From NCBI GenBank assembly GCA_022592445.1, contig JABYQR010000070.1, forward strand, positions 89,081 through 153,080: 64,000 nt of DNA, in the 5' to 3' direction. A program made the translations under genes and the position numbers. Origin of the DNA: Cytidiella melzeri. Lineage: Eukaryota > Basidiomycota > Agaricomycetes > Polyporales > Irpicaceae. Positions 1-64,000 of the stretch are shown here, one piece after another (the first letter of the stretch is position 1; the number at the start of each line of letters is the position of its first letter). The notes under the pieces are model-generated. The model ran no database searches. It was given only the letters and a program-made list of their open reading frames with translations, and was not told the DNA's origin.

Positions 1-103
1 TACCTATCTCCTTCTCAACACCATCCGACCGTCACTAACCTACGTCCTTATACCCAGCTACACGACACCGCCGTTTCAAGCCGGCCCACCCTTACTCGAC
101 ACC

Positions 104-653
104 ATGGCTTCCTCAACAAAGGCCGTTCAGACGTTCGGCAAAAAGAAGGTAAGACTGTGCCAAGGTCAAAGTCTGGACATAGTCACATAATCACCAATTT
201 CACGATAGACCGCTACCGCGGTTGCCCACGCAAAGGAGGGTCGTGGCCTCATCCATATTAATGGCTCGCCCATCAACCTTCTCCAGCCCGAGATCTTGCG
301 GTTTAAGGTCTACGAGCCCATCCTCGTTGCTACCGAGGAGTCGTTCCAAGTAATGGACATCCGTGTTCGTGTGAAAGGTGGTGGACACACATCTCAGGTG
401 TATGCCATTCGTCAGGCCATCGCCAAGGCCGTCGTGGCTTACTATGCGAAGTACATCGATGCGTATAGCGCCATGGAGCTGAAGAAGAAGTTGGTGACCT
501 ACGACCGTACCCTACTGATTGCGGATCCCAGGAGAGCAGAGCCGAAGAAGTTTGGTGGTCATGGTGCCCGTGCACGCAGGCAGAAGAGGTGCGAGCTCCC
601 TTTTGGCTTCACGATTAGCTGCTTAACAGGCATTGTACTCCAGTTACCGGTAA
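104..653 (+). CDS. rps16: 40S ribosomal protein S16 (uS9)
   Basis: Structural protein of the small ribosomal subunit, uS9 family. Three exons are visible: 104-148, 209-588 and 644-653, with GT-AG introns of 60 and 55 nt. The joined protein begins [15 protein letters not shown], continues [13 protein letters not shown] and [12 protein letters not shown], and carries the family's [18 protein letters not shown] stretch. The last exon supplies only the terminal SYR and the stop; the conserved [11 protein letters not shown] tail fixes this otherwise easily missed 10-nt terminal exon. The length (144 residues) is normal for the family. The ATG lies in a CACC-ATG context behind a C/T-rich leader, as expected of a highly expressed fungal gene. 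Only about 100 nt of the leader is inside the window. Confidence 0.96.
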
Positions 654-1325
654 AGGGACGTTCTTGCAGGCCTGTCGTTTTGCTTGTTGCATCGTCATGT
701 GATATCACTGTTTTCCATCTTCTTATGCTATGGCAACATGCAATTGTACAGACATACCTTTGGCAACGCACCATATTGAGAGTACTTGGTGCGTGCCAAG
801 AAGATATCTACCATATACTGCTGCCTCTTCCTCCTAAGCTGTCGCGGACGATGCTCGCTCGGAAAGCGTCTGTGTAATGGGGAGATGTACATGTGCGGGT
901 TCGCATTTTTTGCTCTCCGCTGACGTGCTTGTCTGCGGGGTGTCAGTTTGCCATGTCAGCCTAATTGATAATGAGTGGCAACGCGTGTGACGGCTTTCAA
1001 ATGATGTAATTATGAACCAACTCTTGTTGTTTATGCCATTCGTACTGCGCTGGGACCATGGCGACTGTCGGTGTTAGGAAGGATGTGGTACATCACTGGG
1101 CGTACATAAGCCAACTAAACTGAACCATCTCTTTGAGAGTTTGTGCGTTTGGACCCAGCCTGTCGCCATGCATGGAAGAGACAAAATGCCAGCGCGTGTT
1201 GACTCAGACGCGCGTGACCTCTGTAGTCGGTCGTCGCGTGCAGCGACTTTGTTCTCCGACCAACAAGACCGTCGTGCAGCCAAAGGAAAACTTTACTCTT
1301 CTTACTGTATAGCCAAACTACCGTG
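654..1325. other. Intergenic: rps16 3' end and rap1 promoter
   Basis: 672 nt between two plus-strand genes. It must hold the rps16 3' UTR and the promoter of the next gene. I see no conserved coding frame, RNA gene or repeat in it. Confidence 0.5.
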
Positions 1326-3803
1326 ATGCGTGAATCTACTTCTGATGCACGCTCTGGAATATTCATGACAGAAGGGCAGCCGTTACGCCTGTACCTAGCC
1401 ATGCGAATCCACGGTCGTACTCCGCTACTACGCGAACTTTGGGTGCGTGTTTTTCTCGCGTTTATTCACTCGGATACTTACGTCTTCGCAGTCTGCCGGA
1501 GCCAGGACAGTGACGACCCCGCCTGAAGCCCATATTATCCTTGTTCAACCCGAAACACAAGAAGCAGAGGAGCTCCTACAAAGCTTTCCCAACATACTTG
1601 TTCTCGATGTGGCATGGGCGCGAGCAGCACTACGCTCAGGAGCCTTTGCATCGCAAGACGAGGAATGGGGAGGTTATCAGCTGCACTCGGATCTGCCGAA
1701 CCACCGGGCAACCCCTCAGTGAGTGCCTCGATTGTGACAAAGAAGTCTGTACTGAGGGCTCTCTAAGTCCCCAACAAATGCATTCTCCTGCTCCTGCTCC
1801 TGTCAACGATGTACAGATGGACCAGCAGAATCCTGCGACCCCTGTCATAGACCAGAACCTACTTGCTACTTTGTCTCAGGCTTTGCGTGCATTACCAGCA
1901 TCCAGCCTACCAGTTAATATAAATCTACCGAATCAGACCTTTCAGCTGCTGTCAAGCGCGATTTCTCCGCATGCATCCCAACCAGGAATCCCCGCAGGCG
2001 CAGGGCAAGTGCCCATGACACCTCAGGACCTAGTCAACCTGCTCGGACAGCTCTTGAGCCCTCCCGCGCAAGACAGCAATCTCTCGCAAAACCACTTCCA
2101 AGCCCACCAGTGGCCTTCTCACGGACTTTCCTCCGCTGCTGTCAGCGGATCATTCCCAAATCACCAGCCTTCTTCGTCGTCTTATATGCCAGCAAGCTCC
2201 ATAGCAAACAATGACCTAGCAAATATTATCCTCAATGCGCATCAAGTAGCAAGCCATCCCGCTTCGTCATGGATGCTTAAAGGCAAATCTCGCCGAGATT
2301 CGTCTAGTTCATCGCCCATGCCTAGGGGCTCCTCAGTTGATATGGGTTCTCGGTCACCTTATGAAGACGAAGTAATGTCACATAGCTCACCTCCACCGCA
2401 ACCCCAGAAGACGAAGCATAACGGACGCAGTAGGCATCTTTTCACAAATGACGACGGCAAACCGCTGCTATTTTACGTACAGCCGTCCATTAAGCGTCGG
2501 CATGAATCTGTCGATATGATCAAAGTAAGACAACTGGTCTATCGTTGTCCTTGGTGCTAAATCATTGTCATATAGAGATATGGAGGTGTGATTACAGCCC
2601 AAGTTGCAGGATCAGACTATGTTGTTCTTGCCACTCAGTCAGATCACTTTCACGAGGCTTTGTGTAGCGCCGTTGCATCTGACGTCCCGGCCGTGAAAGT
2701 CGATTTCGTCGTGGAATGCGTGCGGGCTAATTCGGTTCTTGACTCTGGGGACTATTCGTTCGAGGGGGAAGTCATTAAGAGAAAACGTGGACCACCTCTC
2801 CGGATCAACCTTGCTCAACTACACAAAGCTAACCGTGGCGAGAAAAAAGCCAGAAAGGCTAGAGGCTCTCGAGCTTTAGATGATGAAGCGCTATCAAAGG
2901 AGGAGGATCATCTTGAAGATGCAACACCAGCAACACCAGCTGAAAGAATGGAGCAGCCTTTATCTGCGGGAAAGAAGCGGCCGAATAAACCTTACACACA
3001 CACTCTGGAAGAGCCAACAGTCAAGAAGACAGAGCCCAAAGATGGCTCACCGACACTCTTCACAGCCAACCACGATGCGCCACGATCACCGTCGCCAATT
3101 GCTCCAGACACTGTTGTAGAAATTCAAGGTACCGGTAAATATCTCTTCACTCCGGAAGAGAGAGAGTACTGGCCGAAGTATGTGGAGCACGCTTTAAAGT
3201 ACAATCCCGGTTGTCCAATATCGAAACTTGCACAAGGGTTATCGAAGAAGGTAGCGTGGGCATCTCCGTCAAAGTGCAACTTATCTCATTCTGGTACATA
3301 GATGCCGCATCATCCTGCAAGCTCTTGGAACACAGCTATTTTGGGTCGTCATAAGCATGTTGTAGAGGACACACGCAAGAAGGCTTACATAGAGGCTCGT
3401 AAAAACGCTGGCTTTGCACAGAAATCAGCCGATAGCGATAGCCAGCCTATGGAAAGTCCTCGCATAAAACTTCCTCTTCCTCGCAAGCAGGCTAGTACGC
3501 CGCCGATGTCTCCCGGCCATGCTCTAGAGCAGGACCTTGAAACAGTAACAAAGTTCTTGGTGGATGGCGGTGCTGAGGGAACTGATGACGACTCGGCAGT
3601 ATGGGATATTCTACAAAAACAGGTAACAGATTTTTGTCCTCTGACGCATAACAAAGTCACTAACTTCCGAGAAGCATCCCTGTCACACACAGCCAAACTG
3701 GGAGGTGTTCTGGGAAGAACATGGTGAAACAGTTACTCAGCGAGTCACGGATATTGCACGTAGGGAAAGTGTCGCTGATATCAAGATGGAGACTGATGCG
3801 TAG
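1326..3803 (+). CDS. rap1: Rap1-type telomere protein (BRCT-like regions + Myb)
   Basis: Probable RAP1/TERF2IP homologue, a shelterin component. Six exons (1326-1442, 1492-1718, 1768-2524, 2576-3250, 3302-3622, 3693-3803) join in phase to 735 codons. Residues ~14-110 form a BRCT-like region (GIFMTEGQPLRLYL, ILVLDVAWARAALRSG). A Ser/Pro/Gln-rich linker follows, then a second BRCT-like stretch at ~335-430 (LFTNDDGKPLLFYVQ, then KRYGGVITAQVAGSDYVVLA and VDFVVECVRAN). After a charged linker a Myb/SANT domain of the Rap1 kind starts at FTPEEREYWPKYVEHAL and ends with MPHHPASSWNTAILGRHK, the two halves being split by an intron at 3251-3301. The C-terminus (PNWEVFWEEHGE...) is short. The Myb signature and BRCT order are seen; telomere function is inferred from the family. 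Confidence 0.72.
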
Positions 3804-4001
3804 TCGAGTCGCGGCGCACATAATGTGTTGACGTCGGGTCGGTTGTGCATCCGTGCTGTTAGAATATCGAGGTGTGGTTCATTTACACAGCAAAAGTACT
3901 GTATACCGTACTATCACGCTGCTGGGGCCTGGCGCATCTCAGCAAATCGCGCGTTGCAGGGGGGGCGAACAAACCATAATCTAGAGCCAACATGACCGTA
4001 T

Positions 4002-4651
4002 TCATTCCGAGTCTGGAGAGTCTGGAGATGAATTCGTGTATAAGGACGGCAGTGGCTGCTTGAAAAACCTCTTCCTGCGCTCTTCCTGCGTCTCCTCAAC
4101 AGGAGAACCATAGATCCTCTTTCCACCGTAGTCAAACGCGCCAACCGCTGCACCGATGATTACGCACGATGTCACTGCCATGGGTAGCGAGCGTGCTATT
4201 TCGACTATTAGAGACGATGAGCGCTATCAGCGGTATTAGGACTTGCCTCTTATTCCTGCCAAAAATCCTGCAGCACACCCTCCGGCGGCGCCATTTAGAG
4301 CGTCGTCTTTCTGACGTTGGTTCGCAATCGTGGCTTCTGTGAAGGCAAACGTCGCACCCATGGCAGCTGGTGGGCGTCGGAAGGTTGGTTAACTCCCGAA
4401 ATGCCCCGACCACGTATCAGCCGAACTCGCTACGCACCAAAGAACCCAATGGTACCCCCTGTGCGTGTAAACACTCCTGCCGCGCCCTGAGTATGGTTTC
4501 CGAACGCATTTTGCGTCGCGCTGACTACGGCACCAATGATACCTGCTTGTAGACCGATGGTCGACGCGTAACGCAGTGACGGCTTGGGGTCGTAGGTGAC
4601 GTCTGAGCTAGTTGCGGTTGCAGTGGAGTGTTGTTCATGGAAGTCAGCCAT
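4002..4651 (-). CDS. Complex I accessory subunit, NDUFA11/B14.7-like (Tim17 fold)
   Basis: Predicted accessory membrane subunit of mitochondrial NADH:ubiquinone oxidoreductase, related to the Tim17/22/23 family. Three exons: 4651-4438, 4366-4247 and 4195-4002, 175 residues in total. Recognisable segments are YASTIGLQAGIIGAVVSATQ (first membrane helix), GGTIGFFAAMGATFAFTEAT, DDALNGAAGGCAAGFLAGIR (Gly-rich helix) and LPMAVTSCVIIGAAVGAFDY, followed by a charged tail (EETQEERRKRFFK). The second intron uses a GC donor (AGAG|GCAAGT) with a TAG acceptor; splicing there restores the expected GIRARSLP junction. It shares a ~270-nt spacer with the divergently transcribed WD40 gene. Confidence 0.8.
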
Positions 4652-4923
4652 TCTGGCTGGTGGCAAAGGAGCGGGTAGGGGTAATGGTCAGTGCGAGCTG
4701 CTGAGTTGTGAAATGAAATGAAACCGGTTCACAGATGACATTCCCTTTTCTGGACCGTCAAGCGCTCATCCAGTCCTTATTGACTGCCACTGGCAGTGGT
4801 TGTTTTCAACTCACTCCGAGTTATGGTCTTCTCCAACCGTTAGTAGGCGTTGAAGCTGCATATTTTCCGCTGAACTCAAGCTTATCGACTATACACAGAT
4901 TTGCAGCGAACGTGCCGGCAACA

Positions 4924-7009
4924 ATGGATGTGGACGACTCGGAAGCAACGCCTTGGTATCGAAAGCGCCACAAACTGGAAGATGTTTCAAAGCTATTCGT
5001 TCTGACCAAGATGATATACGTTTGTACCGTCCTATTTCTAAATGCTTTTGGGTCTCATATGTTGGATTGAGCAGCCTAAGACATCGCCCCAGATATCTCC
5101 TTCGTTCTTCTGTGTCGCAGCTTTCCCGTGGCACTTGAACTCCTTAGCGAGCGATGCTCTATACGACATTTCGTCAGAGAAAATGGCAGAGATTAGCGAC
5201 AAATGGGAAAAATCCATTCAACCATGGATTGGTAGCGTCATGGTCGGAAGCACTGGTTGTGCGTGGATATTTCGCAAACTTGGGCCGCCTTTGTGCATCA
5301 AAGTACCACGGTGCACAGATGAATGTATGTGAAGTCAGTGTGGTTCGTTCTCTGCACTGAAATAACATTCGTCTCGAGTCGTCGCGAATGCTCTAGGACG
5401 GGATGTCAAATGCGTAGCTTGGGCGTTGGATCCGACAACATGGACTACTCCGCTAGTCATTCTAGCAGCGTTTGGTATGATTTTTGTGTACAATCCTACC
5501 ACCTGCCATATACTCAGTCGTCTTAGAGGGCACGGTGGGGTGAGTAATCTTCCAGGTTTTTGGAATATTCTGCCTTCTGACAGTCAGCTTAATGGTTAGG
5601 AAATCACGTCCATCGCTGTACATCACATCCATCCATACAGGTTCTTGACGACCTCTCGCGATCAGACCACGCGGCTGTACGACCTGAGATACAGAGCTCG
5701 CCAAAGCCCCAACAATCCTCACTGGCTCCCTTCTAAGCATCCCAGCAATGCTGGAGCAGGATTTGGATTGCATGTGACAGGATCAGAAGGAGATGGCCTT
5801 GGTAGATGCATCGGACTTCTGGCTGGCGGTCTTTCTGGAGGCCATCAAGCGGCTGTACTGCATGCAGTAAGTATCTTATTCGCGCAACAGGATATGGGCC
5901 GAGCTGATGATGACTCGACTATTAGGCATGGCATCCGACTCTAGACTTGATAGCTACTTGCGGTGTGAGAAACATTTTTCTTCTGCTTACACTTCAAGTG
6001 GTACTCATCCCCATCCTAGGCTGATTGCGCAGTCAAAATCTGGCGCATGCCCTATGTCGATTTCAAGAAAGTGGATGTAGATTCGGAACACCTCGCACGA
6101 GAAGACAAACCGCTCTTTAGCACAAATTTTATCCACAAATCTCGCGTGCTGTCAATATGGTGGTAAGTGTGTCACTGAGGGCTGTACTAGAGCTAACAGC
6201 GTAAATCTGTTCTGTAGGTTGAGCCGCGATATCCTCATGTCACATAGCGCACCGGCCCTAGTGCGCGGGAAGTCAGTCGATGAGATGTATGAAGAGCCTG
6301 GTATAGTCGCTGCATGGCAATGGCTATCCTTTGACCGTTTTCTGCGCAATGGTCTCAAAAAAGTGATGAGAGGAGCTTGCGAGGTAGGATGGTTTGGTGC
6401 TACTGAATTTGGATATCCGACTGACAGATTGGAAATCTGCAGGATTGGCGCAAGAGTGGTAAGGCTTCTTGCCCTTGACCCACTCATTTCTCTACCTCAA
6501 GAAACCTTCTAGGCTCTTTCAAGTTGCTATCCGTCTACTCCGTGCCTATGGCGACGCCGAGCATCCACGTGTCGACATCTCCAACGCGGAAGCACGACCC
6601 ACTACTGTTCGTCCCAGACGGCGTGGGCATTCGTATATTCAACATCACCCGCTTCAGTCATAGAGAGCCACCTATGTTGCCTCTTGATGAAGACATACAC
6701 AATGCCGAGGACGAGGATGAACTTGAAAATCTTACCCGCGCAATGCATTTGACGAATGAATATAGCGATGTTGGAGAAGCTGATGACGCTGGCACAGCTG
6801 CACATGTTTATAGACGCGAGAGGCCTGAACTGGAGCTCTTTGAAGAAGTAGAGGGATGGATTGCCGATGGTCGAGGTGTGAGTTCAGACGCTCCACGGCT
6901 GCCCGCTGAGTTGTTTGACATCGAGAAGTGCGAGATAGCTTTTGGTGGGAGAGTCATTTTAGGCGTCGGAAAGGGCGGTATGTTGTGCAGTTGGAAACTA
7001 GCGGTCTAA
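4924..7009 (+). CDS. WD40 protein, likely EED/ESC (PRC2 subunit)
   Basis: Predicted WD40 propeller that I assign to EED, the subunit of Polycomb repressive complex 2 that binds H3K27me3. In-phase exons from about 5390 onward read VKCVAWALDPTTWTTPLVIL, FVYNPTTCHILSRLRGHGG, then (after the intron at ~5538-5594) EITSIAVHHIHPYRFLTTSR with DQTTRLYDLRY, GHQAAVLHAAWHPTLDLIAT with CGADCAVKIWR, KPLFSTNFIHKSRVLSIWW, AWQWLSFDRFLR, SGSFKLLSVYSVP, and a C-terminal VILGVGKGGMLCSWKL. This order and spacing parallel EED (LSADYD...CGMDHSLKLWR; RPFISQKIH...; C-terminal WD). An acidic insertion separates the last two blades. The 5' end is unresolved: an FKAIRSDQDDI segment near 5000 is in a different frame from the ATG at 4924, so at least one early intron or an upstream start is missing from my model. 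A generic WD40 protein is the alternative. Confidence 0.62.
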
Positions 7010-7361
7010 CGAGTTTGTGTTCAAGTGTGATCGAGTTAGAACCACAGCCCTATTCAGTCTTCTTGGATAATCATCTTTCGACCCATACAACGTATGTCTT
7101 CCCAAGCTCGAAACCAATTCATTCCTAACGGATGAGCAGTAATGTAAAAGAGTGTACAAAATGTGTGGAAAAGCATCCGCCAAAACAGGGTCCATACGAC
7201 CTTGGCGCATCAAGCATCAAGGGAGAACAAGGACAGTAACAACACGAATATAGACCACACTCTCCGCGGCACTATGTTATCCAGCTTCAACGTGGCGGCC
7301 GTCCTATCCAGTATATCAGCGCGAAATATCGGCGAAAGATAAATCGATCGCTCACTCACAT
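7010..7361. other. Convergent spacer; 3' flank of KEP-A
   Basis: 352 nt between the stop codons of the WD40 gene and the first repeat-peptide gene. Positions ~7135-7250 are recognisably similar to ~8853-8965 downstream of the second repeat-peptide gene (shared AAGAGTGTACAAA, GCATCAAGCATCA and GGACAGTA blocks in the same order). This is the duplicated 3' UTR/terminator part of the tandem unit. Confidence 0.55.
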
Positions 7362-8263
7362 CTAATACGCGACGATGACACCGCTGGGCGCCTTCGAGGG
7401 AATCTCTGCCTTGAAGTTGTTGACGTCGAGGGGTGCACGCTTCGTCGCTGTGTTGGAGTAAGCGACGATGACGCCGTCAGGAGCCTTCGAAGGGACCTCT
7501 GCCTTGAAGTCGTTAACATCAAGAGGTGCACGCTTCGTTTGCGCATTAGTGTACGCAACGATGACGCCGTCGGGTGCTTTAGACGGGACCTCTGCCTTGA
7601 AGTTGTTAACGTCGAGAGGTGCGCGCTTCGTCTGCGTGTTGGAGTAGGCGACAATGACACCATCGGGGGCCTTGGACGGGACTTCAGCTTTGAAGTCGTT
7701 GACGTCGAGAGGCGCACGCTTGGTGGCCGTGTTAGAGTAGGCGACGATGACACCGTCGGGAGCCTTCGAAGGGACCTCTGCTTTAAAGTCATTGACGTCG
7801 AGAGGCGTACGCTTCGTTTGCGTGTTCGAGTAAGCAACGATCACACCGTCAGGTGCCTTGGACGGAACCTCTGCCTTGAAGTCGTTGACATCAAGGGGTG
7901 CACGCTTTGTCGCTGTGTTGGAGTAGGCAACGATGACACCGTCAGGCGCCTTGGAGGGAACCTCCGCCTTGAAGTCGTTTACGTCGAGAGGCGCACGCTT
8001 GGTAGCTGTGTTGGAGTATGCTACGATGACGCCGTCGGGGGCCTTCGAAGGCACTTCCGCTTTGAAGTCGTTGACATCGAGAGGCGCACGCTGCTGGACG
8101 GCCCGGCGTGCAACAGCATCCTAGACAACGGCGTAAGTAACCACGGAGATTGTCAAGAACAATAATCACTCACCCGCAAGGGCATGGGCATGGGAGAAGC
8201 TGTTGCCTGCCCAGCCAAGAAGACGGCCAAACCAACGAAGAAAAGGTTGCGTGCGGAGAGCAT
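7362..8263 (-). CDS. Secreted Kex2-processed repeat precursor A (KEP-A)
   Basis: Predicted secreted precursor of repeated peptides. Exon 1 (8263-8174) encodes a signal peptide, MLSARNLFFVGLAVFLAGQA, then TASPMPMPLR. After a 53-nt intron, exon 2 (8120-7362) begins DAVARRAVQQR and then runs as eight near-identical units of 31 residues (the last is 24 and ends at the stop). Each unit opens with A/TPLDVN, contains FKAEVPSKAPDGVIVAY, and closes with SNT-A/Q-TKR. The Lys-Arg at every boundary is a canonical Kex2/kexin site, so processing should release seven to eight almost identical ~29-residue peptides. Total 282 residues, no cysteine in the repeats, one conserved Tyr per unit. This is the defining layout of fungal KEPs (the group that includes Ustilago Rep1, alpha-type pheromone precursors and dikaritin precursors). 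I do not recognise the peptide itself; function is unknown. Confidence 0.85.
7365..8087 (-). repeat. 8 x 93-bp coding tandem repeat (KEP-A)
   Basis: Seven full 93-bp units plus a 72-bp last unit, in frame. Variation between units is mostly at third codon positions, with a few replacements (A/T at the first residue, D/N in DVND/DVNN, A/Q before TKR). This suggests selection on the peptide rather than very recent slippage alone. Confidence 0.9.
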
Positions 8264-9090
8264 GATTTGTGTTATTCGCTGTACTGTCAAAGTGCTGATG
8301 GATTACGGTTCTACCGTACTTGAGGTCGCTCAGCGGCCTGTTGTGGAACCTAGAGGGAGTATGTTAGCACTTCGCCCGCGGTAGTTAGCAAAGAGCGCAA
8401 CGTACAAAAAGGGACGAGAAGGGAAATGTGAGGGGCTCGAGGCTCAGGCTAGCGGTGATGAAGGTATATATACCGGTAACTCAGAAGCGCGGACAGTCGT
8501 CAAGAGGCAACGTTGTAATCATCGCCGGTAGACATACGTCCACGGCCGTTGCGCAACCATCAGCATCCGCTCATTCACGACATGTTGCGATGCAGGTTTT
8601 GGGACGTTGTCAATCCAAAGCGCTGTACTGAAAGATGGCCCACGACAACATGAGTCAAACAAGCATCAAGAACATAGCCTACTCAGATGGAACAGCATCC
8701 AAAGCAGCACGCCTCAATGAACTAATCATACCTCGGTTCCTCAACCATCGGCAAGGGCTTGAATCGCCACGCTCGGCTGCACAAGATCTCAAGCCATTTG
8801 TTTGGTCCTATGCTCGCAAGCCCATATCTACCATTTCCATCGGCGAGTGTGCAGTAGTGCGAAAGAGTGTACAAACGATAAGGAGGGGGAGAGCAACCGC
8901 CGAAGCATGAACTATACCGACTTGAAGCATCAAGCATCAGGGGGGAAAGGACAGTAGAAGTGTGAACTTCCCCGCGTACTGCAGCACGCAGTCAACCAAC
9001 GTCACCCGAATCAAGTAAAGGGACAGCTGAGGCAGGAAACGTTAGCATGAAGCAGCAGGGCTGAGCGTATGTATACTCACAAACTGACTC
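8264..9090. other. Spacer between KEP-A and KEP-B
   Basis: 827 nt. The left part (~8281-8475) is the KEP-A promoter and leader and resembles the sequence upstream of KEP-B (~9955-10146): shared ACTGTCAAAGTG, GGTCGCTCAGCG and CCTGTTG blocks. The right part (~8853-8965) is the KEP-B 3' flank and resembles the KEP-A 3' flank. No other gene is visible. Confidence 0.6.
8465..8472 (-). promoter_or_regulatory. TATA box of KEP-A
   Basis: TATATATA inside the palindrome GGTATATATACC, about 200 nt upstream of the KEP-A start. It falls at the same place, relative to blocks shared by both genes, as the TTATAAG of KEP-B. Transcription start is inferred, not seen. Confidence 0.5.
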
Positions 9091-9916
9091 CTACACAGCT
9101 CGCCTGGTGGCCTTGTATGGGACGATAACACCTTCAGGAGCCATGGACGGCTGCTCGACAGGGACAGTGTTAACATCAGGGGTTGCACGCTTGGTGGCCT
9201 TATAGGGGATGATGACACCTTCGGGGGCCATGGACGGTTGGTCGACGGGAACTGTGTTCACATCCAGGGGAGCGCGCTTAGTAGCCTTGTACGGGACGAT
9301 GACTCCTTCAGGAGCCATGGACGGCTGCTCTACAGGGACAGTATTGACTTCCGGAGCGGCACGCTTGGTAGCCTTGTATGGGACGATAACACCCTCAGGT
9401 GCCATGGACGGTTGGTCGACGGGGACAGTATTCACATCGAGCGGAGCGCGCTTGGTGACCTTGTACGGAACAATAACACCTTCAGGGGCCATGGATGGTT
9501 GTTCGACGGGGACAGTGTTTACGTCGGGAGCGGCACGCTTAGTGGCCTTGTACGGTACGGTGACACCGTCAGGAGCCATGGATGGTTGTTCGACAGGGAC
9601 AGTGTTAACATCAAGAGCGGCGCGCTTGGTAGCCTTGTATGGGACGATCACGCCTTCAGGTGCCATGGACGGCTGCTCGACAGGAACGGTGTTGACATCA
9701 AGAGGAGCACGCCTCACATACGCAGGAATAGTTTCGAAAGGCTCCTGCCTCTGTACTGCACGGCGTGCTACGGCATCCTGCGCAATATCATGAACATTTG
9801 CAAAAGATCAAGCATCATAGGTCACTTACGCGCAGTGGCATTGGCAAGGGGAGAGATACTACCTGACCGATGGATACCAACAACCCAATATAACAAAGAC
9901 TAGATGCGATGAACAT
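9091..9916 (-). CDS. Secreted Kex2-processed repeat precursor B (KEP-B)
   Basis: Paralogue of KEP-A with identical architecture. Exon 1 (9916-9830) encodes a signal peptide, MFIASSLCYIGLLVSIGQVV, then SLPLPMPLR. A 52-nt intron lies at the same place as in KEP-A. Exon 2 (9777-9091) starts DAVARRAVQR, then has a unique spacer QEPFETIPAYVRR, and then seven units of 29 residues followed by AV and the stop (257 residues in all). Each unit opens with A-x-x-D/E-VN, contains VPVE/DQPSMAPEGVIVPY and closes KATKR (RR in the last). The shared scaffold with KEP-A is DVN...PS-x-AP-x-GVIV-x-Y...TKR, so two related but distinct peptide families would be released. The QEP...AYVRR spacer could itself be cut out as a third, single-copy peptide. 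No tailoring enzymes (for example UstY-type oxidases) are in the neighbourhood. Confidence 0.85.
9094..9708 (-). repeat. 7 x 87-bp coding tandem repeat (KEP-B)
   Basis: Seven in-frame 87-bp units; the second and third residues alternate between PL, AL, AP and TP types. Basic dipeptides are at fixed 29-residue spacing. Confidence 0.9.
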
Positions 9917-10137
9917 GGCTCGCGTGGGGAAGTGACTGTTCTGTTATAGATCTGCTGCACTGTCAAAGTGACGACGGACGGTTCAACCGTTCAGAGGGTC
10001 GCTCAGCGACCTGTTGCGAGTATGAGATGGAAGCTGAGGGAATTATCAGCGCGAGGCCTGCAATGCGCAGAGCGAAGTAGTACGTACAGGTAGGGACAAG
10101 AAGGGAGCCTGCAGACCGTATCCTGTGCTGGGAGGTA

Positions 10138-10145
10138 CTTATAAG
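10138..10145 (-). promoter_or_regulatory. TATA box of KEP-B
   Basis: CTTATAAG about 225 nt upstream of the KEP-B start, next to a GGGACAAGAAGGGA block that also occurs beside the KEP-A TATA. Confidence 0.45.
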
Positions 10146-10165
10146 TAGGCGTCGGCGATTCAATG

Positions 10166-10231
10166 TTTCTGATTGGGCGTCGGTAACCAAGCGGCCAACA
10201 GCCGGTTGCGCTTCCACCAGCCAATCAGAAA
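10166..10231. promoter_or_regulatory. Inverted CCAAT pair
   Basis: TTTCTGATTGG (10166-10176) and its exact reverse complement CCAATCAGAAA (10221-10231), 44 nt apart. CCAAT is the core site of the fungal HAP/NF-Y complex; regulation of ESF1 and/or KEP-B is inferred. Confidence 0.45.
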
Positions 10232-10290
10232 TCCGATCGCTGAGATTTGTGGCTTTCGACTCTTGAATATTATTTATTCTGTGAACTACC

Positions 10291-12678
10291 ATGTCTGATC
10301 CTCGCTTTGCAAAGCTCAAAACAGACCCGCGGTTTCGCCGCATACGCAAGAAAGAGTCCAAAGTCGTTGTAGACGAGCGTTTCAAGAGTATCTTTGACGA
10401 AGGCGACGGCAAGAAAAACAAAAAGAAGGCGGGTAAGGCGCAAGGTACTTGGTTCTATGGACATCCCAGATATCACGAGTCCAACATTGACAGCAGAACA
10501 GGACGTGTTGACAAGTATGGCAGACCGTTGTCTGACACCCACGAGCAAGATACCCTGCGGCGATTCTACCGTCTGGAGAACGACGAGGATGGCGAGAAGC
10601 CAGAGGACGTTGCTACCAAGAAGGTGCCAGATTACGCTAGAGGAGCCGTGCTCCTTGAATCATCAGACGAGGAAGACGAGGAAGAGAGGAGGGAGGACGG
10701 GGAGGACAGCGACACTGGCGGCTTCGTGACACTAGGAAGGGATGTATCCAGACCAATACCGCTTCTCGCCAACGAGGACGAGGAACCAGAAATCGACCTA
10801 AACGAGGATAGCCTTGCGGAATTTGATGCACAAGCTGCGGCATATGCGAAAGAGCATGAAAAAGACGATCCTGCTCCTGAAGCGGATCGTACCAGGCGGT
10901 TGGCTGTGGTCAACCTAGACTGGGATCACGTCAGAGCCATCCATCTGTACAAAGTATTTTCATCTTTGCTATCCCCCACTGGTGCAGCCAATGCATATAC
11001 ATCGAGTAGGCCTGCCGACACGAATAAAGGCAAAGGTGTTGCTTCTCGAATTGTTCGTGGAAAGGTACTCAGTGTACGCGTTTACCCCAGTGAGTTTGGG
11101 AAAGAGCGTCTCGCACGGGAGGAGAAGGAAGGGCCACCCGCAGAACTGTTCAAGGCGGGTGAGAACGGCGACGACGACAAGGGCCGTGATCTACACGAGA
11201 CAAGCAACGGAGACGACTACAATGAGGATGCTTTGAGGAAGTATCAGCTTGACCGTCTCAGGTGCGTCTTCCACCACGTAGTGGATTATGGACTAAACTT
11301 TGTTTCAGATATTACTATGCTATTGTCGATTGCGACAGCGTGCAGACTGCCTCGTACCTATATGACGAACTGGAGGGCACAGAGCTGGAACGCTCAGCGA
11401 ACGTCTTCGATCTAAGTTTTGTCCCCGAGGAGATGAACTTCAACGATGAATTCAGGTGCATACCTCTTGATCTCTAAACAAGTCGCCCGCAACTCACTCT
11501 GACTCCTCTCCAGAGACGAGGCCACAGGAGAGCTTAACGTTCCGTATAAAGGTCTTGAATTCGTCACAGACGTACGTTCCCCAACCCCCATCTACCTCCC
11601 CTCATTCTCTGAATTGGTCCCGGCTTTTAGGCACTCCGACATTCACGAGTCAAGCTGACATGGGATGAAGACGATCCTGAACGTACCCTCGTTACGCGCC
11701 GAGCATTTTCTCGCAAAGAAATCGACGAAAACGACTTCAAGGCGTACTTGGCGTCCTCCTCGGAATCCGAAGCTGAAGAAGACCCCTCCCACCCAAAGAA
11801 GAATAAAGACAGAGATCGCTTACGTGCTCTTCTCTTGTCAGGCGGCGACGACGCACTTCCGGAAGGGTGGGATAAAGGTGGCGATGATGGTGGGGCCGAT
11901 ACCGACATGGAGATCACCTTCACGCCTGGCTTGAGTGAGAGCAAAGGGAAGGGTGAGGATGAGACGACGCTGGATAAATATCAACGGAAGATGAAAGAGA
12001 AGAAGAAGAAACGCAAAGATGAGATGAAGCAGAAGACGCACGAACAAAAAGTGGATAACAAGAAGGTAAAGAAAGGGATCGAGGACGACTTTTTCGCGGC
12101 AGACGTGGATAGTGATGGTGAGAAGGCCGTCGTGGATGCCGACGAGGAGGACGTCTCGCCGGCTAGGAAGACCCAATCCACCGCCGAGGAACTTGCCCTT
12201 ATAGCTGCTTCAGACAACCCGAACGGCGAGGCGAAACATTTCGACATGAAGGCCGTGCTCAAGGCAGAGAAGTCGAAAGGGAAGAAACGAAAGGGCAAAA
12301 AGAAGGGCAAAGACGTAGACGAGGAGAAAGAGATTCAGGAAGACTTTGCTATCGACGTCAAGGACGATCGGTTCACGGCTCTGCACGAAGACCATACATT
12401 TGCCATTGATCCTTCCAATCCTCAGTGCGCAAGATTTGCTACACTTCTCTCGAAATTCACTCACTGTTTCCCTCAGCTACAAGAAGACAAAGAGTATGTC
12501 TGCTCTTCTAGAAGAGCGATCCAAGAGACAGCACAACAAACAGTCGCCTATCGATACTGCCTATTCAACTTCAAATTCGACTAGTACGCCACAGACAAAT
12601 CTGAAGAGTCTGGTTGAGAGCGTCAAGCGAAAGAGCGCAGGTGTCGGTGGAGGCCTAGGCAAGCGACGCAAGTTGTGA
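10291..12678 (+). CDS. ESF1: Pre-rRNA processing protein ESF1
   Basis: Nucleolar factor for 18S rRNA maturation. The start MSDPRFAKLKTDPRFRRIRK is the family signature, followed by VVVDERFKSIFD and TGRVDKYGRPLS. An acidic region with SSDEEDEEE comes next, then the NUC153/RRM-like core (RLAVVNLDWDHVRAIHLYKV, VLSVRVYPSEFGKERL, YYYAIVDCDSVQTASYLYDE, LDGTE-type ELEGTELERS, FDLSFVPEEMNF). The C-terminal half is Lys/Glu-rich (KEKKKKRKDEMKQK) and ends with the ESF1 motif DPSNPHYKKTKSMSALLEER, formed by splicing at ~12428-12479, and GLGKRRKL. Four short introns are inferred. Length and domain order are normal. Confidence 0.93.
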
Positions 12679-13812
12679 GATTCTTACCCTCAAGAAAAGG
12701 ATACCTACCACACGACAAAGGGTTCTCTTTGTAGTACATATAACTATGAATCAAGCATACGAGTCGCATCGGGAAATTCCCGCCAAGAGTCTGCTAGTAC
12801 GTGTTTCAGTGCTTGCAAAGCGCGAAATGATTTCGGGAGTACATAGAATATATGAGGAGAGTCAGACGGATAATGGCAATGAGGCCACACGCTCTTTTTC
12901 AACATTGTCAGCGCCTGCCGCCATGCACTTGTCTCACCTCTGTCGCTGCTGCGCACTCGGCAGCGGCGCCGCACTCAGCCTCTGAGCACAACACGTCTGG
13001 CATCGCTGCCACTGAGGTGAGGTGGTCGGCAATGGGGTCCAAGAACCATCGACGAGTATAATTCAATCTAAACACAAGTTTATTGCCGTTGATGCGCCTC
13101 GTTATACACTGATCGTCTCGGTTGCTGAACAACTCGACGACTGCTCGAGCCGGAGGTTATGTATAGTTGACGCAAGACATTGTTCGAGACGTTCAAATCG
13201 TCCTTCGTACCGCAGGCTGTTCCGTGCGACCTTCTTATTTCGGAAAGCGTCGGGAAAGCATCAGCGCTCTCATGGAGTCCAAGAGGCTTCAAGTCAACTC
13301 ACGTCGAACGCCCCGCTGACTATCTCTCACTTTGCATACTATTATGGATTGTAGTGGAGTTAGAGAAGATGCATACTTGTTACCCGCTCTTCACGTGAAG
13401 ATAGGGCCCAGGTGAGCCATACGTCGTCTTCATACCGTCGCAAAACCAGGCTGACCGTCAGCTGCTCTACCGCGACGGTCAGCAGTCAGTCCCGTAGATG
13501 AGCCTTGCAATCGCAAGTTGCTGACGAGCTCGGGTTAGCCGGGGACCAGCCGCTCTGTCAAAACTCGGACTTCAAGTCTTGGTTCGTCACGCTGCCTGCG
13601 CAACAGGTCCACTGGTGAGTTTATCGACACACACATCTTCACTGGTCATACGCTCAATCCCTCGCGCGGTAGTTATCAATAGGGCAGGATCCAGCAACAA
13701 TGGGGAACATGTAGGCTGGACGAACATTCAAGTTCTGGGCTGGCAGCACGATCGTGGCGAAGGCTGACTCCGATCTTGATCTCGTCAACTTGCCAGCCTC
13801 AGAGGCTCGCTC
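12679..13812. other. Gene-poor spacer
   Basis: About 1.1 kb. Short open frames on both strands lack recognisable motifs, codon-level conservation cues or plausible exon chains. I see no RNA gene or repeat here. Confidence 0.4.
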
Positions 13813-13942
13813 GTTTTTGTTTATAAAAACGGGGCTGATTCTGCTCAACTCTCCTCACCGCCTCTTCCCCTCTCACCACCACCATCCTCTCCTTCGACTG
13901 CTCCTGTCTCTGCCCCTCTCAGGCATCGAGTCGCAGCGAGTC
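13813..13942 (+). promoter_or_regulatory. Orphan core promoter with CT-rich leader
   Basis: TTTATAAAAA at ~13819-13828 is followed by ~90 nt that is almost entirely C/T with CCACCACCA runs, then ATG at 13943. This TATA plus pyrimidine-tract layout is typical of strongly expressed fungal genes, but the gene it would serve is not identifiable. Confidence 0.4.
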
Positions 13943-14635
13943 ATGTCTATGTCTACAACAGTCCACCCGTCATCGCACCATGTCCACACTCCAACGCACC
14001 TGTCGTCGTTGAATACTCTTGATACCTCCCGACCTTTGTCGCTGGCTCTCGCGACATGGTCAGCCAACATCTTGAGCATCCACCCATCCACCCATCTTTC
14101 ATCGTCCGAGACGTCGGTCCGTTCCCGAACCCATACGTGCAACAACACAAACATCGGCAACCCAAAGCAACTTTCCTCCCTCTTCCGAGCAGTCGGTCTG
14201 CTCAAGGATCAAATCTTTCCTCACATCTCACCAGCAAGTCGCACTCGCATGCGAACGAGGTCGACTCTACGGTGGGATGAAGGGCAACAGTGTGCGGCAT
14301 GTACCCTCTTCGACAATCGCAAGTCGGGGAGGTCGCTCACTGTTTGCAAGAGGTCGTCCTTGGTCCTTCCCTTTATTCAAACTTCTCAGTTGCTTGCGTT
14401 CGCCGGTGAGTTTCAGTCCATATCGACGATATTCATGGTCACTCATCGCTCGACTAGATACCACGCTTCCTCTGCACCACATTCTTTTCTCTCGGGGTTC
14501 TATGGACGGACCAGTCTCTTGCACACTCGTGACTGTCACCACACTCGTCTTGTTCGCTGTCCGCACCCCTGGTCGACTACCATCTGGGCTTCACTCAAGA
14601 CTCTTCGGCTTAGCTACCCGGAAACATCTCGTTGA
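13943..14635 (+). CDS. Candidate orphan ORF, unrecognised
   Basis: The frame from the first ATG after the CT-rich leader is open for 230 codons: MSMSTTVHPSSHHVHTPTHL and onward, rich in Ser, Thr, His and Arg, without domains. Intron-like signals (GTGAGT at ~14406, acceptors near 14460) hint that the real transcript is spliced or non-coding. A further frame at 14632-14937 contains a hydrophobic stretch (LLFGLCWMLACISLGYYCYI). I cannot tell whether any of this is translated. Confidence 0.15.
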   Translation: MSMSTTVHPSSHHVHTPTHLSSLNTLDTSRPLSLALATWSANILSIHPSTHLSSSETSVRSRTHTCNNTNIGNPKQLSSLFRAVGLLKDQIFPHISPASRTRMRTRSTLRWDEGQQCAACTLFDNRKSGRSLTVCKRSSLVLPFIQTSQLLAFAGEFQSISTIFMVTHRSTRYHASSAPHSFLSGFYGRTSLLHTRDCHHTRLVRCPHPWSTTIWASLKTLRLSYPETSR

Positions 14636-15082
14636 CTTCCACCTCAAGGTCGACCATTCTTCTTGACGGCATACTTACTGGCGATGACAGTCATTTGAAC
14701 ATGCTACTCTTTGGGCTCTGTTGGATGCTGGCTTGTATATCACTTGGCTACTACTGCTACATTCTTCGCAGTTTACATCAACACTCACTCTCGACAACTC
14801 TCCTTGCATATAACCTTGACCGACATGGGCGACACCCGACCGGGCATAATTTGTTCACTGTAAACACATTTCCTTGTCCATTCCACTGCCCACACCTGAT
14901 CGTGACTGCGACTAGATTTGGACTTTACATTTTGTAGACATCGACACCGACTTACCGCTCTCGTAACCTTGACTGGGACACGGCAGCGAGTTCTCGAACC
15001 TGGGATCTTGGCCTGTCACGTTGACGAGGAGAAGAAACACGTTCACTCGCGGTCACCTGGAAAAACTAATCTCAAAAGAAAA

Positions 15083-16430
15083 AACTTCGAAATACCCAGA
15101 AAAGATTTATTATTGTGCACGATTCATAACAACTTCAAATACACAAACGACGAGGACGACGGGAGGGGGGGCGACGAACACTCAAATATGAATTGCCGGT
15201 GACAGAACTTACCTGATCTGGTGCAGCGCAACGTGCATTTTCCTTGGGTGGGAGATCAGGCGCGCAACAGAGTTGGCTACTGTCATCATTCAGGAGTTGT
15301 GGTGGGGAGAGGAGTTTGACGCCCTCCATCTTCCCTCCAGCTCCTCTTCCTCTCACACCTCTCAAATAATGACAGTAGTCGACTCTGTCGCACACCTTAT
15401 CTCCCACCCAAGGAAAATGCACATTGCGCTGCACCAGATCAGGTAAGTTCCGTCGCTGGCACCTCATATTTGAGTGTTTGTTGCTTCCCCCCCCTTGCTG
15501 TCCTCGTCCTCCGTCGTTTGTGTATCTGAAGTTGTGATTTGTTGTGTCTTTTCTGGGTATTCCGCTGCTACCATCGCCGTACTTGAGTATGCATCACCCT
15601 CCCTCGTCCCACACTCAAGTACGGTGATGGTGGCAACGGAATACCCAGAAAAAGACACAACAAATCACAACTTCGAATACAGAAACAACGAGGACAATGA
15701 GGACGACGGGAGGGGGGCAACAAACACTTGAATATGTATTGCCGGCAACGGAACTTACCCTGATCTGGTGCAGCGCAACGTGCATTTTCCTTGGGCGGGA
15801 GATCAGGTGCGCAACAGAGTCGGCTACTGTCATCATTCAGGAGTTGTGGTGGGGAGAGGAGGAGGTGGTGGGACAAGGGAGGGTGAAGCACACTCGAGTA
15901 CAGAGATGGTGGCAACGGAATACCTAGGAAAAGACACAACAAATGACAACTTTGGATACACAAACGACGGAGGACAAGGACAGCAATGGGGGGGGAAGCG
16001 ATGAACACTCAAATATGAGATGCCGGCGACGGAACTGACCTGATCTGGTGCAGCGCAATGTGCATTTTCCTTGGGTGGGAGATAAGGTGTGCGACAGAGT
16101 CGACTACTGTCATCATTTGAGAGGTGTGGGAGGAAGAGGAGCTGGAGGAAAGAGGGAGGGCGACAAACACTCGAGTACGGCGAATCTGGCGATGAAACTC
16201 CTCTGACTTTGGTGCAGCACAACGTGCACTCTCCTTGGGCGGGAGGTCAGGTGTGCAACAGAGCCAGCTACAGTCGAGCTCGATTGTTGGAGAGGGGGCT
16301 AGGACGAGAGATGGGAGATGTGAGAAAACCTCCAGGCGTCGGGATCTCAGAATTTAGGTGTAGCGCAATGTGCACCCCCTTGGGCGGGTTTTCTGGTAGT
16401 TTCGGGGTAGATGTTACCTCCTCTTTCGCA
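15083..16430. repeat. Array of ~280-bp repeats, one copy inverted
   Basis: A unit of about 279 bp recurs: direct copies at ~15083-15315, ~15613-15892 and ~15893-16182, a partial one at ~16183-16330, and a degenerate one to ~16430. The spacing 279 bp is taken from the block TGGCAACGGA at 15631 and 15910. Landmarks in each copy, in order: CCAGAAAA-type, ACAACTTCGAATAC-type, a G-run (GGGAGGGGGG), CACTCAAATATGA, GATCTGGTGCAGCGCAACGT, GCATTTTCCTTGGG, ACTGTCATCATT. Open frames here in several phases are by-products of the repetition. Confidence 0.75.
15316..15612 (-). repeat. Inverted copy of the ~280-bp repeat
   Basis: Reverse complement of the neighbouring units: it reads AATAATGACAGT, CCCAAGGAAAATGC, CTGCACCAGATC, TCATATTTGAGTG, then GGGTATTCCG, and ends in GTACTTGAGTATGC. 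It meets the next direct copy (CACTCAAGTACGGTG) head to head, so 15316-15892 could fold into a long hairpin. Confidence 0.7.
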
Positions 16431-17004
16431 TGGCGGGTAGGGAGAGTGAGTGGGAGAGAAAATAGTCTGGTTTATCACTTGGGTGGCTTGGACATGACGG
16501 TAGAAAATGAAGTCTTGTTTGTTGTGAATAGCGAACCTGAGTGTGACCTTTCAATTACATTCTGTCATACATTCCTTTCTTCACAGGGATAGTTTGACAC
16601 CATAACCTCACCAGTTGGCGCAATCATAGACATCGTGTACGATGCATTTTATAGATCCAAGTAATGTATACTACTCAATTTTGTGCTCCAGTATACTGTA
16701 TACTCATGACAGTCCCGATAGACAGTCCACATTTGGCATGGAGGCGGGATGGCCAACGAACCAGCGACTCGACGAACCACCTTAGAATTGACCACTGGCA
16801 GACTTGGATAAAAATGCGTCATTATTGACAGCATGCTTGCTGGTCGCAAAAATAACCAACAGTATACTAGTATGCCACCAGTAATGGATAATTGAGCATG
16901 CTCGCGCTGCGGATTACATATGCGATGATATTATAATATGCTATGCGTTCAAACCGTCCTATGCGATTATTCACGATACTTAGAGTAGAGTAGGAGTACA
17001 ATAT
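16431..17004. other. Spacer, AT-richer
   Basis: 574 nt between the repeat array and the NUS1 3' end. No coding or structural signal that I can support. Confidence 0.4.
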
Positions 17005-18200
17005 TCACTTGCCGAGTCTCTGCTCAGCGCCGGCGTACTGGTCCAGTGCTCGACAGATGTCTGACTCGCGAAGGGGTATGTAAGTGTCCGTTCGTCTAGG
17101 TTCAAAGAGGGATCGAGTCCACCATGATGACGGGTATATGCTGTAACTGCACGTACGAATTAGGATGAGATCAAGACTATAAGGAGAGCGTGTTACTGAC
17201 TGTAACTCTGTGAGGCTGATTTGCCACGGTGGAAATCCAAACAGTTCTGACACGTTTTTGGGCTGTTTACAGGGCGTAACGTGATGTATGAGCATGAGAT
17301 CGGGGGATGGGAAGCCGTTTTCGCCTTGTTGCCCACTCATTCAGTTTTAGAAGGGCATCTAGCACGGTATGCGCATACCTTCTACGAGTGAGCTAAGCTC
17401 GTTTATTGATAGCCTGAAGTCCTCCGGTTTTGTCTGCAATGAGTTTCGACTATGCTGCCTTGCTAGGGAATTTGCAACCTCCGCCAGAGCAGTCTTCCCT
17501 GACTCGCGTGAGATAACATGAATCGTGAATGAAGAATTGGTAGTGTCAGAGTTCTTGCCTGTTAACCACAATTAATGACGCCATTGTAATACATTGTCAG
17601 AGGTGGACTTACGTGAGACTCTGCGCTTCACAGCACCTCTCCCATTGCTCCGTCGCTTAAAGGCCGACTCGCCGAGTTTCAATGTAGCAACCTGTAATTT
17701 GGGAAGGTAGTTGAAATTGGGGGAGAGCGGTCTTGAACTGGATGACGAGGCATCGGAAAGCGGAGGTGTCAATGGATACTCTAACTCGGATTCGGAGGTA
17801 CACGCAGTTTTGTTGCTCTCTGTTTCGGTTAAACGAGCACGCAGGTCGAATGACAATCTTGAGAGTACACCTAAGCCTCATCAGCCTATGATGCCCATAG
17901 CGCTGTCGCACCAACCAAAGTCAAAGACGCACCTTCACGGTCGTAGAACGTCAAGCGCGGTATGCCCACCTTCCGACACCACCCCACAACCTCTTCCATG
18001 TTTTCGAGTATTTCCTGCTCAAACGAGTCGGAGATGTCTGAAGCCAGGAGGACCGCGACATGGCGCGGTTTTTTGTTGCGTTCGGCCACGAGCGGGCGTG
18101 GCTCCTGTGCGAAATGACATTCTCGCCACGAAGTTGCGAAAGTGGCTAATGCATAGATGGCGTGTATAAGGTAAAGAGTTAGTGACGCCAGCCAGGACAT
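17005..18200 (-). CDS. NUS1: NUS1/NgBR, cis-prenyltransferase regulatory subunit
   Basis: Non-catalytic subunit of the ER dehydrodolichyl diphosphate synthase, which makes dolichol for protein glycosylation. The N-terminus MSWLASLTLYLIHAIYALAT is a membrane helix. It is followed by PRHVAVLLASD and ENMEEVVGWCRKVGIPRLTF-YDREGVLSRL, the cis-prenyltransferase-like core without the catalytic Asp motif. A variable Ser-rich insert (PLTPPLSDASSSSSRPLSP) separates this from FTIHVISRESGKTALAEVAN and PDLMLIHHVTPCK, ELFGFPPWQISLTELQ, and the terminal DQYAGAEQRLGK. The final RxG motif (RLG) is the residue set NUS1 subunits contribute to the partner's active site. Exons join in phase (for example DRE-G at the first intron). 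The first exon could be extended by an unseen 5' exon. Confidence 0.88.
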
Positions 18201-18511
18201 CGCCTATTAGCCTGCAGTGCGGATCGTCCGAGTCGAGGACGAGTATCTGTGGATAATGGCTGTAGGAGAGAGATGGTTCATGGTGTGGGCTTTTGACTCT
18301 GGAGATCTGGGCGCTCATGTCCAGACGACATTCGATCGACGTGTCCCGCCCAGAAACAATTGCAGAATGATGGCAACGGGTGGGTCGTCTACAACTCGGA
18401 GAGTAAAGAGCCGCAATTCTGCAATGCTCTGATATCTATATCAGATGATGCGTGTGTGTATATGTACATCTTGTCACAGTATCATAACGCAACAGGAAAA
18501 GAGGAAGGTGA
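18201..18511. other. NUS1 upstream / SEC17 downstream spacer
   Basis: 311 nt between two minus-strand genes; contains the NUS1 promoter and SEC17 3' UTR. Nothing else is visible. Confidence 0.4.
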
Positions 18512-19539
18512 TTATAAAAGGCCTGGCTCATCCTGAATACCCCGCTTAATCTTCAGCAAAATGTTTGTCTTCCAGTTATCCAGTTTGGTAACCTGATCGA
18601 ACTCAAACACGGCACCGGTAAACATCTCCTGGTCCCCTGATTCTATCGCTTCGATGAGTACGTTGACGAACTTCGCTTCGCGCGTGGACGAGAATGTCGT
18701 GTCAAGCGAAGAATATTTCTGTAAATTGCGCTTGGCGGTGACGGGATCCTAGAATGAAATTGTTATACACACGTGAAACATTACTGAGGACCCTTACTCA
18801 CATTCATCGCAAGAGCACAGAGTGATGCCCTGAGCCAGTACTCCTTGACACTATACTTGGTCAGTGGCGACGATAATGATCCGTCCGCAACCTGCTCGTA
18901 ACGCGCAATAGCTTGTGGATATTGCTCGATATCGGCATGCAGATCAGCTGCGTCCTTGAAGCATGCATTTGCAGTCCTGATAGCATAATCAGTCACCTCA
19001 AGTACTCGTCGATATGTTTGTGATACTCACGCCTGTGCATCTTCCTGCGAGTACCATTCTCCAGCCCGCTCATAGCTCTCACAAGCCTTGCGGAGATCAT
19101 TCTGCTCCTGGAGATATATTTGTCCAATCTCCTTCTCCCTGTCTGCTGCTTGCCTGAAGCGACCGGCCTTTGTCAAGTGCGTAATGGTCTGCGAAAGTGC
19201 TTGAATGGCAACTACAAACCCGAGGTCAATGCCAGTTACACGACAGAATAAACATAGCTTACGATCAGGATAGCCGCGTTTGTATGCCTTCGCAGCATTC
19301 CACCACGCCTGAGCAGCCTCGTTGGTCTCCTGGGACTTCTCTCTACACTCTGCCTCTCTCGCATGAGCATCTCCAGCCTCTCGAAAGAGCTTGTCTATCT
19401 TGAAGGCATTGGCTGCTTGCTGATATAAATCACCTGCCTCTTCATACTTGGTCGAAGCGGACGAGAACCAGCCCGTGGAGGAATTAGCCTTCTTGTCTGC
19501 TTTCTCTAGCAGGAGCTGTCCTTGCGATTTCGTTGGCAT
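18512..19539 (-). CDS. SEC17: Alpha-SNAP (Sec17)
   Basis: Adaptor that recruits the NSF/Sec18 ATPase to SNARE complexes for disassembly on membranes. The protein is built of TPR-like helical repeats: KYEEAGDLYQQAANAFKIDK, REAGDAHAREAECREK, AAQAWWNAAKAYKRGYPD, AIQALSQTITHLTKAGRFRQ, AADREKEIGQIYLQEQNDL, KACESYERAGEWYSQEDAQA, then FKDAADLHADIEQYPQAIAR and YWLRASLCALAMN. The C-terminal exon encodes REAKFVNVLIEAIESGDQEM and ends in LLKIKRGIQDEPGLL; the terminal hydrophobic residues are those that stimulate NSF in this family. Introns of ~55-60 nt are positioned between repeats. It is divergent to PCM1 across a ~300-nt spacer. Confidence 0.95.
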
Positions 19540-19842
19540 GGATGGATTGTGATTGTCTTATGTCAAGACTGGAGGTCGCAGCCAACGCTAGAGTAATGGG
19601 CGTTCTATTCTATGACGCCAGAAACACGTGCACCCAGCGCCAACGCGCTCATGGGTGTGGTCGCGCTCGAGTTTGGCACTGAACCTTGACTTTGACTCGG
19701 ATCGCTGCTGTGAAAGGTAGTCAACTGCGATTCAAACAAAGGTACGGTGCTTGGTATATCTTTCTCAGAGTAAACAGCCATTCATGCGACGCGATCTCTG
19801 GTTTCATCCAGACAGCACTTTCCGTCAACAAGTACCTGCATC
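19540..19842. promoter_or_regulatory. Divergent promoter SEC17 / PCM1
   Basis: 303 nt between start codons of divergent genes, so both promoters must lie here. An E-box-like CACGTG occurs at ~19626. I see no clear TATA. Confidence 0.4.
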
Positions 19843-21769
19843 ATGTCGCTTTCTCTCGACTCCATCCGCTCACTTGCCGATAATCACCTTAAACCCTCGC
19901 ATTTGCGCTTCCAGTATGGTACTGCAGGTTTCAGGACCTTGTGAGTGTATCGTGCTGGGTGTTCCCAGCTCCGTTAACTCTCTGGCAGGGGAGCCCACCT
20001 CGACTCAGTCATGTTCCGCGTCGGTCTCCTTGCCGGACTGCGAAGCAAGAAGCTCGACGGCAAGACCATAGGAGTGATGGTCACCGCATCTCACAATCCT
20101 GAGGCTGTATGACTTCAATCATTGCAAGATAGTTAGCGTCAGATTGACATGATGCTTACTCACTACAGGACAACGGTGTCAAACTGGTTGATCCACGCGG
20201 CGAGATGTTGGAGGCTTCATGGGAAGCTCATGCCACGGTGTTGGCAAACGTAACTACGACGGATCAACTTATCTCAGCGTTGGAGCAACTCGTCAGCTCA
20301 CTTAGAATCGATCTGTCGAAGCCTGCGAACGTCGTGTATGCTCGCGACACGCGGCCATCTGGCGTCGCCCTTGTATCTTCTCTGGAAGATGGCTTCAGGG
20401 CTCTCAATGTTGAAGCACGTAATGCAGGCATCACGACTACCCCTATTCTGCATTATCTAGTGCGAGCCATTAACACCAAGGGAACTGCGGAATCCTACGG
20501 AGAAGATACTGAGGAAGGTTACATGGCGAAGTTAAGTAATGCGTTCAAGAAATTAGTGGTTTGTGGCATCCGCCGAGTGATCTACAATTCTTGTCACCAC
20601 TCATCGATTGTGGTTTAGGCAGGAAAACCTGCTTCACCTCCTCTAATTATCGACTGCGCGAACGGAGTCGGCACTCAAGCTGCACGAGAGTTGGGACAGT
20701 ACCTGGGTAACAGCTTGTCGCTCATACTGCTCAACACCGATACAACCACACTAGGCGTGCTCAACAACGCATGCGGGGCGGACTTTGTAAAGACGCAGCA
20801 GAAGCTCCCTCCGTCGCTCGTATCCCACTTACGCCCTGGCCAACGTGGGTGCAGTCTCGATGGCGATGCTGACCGACTAATGTACTACTACTTGGACGAC
20901 CGTGGCCAGTTCCATATGTTGGATGGCGATAAGATTGCAGCACTGGTAGCTGCCTTCATTGTGGATCTGGTCAAATCCGCGGGTTTAGAGGGAGAGATTC
21001 GATTAGGGGTTGTTCAAACGGCGTATGCCAACGGCGGTTCAACAAAATATCTCTCGGAGGTAAGCTTCGCTTGTCTTTATTCAAGCCATGAGACTCACGC
21101 CGCGTTCGCTCAAGCGACTTCCAGTCCGCTGTGTTTCTACTGGGGTGAAGCATCTTCACCATGCAGCGGAGCATTACGACATCGGAGTTTACTTTGAGGC
21201 TAACGGACACGGAACCGTGTTGTTCTCACCCGAAACTCAAGTTAAACTAGCAAATCATCAGCCCAGGACTCCAGCGCAGTCTACTGCTCTCAACCACCTC
21301 AACAATCTCGTTCAGGTCATCAATCAGACAGTCGGTGATGCGCTGTCTGACATGCTCCTGGTTGAGGCTGTCTTGGCTCATCGGTCGTACAGCGGTGTCG
21401 AGTGGGACTCCCTATACGTCGACCTACCCAACCGTCTTGTCAAGGTTGTAGTAACAGATCGAGGGGCATTCAAAACTGAAGATGCGGAGCGCCGGCTCGT
21501 GAGTCCCCCGGGCCTTCAAGCCAAAATAGACGACATTGTCAGGAAATACGAGGGTGGTCGGTCGTTCGTTCGACCTAGCGGCACGGAGGACGTGGTACGC
21601 GTCTATGCGGAAGCTAGAATCCGTGCTCAAGCTGATGGTGAGTACCACAATTCGGCGCAGCCTACCTGTGTTGACAATCCGATTGGCAGAGCTTGCTTTC
21701 CGCGTTGCCGGATTGGTCTTCGACGAGGCGGGCGGTGACCCAGCGCAACGTCCCGCAGAGTTTATTTGA
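19843..21769 (+). CDS. PCM1: Phosphoacetylglucosamine mutase
   Basis: Converts GlcNAc-6-phosphate to GlcNAc-1-phosphate in UDP-GlcNAc synthesis, feeding chitin, GPI anchors and N-glycans. Start [20 protein letters not shown], then [20 protein letters not shown]. The catalytic phosphoserine loop is [16 protein letters not shown], split by an intron; the metal loop is [13 protein letters not shown]; the sugar-binding part is [15 protein letters not shown]; the phosphate-binding loop is [17 protein letters not shown]. All four conserved loops of the hexosephosphate mutase fold are present and in order, so the enzyme should be active. Several introns of ~50-60 nt; length normal. Confidence 0.95.
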
Positions 21770-22189
21770 TCCGCCAAAGAAGCTGCATGTGGTCTAGGGA
21801 CGAGCCTCTTGTGAAATACGGAAAGCTTGTACTTGTAACAATTGTAGAGGTATTGAGCCTGCAGAAGCATTTGACTGTGTACATGTAGACATAGCAGTGA
21901 ACTCAGAAGCGCCGGCATGCCACTATTTTTCACCGCGAGTAATAACATGTCAATAACACGTCAACCATTCGCCACCATACGCCTTGCGTCCTAGCACGAT
22001 TAGCAATGCAAGCTTTCTCCGGCACAGTCCACGACTCCGATGAAAATCTGTCTGGCCTGCTCACTGCCAGTTGAAACCTCGGGTTTCGCGTCGGAGGTTA
22101 CTACTTAGTCTGCTGGAACCCCTCGGTGTCCTGCCTCGAGTCACCTCAGGCAGCAAAACACCTCCTCCTTGTCTACGCCACCATCCACG
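21770..22189. other. Spacer PCM1 / DUG3
   Basis: 420 nt with the PCM1 3' end and the DUG3 promoter; no other feature seen. Confidence 0.4.
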
Positions 22190-23703
22190 ATGTGCCGCTT
22201 TGTAATCTACAAGGGTACCTCTCCCGTCCAACTCTCGCATCTGCTCACTCGGCCATGCCATTCGATTATCAACCAAGCATTCGACTCTCGACTCAGGTTG
22301 GACCGGAGACGGCCAATCAACGGAGATGGCTTTGGTGTAGGTGAGTACATTGTAGAGTTTTCGGCAGCCCAGGTCAGTGAATCGTTTGCTAGGCTGGTAC
22401 GATTGCCAGTACGATGAAGAACTGGGAGCTCAGCCGTGTATCTTTACTTCGGTCACGCCGGTGAGTATCAGGGTTGCTCGATAGCTTATGTATCTGTGTG
22501 TGTTGAAGACATTGCATATAGGCGTGGAACAACATCAACCTCACGCGACTAGCGGAGAAGATCAAGTCACCTCTGGTCTTGTATGTGAATCATAGCTTTG
22601 GATCTTCATTTCACCTGAATGGACGCATTGTAGTGCCCATGTTCGCGCGACCACCGCAGGTACTCTATCGCTGGACAATTGCCATCCATTCCAATTTGGA
22701 AAGCTTATGGTGAGCATGACTTTTTCCCTTTGTATCCGCAAGAACTCATCTGGAAGCATTAGTTCATGCATAATGGTGGAATAGCCGACTTTCCCAAGAT
22801 AAAGCGACACCTGCAGTCGTATCTGCCAGACGACGTGTTCGAAATGGTTGGCGGAAACACAGATTCTCAGTGGGCTTTTGCATTGTTCTTGTCCAAAGTG
22901 AGTATCATGATTGAAGCACGTAACCCAGGAACTCAAATTTGAGCTTAGCTTCCCGATCGTTATGCAAAGTCGTACAAACCTGAGACTCTCAGGCAGGCAA
23001 TGCTCGAAACTATAGCGCATATCAATGAATTGACTGAAGACGCAGGCAGCACAGAAGTAAGTTGTGACACGGATCTGGCTTGAACACACGACGCTCATAC
23101 GCCCCCATAGCCAAGTTTGTTGAATTTCTGTGTCACGGATGGCGATAGCGTTGTTGCAACACGGTACATCTCCTCGAGACATGAAGAAGCTGCATCACTG
23201 GTAAGCCATCATCAATCTATGTACGCTCAACTTCATCTAAAGTTCACCCCAAGTGGTTCTCCTCGGGAACAACATTCAGTGAGTACGCAGATGGCGGTCA
23301 TTACAAGATGTCCAAGACGGACAAGCGCGAGAATATCATCATGGTTGGTTCTACTTGTCCATGTAACCATATCGACCTGACCTATCGCTTGTTCTCGCGC
23401 AGATCGCTAGCGAACCTCTGACTTTTGAAAAAGGTGACCTTGAAATACTATGAGTGCTCATACATACTAACTCTCGTGAACGCAGCCGACTGGATGGAGA
23501 TCCGAACCAATCATATGGTCGTCATTACGCCCAAGATGAATCTGCTGCAAATCCCTATCATCGACAAGTATTTCGTTCCCCCCTCTGATCCTGCGGCTCT
23601 CAATCGTGGTACGGATTTTGCAGCTGGCAAGGGTCTCTTGAGCCCTCGTAGAGATGTAAACTCGAGGTCAGAGTCGGAAGCTCCGCCTGTTTCCTCAACG
23701 TGA
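22190..23703 (+). CDS. DUG3: Class II glutamine amidotransferase, DUG3-like
   Basis: Predicted subunit of the Dug2-Dug3 glutathione-degrading complex. The start is fixed by the N-terminal nucleophile: MCRFVIYKG places Cys at position 2, as needed after Met removal. Other family marks are HSIINQAFDSR, RRPINGDGFGVGWYD, SPLVFAHVRATTAGTLSLDN, CHPFQFGKLMFMHNGGIADF, VGGNTDSQWAFALFLSKL, VATRYISSR, ASEPLTFEKADW and IRTNHMVVITPKMNL. The C-terminal tail (SRSESEAPPVSST) is low-complexity. About ten short exons are needed. Glutathione as substrate is inferred from the DUG3 family. Confidence 0.9.
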
Positions 23704-23948
23704 GACCTGTCCTGAACGTCTTCTATGTACTTCTTGTTTTGCGCGTGCCGTATTATTATAACGTTGACTATCTCCAACAAAGGGAATGGATGTCGTGTGC
23801 CAGTGTGAGACTTGTACAAAAGGCGCCAAGCATTGGAATATTGTAATCGTGCCTACTAGTGCCTCAATAATTAGCCTCACGCGAGTGCACTGTGTTGCAT
23901 TACTCTTTCCCCTGACCGTCGTCGCATTCAGGCTAGGAAAGCCTCCCA

Positions 23949-25315
23949 TGGCTCCCTCCTTGCTCTGGCAGGCGGTGACAAGTACAGCTCGGTAGGCTGT
24001 CAGTTTCTTTCAGCCCCACAGTTTGACTGACGAAACTCCTGGTCCTGGTCAGACTCAGTACCGTCACCCAAATCCTCATTTTCCTTCCACTCACACTCTC
24101 GACACTATCGACTCATGCCTTTCTCCTACTCTCCTTGCTTCTCTTCATACATGCTTTGATTCACGGCACCCTCACCTTGCTCTGGGGCTCAGCAGCTCTC
24201 TCGGTACTGCAAGTCCCAGTGCACTCGTTCCTGCTCCTCGTATGCTTCAACGCATTCTCGCAAACTATCCATCCTTGGATCGTCACGGCCGCAACTTGGT
24301 GGGGATGGCTCCTTAGGTGGTCTAGTCCGGGCTTCATCGTCATGGAGGGCTTGTCTAGTTTGCTCGTCGCGCAGAAGCTCGGACAGATTGGAAAGGAGTA
24401 CGTGGGCGAAAGTGAGAACACTGAGTGGCAGTTCGCTCTACTCATAGCAGCGGCCGCTGCGTACGTGGCGTCAGCATGGTGGATAGTCGTGGTATGTTTC
24501 CCTTTCTTCAGCTTGGGAATTTATCAGCTGTCCTGACAAGCACATTTATAGGCCTATCCTGCTGCTGCATCGTCTCCCCTCTCCTCTACATTGCTTGGAG
24601 TCGCTCTTACCGCGTTCATCTTTCTCACCTGCATTGGCTTCGTCGTCAGACGAACGAATATCGTCGAGTCGTCCTGTCTCGCCCTGTTCTTGGCCTACAA
24701 CGTCTGGCTCTGTGGGTTTGACCAACTGTCAAATTGGGCTCCTGCGGTCGCATAGTGAGTGTGGTTTCCTCATGTCATGCGCAAACCGGTTTTTTTTTTA
24801 CAATATTTTACATAGCACGCCGCTACTGTCCAACATCCTTCCTCATCTCCAGACTCTTGTCAACTTTTTCTCAAATACACTGCCAAAACCCGTGCTTGTT
24901 GCATTGTGCTATCGCCTGATCGTGCTACACTTTGCATCGCGTATTTTACCTACAATAGGTGCTGGTAGCTGGGAAAGTGATGCTAGTGATGACGATGGCT
25001 GGGAGGGACGAGCCGTAAGATGCATATTACTGCGTCTCTTCACAATTACTAACATCGGCTCTTAGACTTCGAAACTGACAAAATTGTTGCTCACGTACCG
25101 GCAGGCTATATTCATTACGGTCTACTCTCATTTGTTGCGTGCGTCCACACACTGCGTTCATTATTATCTCCGTACTGATTTATGTGCTTGCAGTTCTCGA
25201 TCATCCAGCTCAGATCTGGTGGCGATGGATGAACATATTCTTCACACTGGTGCTTTGGGCCATCGAATTGTCCGTTAGCAGCGACGATATTACCAAGGAA
25301 TGGAAAGTAGAGTAG
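23949..25315 (+). CDS. ICE2-like ER integral membrane protein
   Basis: Multi-spanning membrane protein that I assign, with moderate confidence, to the ICE2 family (ER inheritance and lipid homeostasis in yeasts). The model starts MAPSLLWQAVTSTAR, then after the first intron LSTVTQILIFLPLTLSTLST and AFLLLSLLLFIHALIHGTL. The most family-like stretch is PWIVTAATWWGWLLRWSSPG, FIVMEGLSSLLVAQKLGQIG. Further helices are FALLIAAAAAYVASAWWIVV, SSTLLGVALTAFIFLTCIGF and LALFLAYNVWLCGF. The C-terminal part has YRQAIFITVYSHLLL and WWRWMNIFFTLVLWAIELSV. Around eight to nine membrane segments are expected. It converges on the molybdopterin synthase gene with 114 nt between stops. Confidence 0.6.
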
Positions 25316-25429
25316 GAGAAGCGCGGATCGATCTCGAAGCCATATGATATCCTCCATGCAATTCACGACTTTACGATCATAACTTGGTCAAAGATGATCA
25401 TACCCGCAATCTGTAGTAGGCTGGTGAGT

Positions 25430-25977
25430 CTATGGTGCAGCGTTGCTTTTCCACTCTGCCTCTTCGTCTTGCTCGCCCTCGTAAAACTCCCTCTTCCAGA
25501 TTTGTGCTTTCGCCTTGACTTCTTCGAGGATGTATTCGCACGCGAGAAAGCTCTCCTTGCGATGCGGGGACGATACGGCTATCACGATGGAAGGCTCTCC
25601 TACTGGTACGGTTCCCAGCCTGTGGTGCACAGTGCATCGAATTACGGCTGAGACTGGATGCTGGTCTGTGTGGCTGGTGAATTTGTTGCGTGTGTCACGG
25701 AGAATGCTTGCCATCGTCTTGATGGCTAGGCTGCTGTATGCTTGATAGTCAAGTCTTGTCACTGTCTTGCCTACAGGTCGACAGTGAGAGTTGCATGAGT
25801 GCTCCAGACCTGACGAGCGTAGGTACCTTTGAACGAGTTACGCGTGGTGCCAATAAAGACAGCGGTTGCGCCTGCGGTGACATCGCCGACTGAGGCTATT
25901 ATTGCTTGAGTGTCGAGCTTTTCGTATGTTAGGACAACGAGGCCGTCCTCTGTTTTTAAGCGAGCCTCGACGGACAT
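25430..25977 (-). CDS. Molybdopterin synthase large subunit (MoaE/MOCS2B)
   Basis: Catalytic subunit that transfers sulfur from the thiocarboxylated small subunit to precursor Z, making molybdopterin for the molybdenum cofactor. Two exons. Exon 1 starts MSVEARLKTEDGLVVLTYEK and reaches AVFIGTTRNSFKG; a donor inside the next codons and an acceptor at ..CTGTAG give FKGKTVTRLDYQAYSSLA. Exon 2 continues CTVHHRLGTVPVGEPSIVIA, SPHRKESFLACEYILEEVKA, KAQIWKREFYEGEQ, with the conserved active-site Lys residues in the KAKAQIWK region. Size (about 160 residues) fits stand-alone MoaE. The frame is open further upstream but the MSVEAR start agrees with family length. It implies the organism makes Moco enzymes such as nitrate reductase or sulfite oxidase. 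Confidence 0.92.
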
Positions 25978-26249
25978 GTCGTCGGACGAGAAACCAGCCA
26001 AAACCTGCCACCTGGCATTCGGACCGTCGGCGCAGAACTGACCGAGAGAAGACCTTTTTCGGCACGCGAGTGAGCAATGACAGGCTGTGATTGGATGTAC
26101 ACACGTGCGGTGTTGTCGGCCGGAGGCGGGGGTAGGAAGATTCCGGATCGCGGGGTGTTGAAAAGATTCAAAACGCGCTCTGCTCGTCTTTCCTTCACCA
26201 CCACCACCACTCAATATCTTCTCTATCCCCTTCGGTTTCCTCCGTCAAA

Positions 26250-27555
26250 ATGGCCGACGTAAAGAAAGCAAAGACTCCCAAGGAGTTTGCTAGTGCGTAT
26301 CGCGTTCGTCAGCGTCCAGCACAGTGTTGTTGTGCTATTGGACGTTGGCTGTTTTGCGCGTCAAGCATTTGCTGACCTGGCATGTCCCCACAGTTGACTT
26401 CATGATGGGTGGTGTTTCTGCCGTGAGTACATTATCACAAACGAATGGACATGCTTGTGCTGAAACGCTATCAAGGCCGTCGCAAAAACATCTGCTGCTC
26501 CCATTGAGCGTATCAAGCTCTTGGTGCAGAACCAGGACGAGATGGTAAGTCTACGATGTCTCATGTAAAGAGCTTTGGCCTCACGCCGTCTATGTAGATC
26601 AAGCAGGGTCGTCTTGCGTCCCCTTACAAGGGTATCGTCGACTGCTTCAGCCGTACCTACCGTGATGAGGGTCTTGTTTCTCTTTGGCGTGGTAACACTG
26701 CCAACGTCATTCGTTACTTCCCCACGCAGGCCTTGAACTTCGCCTTTAGTCAGTTATTCTCTATTGCTGTTGTCACATTTTGTTGACATAGCGTGCAGAG
26801 GACTACTTCAAGTCATTGTTCGGCTTCAAGAAGAACGAGGGTTACTGGAAGTGGTTCGCTGGTAACGTGGCATCTGGTGGTGCCGCTGGAGCCTCCTCAT
26901 TGCTCTTCGTCTACTCCCTCGACTACGCTCGTACACGTCTTGCCAACGATGCTAAGTCATCCAAGGGTGGAGGAGCCCGTCAATTCAATGGTCTCGTTGA
27001 TGTCTACAGGAAGACCCTTGCCTCCGATGGTATTGCTGGTCTTTACCGTGGCTTCGTTCCTTCAGTTGTTGGTATTATTGTCTACCGTGGTCTCTACTTC
27101 GGTGTCTACGATTCCCTCAGTGAGTCTTCGCACTGCCTCGCTGGGTTAATGTCTCTTATAAATGTCTACAGAGCCTGTTGTCCTCGTGGGTGCGCTCCAA
27201 GGCTCGTTCTTTGCTTCCTTCTTGCTTGGTTGGGGTGTTACCATTGGTGCTGGTCTTGCTTCGTATCCTCTCGACACTATTCGGTATGTCAAGTTGTGCA
27301 GTCCAGCTAATAACATTATACTAATTGTCAACGTCTCACAGTCGTCGTATGATGATGACGTCTGGAGGTGGTGTTCATTACAAGTCGATGTTCGACGCCG
27401 GTTCTCAGATCATTGCCAAGGAGGGTACAAAGTCACTATTCAAGGGTGCTGGTGCCAACATCCTTCGTGGTGTTGCCGGTGCTGGTGTGTTGTCTCTCTA
27501 CGACAAGCTCCAGGAGGTCATGTTCGGCAAGGTTTACTCTGGCGGATCTGGCTAA
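26250..27555 (+). CDS. Mitochondrial ADP/ATP carrier
   Basis: Exchanges cytosolic ADP for matrix ATP in the inner mitochondrial membrane. Start [13 protein letters not shown], then [10 protein letters not shown]. The three solute-carrier repeats are seen as [33 protein letters not shown] and [17 protein letters not shown]; the RRRMMM hexapeptide is diagnostic of ADP/ATP carriers. Also [40 protein letters not shown] and [20 protein letters not shown]. At least six introns, the first three clustered in the first 350 nt, typical of highly expressed basidiomycete genes. Codon use looks more biased (C/T third positions) than in the neighbours. Confidence 0.97.
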
Positions 27556-27851
27556 ACGCTACGTTGGTTTTGGTGGACTTGCTATCTCGTACTCGCCCTT
27601 TAGTATTGTCTATTTGCACGCTACACGAATTTCCCCGAATAGACTGTGTGGTTTACTCTCGTTTACGTGTCATAGAATGGAACAAAAGTATCATAATTTG
27701 TGTGATGTGGGACAGCAACTTCTGCGTTGGCAGTTGTCGGTCGTGCGGTGGACGAGGTGTGCCGCTTCGACGATCGGCCACATCTCATTCTTGCAGTAAA
27801 GATTGTCTTGAAGCATGACACTGCGTTACTGGTACTTGACTCTCGTCTCTC

Positions 27852-30455
27852 ATGAAATGCTTCAGTAAGACATTACGGTTTGGAGTGCGAGAGCCCCTGC
27901 TACGCTTGTACAGCACTGCTGCCCAACTGGCCCCTGCTATCTCGTTGAGACCATACCAAGAGTCATGTTTGGAAGCTTGCACAGATGCCCTGAAATCCGG
28001 GGTGTCGCGCATTGGAGTCTCACTTCCTACAGGCTCAGGGAAAACGACGGTGTTTATCACTCTTCTCTCGCTGGTCCAACCACCTCCTAGACACCCCAAT
28101 GCCAAACGTTCACTGGTCATCGTGAACAGCGTAGAGCTGGCCAACCAGACGGCCGACCAGACCAAGAGGCTTTTCCCAGAGTGGACGGTCGAGATCGAGC
28201 AGGGTTCACAGAGGGCTTCGGGACTGGCAGACTTGTGAGTTTGAGGCTTTCATTTTCTAGTTGGGTTGATTGTTGACAACACTCCTCAAAATGCAGAACA
28301 GTTGCCACATACCAGACTCTCCTGCAGCCTTCACGTCTGACCAAGTTTGACCCTGGAGCACTGAAGGCAATCATAGTGGACGAGGCTCACCATGCCGCAG
28401 CTCCCTCGTATGTGTTTTCAACATGCTATTTTGCTACCCGACTTCATATACACTTAGATATCGACATATACTGTCCCGCTTCCATTCCTCAATAGCAGGT
28501 CCGGACAAGGAGCTTGCCCCGCCTGTCCTGCCTCATACCATTCCCATTTTCGGCTTCTCTGCTACTTTCAGTCGGCACGATGGTTTGGCCCTGGGCTCAG
28601 TATTCGAACGTATAGTGTACCACCGAGACTTTCTGGAGATGATCAAGGACCAATGGTGTGTGTCGTTGCTGTTGGACAGAACGCGTTCTCATGAGGTTCT
28701 GACGCTTTAAAAGGCTCTGTAACGTTCGCTTCACGTCTATCCGCGCAAACATTGATCTTAGCAACGTTACCGTGAACTCTAGGACGGGAGACTTCAATGC
28801 AACGAGTATTGCGCAGGTAGTCAACACCGCGTCGATCAATAAACTGGTCGTTCAGACGTGGTTGGACCGAGCAGGTGGGCCTTGTCACAAAACTGCTAAT
28901 ATATCTCTTCCGTGGTTCTCATTGGGTTATTAGTCAAGAGGAGATCAACACTCATATTCTGCGTCAATGTCGCGCACGTCCGAGACTTGACTACAACTTT
29001 TCGAGAAGCGGGAGTCGACGCACGCTACCTGCATGCCGGTACTCTCGCTGGAGAACGTAAAGCCCTGATCGCAGACTTCAAGGCGGGAGTATTCCCTGTG
29101 CTTGTGAATTGTGGTAAGTGTGTCTCTGTTGGTGAACAAAGGGGCATCGTTCTCAGACTGAACTCGACGGTCTGACAGCAATTCTCACTGAGGGCGCGGA
29201 TATACCGAACATTGACTGCGTCGTCGTTGCTAAACCCACCCGGTCTCGAAATATATTTGCTCAAATGGTGCGGTCTGGCTTCACACAGAAGTTGATATGG
29301 TCTAACAACCAAGGCTATGTAGATTGGCCGTGGCATGAGATTATCACCGGACACTGGCAAGGAGGATTGTCATATTATTGACTTTGTGGATACCCTTGAC
29401 CGAGTTGCTGGCGTAGCGTCAGTGCCCCACTTGTTCGGCCTCGATCCATCAGAGGTTATCGACGGTAAGGATGCTCGGTAATGAAAAAGCTTTTGCTGAA
29501 AATGACTGACCGCCGTGTGTATTACAGATCAAACACTTGAAGAGTTGGAAGAGCGTTCAAAGAAGGCGATCGACTCGGATGAAAGGAAGATGTCGCCCGA
29601 CACCGTCGACAACGTTCCTGACCCGACTTCAGTGACTTATATCGACTACGACGACCCCTTCGCACTTATCCACGAGAGCTCGGGCACCCCTCATGTCCTC
29701 CAGCTAAGTCAGTACCAGTGGGTCGGCTGTGGGGGGGATATTCATGTCCTGGACTGTCTCGGAAAAGGCTTCATGAAAATCGAGCCTACTTATGATGAAA
29801 ACCGTACGTATAATCATGCCACCAAAGACATGCCGAGACTGAACAAACACACAACGCGTGTAGAGCCAGAGTTGCGCTACAAAGCCACGTATACGCCTAC
29901 CGTGAACCTTCCTGCACATGTCACCAGGTCGATGAAGATCTCGCCGTTCCAACGGACCAAGAACGTTCTCGAGGCGACAAACTTGCACGACGCGGTGAAG
30001 GGATGCGACATGTATGTCAGATCTCAGGTCTTGCCTGGTGGCTCGGTTATAGGGTAATTCGCCAAACTAGGACCGAGTGAGACCACCTTCTTACCACTTG
30101 GTTACTCCATAGGATACTACGCACTGCCCAGTGGCGGCGTCAGCCAGCAACAGCTAATCAAAAAGCGTTTGTGCTCAAGCGATGGGAGAAACGACTCGCA
30201 ATGGATAGCAGCTCAGCTCAACATGATGTTTCTCGCCTGACCAAAGGCGAGGCTGCGAACATTATCACCCGTATAAGGCACGGAGCCCAGGTCTGTTAAT
30301 CAACGCGTGATATCGCTTTGCGCTGACACATTGCTGACTAGGCACGCTATGAGAAGAAGGCGAAAGAGGAGAAGAAGGCAACAGCGGCGCTGTTGAAAGA
30401 GCAACTGAGAGCTGCCAGAGAACATGTTACAGTAGGGCCGCTTAGAACACCTTGA
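27852..30455 (+). CDS. IRC3-like mitochondrial DEAD/H-box helicase
   Basis: Predicted ATP-dependent SF2 helicase of mitochondria (IRC3 family, mtDNA branch migration and maintenance). The N-terminus [20 protein letters not shown] is basic and hydroxylated, like a mitochondrial presequence. Motifs in order: Q-type [11 protein letters not shown], motif [13 protein letters not shown], Ia [22 protein letters not shown], motif [10 protein letters not shown] (DEAH), motif [74 protein letters not shown]. The last arises only after removing an intron within it. The C-terminal third carries a basic coiled stretch ([20 protein letters not shown]) and ends GPLRTP. Its stop is 34 nt from the stop of the convergent gene. 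Confidence 0.83.
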
Positions 30456-30489
30456 ATGTATGATTTAGCAGTATCCATGTTCACAGACT

Positions 30490-33400
30490 CTACTGATCAG
30501 ACAGTTGGGGTGACACGGCATAAGGGCTTTTTAATGTAAGCACGGCGGCCTATTGGCAGATGAGTGGGTATGGTTACACCATGTTCAAGCACGACTTACC
30601 GCCTGTGCCCGTCTTATTGCTCGGTCCAATGCAAGAGATGATTCTTCAAAGACCTTGGGGTTTTCCACCAGCGAAGCCAATAGAGATCCAACGAGGGTGT
30701 CGCCAGCTCCTGTCACGTTGACCAATTCGGCTTCCGCCACGACTGTAGCAGGGTAGTGCTTGAAAATAACGGCGGATCCATCTTTGCCTCGAGCTACGAC
30801 CTGTCTTTCTTTAAGGTTGGTCCGCTCTTGGGCCCAAGCGCGTCCATTTGCATTAGGTGAGGTTCGGAAGATAACGAGGACGCCACGATTGCCGCACTTC
30901 AGAACAATGTGCTGGAAGAAAGGGAGCAGATTGATGCCCATTTGCGCGACACCATTTTCAACGAGGAAGCCAAGTGTCCCGGACGATCCTTGGTCGCTCG
31001 TGCTACGTCGAGCGAGATGTTCGAGGTCCATGCGGAATTCTGAGCTGAGAAACATGCTGTCTATCGCACTCCACCAGTTTGCGTGAGCGGTCAGCTCATA
31101 TGGCTCTGAAGAAGCTGCTTGGTATAGTCGTGAGAGCTCTAGAAGGTTGGGAGATACGTAGGAGATGGGCGGCCTGTGGCTGAAAGCTTTGGAGAATATG
31201 GACGAGATAACGGGCAGTATTCGTTCTGACTTGGCTAACGAGGTTGGTTCGCTGTTGATGGTCAGCGTCGGTCTGTCAAAGAAGTGTACTAATTGATCGC
31301 ACTGACAAGAACACTAGTAGATTTCAGTCACACATAACTTACGACAACCATGTAAATGCTGCGCACCTGGACAGTTGTTAGCATAACAGTACTCGACTAC
31401 ACGCTGCATCGCGACAGGCGACAGGTTACCGTCCATCGCGACAAGAGATGGTCGATAATTTCTGATAGCATCCAATGCATTCTCCCTGACCCATCAGTCA
31501 GTGACATGCGTGAGTCGGTAATAGAGAGTGGTTACCCTGCGAAAGATTGTATGATACCCATGTCAGCGACGCCACTGACTAAATCGCCTTTGCCGTCGAG
31601 GACCATGTTGCAAACTGCTGACCGTGCAGACTCGACATGTTGAAGTCCATCGCTTCTCATGCCCAACCGTTCCGTTTGTTCCGCGAGCAGTCGGCCGAAG
31701 AAGTCTTTACCGACTGGTGAGACTAGTACTATGCTTTTACCACTTGTCTGCTGGGGAGAAGCTGAGAGAATCCGATGTGCTGCTTCTGCGATATTACGGC
31801 CGACCCCGCCTAAAGATGTTGTTACCGCTCCTGGAATTGTTGACTGGCCAGCAAGCGTTGCGTCCGACGTGGCTTGGGCTTGTGATGTAACATCTACAGC
31901 GGCACACCCCACAATCACGAGTTCTGCAGATGGCTTGAAATGTATTGAGCGAAAGAGTTGATTCTGTCAGACTAGGCCACTCACAGGCGTGGATTTATCT
32001 GGTGATATATGAGACGACGTTGGCTCAGCAAGCGTTTTGCTCGGTGTCACAGGTGTAAAACCACTGGAGGAAGACTAAGTGTATTGAATGACTTTACTAG
32101 TAGGCCCTATATCGCCTGACTTCTTACAGTAGCTGTTTCGTCGACTCCATTCTTAACCAGGTGTGAGTAGGCAACAGCTATTTGTCCACCTACACGCGAC
32201 TGTATGTGAGCGTCGTGAGATGACTTACAGTGGAGTACACGTACCAATCCGTGCCGTGTTCTTGATGAGAGCAATGTCTAAGGTATCACTGGGAGTGAAC
32301 TGGTAATCTATATTGAGAGTGAAAGCACTCACTGCTTGCGAGAGACTTTCCTGCGGTTAGCTCCCCGACTCGCTTGAGCAACCAAGGAGTTGCTTCCTTG
32401 CCCCGTCTATTAACACCATTCTCTTCTGCTTCTTCCAGAGCTAGCTCGACTGCAGCTTGCAGCTCGGCTCCAGCAGCCTCATACTCCTCGGGTATCGGGA
32501 CAGCAAAGATGGCTCCGTTAGCAAGACCCAGCTGATGTTGTGTGTCTATTAAAGAAGCCATTCCAACTCATTTCATGTATTGACACCGCATGCATTTACT
32601 TACGAAGGATGCGAGCAGCTGACTGGGGCTCGTCTATTCTCCAGGGACTCTACAAGGTCGTATGAGTTGCAGCTGACATTCCAAGTAGAAAGTACGTACC
32701 TTGAACCCACTTTGGCGGCTGTAGAATGCGGGAAAATCATCTGTACCATATGAGACTACAGGTACGCCTAAAGTTTCCTGCAGACTGATGATGAGAGGCA
32801 GAAAATGAATTGTCTCTGATTAACGTACTAGGTACTCTAATGTCCTGAGGATCAGGTCAGTCATTCAACAGGCGTGCTATAACTGCAGAGGATGTACCTG
32901 CCAATGTCGAGAATTGACTTCACCCCCGCAGAGACCAATCCAACCGGGCACCTCGATAGTTCTGGAAGGTCTGCGGATACATCCATACCTGTCACAAAAC
33001 TTGCTTAGTGCTGTGGAATGATCACTACGGCAGAACTTACTCCGTTCACCGCCTCGATGTACGCCTCCTAACCTGCACTCCCGAGTTAGTATATAGGCTC
33101 GCCGAGGAGACCAGCAGCACGAGCAATTACCCGCCAGTAGCGAAAACCTGTTTTCCGTGCAAGTCAGTACCAGAAATGAGGGTACTCACTATCACTTACC
33201 TTGATTCCCGCCATTGCTGCAAATATAAGTGTCGTACTGCAGGTGGTACCGCCATTACGACTTAGAGCAATCACAGGCCCAAGGTCCCGTCGCGACGTCT
33301 TGACCACAGATGTATTCTGGGCGTCCGCCAAATACTCGAGCTCGCTAGGCTCAAGGCCTATTTTCACTCTGCCCCGTATGATGCCAATAGTGGCCGGTAT

Positions 33401-33667
33401 AGCTCCTTGAGTTCTGACGATACCTTCAACAGCTCTCGCAGTCTCAAGGTTGGTGGGCTGCGGCATTCCATGGGTCACAATCGTTGTCTCCAGCGCCACG
33501 ACTGGTCTGTTCTTGACTAGTGCCTCCTGCACTTCTGGGTGAACATCAACGGGCGCACCAGCGGCGATGGTCGTACGAAGGGAGTGTAATCGCCTTTGCC
33601 ATAATTGCGTGGTAACGTGTCGCCTAGTTGAGAGGATTCGTTGTCCCAACATCGCGTCGAGAGTCAA
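30490..33667 (-). CDS. Pseudouridine-5'-phosphate glycosidase / pseudouridine kinase fusion
   Basis: Bifunctional enzyme for pseudouridine salvage: a C-terminal PfkB kinase phosphorylates pseudouridine, and an N-terminal PsuG domain cleaves the C-C glycosidic bond to uracil and ribose-5-phosphate. N-terminus [20 protein letters not shown] is presequence-like. PsuG part: [51 protein letters not shown], then [16 protein letters not shown] and [29 protein letters not shown]. Kinase part: [61 protein letters not shown], and the anion hole [18 protein letters not shown]. The last exon adds [19 protein letters not shown]. Two microexons (33131-33147 and 33041-33072) encode the PsuG catalytic loop. 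The fusion order is the one known from other eukaryotes. Confidence 0.9.
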
Positions 33668-33911
33668 GCTTTGTCACCGTGAGCATTGGCGTAATCCAAC
33701 GACTCGCTGGCGTCAATCTAATCTCAACAACATTTATTACATCTCGCAAATGTCGCTCAACGCAACAGTCTTCTACACGTAGATACTGATACTAAGATGA
33801 ACATAGTGTAATGTAGGTAATGTATCAATCATGGCGGCAAACGCATCCAATCGCCGACCCACAAACTAATAACCCTAAAATCGAGACAATGCAGGCAACG
33901 AAAAGCCGGGA

Positions 33912-36478
33912 CTAATATCTCTGACTTTGCCAGAGAGAACTCGTCCCGTTGGGGGTTCTGGGAGGTGCAGAATAAGAACCCGCACGGGGGATCGGAGTAC
34001 GTGAAGGGATTGGTGCGCCCCCAGGTGGTATGTATGACGCTGAAGCGTAGGATGGTGATGGCCGTGGCAGGTAGCGACTGGGGGAAGGAGGAGGTAGGAT
34101 ACGAGGATCCCGAGGTGGTGAGTATGGCGGTTCATCGACTAAGCGCGCAGTCAAAGAGCTGCCAGTAAGTTGTGCAGAAACTGGGTGACTATCCGCACGA
34201 GATTTTTTCCAGATTTGCTCAGTTGGCGATATCATTTCCTGCGAGTCCGCCTTTCGCTTGTTCTGCGTACGCAAAGGGGGCTCGTCGTCGTCCGAATCTG
34301 ATAACGTAAGATCGATCACGTCTGACTCGCCGGTTTGAGACCTAGGCGGCATGCTTCCAACGCTCGCAAGCGATGTTGTAAGAGACCTTGAGAGGGAGGG
34401 AGATAGCTCACGCTTCACTTGACCTTCCTCCTCATCGTCGGAATCCAGAATGACTATTTCCTGAGCGAAGCCAGTCTTGTGACCGTCCCCGTTGATAACC
34501 GGTTTGACGGGAGTGGGAGATCGCTGCTTAGCCGGGGTTGGGGGCAAAGATACGAATTTGGTAGGAGGATGAGCAGCCTTCCACCCTGCAGACGCAAACT
34601 TGTTATCAGCGGTATGCCACTGCCCATCTGCTTCTACGATGACATCTTCGACATCGTCTGACGTTGCCTTCAAAATTTCATCGAAATAGCTAGAAAACTT
34701 TTATGAGTGCCACTCGGCGTGACAGGTTTCGTTGAGAACTACTCACCCATCGACGATGAGCTCTTCGCTGCTCAAGACCTTCTCACAGACTGGACATAGC
34801 CATGTAGTCGTTTGTTCCATGACCGAGAACCAGGAGAGTGCGTCAAAGCATTGTGAGTGCACGCATTTGATTGAACGACATGGTGTCGTTATTCGCGTAT
34901 AGCTTAACTATGGAATTGTGTAAGAGACAACAGGGCATATCAAGCTGAACAGACTTACCGGGCACTTTAAAGACATCTTCTGGTGTCCAGCAACTATGTC
35001 GTCGTCTTCAGAGGCAGCTTGGATCACTGGAATTTCTTTGAGTCACTGCCAAGAGTTCTATGAGCAATATATTTACTTTTCTCAAGAATTTCATTATTGC
35101 TAATGAATTTTCCTTTCTTCAGTCGCTCGACTAGTTGGTCGACAGTGGTTACTTCGACCAGCATGACGACTAGGTAGTACTTCTGATTTCAAAGTCAGAG
35201 TGTGTCAGAAGTGCCCTTGATGTGAGCGCACCTTGGATGGCGTAGGTTGCTGACTGTTGACATAAACCATCTCCACACGATTAGTCATCCCAACAGTCAC
35301 TTTGAGATGTTTGTTGAGATCAGGAGGCGGCGCAGTTCCAGCCTTCTTCTTCATGCCCTTCAGGTTCGCAGATAGCTGATTGTTGTTCATGCGTACTTCA
35401 CAGGTCGGCGGAAATTCAATCGGGCATGGACCTTGGTTGGGTCGGAAGGACGGGGTAGGGGAATAGTACGTTGATGATGTACAATATAGCCGCAACTGAT
35501 ACTTGGGACTACGAGAGGGATAAGCTGTTAGTTGCGAGCGTGCAATACGAATTTATCGCAATTACCTTGCAGAACTGAGCTTCGCTATCAGATCGCTACT
35601 CATCACAAATGAGAGTGCTTGTGATCGGCGGTCCATCTGGCTCGTCGATTCTGGGCATGATTATAGCTTTATGAAGCGCATGTATTTGTCAATAGCTCGC
35701 ACCTGGACATTCAACGATGCTGGAAACAGCCTTTTCGATCTTGAAGAAAGGCGAATGCTTGAATTGTATTCCTGAAGGAAGAGACGTCACAGTTCGATTC
35801 ATCAGACATGCGTATCTGTATCTCACCTGCTGTTCCCGACGTCGAGGTGGAAGCGATTTGGCTAGAAGGAGGTGGCGGCCGCCTTTGTCCGTATGGGTCG
35901 TAATGTGGAACGCCGGTTGGCACAGCCGGAGTATTGTACATCGAGGGGGCACTTGCTTGAAAATGTCCGAATGAACTTTCGCCGCCGGAACGGTATGTGT
36001 TTCTGAAGTTGGTTGAGACCAGTGAATCAGCTATCACTAAGGAAGAAGGAACGGCATCGCTTCAGGGCATCGTGGAAAGTGCATTTATTGCCTACACCTT
36101 GCAGTGAGGCTCTGCCGTAGTAGGTAGCATAGACTGTGAATAATGCAATGAAACTTACATGGATCCTCGGGCTTGATTCAGGATTCCTTTCGCTTTTACC
36201 CACTTCTCAGTACTGTTCGCGCGCCGCCACAAATCGAGCTCTCGAGTGATTCTGTCTATCAGCTCTTGCTTCTTCCCGGACTTCGTGAAATTCGTGCCAC
36301 ATTGGTCGTTGAAGCTGATAATAATCTGCTTCAGGCGATCTACAGTGTTGAGCTTGACGTTGTGTCGCACGGTCTGTGGCGTAGAGGCGGACAGGATTCA
36401 GACCTGAGAACCAATCATAATGCGCCGGAGTAAGAGAGTACCTACGTCGAAGTCAGCCCAAAGGTCGGCGGAAGCCAT
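33912..36478 (-). CDS. SUMO E3 ligase, SIZ1/PIAS family
   Basis: Predicted nuclear SP-RING SUMO ligase. Start MASADLWADFD, then after an intron a SAP DNA-binding motif (RHNVKLNTVDRLKQIIISF... TKSGKKQELIDRI). A PINIT-type domain follows (PFFKIEKAVSSIVECP, YQLRLYCTSSTYYSP, IEFPPTCEVRMNNNQLSANL, LKGMKKKAGT). The MIZ/SP-RING zinc finger is KCPLSYTRITTPCRSIKCVH-SQCFDALSWF with a later WLCPVCEK. The C-terminal tail is Ser/Pro-rich and holds two SUMO-interaction-like motifs next to acidic runs: EIVILDSDDEEEG and DVIDLTLSDSDDDE. All canonical SIZ/PIAS modules are present in order. Several exons between 34700 and 36470 are short; exact borders there are approximate. Confidence 0.87.
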
Positions 36479-37032
36479 CCTAAGCGTTGAAGTAACAAAT
36501 CACAACGCAAACAGCGCGTGGGCCACCACTGCGTACAACGAGATGGTGAGAGGAGGACGAGAAGAACGCATTGGTTGCGACTGATATCCTCCCCGCATAG
36601 ATGTGCGTGGGAATTTAGCTTGGAATGTACCAAAACGTATCACGTGCACGCGTTCCAGGTTACTTCAACCACAACCACCACACATACCACATTCAACCGT
36701 CCTGAAAAAACCGTCAGAAAGTAGCAGTTGCAGCGGGCACTCGCAGCCGCAGGCCAACATGGGGCCGGGGGTCTATGTCTCCCTTTCTGTTTCTGCCAAG
36801 TATAGGTTGTGACACTTGGGTGGTGCCTGAACACCACTGCCTCGCTGTCCGGTCCACACCACTCATCCGAGGACTGTATAAAACAACCCACAATCGGGAC
36901 GGGCGCTGGCAGCCGTTTCATGGTTTCGGATTATGGTCTCACATGTAACTACGTTACGCACGGACCTTTATAAACTTAGATAATAAAAAAAAAAAAAAAA
37001 AAAAAACCACAACCACCACCACCACACCACCA
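36479..37032. promoter_or_regulatory. Divergent promoter SIZ1-like / NUDC, with poly-A tract
   Basis: 554 nt between divergent starts. Immediately before the NUDC ATG there is a ~21-nt A run (from ~36985) followed by (ACC/CAC) repeats up to 37031. A-rich tracts exclude nucleosomes and are common in constitutive fungal promoters. A second ACAACCACCACAC block occurs at ~36670. Confidence 0.45.
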
Positions 37033-37934
37033 ATGTCAGCCGACGGTGACGACTACGACAAGCTCTCAAAGGAAGAGAGGGCAATACGAGACAAAGCAGA
37101 TCGCGAAAGGGAAGCGGCAGAGCAGGCTGGTACACCTATCTTGCTGTCGATGTGTTCACAAAGCGGTTTCACTCATTGGCACGAACTGCAGCCTTGCCTT
37201 ACCAATGGAAGCAAGTTCTTGCAGAGGTTGACATTGAAGTCCCTGTGCCAAAAGGAACACGGGGAAAGGACTTAGCTGTAGTGATACAGAAGAAGAAACT
37301 AAGTGTCGGTCTCAAAGGCAAGGAGCCGATCATGTCTGGGGAGCTGTGTAAGGAAATCAAGATGGAAGAAAGCACTTGGACACTCGGTAAGTAATTGAAC
37401 AACTCTGCTCTCATACCCACTATTTCACGGCGCATAGAGGATCAACAAACCGTGCTCGTGCATCTTGAGAAAGTAAACAAGCAACAGTGGTGGGAGAACG
37501 TTCTTACCCACCATCCCAAGATTGATACCAAGAAGATCGTGCCAGAGGACAGCAAGCTAAGCGATCTCGATGGGGACACTCGGTAAGTACTACTGCAGAG
37601 GCCAACAACTTTGGTTCACTGAGATTGCTCGCAGTGGAATGGTTGAAAAGATGATGGTATGTCGAAACGCGACTAGCTCCATTTGTTGAAACTAATACCG
37701 CTGCATACAGTTTGACAACCAGCAAAAGGTAACGCCAACAAAACTTCCGAGTCATGCTCACCTCGCTCATTGTATGATAGCAAATGGGAAAACCTACGTC
37801 GGATGAGTTGAAGAAGAGGGAGGTGGGTCGCGGGTGAGATTTGCATGCAATCCTTACTGATAGCTCTCGCCCAGGCAATCAAGAAATTTCAGGAAGCCCA
37901 CCCGGAACTTGACTTCAGCAATACACAGATCTAA
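37033..37934 (+). CDS. Nuclear movement protein NudC (CS domain)
   Basis: Co-chaperone of the dynein/LIS1 nuclear-migration pathway. Start [20 protein letters not shown] with a charged N-terminal helix. CS/p23-like domain: [80 protein letters not shown]. The NudC tail is [41 protein letters not shown], and [19 protein letters not shown]. The tail is assembled from three consecutive very small exons: 37635-37656 (22 nt), 37711-37728 (18 nt) and 37781-37822 (42 nt). About 200 residues, slightly short against animal NudC, as is usual for fungi. Confidence 0.93.
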
Positions 37935-38273
37935 TAGTAGCCCATCTACAGCTGCAGAAGCTTTGAATCCGAGATCGTCAATGTATCAAATACCGCATTT
38001 AAACAGCAAGTAGGATTATTGTATCGTTAAAATCGTTGAGAGGCGGGCGAATGCTGTTGCCCTTCTTTCTGCTTTTTGCTGTGGAGGTACGTCTGTCAAC
38101 GCATTCGAGTTAGTTTCAGCAGACTGCTGGTCATCAGGATCCCCACGGGCGTATCAGATGACTGATAATCAGTGAAAAGCCGCATTCTCCCCACTGTCAA
38201 GCTGCGCACTGCATGTACTCAAAACCTACTCTCCTGCATTCGTCTCTTTGCACCTTTCCACATACTTAGCCTC
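37935..38273. other. Spacer NUDC / DUF2235 gene
   Basis: 339 nt between two plus-strand genes; no additional feature seen. Confidence 0.4.
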
Positions 38274-40705
38274 ATGTCTTATTTCCCGATTCCTGATGTT
38301 TCGGCCTCTCTGCGGCCTGGCTATCCTATGACGCCGCAGAGCAAACAGAACATCATCAAGAGAATTATTGTCTGTTGTGACGGGTGCGTTTCCTCCCACC
38401 TACGTCCTCTTTATCATGGATCAATGATATCATGGTTACACACTTAGCACCTGGCAAGACGGCCTAATTGCGATGCATAGATGGAAATACACAAACGTTT
38501 TGGTAAGAATGTCCGTCGGTGGTACCAATGCAAGCTCACTTCCATCGAAACCATGGCTTTAGCGTCTTGCCAGGGCCATCAACCACACCGATGAGAGATT
38601 GTACGTACGGCTCTCTCAACACTTGCAGCATTACCACTGACTGTATGCTATGATCAGCTCCCCACATGTTCCCCAAGTCGTGTTCTATCAATCCGGCGTT
38701 GGCACTTTCGGCGACAAGCTCATTGAGAACCTTGATGGTAAAGGCTGGCACTGCTTCTCAAGTTCGTATTGTCTCGCGTGCTCAAAGCTAGTTAGGTTTC
38801 GTTGGAGCGTCGTTGGGTGAGAAGGTACAAGAAGCATATGCCTTCATCGCTCAGTGCGTAGTCTCGATGTCTCATATAATCAGACTTATCTGACGTCAAC
38901 CTCTAGCAATTATCGACCTGGAGATGAGGTAAAAGGAAGCGAATACGATCTAGACTGTAGTTGTATTGACTCTCGACCCGCAGATTTACCTTTTCGGATT
39001 CTCTCGCGTATGCCAAAGGCTCAATTGCTCATCAATTGCTCATGATGAATATCTAATCAACCTTCGTAGGGAGCATATACAGCACGGATGGTCGCCTATT
39101 TGATTGTCAGCCTCTCCTTCGAGTCTACAGCTTCATTGCCCACCATTAACACCGACTCCAGGGTGCCATCGGCGTTCTAGACCGTACAGATATGGACTAT
39201 TTCGCGGATATCTTCATGGCATACCAGAAGCGCGGAAAGGCAGAGGACCGTGACGGTAGGCAAAGCGTGCTAACTGAGTCATACTACGTGACTGTTGAGC
39301 CACTATTCCAGAAATAGCGGCTTTAGACAAACAGCTCGCACCGTGGACGGCACATAACTCACCAGGAAAGATACGCGCTGACTCTGACAGGGATAGTTTC
39401 AGCATCAAGTGAGCACCACATCTTACGTGTATCTTATGGCAATCTTCTCTTCAATTGTATTGATGGATCCGTCCGTTGCCCTTGTTTCTCATAGATGCGT
39501 TGGAGTCTTCGACACCGTCGGGGCGCTCGGTTTACCAGGAGAACTAAAGCGGTCACCGAAGATGAAGACACTCTTTGGTTTTCCGGACAGGTTTTTGGGA
39601 GAACATGTCGAGCGAGCTTACCAGGCTCTGGCAATAGATGAACACAGGAAAGACTTCGTACGTGATGCAGAGCTGATGTTGTTTTCCCTCATTTGACGCT
39701 CTGCTCTAGGACTGTGCAAGGTTTGAACAGACCGCGGGTGGCCGACAAAAAGGCCAGGTTCTTAAGCAGGTAAGCTGACTTTCTATAAAACTACACGCTG
39801 ACAGTATTATACATTGCACCTCGAATCTAGTGCTGGTTTGTTGGTAAGTCTTGGCGCTATAAACATGGCCCTTGGGTGTCTCATGTTCAGTTCATCAGGC
39901 TCTCATTCGGACGTACGTATATAGGCCCGCATCGACATTATCGCAGATGCGCTAATCAGTTACAATAGATCGGCGGAGGTTTTCAAGACCACGATCTATC
40001 TGACTTATCTCTCACATGGATGCTAGTAAGTACGAATATATGACCGTGACAATATACTCACAGACATTCGCGAAAGTCCAACATCGAGGATGTCCTATCT
40101 CTCGACTACAAATACATTCAATCTCTCCCTGATCCCGTGGCGCCGTGGGGCCAGTTGCCTCCGCATAAGTGAGTTTAGATACCGTGCGCATAGCAACGCT
40201 CATATTGCTTACCTTTGCATTGGCCTCAAGGTCCAATACAGGCATCTATGCAATTGCTGAGACCATACAGCGCACCTTGCCAACCTCGACAAATGATGTG
40301 ACACATGAACTTTATCATGCGTCGGTACTCGAGCAACGGAAGCTCAACACTGATGCACAAATTGCCGTTGCTGCGAATCCGTCACTCATTGCGCCATTGA
40401 ATCCATTGGAAGAGTTCATCAAGGACAGTTGGCACGTCACGCACGCGTCACAGGAGACTGTCCAACATGACGAGGGGAGTAGCCGTGACCACAAAGATTT
40501 GGTAGAGATCATTGGTGCGGCAAAGCAGGTTATCAGAGGCGGGGAGAAGCTCGGAAAGGCTCTGCTGAACGCAGCTCACAAGGACAACAAGGGCGGCGTC
40601 GCTCCTACAAGTTCGGCTTCTGCTTACGACCAAACGTCACTAGACAAGTTGATTCATGAGCACAGCATGGGCGTTGTGGTCAAGGAGTTGACGAGCGATT
40701 CCTAG
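38274..40705 (+). CDS. DUF2235 alpha/beta-hydrolase-like protein
   Basis: Member of the DUF2235 family (related to Tle1 phospholipase effectors of bacteria and common in fungi). Start MSYFPIPDVSASLRPGYPMT. Domain hallmarks: RIIVCCDGTWQDG, TNVLRLARAINH, VFYQSGVGTFGDKLIENLDG, FVGASLGEKVQEAYAFIAHN, IYLFGFSRGAYTARMVAYLI (nucleophile elbow GFSRG), CVGVFDTVGALGLPGE, RAYQALAIDEHRKDFD, and WFVGSHSDIGGGFQDHDLSD (catalytic acid/His region). More than ten short introns interrupt the domain. The last exon encodes a ~170-residue fungal tail with Ala/Ser-rich and Lys-rich stretches. Substrate unknown; lipid hydrolysis is only a family-level inference. Confidence 0.85.
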
Positions 40706-40844
40706 TAGGAGTTACAGACGTCGAATAATATACTGGCTGTGTGATATTTATGGCACATGGATTGTGAGATATGGAGTGAACGACTCGACACCCGAGTGCT
40801 ATGGTGAACGTGTATGGATTTACAAGGATGGCGAATAATTTATG

Positions 40845-42054
40845 CTAACGCAGTAACCCACGGATTCTAAGTGAAGTCGATGCACGAAATAGACGGTCCA
40901 TTACCTTCTGCGGGATCTCGTAAGATTCGAAAAGGTCTCCGCCACGACATAGGCGAAACTTGATTTGTTGCAAGTTGGTAACGTGCTCCAAGTTCTGGTG
41001 CAGGCGCGCCCAGTTAGCACTATTCAGGCAGTATTCGTCGCGGACGACGATCGTGACATCCTTGACGATTGCGGGTACCGCGGCGAGAAGCCCGTATACG
41101 GTTTCCCACGAATAGAATGGTCCGGAGTTGGCGTATAGAATCACCACTGTTTGGAGGTTCGGACAGTCAGAGAGCCTGAGAGCATTCCAGTCTGTGATAG
41201 AGGCTAAATAGGCGGCGTAGTGATTGTCTAGCAAGGTATTGTGCGAGCGTACCTGTGAAGTCGTTTGACCAGAAATTCCATATGGCAAGTTGGAACTCAA
41301 CGATGTTCGAGCCGATTATACTTAGCAGTCCGCCGACTTCGACGACGTCCGCAGTAGCAGCAATTGATACCCTCATGGTATGCAGACGATCCCTGGACAG
41401 CATGATCCGTAGCAACCTCATAAGCGGCCCAGAGACATCACTGAGAGTCAATGTGTCGACCATGATTGTTGGGGGTGGTTCTCTGTGTTCAACAGAGATT
41501 GCATCCGGAAGATGCTTGCGATGAATCATTTTCAGGTCGAGTTCTCTGATGTGGTGGAAAAGCGAGAGAAGGTCGCTCGTGGAAGAATGAGAGCCAGGAA
41601 TAGAAGGATACATCCAGTTGACGGAGAGTTTATCAGCGCTGAACCGCCACTCTCGCTGAGGCCTTGAGCCGTGCCGCGTGAACCCAGTCTGGTCCAACTT
41701 TAACGAACGTAGCCGCGGGAGGAAGGTGAAGAAGGCGACAACGTCCTCTTCGGTAAGCTCAGGGTATAGCGAGGAGCGTGTCGGGAGGGGTACGGCGGTG
41801 AGGTCTTGGATGTAGATGTGGAACGACCGTTGCAAAATAGCTTTGAGCTGAACGGAATAGCCGGCTTTGAAGCTTGGCGTAGCTTCTATACGATAGTCTC
41901 GAAAAAGGTGGGGGTGAGCTACGCTCACCCACTGCTTACAGACTGCCGCGCAGGATTTCAGGGTGCGTCTGTCATCGTGTAGAAAATCGATGATCATGTC
42001 AATGACCTCCCGCGGAAGTGTCTGGCAAACGTTTGTTGCCAGCTCTACTACCAT
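40845..42054 (-). CDS. F-box protein
   Basis: Putative substrate receptor of an SCF ubiquitin ligase. N-terminal F-box: TLPREVIDMIIDFLHDDRRT, LKSCAAVCKQWVSVAHPHLF. The rest is a diverged leucine-rich-like region (FLPRLRSLKLDQTGF, HIRELDLKMIH, ALRLSDCPNLQTVVI). Two exons separated by an intron near 41190-41255. I place the start at MVVELATNVCQ (42054); an in-frame upstream extension to 42252 exists but crosses a plausible intron and is less likely. F-box genes of this kind form large, fast-changing families in Agaricomycetes. Confidence 0.75.
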
Positions 42055-42506
42055 GCCTGACGGATGATGATGAGTACGTTGGTGAAAGCGATAAAATGCA
42101 CATACAGACCTGAGAGGGGCAGGGGGAGGGACGCTGCTCGGTGTTGGCTCGGGCTGGAGGCTTTTATGCATGGTGGTATTACTGACCGGTGGCTGCTCAC
42201 GGACGAAAGGACGCCTACACACCCAATCTCGATTCACAGATCCATAGATCAATTAGCAGATGCCTTGTCACGGCCGTTAATTGGTCACACAGTTCTGCTC
42301 TTCGGCCTCTCCCCGAGGCGTGATATTTGTGTCACAGTGCCCGCTCCAGTCAGGTGTGTCGTAGAGCTCATGTAGGTAGCCGCCCATAACCTTGACTTTC
42401 ACTCGCCACCACGCTCGGACACGACGCGCTAGGCCGTCTCGCAGATGCATTCACCGTAGTCCATGGTCAATTCCGCGTACTGGAATTGCACCTTTGCTAG
42501 ACAAGA
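42055..42506. promoter_or_regulatory. Divergent promoter F-box gene / large membrane protein
   Basis: 452 nt between divergent starts. No clear TATA; two GTCACAG-type blocks at ~42285-42335. Otherwise nothing visible. Confidence 0.35.
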
Positions 42507-45500
42507 ATGCCCGTCAAGGATCTCGTTGGTCTTTTTGAATCTCGCACAGGTACAAATGCTCCGGTTGACCAGAATTCATCCCCGAACGAGCGCAACGCCA
42601 TAGTACCACCTCCCCCTCATGGCCCCGGCAGGTCGGCTCAGTCACGGGCAGGTCTACCTCCTGCTCGACTCAGCACACACCCGCTGCTACGGCCAGCGTT
42701 CTCCATTTCGCAACCTCCGGTGTTAGAATCACTCGTCGAGGGTCTCCCCAGCGCGGTATCCGAGAGTTACTCAAGACTTGCACTTGTCCACGATGACCTT
42801 ACGACCATTTCTTCAGATTATGAATTCACGACCTCTACGACTCTACATGACGATACCCATTCGCTCGATATATCTAGTGATGTCACCGATGAATTGCCAC
42901 CACCCAAGCAAGGTCCTACCGTGCAGGATCTGGATTCTGCCAAGGTGACTATCAAGTCGCGGTCCCAGTATATGTCACCTGAACAAATGGAGATGTACAC
43001 TCGAAAGCCTACGGCGGACAAAGACTACACCAGCGTCGACGATCATAAGCTGCATCACTCTCAACCTCCGTCAACATCTGCGGATACCTTAGTGCAGCCG
43101 CCTGAACTCACCTCGCATATACCGGTTGCAGCTTCTTTGATATTCTCTCGAGGTGCTGCCCCGCTGTCGTTCCCTGACCTAGACAAATATCTTTCAAGTA
43201 TTCCTGCACCGTCGTTCCCAACATTCACAAAGCTGCATGTCAATCAGGGCAAACCACCCATCATGTTTCCTCCCATGCAACTTCTTGCTTCTTCTGGAGA
43301 GTCGCTGGATGACTTGGAGCACAACTCACGGATCCCCCATTGGTGGCAAAACCGCGGTAAAATATTTGGTGCTCTCAGCGGTCTGGCACTCTCGATCACG
43401 GTGCGAATAGGCTCAGGAATGTCATGCAGCTCATTGAACTATGCATCTATAGGGATCAAGTGTTTTGACGACCTTTTACAGTACCCACGGCTTGATAGAT
43501 ATCCTGCAAATTTTCGCGCTCATTTTGAATACTGTTGGTCAGTCCGAGGTGCGCGTGTCTCATGGATCACATAACTGACGTATGTAATCTAGCCCCGAAG
43601 GGCGCTGTTGATCCCAAAGACGAGTGGAAGCAAGTGATTTTTGGTACCATGTATGTTGCAATAGCCGGAAACCGTGCCAGCCGCTGATATACCCTAGACC
43701 GAATATACTGGCATTCAATCTTGCCACGAGTATTCAGGTCGCGTCCATCATGCTTGTGGTCATCATGATAATTTCAGGCATCCTTCTCTATTTCTTCCAC
43801 CGCGCGACGTCCGCATGCTGTCAAGTCGGAAAGCCGGAGGGTTTTCAGCAGCCAGCGTTCCTTACGAGCCAATGGAGCCTTGTGATTGTCAGCTTTCTCC
43901 TAACGGTCATATACCTCCCACTCAGTACCATCGCTATGCACGTCATTGTTTGGTCCGACGATTTATGGGTCGTCCCAAACCCATATGTCAACGCCACCGT
44001 ACTTCCTCCGCAACTTCCTCCACTTGGTCCTGCTGGCGAGTTCCGCGGACCTTTGGACTTCTGCTATACCACAACCATGGAACTCAATCAATTAAACTAT
44101 GCGCCGGCGGTTCTCATTCTGGCCATCATCTCATTCCTTGCCGTGGGTACCCGTGCTTGAATTATATATCCTCACTCAATAGCTTCGGCGTTTGACAGTT
44201 GAGCGTCTGGTACCCTATTCGTCTGCGACGTGCCATCCAACTCGTGGCACCGCAAGTAGACGACTATACGGAGCTTGGCACTCTCAGAAGTCATACCGAA
44301 TTGAACCGGGAATACCAGCGTGCGTTGGACCGGGACAAGAATCCTCTACAGTTCTTGTATAATAGTGAGTATACAACATGCTTCCAGCTGCGAAGGGCCG
44401 TTCAACGGAATCATCTAGATTACCGCAGAGGGTGGGCGACTTACGAAGCCAGTTACATCTTTGCGAAACTCACGGCCTTACTCACGGTCGCCATAATTGA
44501 CCCCGATAACTGCCTCTTTCGCTCTCTTAACCGCACTCATGTGCAGGTAGCTCGTCAGATTGTCCTGCTGGTGGCATCGGTTGGCTTCTTACTCCGGCAG
44601 TGCTTCACGGCACCATTTCTTAACCCAATCAGCAACGCAAGCGAGTTCACCTCCAGGCTAAATTATGTCTTGACTGCCGTTATTGCTCTTCTCGTAGCGC
44701 TGAATGTGCCCGGCAAGACAGTATGGGACGGCGCCGTACTTTACATGTGAGTTGCATAATCAAATGCTCCACAAATAGCACAGAGTGACGGTCACGAATT
44801 CGGCAGTGTCTATATCGTCACCTATGGACTGGGCTTCTGTACGTGTATCATTTTATGATGAGTTACTTAACTGAATACTGGGACAGATTTTACGGTCGTC
44901 GGCTGGAGTATTACTCAACGTGGCATAAAACGTGAGCGCAAATGTTCCACTGTCTGACCACTCAATTCTGAACTCATCCAAAAGGCCTTGCTCGTCGTAT
45001 TGACTTTAGTATGTATCCTATGTTATCACGGGAACGGCTATTTAACCTTGAAAGATCCCAGGTATCGATGTGTTCTCACCACGGTAAGTTTTGGATCATC
45101 TTCGTCATATGCACCGTGGAACACCACGCTGACGACGTTATCTGATACAGTATCGACCTCGCCCCTTTTTCGCAGCACATCAAGCGACGAATCTGGCAAG
45201 AAGCTATATCCGCCCTATTTCTGACCGAGCCGGAGTGTGCAATACCGAAGACTCAGCTGATGCAGTTCGCACAGGCGCGAGATACTAATGCCAATTACCC
45301 ACCGTATCTGTTAGGCTTCGAGGGGACGCCGGCGGAAAGGCACGTTGAGAACCTGAAGGTGATTCTTGCGACCTTGGTCGGATAACTATGGCGTGACAGC
45401 AATTCAATTTTGACCTACTTCCCACTTCTAGATCTTGCGCGAAGTTGGCAATGTGTGCTACATGAAGGGCGTCGCTGTGATGTATGGCTCGGACTCGGCG

Positions 45501-47204
45501 TGGTTCCAGTACCTGCAGGAGACAATCCAGCGTCACTACGTGGGGCCGGACTCTTATTGGAAAGACCCCGCTCGCGACGAGATTCCTGGGTGTACACGCT
45601 TCTTCGGGAATGCGTGGTATGTCCCGTTCCCTCCTACCGTGGTACGTCAATCAGCTACCGTAAAGCCACCGCTTCTGAGATTCTACTCGGCGTGGGATGG
45701 CAGGTCATGAAGTACGATGATGGTCCAGTAGCTGTTATATCTGAGGTAGCCGATCTCGAAATGTACGTGAGGCAAAACTCCAGTCACGATGTCCAGAGGC
45801 GGAGGGAAGTTCGATTAGCGCTGAGGGCTTTAGACGGTCAAGTTGTTCATTGGCCGTACGAGCACATTGAGGTAAGAGGTTGCGGTCATTTATAGAATAA
45901 CGTCTGTCTAAAAGCTACGAAAGGTTATCGGTGCGCGACGTCCTCTCTGCTGCTGCCTTCCTGGCCGCCGATACGAGGCACAAACGGCGTTGCAATACCG
46001 TTACGCCATTTTCCGTCTCAAACGCCAGGGTACTCTCGACTGGGAAAACATCAATCTCGGCAGCGGCTTTGAGGTCGAACTCACGTATGCCAGGAAAGTC
46101 GTCGTCACAGGTTCCGTTATCGGTCTCACAGATGACTTTGACCTGTCCACACCCCTCGCACGGTTCCTTTCGTTGAACGAAGACCTCATTGTGCAGCCTC
46201 TTGTTCACATCGAGGGCGCGATTCAGCGGTACAGGAATCACATGCTCAGGGAGTGCGAGAGGAAAAATGACGCGTTGAGTTACCGGTTTCTGGTCAGCGT
46301 ATACAACAGACCGAGGGAACCGACAGGTCTGGCGGAGAGTTCGATCGAGTTTGAGAAGGATCTACGTGTAAGGAGGCTGCTGCTGGCAAGCGAGGACATT
46401 TTCACGATCACGCATGAGCGGCTTAGCGTTGCTAGTCGGTGCGAGATAACGACGTGGTGGTATATTTTCTGGGTATGTCGTTTTTGAGCTCTCCTTCGAC
46501 GCACACAGAGATGATTGTTGACTGTTTCGATTTGGACAGGACGATCTGTGGCGTCGCAACCACGATACCATTAGTGGCCTTACGAAATATGCGTCTGACT
46601 TTGGCCCACACTACCCCACCTCTATCGCGTATTCACCGCTGCCTCGCGCCGCTCTAGAGTCATTCCTCGTGCAGCGGGGTTTGTACCACGCAAAGACCAA
46701 ATGGGGCGATTTCTTCCATTCTGGGCTCTTGAACAAGATGTACATGCGCATGTACGATATATTATTCCACGGAACACAAAGAGTGAGCTGGATTATACTC
46801 ATTGCATTGTCCAAGAAGACACACACTAACCACCATGCACGTAGGGAGACATTATACACTTTGGCGCAGGCAATGCTGCTGAGTACGACATGGAAGAGAT
46901 CGACGTGCAGACGCAGATGCGTCCTTCGACACTTGGAACGGGTGGAGGTACGGACCACGACGATTCGTCCATTCGTGCACGCCCCATGTATCGCTGGGAA
47001 GGCATACTTGAAGACCCTCTGATCAAGCATGAGCGGCATACCGCGAATTTCCTCGCGAAGCTTGGCGTCTGGTTTGGTGTCACGCCCAGATGGCGAAGTG
47101 GGATTCCGTCGATGGGGCTGGCGTTGGATGTCGAGTTGAGTAACGGTCGGTACGTTGTCCTGCACGAGGACGAGGATAATGATGCTTCAATTGCGAAGCC
47201 GTGA
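42507..47204 (+). CDS. Very large multi-spanning membrane protein, unrecognised
   Basis: Start MPVKDLVGLFESRTGTN. A ~280-residue Ser/Thr/Pro-rich cytosolic-looking N-terminus precedes a membrane region: HWWQNRGKIFGALSGLALSI, then LATSIQVASIMLVVIMIISG, WSLVIVSFLLTVIYLPLSTI, APAVLILAIISFLAV, YIFAKLTALLTVAI, VARQIVLLVASVGFLL, RLNYVLTAVIALLVALNV and YIVTYGLGFYFTVVGWSI. A long soluble C-terminal part follows: VCYMKGVAVMYGSDSAWFQY, SYWKDPARDEIPGCTRFFGN, LQYRYAIFRLKRQGTLDWEN, WWYIFWDDLWRRNHDTIS and KTKWGDFFHSGLLNKMYMRM. Near the end are EIDVQTQMRPSTLGTGGG and LGVWFGVTPRWRSG. More than ten introns are needed; the total exceeds 1,300 residues. I recognise no catalytic or transporter motif. Confidence 0.7.
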
Positions 47205-47426
47205 GAGAGCATGTCACAGGTGTATGTATGTGGTATCTATCTGTCTATCTATCTGACATGTACCCTGCGTTTATCTACTGAATGTAACCGGCCTGTGGAC
47301 ACTTTTGAATACTTGCACATACACGCTGTGTGATACCCAATAATCTACATCCTACACGTATGACGTTCAGACGCTCTTGTACTGCGGTGGCGTAGACGGA
47401 AGCTTGCTTGTCGTCAAGTGAAGTGC

Positions 47427-48056
47427 TCACGAGGACGTTGGAGGCGTGAGCAACTTCTTCGCCAGCTCCTGCGCTGCCTGTGTGACCTGAGGCTCAAACT
47501 CGGTGAGGAACTCGGGGAACGAAGTGTCATCCACGAGCACTCTTTCTGTCCCCGCAATGTAATCTCGCGGTAGCTTTACAGCCACAGGGTTGTCAAGAAT
47601 CTGCAACTTGACAGCGGCCAGGATAACCTGCAGCTGAGCAGACGCCCTGAGCCCTCCACCACCTCCGTATGTGAGGAGTAGAACGGGTTTGTGAGACCAT
47701 TCGTGGTAGAGGTGGTCAATCGAGTTCTTGAGTTCTCCGGGGTAACCACCGTTGTATTCGGGCGAGACGATGGCAAAGGCGGAGCATGACGAGATGAAGC
47801 GCGACCAGTCCCGAATGGCGGGCGAGCCGTAGTCGTCTGGGTTGGCGATCTGGCCTGGAAAACGAGAGCCGTCGACGACAGGACCAAAGGGATGAGGAGA
47901 GACTCTGGGATCGACGGTGACGACGTCTGACGGTACGCCGGACGCGTCGAGGTGGTGTTGGAGGAGGCGGGAAGTCCATGCGGCGATGCCTGCTCCGTTT
48001 CCGCCTTGTCGGGAGCTGCCAATGATGACGGCGACGCGACGAGTTGCAGCCTGCAT
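47427..48056 (-). CDS. NADPH-dependent FMN reductase family protein
   Basis: Flavodoxin-like reductase using NAD(P)H and FMN. Single exon of 209 residues, start MQAATRRVAVIIGSSRQGGN where GSSRQGGNGAGIA is the FMN phosphate-binding loop. Further family marks: VVTVDPRVSPHPFGPVV, AFAIVSPEYNGGYPGELKNS-IDHLYHEW (the SPEYN motif contacts the flavin ring) and KPVLLLTYGGGGGLRASAQL. Substrate (quinone, chromate, azo dye or other) cannot be read from sequence. The coding frame is open upstream of this ATG, but family alignment supports the start chosen. Confidence 0.87.
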   Translation of the reverse strand: MQAATRRVAVIIGSSRQGGNGAGIAAWTSRLLQHHLDASGVPSDVVTVDPRVSPHPFGPVVDGSRFPGQIANPDDYGSPAIRDWSRFISSCSAFAIVSPEYNGGYPGELKNSIDHLYHEWSHKPVLLLTYGGGGGLRASAQLQVILAAVKLQILDNPVAVKLPRDYIAGTERVLVDDTSFPEFLTEFEPQVTQAAQELAKKLLTPPTSS

Positions 48057-48390
48057 GTTTGAGCCGCAAATAGGGTCTTGGTAGGGGTTGTGAGAACTGC
48101 TGCGATGGATGGCGAGGAGATGAAGAGCGGGACATACTTTGGTTGCTTTGACTCTGCTCAGGTTCGTAAACAGATATAGCAGGATTAGACGATGGTAAGT
48201 GCGAACTGGATGAGTACTAAGAGGCAGTAGTAGTAAATGGTTGCAGATACGATACTCCAATGAAACTCTGTTACCGATCATAGTGGCGTGCATGCTGCCA
48301 ATTTCACGCAATCGTCGGCGTCCATCCCAATACCTACAAGCTTAAGGTTCTTCAGCAACCGCCATAGTTCCTTTCCACTAACATTGCACT
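48057..48390. other. Divergent spacer FMN reductase / RRP36
   Basis: 334 nt shared promoter region; nothing specific visible. Confidence 0.35.
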
Positions 48391-49851
48391 ATGCCTCGTC
48401 GTCCTCGTCCTGTATCTAGGAAACCACCGGCGCACGCAGCTCACATCCCACACACGCCTCAGACCCCAAAAGCAAACAGCAAAGCCGTCACTCGACCGAC
48501 ACCGCAAGAGGCAGAAGAGAGTTCAGAGGGAGAAGAATCTTTGGAAGGTGCTTCAGGCTCAGGCTCAGGCTCGGTTGACGAAGACTCTGAGGCGGATGCC
48601 GATGCTCCAAGAGTTGCACAATGGGTAGCCGACGAAGAGCTCGAAGAAGAGGGCGATGAATCAAGCAGCGACGGAGAGGAGGAATTCGAATCTGACAACA
48701 CTCGTCCAGTAAATCTAGTGAGTGTCACGCCCGTACAATAAAATTCTGCATCCTGAGGCGCAGCACAGAAACGCTTACAAGACAGTGCGTCCATCTCACG
48801 CTATCACTTCTTGCTTTACAACTATCCGCTGTAGATTTATCTTCGCTGCCCCTCGGCACACTTCGTAAAGCGCAACAAGCGTTAGCACAAGCCAAACCAG
48901 CCCACGGAGATGAACCTAGCGATGACGAAGCTGCCTCTTCTGACGAGGAGTCTGCGCCGGAGCAAGAACCGTCTGGGCTAGGTGCCAAAGACAGGCAGAA
49001 GCGCGATATTGCAAAGCGGGCACATAAACACGCGTGCGTCGAGTAATTTCTCGCTCTCCTGTGTCTGCACATTGACTGGCATATATACATTAGTCCAATG
49101 GAAATGTCTTCGAAACGTCCGGTACCGCGAAAGAAGGCAAACATAGACGAGAGCAAACCAGCAAGTATCATATCTATTCCATACCATTATCGTACTCTTA
49201 CAGTCGTTGTTCACAGGTCCCTCGAGATCCTCGTTTCCTCCACACCACCGGCACATTCTCACCCGCCCACTTCCGCACGCAGTACAGCTTCCTCTCAGAG
49301 TTGCACCTTTCCGAACTCAACACGCTCCGAGAGAACCTCAAACGCGCGCGCAAGTTGCTCGTCAATTCTCCACGCGATTTACGACAAGAACGAGAGGCGG
49401 AGGTGCTGCGACTTGAGAGGGCGCTGAAGAGGGCAGAGAGTTTGGTGAACAGAGACAAGAAGGAGAAGATCGAGGATAGTGCGTTGGGTAAACTGATGAA
49501 GGAGGAGAAGGAGAAGAGGAAGGAGGGTAAGGGAGCGTGGTACATGAAGGAGTGTATGTTACATTTCAGTTTTCTTCGAGCTGCGCGTTGACTGATATCC
49601 CCTCGATAGCGGATAAGAAAGATCTCCTCGCACGAGCCAAGTTCGAAGCACTCGCCGAGGCTGGTGGACGTTCCGCTGTACGAAAAGCCATAGAGAAGAA
49701 GCAAAAGAAAGTCAACCAGAAGGAGAAGAAGAGACGACCGTTTGTGCCTGGTGAAGCTCGAGGACAAAACGGCAAGCGACCGAATCCTAATTCGATCCCG
49801 TGGCAGGGGAGAGACGGAGCGCGGCCGAGCAAACGACAGCGGACCTCGTAG
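48391..49851 (+). CDS. RRP36: rRNA-processing protein RRP36
   Basis: Component of the 90S pre-ribosome needed for early pre-rRNA cleavages. N-terminus MPRRPRPVSRKPPAHAAHIP, then acidic clusters (DEDSEADADAPRVAQW, EEEGDESSSDGEEEF, SDDEAASSDEESAPE). Conserved part: PLGTLRKAQQALAQAK, SSKRPVPRKKANI, VPRDPRFLHTTGTFSPAHFR, YSFLSELHLSELNTLRENLK. C-terminal: REAEVLRLERALKRAES coiled coil, ADKKDLLARAKFEALAEAGG, VRKAIEKKQKKVNQKEKKRR and terminal RDGARPSKRQRTS. RDPRF...F and the KP(V/I)PR-KK signature place it in RRP36. Introns within 48720-49210 and at ~49556-49610. Confidence 0.9.
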
Positions 49852-50040
49852 TCTGGTTTTCCAAGTGGTTCTGCAAGCACACGCAGTTGGCCAACCGTTA
49901 TCATTCCAAGTATGTTATCGACTGCTCCTATCCATTGTATCCATATACATCCGCTGTAGCAGTGAAATTGTACAGCCGACTGTTAGCGAGCCAAAAAAAA
50001 AAAGCAAAACAAGGCTCTGAAGAAAATCTCCATAGACATC

Positions 50041-51733
50041 CTAATAAGACACAAGCGGACGAGCTTGGTACCCGTCCAACATCAACGCAGCCGGCAACGG
50101 CCCCTCGTCTGGCACCGTCAACAACACCTGCGACTTCAACCTTCCCATCACCGCCCTCTTGATTGTCCCCTCCCACATCTGGAACCACTCTCCTTCGCGC
50201 ATGCCCACGACTTCCGCCACGCCCATCTGCGTGTTCACCAGCGTCTTGCTGTTCAGCGAGGACGCGGAGAAGTGTGGTATGGTGTTTGTGGAATCATTGA
50301 GGGTACCAGGGAACGGCGGCGGGGCGTCGTCGTTGATGATGCCCGTATTAGTGTAGTCTATGAGCTTCCAAGACTTGAGCGCGTACGCGCCGCCGCAGAC
50401 TTCCCATTTACCCCCGCCCCCGTGAGCGTACCGTTTGTAGAGCCATATGAAGGGATAGAGGAGGGTGATCCAGAGGAGGACGACTAGCCATTTGATGGAG
50501 AGGGTGCGCGAGAGCCAGTTGTCCGCCCGGACGTGGACTTGGTCCCCTCGTCGTTTGAATTCGACGGTGAGATGGCCGTTGTAGTGCGTTGATTTGACGG
50601 CTGCTGCTACTGCTGCCTCGAGGGCTGAGAAGTTCCAACCATAGACAACCTGTATATATAGAATGAATTAGCTTACAACCACCCCAAGTGCGGTGAACCA
50701 ATAGTATATACCTTTCTGTACGTAAACTCCTTGAGCATCTTATCACTAGCGCAGTACTCGTCTGCCCAATCTCTGACCGTCTTCGTCGACTTCAACACAT
50801 CGTTCTCATACATCTCTGCATGAACTGGTGGACCCACGACGCTCCTCGTCGACGGCGGCGGCATCCCCACCGGTGTCGGTGACCCAATCCACGGCGGCAA
50901 CCCCCTCATCTCCCTTTCCCTCTTCCACATACTCGCCCTCTTCCTCTCCTGCCTCGACGCCTTCCAAACCCTCCGCCTCGCACTTTCGGGTTCCTGCCAC
51001 AACAACGCCTCGCTCGACCCTCCTCTGTCGCCCACTCTGCCCGACGTCACCCTGCTCGGCATCAAAACTCCTTCCACCTCGAGCTTCATGTTTCCTCTAT
51101 ACGCCGGCTCCTCGTCTGGTATACTCCACTGTGTCGGCTTCTGCAGTATGTACTGCGACACATCAATATGGAAATCGAAATCATGGACCGTCACGCTCTC
51201 CGTCTCCGTTGCCCAGCGTGCATGTCCCCGGTCGTCAATCCGACGCACGGAGCGGGTCTGGTGTTCCTGGTGTTGCCCCTTGACGTGCAAGAAGAGCTGG
51301 GGAGGGATCTGGGATTGAGAGAGTAGGAACCGGTAGAGGGCTTCTCCTACACAAGAGAAAGAAAAAGAGATATTCGCAACAATACAACGTAAGCCATCAG
51401 AAAACAAACAACGCTCGCTATGCAGTTGTCTCCATCCTACTCACCGTCTTCGTTCAAATGCGGATCGTGCGACACAACAGACCCGTCCGCTGCCTCCTCA
51501 AAGTATTCCGCCTCGTACGGCGCAAAGTCCGGAGGCGGTGGGCCTTGCTCCTCGCCTCCAGGCGGCACAAAGTAGTTGCTGTCCGCGAAATCGACGCGGT
51601 CGCTCGGAGAAGAAGTAGTCGTGAACGCGGGAGGAGGCGGGGAGCCGCTGCTGGAGGGACCCGCCTCGTCGATGTCTAGCAGTTGTTGTTGGTGTGAAGC
51701 AGGGCTCTTTGTGTCGTGATCATCGATGAGCAT
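50041..51733 (-). CDS. Conserved-looking single-pass membrane protein, unrecognised
   Basis: Three exons. Exon 1 starts MLIDDHDTKSPASHQQQLLD and is acidic and Pro-rich (PPGGEEQGPPPPDFAPYEAE). Exon 2: ALYRFLLSQSQIPPQLFLHV, VTVHDFDFHIDVSQYILQKP, QWSIPDEEPAYRGNMKLE, RRVWKASRQERKRASMWKRE, then VRDWADEYCASDKMLKEFTY. Exon 3 begins VYGWNFSALEAAVAAAVKST, has VHVRADNWLSRTLSIKWLVV-LLWITLLYPFIWLYKRYA (one membrane helix near the middle), KWEVCGGAYALKSWKLIDYT and a soluble tail. Roughly 500 residues. The ordered hydrophobic and aromatic pattern and clean splicing argue for a real gene, but I know no family with this arrangement. It converges on RRP36, 189 nt between stops. Confidence 0.68.
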
Positions 51734-52458
51734 TTCTTTTAGAGGACAGGTACAGTAGTAAGTAGTGAGTAGGAGGACAAGATGGGTTGCTCTGCGCAGC
51801 GGCGCTTGATGGGAGCGCAGACCGTCGAGGCGGTGCAGACCTGTATTACGTGGCGCTTCTCAAATTCAGCTGCGCAGTCGCGTTTCCAAGTGCCAGAATG
51901 TTGCGTGCGTGGCCAGCTGGGCATAACCAAACAACAATGAGATTTCGTGTAACACTGTGGATGCCGAGCATCTGGAACGGCTGCGCACGACGCGACGCGA
52001 TCACGTGAGGTCATGGTGAAACCATTCATGCAAACGTTAGGCTGGCACGAGCACGGCCATAACGAGTCGCATCGTATTACAGTACAAGAGCAATGCCAAG
52101 GAGACATTCATAGTCATCATTCCTGGGGCATACAAATCCTACCCCCTGCCTGCAGTGTGCACTACAATTTGCAAACATACCAGACATTGATGTTATCCTT
52201 GGTCTTCCTTGCTGAGTTGCAATGGCTTTCAAAGCCTGCCACTGTGAAGACCCACATGTGTTCGGACTCAATTGCTTTCCGAGCAACTGGCCACAAGTTG
52301 TGTTCCGGCGGCTAAGCGGTATTGCGAGGTTGTATCTTGGACAATGGTACATTTTATGCTTCAAATTGTTCACATTCTGTCATTGTAGATCGTTTGACAC
52401 AGAAGGCATCACCATTCTTACCATGGCTGGTGCCTTGATACAAAACTGAAGTGAAGGG
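51734..52458. other. Spacer left of the retroelement nest
   Basis: 725 nt. No gene found. The right end (~52440-52458) may be the far end of the older LTR that was split by the element at 52464 (see 61045-61250), since the 5-bp duplication ties the two flanks together. The reverse strand has a 98-codon open frame with no recognised motif. Confidence 0.4.
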
Positions 52459-52463
52459 AAAGT
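52459..52463. repeat. Target-site duplication (left), AAAGT
   Basis: AAAGT directly precedes the TGTTA start of the 5' LTR; the same five bases follow the 3' LTR at 61040-61044. Confidence 0.85.
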
Positions 52464-53041
52464 TGTTAAAACTATATAATATAATATGATATGATATGTA
52501 GTTTCCCACGCCTTATTATAAGGACGCTTTAGGTAGCAGAGTTCCCACAGTCTTAGTATGGGAATTATGCAGCCGTATATGGAAACTCTAGTAGTAACCA
52601 TCACATTAGCTGAGACGTACAGATATGGGTTGTAGTAGTACTAGTCATATATGTACGCCTGTGTTCTAGTAGCATAGGAAATGACATGGAAAGCACATAT
52701 GACTCCAGAGGATGCCTAAAGCATACATCTGAGGACAAGTACTAGCATGAGTCATTTACTCATTATGTACGCCTCTGGTACAAGTACTGAACCTAGTCAT
52801 ACAATGAGTCATGCATGAGTCATGCACTCATAGCATGAGTCATGCACTCATAGCATGAGTCATGCATGAGTCATGTACTTAGTAGTACAGTAGAATAGCT
52901 GAAGAAGACATGTATAGTGGTCGCTTACATAAGTAGATACAGACATGTATATAAGCAGAGCTGCTGAAGCAGCAAGAATAATAAGACTCATCTTCGAAGC
53001 TTAACAGCCTCTACCCCTTGCACACATATTCCACTTTGTTA
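52464..53041 (+). repeat. 5' LTR
   Basis: 578 bp, TGTTAAAACTATATAATATA to CCACTTTGTTA. Contains TATATAAG (~52947-52954, in CATGTATATAAGCAG), a short ATATGAT tandem near the left end, and six copies of TGAGTCAT between ~52748 and 52877, most in a locally duplicated block. Confidence 0.92.
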
Positions 53042-53054
53042 GGTTATGAGCCCC
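53042..53054 (+). promoter_or_regulatory. Primer-binding site (initiator tRNA-Met anticodon arm)
   Basis: GGTTATGAGCCCC directly after the LTR. Its reverse complement, GGGGCTCATAACC, matches the anticodon stem-loop (CAT anticodon) of eukaryotic initiator tRNA-Met rather than the tRNA 3' end. Copia-type elements are known to prime with a 5' half-molecule of this tRNA. Confidence 0.75.
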
Positions 53055-53547
53055 GGCTTTTAGCTTAACTACATCCACACTCTCAACGACATCCACCAAC
53101 CAGTATCCCCCAAGCTTTCTTATAAGTAAGTTTCTCTACTTTACTTTGTTTGGCCACATAGTAGTAGTAGAGTTTTACTGGTTGACTGCCTCAGCTTCGA
53201 ATACAATATTCCCAACTGATCTTCTACAGCTAATTCCCTCACCTACTTGCCCCTTGCGTACGCACTCCCAACCCAGCTGAATACTTAAGCCACCCTTGGT
53301 GGTTCTCGACTTTAACGAGTCGTGCATTACGCGGAATCTGCCTAACACGCAGTGTAAAATCCGGTGGTGGAGGAACAAGCTCCCACTTGTACAAGTGGTA
53401 GATCGGCGGAGTAGTACAATAGGAGGGTAGTGTTGAGTGGCACTCTAAGCTCGTGACTTAGAGGCCTAGGACCTTTGTGTTGGCGCACGTCAGTCAGTCC
53501 TGGAATTAGAAATTGCCGCTTTTTGTAGCTGTAGAATTTCTTGAGGC

Positions 53548-53832
53548 ATGTCGTCCACTTTTACTTTTGGTATCACGGAGATTGTGGACTCTCCTATACT
53601 TCGTGGTGTTTCTTACATGCGCCATTATGTTTTCGTCGTATCATACCGACTGGTAGAAGTTGAAGTTGCAAGTGGTCATACTCGTCTTGAATCACTTGTG
53701 GAAAACTTTTACTCACATTCGACTTTTCCATTAGCAATCCCCAGGACTTTCTCAAGGAAAGTGTTGTGGATTGAATACGACGACATAAATCTTATACTTT
53801 CGATTCTTTCTTCCAGACCATTATATTTTTGA
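53548..53832 (+). CDS. Small ORF in retroelement leader, unrecognised
   Basis: 94 codons starting MSSTFTFGITEIVDSPILRG and ending ILSSRPLYF. No motif recognised. Its stop (53830-53832) lies 2 nt before the ATG of the 470-codon ORF, a spacing that would allow reinitiation. It could equally be untranslated leader. Confidence 0.3.
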   Translation: MSSTFTFGITEIVDSPILRGVSYMRHYVFVVSYRLVEVEVASGHTRLESLVENFYSHSTFPLAIPRTFSRKVLWIEYDDINLILSILSSRPLYF

Positions 53833-53834
53833 AG

Positions 53835-55247
53835 ATGCCAAACAACTTTCGCCGCACTTCCCGTCGCGTCAATGCCCGCTTCGCTCCCCATTCTCCCAGT
53901 GATCCCTACCGCGTCCATGACTACACTCGGTTTGACCGTATGGGTCACCCCATCGTTATGGAGATAAGGAGTTCAGCAACTCCTATCTCTATCCGTATGA
54001 GTCAAACCGATGCTCAGGATGCCAGGATCAATGTCAACTACGTTGACAGGGACGGAGTTCGGCGCATGGAATCGATGGAGTACAGCCTTCTCGGTCGTCA
54101 TGGCTGGGACAGGTTCAGGCAGAGTGATAGGCAAAGGCACTTCCGGGAGGTTAATCGTATCATCGATGAAGCCAATCGAGAGGCGGAATTGGACTTGTAT
54201 AGACGAAGGCCTCGCAATGTCAGTGCGGAAATAAGGGCACATCAAACCCAAAGTTCTTCCAGGGTTAATGTTGCACCTCCTCGCCGATCTGCGTCGCCGT
54301 CGCACCCTCATCCCCATCGTCATCCTACTCCAATGCCACCGCCTTTTGTGAGTGCAGGATTATCGCTTTGGGACATGGTTGCCCAAGCATTAAATAATTT
54401 TGCATCTCCACAGACTTCTTCTACAATGGTCAATCCGCCTACACCGGTCATTCCGGATATCGTTGATGGTATGAACGGTTTAAATATCAGTTCACCAGTT
54501 TCTCATGATTCTTCAGAACAAGTAGTCCAGGCTGCTTCAGCTGCCGAACCTACTCCGGTTCCATCCTCCACTACTCAGGAGGAGGGACAGGTTGAAGATG
54601 AATGGCCAACGGTATTCGCTCCCCAACCAGTCGTTCCCACCTTTTCATTCGACGACTGGGTCCACGTTGATCGTACCGACACTAGGCCGGCTTCGCCTGT
54701 CTATCCGTGTGGTATGGTTTATGGCGTGGATGGACCAAAGGGGGAGGTATTCAGGCCGGAGCAGGTTTGTTCCATCCTCGCTATGCAACACGTCAACCAC
54801 CCCAACTATACGCCCAATGAGCTCGTCCTACGCTCTAGGGGACTCGTCGACACGATGGTCGTAAGCATGGGAAACAAATGCGAACACTATCGAGAGATGG
54901 TTGAGGAGTTGGAAGAGTTTGCCAAGTCTCAGAGGATTAAAGAGATTACAGCCTGTGCCCGCATCTACCTCAAACTCAAGAGGGGACAGTGGCCGGACTG
55001 TGATAACATCTGGAACACCTACTTCATCTCAGTTGCGGACTTTCACACAGCGATGGAGGTCTTCAATGGTCGCAATCATCTTAGCGATCACCAGCTGGTC
55101 TGGCTGACTCAGAGACGTATGGAGAAGAAGGAAGACTGGATGAGTATCTTTCATAGGGAGGAAGAATTCAAAGGTAAAATGAAGGAGGTAAAGATCGAGC
55201 CCGCTGCGCTCGAGCCTTCTTTAGAGCCTGGATCGTCTTCTCTTTGA
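53835..55247 (+). CDS. 470-residue accessory ORF inside the copia element
   Basis: Uninterrupted frame between the 5' LTR and gag, sense strand. Starts MPNNFRRTSRRVNARF: a basic N-terminus, then HDYTRFDRMGHPIVMEIRSS, VNYVDRDGVRRMESMEYSLL, HGWDRFRQSDRQRHFREVNR. A Ser/Pro/His-rich linker (PSHPHPHRHPTPMPPP) and an acidic linker follow. The C-terminal half looks helical: RPEQVCSILAMQHVNHPNYT, LRSRGLVDTMVVSMGNKCEH-YREMVEELEEFA, ITACARIYLKLKRGQWPDCD, WNTYFISVADFHTAMEVFNG, HQLVWLTQRRMEKKEDWMSI. No protease, RT, envelope, zinc-knuckle or chromodomain motif. It is not gag, because a separate gag is present downstream. Intactness next to a frameshifted pol suggests recent function or chance. Confidence 0.65.
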   Translation: MPNNFRRTSRRVNARFAPHSPSDPYRVHDYTRFDRMGHPIVMEIRSSATPISIRMSQTDAQDARINVNYVDRDGVRRMESMEYSLLGRHGWDRFRQSDRQRHFREVNRIIDEANREAELDLYRRRPRNVSAEIRAHQTQSSSRVNVAPPRRSASPSHPHPHRHPTPMPPPFVSAGLSLWDMVAQALNNFASPQTSSTMVNPPTPVIPDIVDGMNGLNISSPVSHDSSEQVVQAASAAEPTPVPSSTTQEEGQVEDEWPTVFAPQPVVPTFSFDDWVHVDRTDTRPASPVYPCGMVYGVDGPKGEVFRPEQVCSILAMQHVNHPNYTPNELVLRSRGLVDTMVVSMGNKCEHYREMVEELEEFAKSQRIKEITACARIYLKLKRGQWPDCDNIWNTYFISVADFHTAMEVFNGRNHLSDHQLVWLTQRRMEKKEDWMSIFHREEEFKGKMKEVKIEPAALEPSLEPGSSSL

Positions 55248-55497
55248 ACGGACTCTCTGCGAATCGAACTATACCGCGCACTGTATACTATAAAATAACG
55301 CGATGTGTACTTTATACTTTTACAAACGGCATTTTCATTAGCGTAGTCCGTAGTGTACTTGTATACTTTCTCTATCTCTCTCTTGTTCTGCATCGAGTCA
55401 CGACCATACGTAGCGCATTCTGACGAACTTTTATGACTTTTCTTTACATAGTTTGTAACGTTGTACTCTGGCTTCATTAGCGTGTACGAATTCCGAA

Positions 55498-56024
55498 TTG
55501 CACCTCTTTGACTCAGAGAACTTTTGTGACGTCGACAGTGTTGCAAGACCCTGTGAAACACAACCGTGCCCTAACCGCTATAGATATTCGTTTGAAGCAG
55601 ATTTAAACGAAGTTTATAGAATTATTGCATTGGTAACACAGGACCGGTATCTTGAACCTTTTGAACATCAGAAAGAACTCATTAGAGGTTACATAGGATC
55701 TGTACCGCATCTTGACGTACCTGCTTTAGTCAATTCATACCTTCTAGACTTAGCAAATCGTCGAGAATCAGAACCACAGAACAACAACCAGAAGTAGTAA
55801 TAGATCAGGAACCATCAGAGATCATCACAGGCACAACTTACATTGGTGACACATCCATCAATCTCTAGATAAGAACTCAGATTCCGGAGAAAACACCGAA
55901 GTCGAAGATCTTCTAGAAGAAACTTCTAAACAGACGTCATCACCTGTAATTGCACCTGTAGTACCTCATATCTCTGAAGTGTACATTCCGTACTACGACT
56001 TGATCCTTGATTGCTTTTGGTTAT
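55498..56024 (+). pseudogene. Decayed coding stretch upstream of gag
   Basis: An open segment 55498-55797 without an ATG (FEADLNEVYRIIALVTQDRY, EPFEHQKELIRGYIGSVPHL, VPALVNSYLLDLANRRE). A second segment in another frame (~55867-56024) reads NSDSGENTEVEDLLEETSKQ and VVPHISEVYIPYYDLILDCF up to a stop overlapping the gag start. The acidic, protein-like texture suggests a broken ORF; identity unknown. Confidence 0.35.
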
Positions 56025-56025
56025 A

Positions 56026-59000
56026 ATGGCTGAACCAGGAAAGATTAGCGGTAGTCAAATGATCGTCTTTGACGGTTCAAACTACAAGAAATGGTCCACC
56101 GCTATGATTGGCTTGTTCAGATATTCAAACACTTGGTTAATCGTGAATGGAACCGAAACAAAACCTACCTTACCCGCAGCAGCTGCAACCAGTTCAGGTT
56201 CTGGTACGACTACTGCACCTCCTGACACTTCTGATGAGAAGAAGGAACTTAAGGATTGGGAAATTCGGAACCAACGCGCTTTAGCTTATTTCAATATTTA
56301 CCTTGACATTACTTTGCAATCCTATCTTGAAGGAGAGGATTTGGCCTCCGAAGTGTGGAAGAAATTGAAAACAGATTTTGAGAAGACATCAGTCTTAGCA
56401 AGCTCTGTTGCGTTCAGAAACCTACTTAGCTCAACTTTTGATGAGTCTAAGGATATGAACGTACAAATTCAAGGCTTCCGTACTAAGATTGGAGATACCA
56501 AAGTTGCTGGGTTAGACCTTGATGATCAAATTAAAGTTCATATTCTTTTGTGGGCTTTACCAACGTCATATGAAACCGCCATTTCTGCATACATTGGCAC
56601 TGTTGCAAAACCCGAAGAAATTAAGTTTGACACGCTCATCCCCAAGATACTTGCGGAAGAGTTACGTCGAAAGGGTTCAAACAGTGAAAATGCGAATCGG
56701 ATTACGCAGACCACGCGTTTACCGAAGGAAAAATGCAAGAAGTGTGGGCTTTCTAACCATACTACGAGTCAGCACTGGGATAAAGGGAAACCTAACCAGA
56801 ACAAGTCTCGCGGTAATGGAAATAATCAGCAAGGATCTTCTACCAACAACAAGCAGGGTAACAAGGAGAATAAAGGAAAGAAAGGAGGACAACGAAAGAA
56901 GTCCAAAGGCAAAGGCAAAGACAAAGCGACTGTAAATAATCTTCAAGTAGATACCAAACCTGTCTTCGAGCACGATAATGAAATCATCAACGTTTCTCTG
57001 TATTCCACGTGTGAGACTGAAAGCGTTGAATGGCTCATCGACAGTGGTGCTACTAGTCACATTACCAATGAAATTGACGACTTTATCTCGTATCAACCAG
57101 CAACGGTAGCAGGTACATGCTCTGTAGCAGGTAAAGATATGACTGTCAAAATATTGGGAAAAGGAACGGTCGTACTTGACACGATCCTTGTGAAAGATAA
57201 AATACATCGCACAACTTTGAACAATGTCCTCTATATACCAGATGCGACTACAAGATTCTTTTCTCCTTCTAGAGCACTGCAACAAGGATGCACCAGCAGT
57301 GTTACATCGAAAGGATGGACAATTTATAATGAAGGAAAAGAGATTATAAATGGTCAACCTGATCATGCCGGACTTTATTGGATTAAAGGACGTCTAGTCA
57401 GGAAGATAGACTCAATTAATAAAGTTAGTCGTAATGATTATACGTTGTGGCATAATCGACTAGGACACCCAGGGAATAAGATTGTCGAAAATCTTCACAA
57501 AGGAACAAAGGGATTAAAAGAAAAGATTCCTATTCCATCGACAATTTCTCCTTGTCACGGATGTCAAGTTGGAAAAGGAAAGAGACAACCATTTCCACCA
57601 TCTATGTCGAGAGCTACAGAAGTCCTTGAATTAACTCATTCCGATCTCATTGAATATTCTACAACTTCTATTGATGGTTACAAATACGGTATGACTTGTC
57701 TTGATGATGCTTCTAGTCATGGGATGCTCTATTATCTCAAGCACAAAGATGAAGCGTTCACAAGATTCAAAGAATACAAGTCATGGGCCGAAAACCAAAC
57801 AGGAAAGAAGATGAAGAAGTTCAGATGTGATGGTGGAACAGAGTTCATTAATAATGAGTTCAAGGATTATCTGAAGGAACACGGAATAGAATTACAAATG
57901 TCTGTACCGTATACTCCACAACAAAATGGTAGAGCTGAGCGATGGCAACAGACCATAAAATATAAAGCCGAAGCATTGCGTCAGCAAGCTGGGTTATCAA
58001 ATGGTTTCTGGAAGCTTACTTGCGAAGCAGCGGTATATTTAAATAACCGTCTACCTAATGTACGATTAAACTGGCAGACACCTATAGAGAGTTTTCTGGG
58101 TATAAAACCAGATATCTCAATGCTTCGTGTATTTGGATGTCGTGCATACGTCCATGTACCGATCAAGAGTCGTCAGAACAAGTTGTCACCAAAAGCAACT
58201 CCTATGATATTCGTTGGATATGAACCGGGTGTAAAGGGTTACCGGTTCTGGGATAAACAGCGAATCGTCATTGCTCGCGATGCAGTATTTGACGAGACTC
58301 ATTTCCCGTATCGTAAAGATATTACTCCTTCCAAACAACCTTTAGTCGGCGATAACAGTGATAATAACACTGTTCCTCCACACGATAATTTTTCACCTTT
58401 TGAAGAGAATGATGAACAAGGTCACCAAGATTCTGATGATGGAGATGATGATCATCCAGAGCACCAAGCACCTACTCATCCTTCTCGACAACAGCAGCAA
58501 TTCCCTTCAGCTCCGGTTCTTGACAAAGAACCACAACCACAAATCAAACGAGGACCTAAGCCTAAACCACCTTTGCCACCACCTATCAACCAGAACAAAC
58601 GTTCAACTGCTGGAAAAAATCCTAAACTTTCCATGCGGCCGGTGGATATGCAGAAAGCTTTAGAAAAGCAAGTGGCTAAGGACAAAAAGGAAGAACAAAA
58701 TGAGCTTCGTTTGAGAGCTGAATGGAACTCGAGAACACGCGCGAGATCTCCGGTTGCAGGGCCATCCAGATTACGGATACCTTTGCGATCAGGAACGTCA
58801 TCACGTCAACCCTCGAGATCACCTTCCGTTGAACCGGGTCCAGAACATCAAACTCTATCAGGAGGCTTAACTGATGATGATGATTCTGCAGAAATTGATG
58901 ACGAGACTCTTAATTCAATTACTGCTTATTCAATCAATGAATATCCACAGACGTGGAAGCAGGCAATGAAAAGAGATGATCGGGATCAATGGTTTGCTGC

Positions 59001-60490
59001 TGCACAAGACGAAATTGATTCTCAAATGAAGAATAAAACTTGGACGCTTGTACGACGACCAGACGCATCACGCAAAATTGTGAAATGCAAATGGGTCTTC
59101 ACCATAAATCTGATGGTCGATATAAAGCGCGTCTTGTTGCAAAAGGATTCACCCAAGTTGAAGGAATTGATTATCAAGAAACTTTCTCACCAGTCGCACG
59201 TTTTGAATCCATACGCATGCTACTAGCTATAGCTGCACTCGAAGATTGGGAAATCGAGGCATTGGATGTGAAAACAGCTTTCCTTTACGGCGAACTGGAT
59301 GAAGAAATCTATATGGAACAACCAGAAGGTTTCGTGGAGAAGGGAACGGAGAACCATGTTTGTTTGCTTAAGAAAGCCATTTATGGACTTAAACAAGCTT
59401 CACGAACATGGAATATCAAAATTCATAACACTCTGATAGAATTAGGCTTTGACCGGATTCATTCAGATGCTGGTGTTTACGTGTATCGGCAACAAGGGGG
59501 GAATTTAATTCTCATTCTATATGTTGACGATATATTTCCGATAGGAAATAGTAAACTTGCTATGTCTGCACTTAAGAAAAATCTTATGGATCGCTATGAG
59601 ATGCGTGACTTAGGAGAAGCTAAGCTTATTCTAGGCATGCGTGTGCAGAGAGATCGTAAAGCTAAAACGATTCTACTTGACCAAGAGTCGTATATTCAAG
59701 AGGCTTTAAAACGATTTAATATGGCAAATGCTAATCCTGCTCGGACACCATTACCTTCAGGTGCTGTACTACAGAAGGCAGATTCTGACTACAAAGCAGA
59801 TTCTGGTTTACTGAGACAGTATCAAGCGTTGATTGGCACGCTTATATATGTTATGATTGGTACTAGACCAGACATTTCATATGCAGTCATACGTCTTTCA
59901 CAGTACATGTCAAATCCAACTGACCACCATTATAAATCAGCTAAATATATACTGAGATATTTGCTTGGAACGCAGTCCTATGCGATCAAGTATAATGGAT
60001 CAAGTAATGCTGGTATTATTGGTTATTCGGATGCAGACTGGGCTGAGAATAAAGACGACAGACATTCGACAACAGGATATGTATTTCTTTTGGCTGAAGG
60101 AGCAATTTCCTGGACTTCTAAAAGCAGAAAACCGTTGCTCTATCATCAATGGAATCAGAATACATGGCCTTGTGCGAAACTTCCAAGCAATGTTATTGGT
60201 TGCGCACCGTGCTCAAAGAATTGGATTTAAAACAGCAAGAGCCTACCATTCTATGCTGTGATAATCATGGTGCTATTTACTTCACCAAGAATCCAAAGAT
60301 AGAGTCACGCTCAAAGCATATTGACATTCGATATCATTATGTTAGAGAGTTTGTCGAAAATAAGAATGCCGAACTATATGCAGTTCCAACTGAAGAACAG
60401 ATTGCTGATATCATGACAAAGTCATTGGCATTTCAGAAGCAATCATACTTCAGTGGGAGATTAGGTCTAATTGATCTAAACACTCACTAA
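56026..60490 (+). pseudogene. copia gag-pol, two frame breaks
   Basis: Starts MAEPGKISGSQMIVFDGSNY. Gag of the UBN2 type (YKKWSTAMIGLFRYSNTWLI, WKKLKTDFEKTSVLASSVAF) with a zinc knuckle CKKCGLSNHTTSQHW (CCHH). Protease WLIDSGATSHIT. Integrase zinc module LWHNRLGHPGNK...CHGCQVGK; DDE core with SDLIEYS, FRCDGGTEFINNEF and NGRAERWQQ. RT: ARLVAKGFTQVEGIDYQETF, ALDVKTAFLYGELDEEIYME, ILYVDDIFPIG. RNase H: SDADWAENKDDRHSTTGYVF, CCDNHGAIYFTKNP, HIDIRYHYVREF. The frame shifts at ~59100-59112 (just before the RT ARLVAKGF) and again at ~60120-60130 (in RNase H). Catalytic residues of each domain are otherwise present. The intact form is one gag-pol frame. Confidence 0.93.
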
Positions 60491-60500
60491 TGTAACGGTT

Positions 60501-60509
60501 AAGTGGGAG
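60501..60509 (+). promoter_or_regulatory. Polypurine tract
   Basis: AAGTGGGAG abutting the 3' LTR, the expected plus-strand primer position. Confidence 0.7.
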
Positions 60510-61039
60510 TGTTAAAACTATATAATATAATAATATGATATGATATGTAGTTTCCCACGCCTTATTACAAGGACGCTTTAGGTAGCAGAGTTCCCACAGT
60601 CTTAGTATGGGAATTATGCAGCCGTATATGGAAACTCTAGTAGTAACCATCACATTAGCTGAGACGTACAGATATGGGTTGTAGTAGTACTATACATATA
60701 TGTACGCCTGTGTTCTAGTAGCATAGGAAATGACATGGAAAGCACATATGACTCCAGAGGATGCCTAAAGCATACATCTGAGGACAAGTACTAGCATGAG
60801 TCATTTACTCATTATGTACGCCTCTGGTACAAGTGCTGAACCTAGTCATACAATGAGTCATGCATGAGTCATGCACTTAGTAGTACAGTAGAATAGCTGA
60901 AGTAGACATGTATAGTAGTCGCTTACATAAGTAGATACAGACATGTATATAAGCAGAGCTGCTGAAGCAGCAAGAATAATAAGACTCATCTTCGAAGCTT
61001 AACAGCCTCTACCCCTCGCACACATATTCCACTTTGTTA
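60510..61039 (+). repeat. 3' LTR
   Basis: 530 bp, same ends as the 5' LTR. It carries only three TGAGTCAT sites because it lacks the ~50-bp tandem block of the 5' LTR. TATATAAG is at ~60945-60955. Confidence 0.92.
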
Positions 61040-61044
61040 AAAGT
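61040..61044. repeat. Target-site duplication (right), AAAGT
   Basis: Pairs with 52459-52463. Confidence 0.85.
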
Positions 61045-61250
61045 CACAATTTGCTGCAGAGATGTTTCAGCAATGCAAGTGTTAGAAGGCTATGCAAGTA
61101 GAGGAAAGCGTTGAGAGAGCAAGATTGAGAGGGATCACACAGTGGGAGTTGGGGATCAAAAGTGCGTATCGTTGCATTGATCAGTTTAAGTCTTATATAC
61201 GGTAACTACAGCGCTTGTACGTTGAGCGTCTAATTTAATATAGTCGAACA
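61045..61250 (-). repeat. LTR of an older minus-strand copia element, interrupted by the 8.6-kb element
   Basis: On the minus strand a pol C-terminus (61258-61430) is followed by a purine tract (GAAGGGGAG, 61259-61251) and then TGTTCGAC from 61250, the expected LTR start. TATATAAG follows on the same strand (~61193-61200). The sequence continues to 61045, where the AAAGT duplication marks the insertion; the rest of the LTR should resume left of 52463. Confidence 0.65.
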
Positions 61251-61257
61251 CTCCCCT

Positions 61258-61430
61258 TCAAGCACGAATATGAAGTAGTTCATTGAAGTGCTTGAGTTTT
61301 TCGAGAGGTAGTGCTTTAGTAAGTGTATCAGCACGTTGATTGTTAGAAGATATGTGATGAATAGTTATATACTTCTTGAGTACACGATTGTAAAGCCGGT
61401 CGAATGAATTCAACACGTCTAGAGGCAGAG
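61258..61430 (-). pseudogene. copia pol 3' remnant (RNase H C-terminus)
   Basis: Minus-strand frame reads LYNRVLKKYITIHHISSNNQ, RADTLTKALPLEKLKHFNEL, LHIRA, stop. RADTLTKALP is the classical end of copia polyproteins. It is truncated upstream, probably by the neighbouring element. Confidence 0.75.
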
Positions 61431-61439
61431 ATGGATGCG

Positions 61440-61826
61440 CAGTTGTAATCCCACTTGCCGTCGTAAGGACCTAAGACACACGAGCGAAGCAAGTTAATCC
61501 AGGTGCGAAAGAGAAAGAGCACAATAGCATAATGACTGTACCTAAGACACACGAGCAAAGCAAGTTAACTACAGGTACAGGCTGTGAGCATATTGCATAT
61601 GTGAGGGACAACGAAGAATACTCACTCCAGGTGCGAAAGAGAAAGAGCACGATGGAGTGTCAGGAGCGGGGGCGAAGGTATATAAGACAGAGCCCTCAGG
61701 CAACCCAAAAAGGAAAATCTGTGACACAGATTTGTCCGCGTGAAGAAAGAACAATAGAGCGACCATATACGGAAAACAAAAGAGAGTCCGGTAACTACTA
61801 GTCCGTGAGCCGGAGCTGAAAAGCCA
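61440..61826 (-). repeat. Probable 3' LTR zone of the right-hand copia element
   Basis: Lies directly after the pol stop and purine tract (GAGGGGGAG at ~61829-61837, minus strand). Two segments are duplicated inside it: CCTAAGACACACGAGC at ~61469 and 61541, and CCAGGTGCGAAAGAGAAAGA at ~61499 and 61627. LTR ends could not be fixed because the partner LTR is outside the window. Confidence 0.5.
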
Positions 61827-63943
61827 TTACTCCCCCTCAGCGAGGTGAAACTGGACGAGCCCTAAGGACTCAGAGTGACGAACGTGAGCTTCAGCCGGTA
61901 AAGACTTGGTGAAGATGTCAGCGGGGTTGTCAACTCCAGGGATTCGAACCAATTCGACAAGGCCTTCGGTGACACATTCGTGAACAGCATGCGCAGTGAC
62001 GCGAGTATGTTTTGAGCAATGCTTCACGTGGGTGGACTTGGAAGCGTCTACAGCACTCTTGTTGTCGCAATGAAGGACGACAGGTAGAGGAAGAGGTTGC
62101 TCAATTTGATCAGTGAGAATCTTCAACCACTTGAGTTGCTCGCAAGCTTCGTGAGCCGCAAAGTATTCTGAGTCGAAGGTAGACTTCGCCACAGAACGTT
62201 GTTTGCGCGAGGACCAGCAGACAGCGCCATAGCCAAGGAAATAAACCCAGCCAGAGGTGGAGAGCGAGTCGTCTAAGTCGCCGGCAAAGTCGGCGTTGGT
62301 GTAACCGACAAGATCGTCAACGCCTTCGTCATTATGGCCTAGACAAAGTCGGAGACTGGAGGTACCGCGAAGGTAGCGAAGGACATGATATGCAGCGCGG
62401 AGATGCAGCTGCGAGGGGTTGGACTGGTATTGACAGAGCTTCGCAACGGCGTACGAGATGTCAGGTCGAGTTCCAAGGGAGGCGTACATGAGTGAGCCAA
62501 GTATGCTGCGGTAGGTGTGGATAAGTGCTGGGTCGCACTGCTCCTTGGGATTTTCATTGTGTACCAACTGGATACCGGTTGGAAGCGGTGTGGAAGCGGG
62601 ATTGGAGTCCTCATGCTGGAAGCGTTTGAGAACGGAATTTATGTAGACCTCTTGGTCGAGGTAGATGAGACGACTCCCCCTATCCCGAGTGATACAAATA
62701 CCGAGATAGTGCTTGAGCTCGCCTAAGTCTTTGAGATCGAAATGGCGACGAAGAGCGTCCTTGGTCTCCTTGATGAGGGTGAGACTGTTTCCCATAATAG
62801 TGAGATTGTCGACGTAGCAAACAATAATTTGGAGGGCTCCCCCTCGTCGACGAGTGAAAATGGCGACATCACCTGTGTCGTAACAGACGAAGCCGAGTTC
62901 TTCGAGGCATGCCTTGAGCGTGAGGAACCATTGGCATCCTGCCTGCTTTAGGCCATAGATTGCCTTATGAAGGCGGCATACTTTGCCTTCATCCAGTACA
63001 AACCCTTCAGGTTGCTCCATGTAAACCTCCTTGTCCAAAGATCCGTTCAGATAGGCTTGTTGGAAGTCAATCTGGTGAATTTCCCAGTCCAGAATAGCAG
63101 CCAAAGCGACGAGGTATCGCCAAGACTCCAGACGGGCGACGGGAGCGAAGGTGTCTGTGAAATCGATGCCTTGAACTTGCTCAAAACCCTTGGCTACCAG
63201 ACGTGCCTTATAACAATCAACATTACCGTCCTTGTCGAGTTTGAGTTTGTAAACCCATTTGCTCTTAATTGCCTTGCGACCAGGGGGCAAATCAACTAGT
63301 TTCCATGTTCCAGTGTCCTGGAGACCTTTGATTTCGGCCTCCATAGCTGCACGCCAGTCATCTCGATCCGGTGAACCCATAGCCTGCCAATAGGTACGAG
63401 GCTCCCCCTGAGGCGTAACTGCCGCTGCCAGCATGACGACCTGCTCGTCAGATAGGACAGCGCCGGCGTCAGCTTTTGCTTTGCCTTTGCCTTTGTAGGG
63501 GACCTTGTTACCGCGAGCCCGAGTCGTCTCCTCAATCTCTTGTTCAGTAGCAGCCCACATAGACTGGAGACGCTTTGCATCACGAGGTACAACAGTGCGT
63601 TGTGAACGACGTGTAACACCAGCATGAGCTGGGTTGGAGAATGGAAGGTAGTCATGTGGAGAAGCGGCCGGAAGACGATTGGGATTTGGCTCGAGTTTGG
63701 GAGAAGGTACAACAGGAGGGCCTTTCCATTTGGAAGGCGAGAGTGGCATGGATGAAGAGCTAGGCTCTGGTTCAGCAGATGTGGACGAACTCGGAATAGG
63801 AGTAGAGGGACGCGGTATCCGTGAAGGCGTAGGAGCCGACGTGGATGTTGCGTCAGGAGGAGGTGGTTGTTGAGTTGGGGCACTTGCGACGTGGTAGTAG
63901 CCGGCTGCAAAGAGGGCGTTAAAGGGAGTGAAAGTTCAAGATC
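61827..63943 (-). pseudogene. copia pol (RT and RNase H), active site mutated
   Basis: Minus-strand frame open from ~63943 to the stop at 61827. A Pro/Ser-rich linker precedes YWQAMGSPDRDDWRAAMEAE, GTWKLVDLPPGRKAIKSKWV, YKARLVAKGFEQVQGIDFTD-TFAPVARLESW, IDFQQAYLNGSLDKEVYMEQ and KAIYGLKQAGCQWF. The RT catalytic motif reads CYVDNLTIMGN instead of YVDD. RNase H reads GYTNADFAGDLDDSLSTSGW, where most relatives have SDAD. Then LHCDNKSAVDASKSTHVKH and VDNPADIFTKSLP. Just upstream (~63900-63946) the frame meets a stop while another frame continues the Pro/Thr-rich linker, so there is probably one more frame break. Integrase and gag lie beyond the right edge. Confidence 0.88.
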
Positions 63944-64000
63944 GTACGTGGTTGGCGGAGAGGTTGGAATGCTCGAAATTGGTTGAGTAGGAGGTGAAGG

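Follow-up and report, generated by a model that had tools for sequence, protein, structure and literature searches.

The window, a stretch of 64,000 nucleotides, carries two neighbouring genes whose products consist mostly of short repeats bounded by dibasic sites, which raises the question of whether these are real genes for secreted peptides and whether such peptides are already known. We found that the span of the first-pass annotation, 7362-9916, is exact, running from the stop codon of one gene (gene A) to the ATG of the other (gene B), and the observation of a repeat-peptide gene pair was confirmed; the annotation had not given the strand, which is minus for the two genes. As shown below, the gene pair is real and well conserved and its family is already known, while its N-terminal variant is distinct. 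What is new in the window is that two diverged paralogues stand in tandem, that the units are extended by DVN and that their N-terminus is altered. The features of the pair are as follows.

7362..8263, minus strand: gene A, a KEP precursor of 282 aa when spliced, predicted from the sequence (GTGAGT...CTAG intron, in-frame join)
8174-8263, minus strand: gene A exon 1, 30 codons, with a signal-peptide-like start (by eye) and the ASPMPMPLR leader
8121-8173, minus strand: gene A predicted intron, 53 nt, phase 0, from splice signals and frame
7362-8120, minus strand: gene A exon 2, opening with DAVARR, read from the sequence
7362..8087, minus strand: gene A array of 8 units, [A/T]PLDVN[D/N]FKAE[V/I]PSKAP[D/S]GVIVAY
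9091..9916, minus strand: gene B, a KEP precursor of 257 aa when spliced, predicted from the sequence (GTAAGT...GCAG intron, in-frame join)
9830-9916, minus strand: gene B exon 1, 29 codons, read from the sequence
9778-9829, minus strand: gene B predicted intron, 52 nt, phase 0, from splice signals and frame
9091-9777, minus strand: gene B exon 2, opening with DAVARR, read from the sequence
9709..9777, minus strand: first part of gene B exon 2, reading DAVARRAVQRQEPFETIPAYVRR and including the ETIPxYV[K/R]R segment common to Tricholoma P0002 and P0003
9100..9708, minus strand: gene B array of 7 x 29-aa units, A[P/A/T][L/P][D/E]VNTVPV[E/D]QPSMAP[E/D]GV[I/T][V/I]PYK[A/V]T[K/R]R

The predicted introns occupy the same place in the two genes, and the N-terminus of each protein is typical of a signal peptide as judged by eye. 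DAVARR is present in both genes, as had been noted, directly after the predicted intron, and the short leader given as SP(M/L)PMPLR is found in gene A (ASPMPMPLR), while gene B reads SLPLPMPLR. The eight units of gene A had been described as 31 residues each with a KR or RR end; this is correct for seven of them, all ending in KR, while the last is 24 residues long. Units 1-7 thus carry SNTATKR-type tails and unit 8 stops at its tyrosine (GVIVAY-stop), and unit 1 is preceded by a monobasic QQR. Gene B has the seven 29-residue units that were claimed for it (six ending in KR, one in RR) and, ahead of the array, an additional EPFETIPAYVRR segment that the annotation had missed. With eight and seven units, the genes have the proposed KEP layout of at least three similar repeats split by KR or RR, and their units bear out the claim of two related peptide families. 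The TRF scores of the arrays (818-1006 for gene A and 686-826 for gene B) are beyond chance. On the plus strand, two antisense frames (7254-8165, 303 codons; 9088-9903, 271 codons) are open across the arrays, perhaps as a consequence of the codons that the repeats use.

The units are held to nearly the same peptide. Between the units of gene A, the variable sites at codon positions 1, 2 and 3 number 4, 1 and 23 (24 codons), and between those of gene B 2, 4 and 25 (29 codons). By NG86, mean dN divided by mean dS gave 0.021 in gene A (24 of its 28 pairs of units) and 0.042 in gene B (20 of 21 pairs), the remaining five pairs, for which dS is undefined, being left out of the means. Since silent sites between the units of A, and between those of B, are near saturation at a dN/dS of 0.02-0.04, the copies must be old and each held to nearly one peptide, which argues against recent gene conversion or slippage as the cause of their likeness. 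Chance or recent slippage as the origin of the repeats was rejected as well, since the silent sites are near-saturated yet the peptides are kept. Fifteen copies with saturated silent sites and near-constant peptides strongly indicate selection on the peptide itself.

Homologues of the core in other Agaricomycetes, which the first-pass annotation had suggested looking for, were found. The 27 relatives (P0001-P0027) came from three protein searches, named ones being from Tricholoma matsutake, Termitomyces, Lentinula edodes, L. raphanica, L. lateritia and Amanita muscaria, and also from Serendipita vermifera; two further relatives are from the Sordariales (Naviculisporaceae). The weakest relatives have best E-values of 0.012 (P0011), 0.068 (P0012), 5.7e-4 (P0026) and 8.8e-4 (P0027). 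The core in common, to which there are exceptions, can be written approximately as [I/V/M/F]-P-x-[E/Q]-x-x-[V/T]-K-[S/A]-x-x-G-x-[I/V]-x-[P/A]-[Y/F]. Tricholoma and gene B have three modules in common, namely the leader, ETIPxYVKR and the core, with SPLPMPFR...LETIPIYVKR...IPAEIAVKAPDGIIVPYKR in Tricholoma matsutake and LPLPMPLR...FETIPAYVRR...PVEQPSMAPEGVIVPYK in gene B. Core relatives of the Sordariales, P0011 and P0026, have cores such as IPAEVPVRTDATGNIIPFGRR at weak E-values, and the peptide family may, judged by these sequences, span the Dikarya.

A profile was built from 64 distinct cores, with the window and P0001 excluded, duplicates collapsed and the printed C. cinerea core included. 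Gene A scored 122.4 bits and gene B 50.5 bits, compared with best scores of 39.3 (whole protein) and 11.4 (single domain) in 1000 plain and 1000 unit-wise shuffles, and among 442 ORFs of the window only the two exon-2 ORFs gave comparable scores. Within the full proteins, single units scored 18.6-20.2 bits in gene A and a weak 4.8-14.3 bits in gene B, where the scores of units 2, 4 and 6 are lower than 11.4 and that of unit 6 is also lower than the best shuffle of gene B itself (7.1). Because window peptides were in the queries that found the relatives, the profile test is partly circular, and the printed C. cinerea peptide QIPAELPTKSINGNIEPYK was therefore tested directly, which is not circular. 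Its score was reached by 0 of 5000 shuffles against one gene B unit and by 6 of 5000 against one gene A unit; against three more cores, the counts per 5000 were 0 for Tricholoma and 18 for one P0001 core, and the other P0001 core was no better than shuffles (320/5000). The last of the three protein searches brought up nothing from C. cinerea, and the comparison with that species is with the printed peptide. Since the Termitomyces precursor P0014 alone reaches gene A only at an E-value of 1.2, the family link runs by chain and profile, without a single strong pairwise match. The Pfam matches of gene A had no relation to those of gene B, and all stayed under the curated cut-offs; among PDB sequences, the first 103 residues of gene A had no significant match (best E 0.077, TolB).

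These relatives overturn the statement that no peptide with this core had been described, as they link the window to KEP 497993 of C. cinerea, a precursor with linear peptide products seen by mass spectrometry (Vogt et al. 2022, PMC9769878). Judged by the relatedness of the cores, genes A and B appear to belong to this agaricomycete KEP 497993 family. In that study, pyro-QVPVDEPA was detected in culture fluid and mycelium, and pyro-QIPAELPTKSINGNIEPY, both with K and without it, mainly in premature caps; at least 13 homologues are given in other species (PMC9769878). The study also states that the 497993 knockout had no growth or fruiting phenotype under axenic conditions, that synthetic 497993 peptides had no antibacterial activity, and that the authors propose a role with the biotic environment; the peptides persist in kex knockouts according to the authors, the cap peptides having been checked in the kex2a strain only, as the others did not fruit (PMC9769878). 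In searches of the open-access literature, this was the only functional study of the core to come up, and no function was found in it. Like the window genes, KEP 497993 has a KEX2-spaced core P-x-E...K-[S/A]-x-x-G-x-I-x-[P/A]-Y, and its QVPVDEPA looks similar, on visual comparison, to TVPV[E/D]QPSMA in gene B. In contrast to KEP 497993, the window units have the DVN extension, reside in two diverged tandem genes and start with X-Pro or X-Ala instead of Gln, so that pyroglutamate is impossible there.

The window family may also be the KEP type #7 (G-1/P-2) of Umemura 2020, the most widespread KEP type there, with 49 genera (PMC7329392). We infer this identity from shared genera and Tyr content: the type #7 genera Coprinopsis, Pleurotus, Hypsizygus and Panaeolus are hosts of 497993 homologues, Termitomyces, also a type #7 genus, is the source of relative P0014, and type #7 has a high Tyr content like the window family. 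On the other hand, Lentinula, Tricholoma, Amanita and Serendipita, all of which have relatives, are missing from the type #7 genus list (PMC7329392).

The two ends of the peptides differ in how firmly they are kept. At the N-terminus, counting relative sites with a dibasic cut soon before the core, Gln starts the core at 53 of 89 sites but in 0 of 15 window units, whereas Ala or Pro stands second in 14 of 15 window units and at 6 of 89 relative sites; since repeats within one gene are non-independent, these counts refer to sites and not to events. The Gln start is a feature of the known 497993 product and need not define the family. An X-Pro or X-Ala start is the form that is trimmed by an STE13-type peptidase, and these sequences suggest a change of N-terminal chemistry in the window pair, from pyroglutamate-capable to STE13-type. 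The 14 units have one X-Pro/X-Ala dipeptide each, and gene A unit 1 follows the monobasic site. At the C-terminus, the very last residue of gene A and of 15 of the 27 relatives is a Tyr or Phe, against a combined background of 5.6% for these two residues. This suggests that the mature peptide ends at the aromatic residue, in agreement with the C. cinerea form ...NIEPY that was detected (PMC9769878). Gene B and 12 of 27 relatives end elsewhere, some of these relatives looking like incomplete or misread records.

Matches to processing enzymes were found elsewhere in the genome. A kexin P-domain match lies on contig C112 and a DPPIV_N match on contig C191, the latter with one in-frame stop that is perhaps an intron. 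A search for UstYa gave eight matches in the genome and none on the genes' own contig (C668; 153,080 bases), the exon-wise counts being lower bounds. This agrees, as regards cyclisation genes, with the earlier claim that no tailoring genes are adjacent, and it makes linear products likely. The suggestion that the peptides are unmodified is probably correct for this reason and because the peptides of the C. cinerea relative are linear.

We propose that the precursors would enter the secretory route and be cut by kexin after KR or RR, and probably also after the QQR before gene A unit 1. A Kex1-type carboxypeptidase would then strip the basic residues, and an STE13-type dipeptidyl aminopeptidase may take off the X-Pro/X-Ala pair, with the predicted release of eight linear variants of LDVNDFKAEVPSKAPDGVIVAY(SNTAT) from gene A and seven linear variants of [L/P]DVNTVPVEQPSMAPEGVIVPYKAT from gene B. 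The monoisotopic masses calculated for such linear products of gene A are 2988.508, 3018.519, 3028.551 and 3045.529 for untrimmed 29-mers, 2820.418, 2860.461 and 2877.440 after loss of the dipeptide, and 2499.337 for the final 24-mer; for gene B they are 2769.389-2821.457 for untrimmed 27-mers and 2627.315-2665.367 after trimming. The bases of this scheme are the repeat constraint, the homology and the kexin and DPPIV domain matches seen here, and the linear secreted peptides seen for the C. cinerea relative. The many copies per transcript together with the tight sequence constraint fit a molecule that is recognised by a specific partner. We consider it fairly probable that genes A and B, as paralogues of the 497993 family, provide a linear, secreted extracellular signal for encounters with neighbouring mycelium or other organisms. 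Processing in this fungus, a receptor or target and a biological role are all inferred here, the signal role from constraint and copy number only. The lack of a phenotype in the relative's knockout fits a biotic role, and would equally fit redundancy or the lack of an important role.

A pheromone-like peptide, processed in the manner of alpha-factor and sensed by a receptor of the producing fungus, would account for the STE13 signature, which follows a basic cut in 14 of 15 units as in alpha-pheromone-like KEPs, and for the DPPIV domain match, and hormone roles have been proposed for such basidiomycete KEPs (PMC6339444). However, the units have a single dipeptide and not a run of them, X-Pro/X-Ala occurs at only 6 of the 89 relative sites, X-Pro may simply shield the N-terminus, and growth and fruiting were normal in the C. 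cinerea knockout (PMC9769878), so we consider a pheromone unlikely. It is slightly less probable still that the released units act like Rep1 of Ustilago maydis and form amyloid-like fibres that make aerial hyphae water-repellent. Rep1, compared here by description, also has Kex2-processed repeats of ~30-50 aa, and its peptides of 35-53 aa (PMC4617103) are near the 24-31 residues of the window units, whose GVIVAY/GVIVPY stretch is aggregation-prone on the AGGRESCAN scale (1.23 in A and 1.17 in B). This hot spot is also present in Tricholoma (1.21) and Serendipita (1.17) but not in C. cinerea (0.28), Termitomyces (0.33) and Lentinula P0016 (0.14) on the same scale, and since it is not kept family-wide, the Rep1-like reading is weakened. 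In addition, the C. cinerea peptides came out as extractable peptides (PMC9769878), and Rep1 is described without an STE13 signature (PMC6339444), whereas the window units have one. An AlphaFold model of gene A exon 2, run with six relatives, had a mean pLDDT of 32.3 and was uninformative.

A cyclic product similar to the dikaritins (ustiloxin, phomopsin, asperipin-2a) is very improbable. Dikaritins likewise derive from Tyr-containing Kex2-processed repeats, every window unit has a Tyr as a possible crosslinking site for a UstYa-type enzyme from another locus, and the eight UstYa matches would offer candidates for that enzyme. In contrast to dikaritins, there is no UstYa match beside the genes or anywhere on their contig and the peptides of the C. 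cinerea relative are linear (PMC9769878), and these two points weaken the cyclic reading. Moreover, no UstYa, methyltransferase or P450 domain was found among 20 window ORFs compared with Pfam (11 without a match), a scan that gave one FMN reductase ~37 kb from the gene pair, and, if type #7 is the same family, none of its 64 members has DUF3328 nearby (PMC7329392).

The linear signal that we favour belongs to a family that is widespread in mushrooms, with a studied member whose peptides are really made. Within it, the window pair shows a fixed part (E...G-x-I-x-[P/A]-Y) and a free part (the N-terminal cap and the tail), which indicates the region to test as the recognised part. A bolder version is doubtful: an ancestral mushroom signal, with likely Sordariales relatives, would here have been duplicated and re-capped, from Gln or pyroglutamate to an X-Pro/X-Ala start trimmed by a dipeptidyl peptidase and extended by DVN, giving two private dialects in which the aromatic C-terminal motif is recognised.

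To judge by their sequences, genes A and B are probably tandem paralogues, and similar blocks flank them on both sides.

8278-8343, minus strand: upstream block of gene A, 79% over 66 columns compared with gene B, with two inverted repeats
9954-10016, minus strand: upstream block of gene B, the counterpart of the gene A block, with two inverted repeats
7133-7238, minus strand: downstream block past the gene A stop, 73% over 111 columns compared with gene B
8848-8956, minus strand: downstream block past the gene B stop, the counterpart of the gene A block

The upstream block is better kept between the genes than exon 1; exon 1 and the intron gave no significant nucleotide match between A and B (best E 1.1). 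The block may lie within the 5′ UTR, and a 5′ UTR intron is possible. Its 15-base core, GGYCGCTGAGCGACC, has exact matches in the genome at these two genes alone, and on this ground a regulon signal was rejected. The second inverted repeat reads ACGGTNGAACCGT, and the RNA fold of the block equals that of shuffles (z -0.02 and 0.01). In the 49.7-Mb assembly, exon-wise searches with P0014 and P0002 (E up to 10), which give lower bounds, returned no further family member beyond a weak match on contig C224. The Tricholoma P0002 query recovered both A and B, while Termitomyces P0014 recovered A at E-values of 1.2 and 2.3, gave the C224 match at 5.1 and did not recover gene B up to 10.

Elsewhere in the window, an ESF1-like gene (RRM_ESF1 and NUC153 domain matches) lies head-to-head with gene B at 10291-12581 on the plus strand, and a 280-bp unit occurs in two tandem copies at 15610-16178 with 81% matches. 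Pieces of a Copia-type retrotransposon, with gag, integrase and reverse transcriptase domain matches, are found at 56011-59223 on the plus strand and at 61830-63935 on the minus strand.
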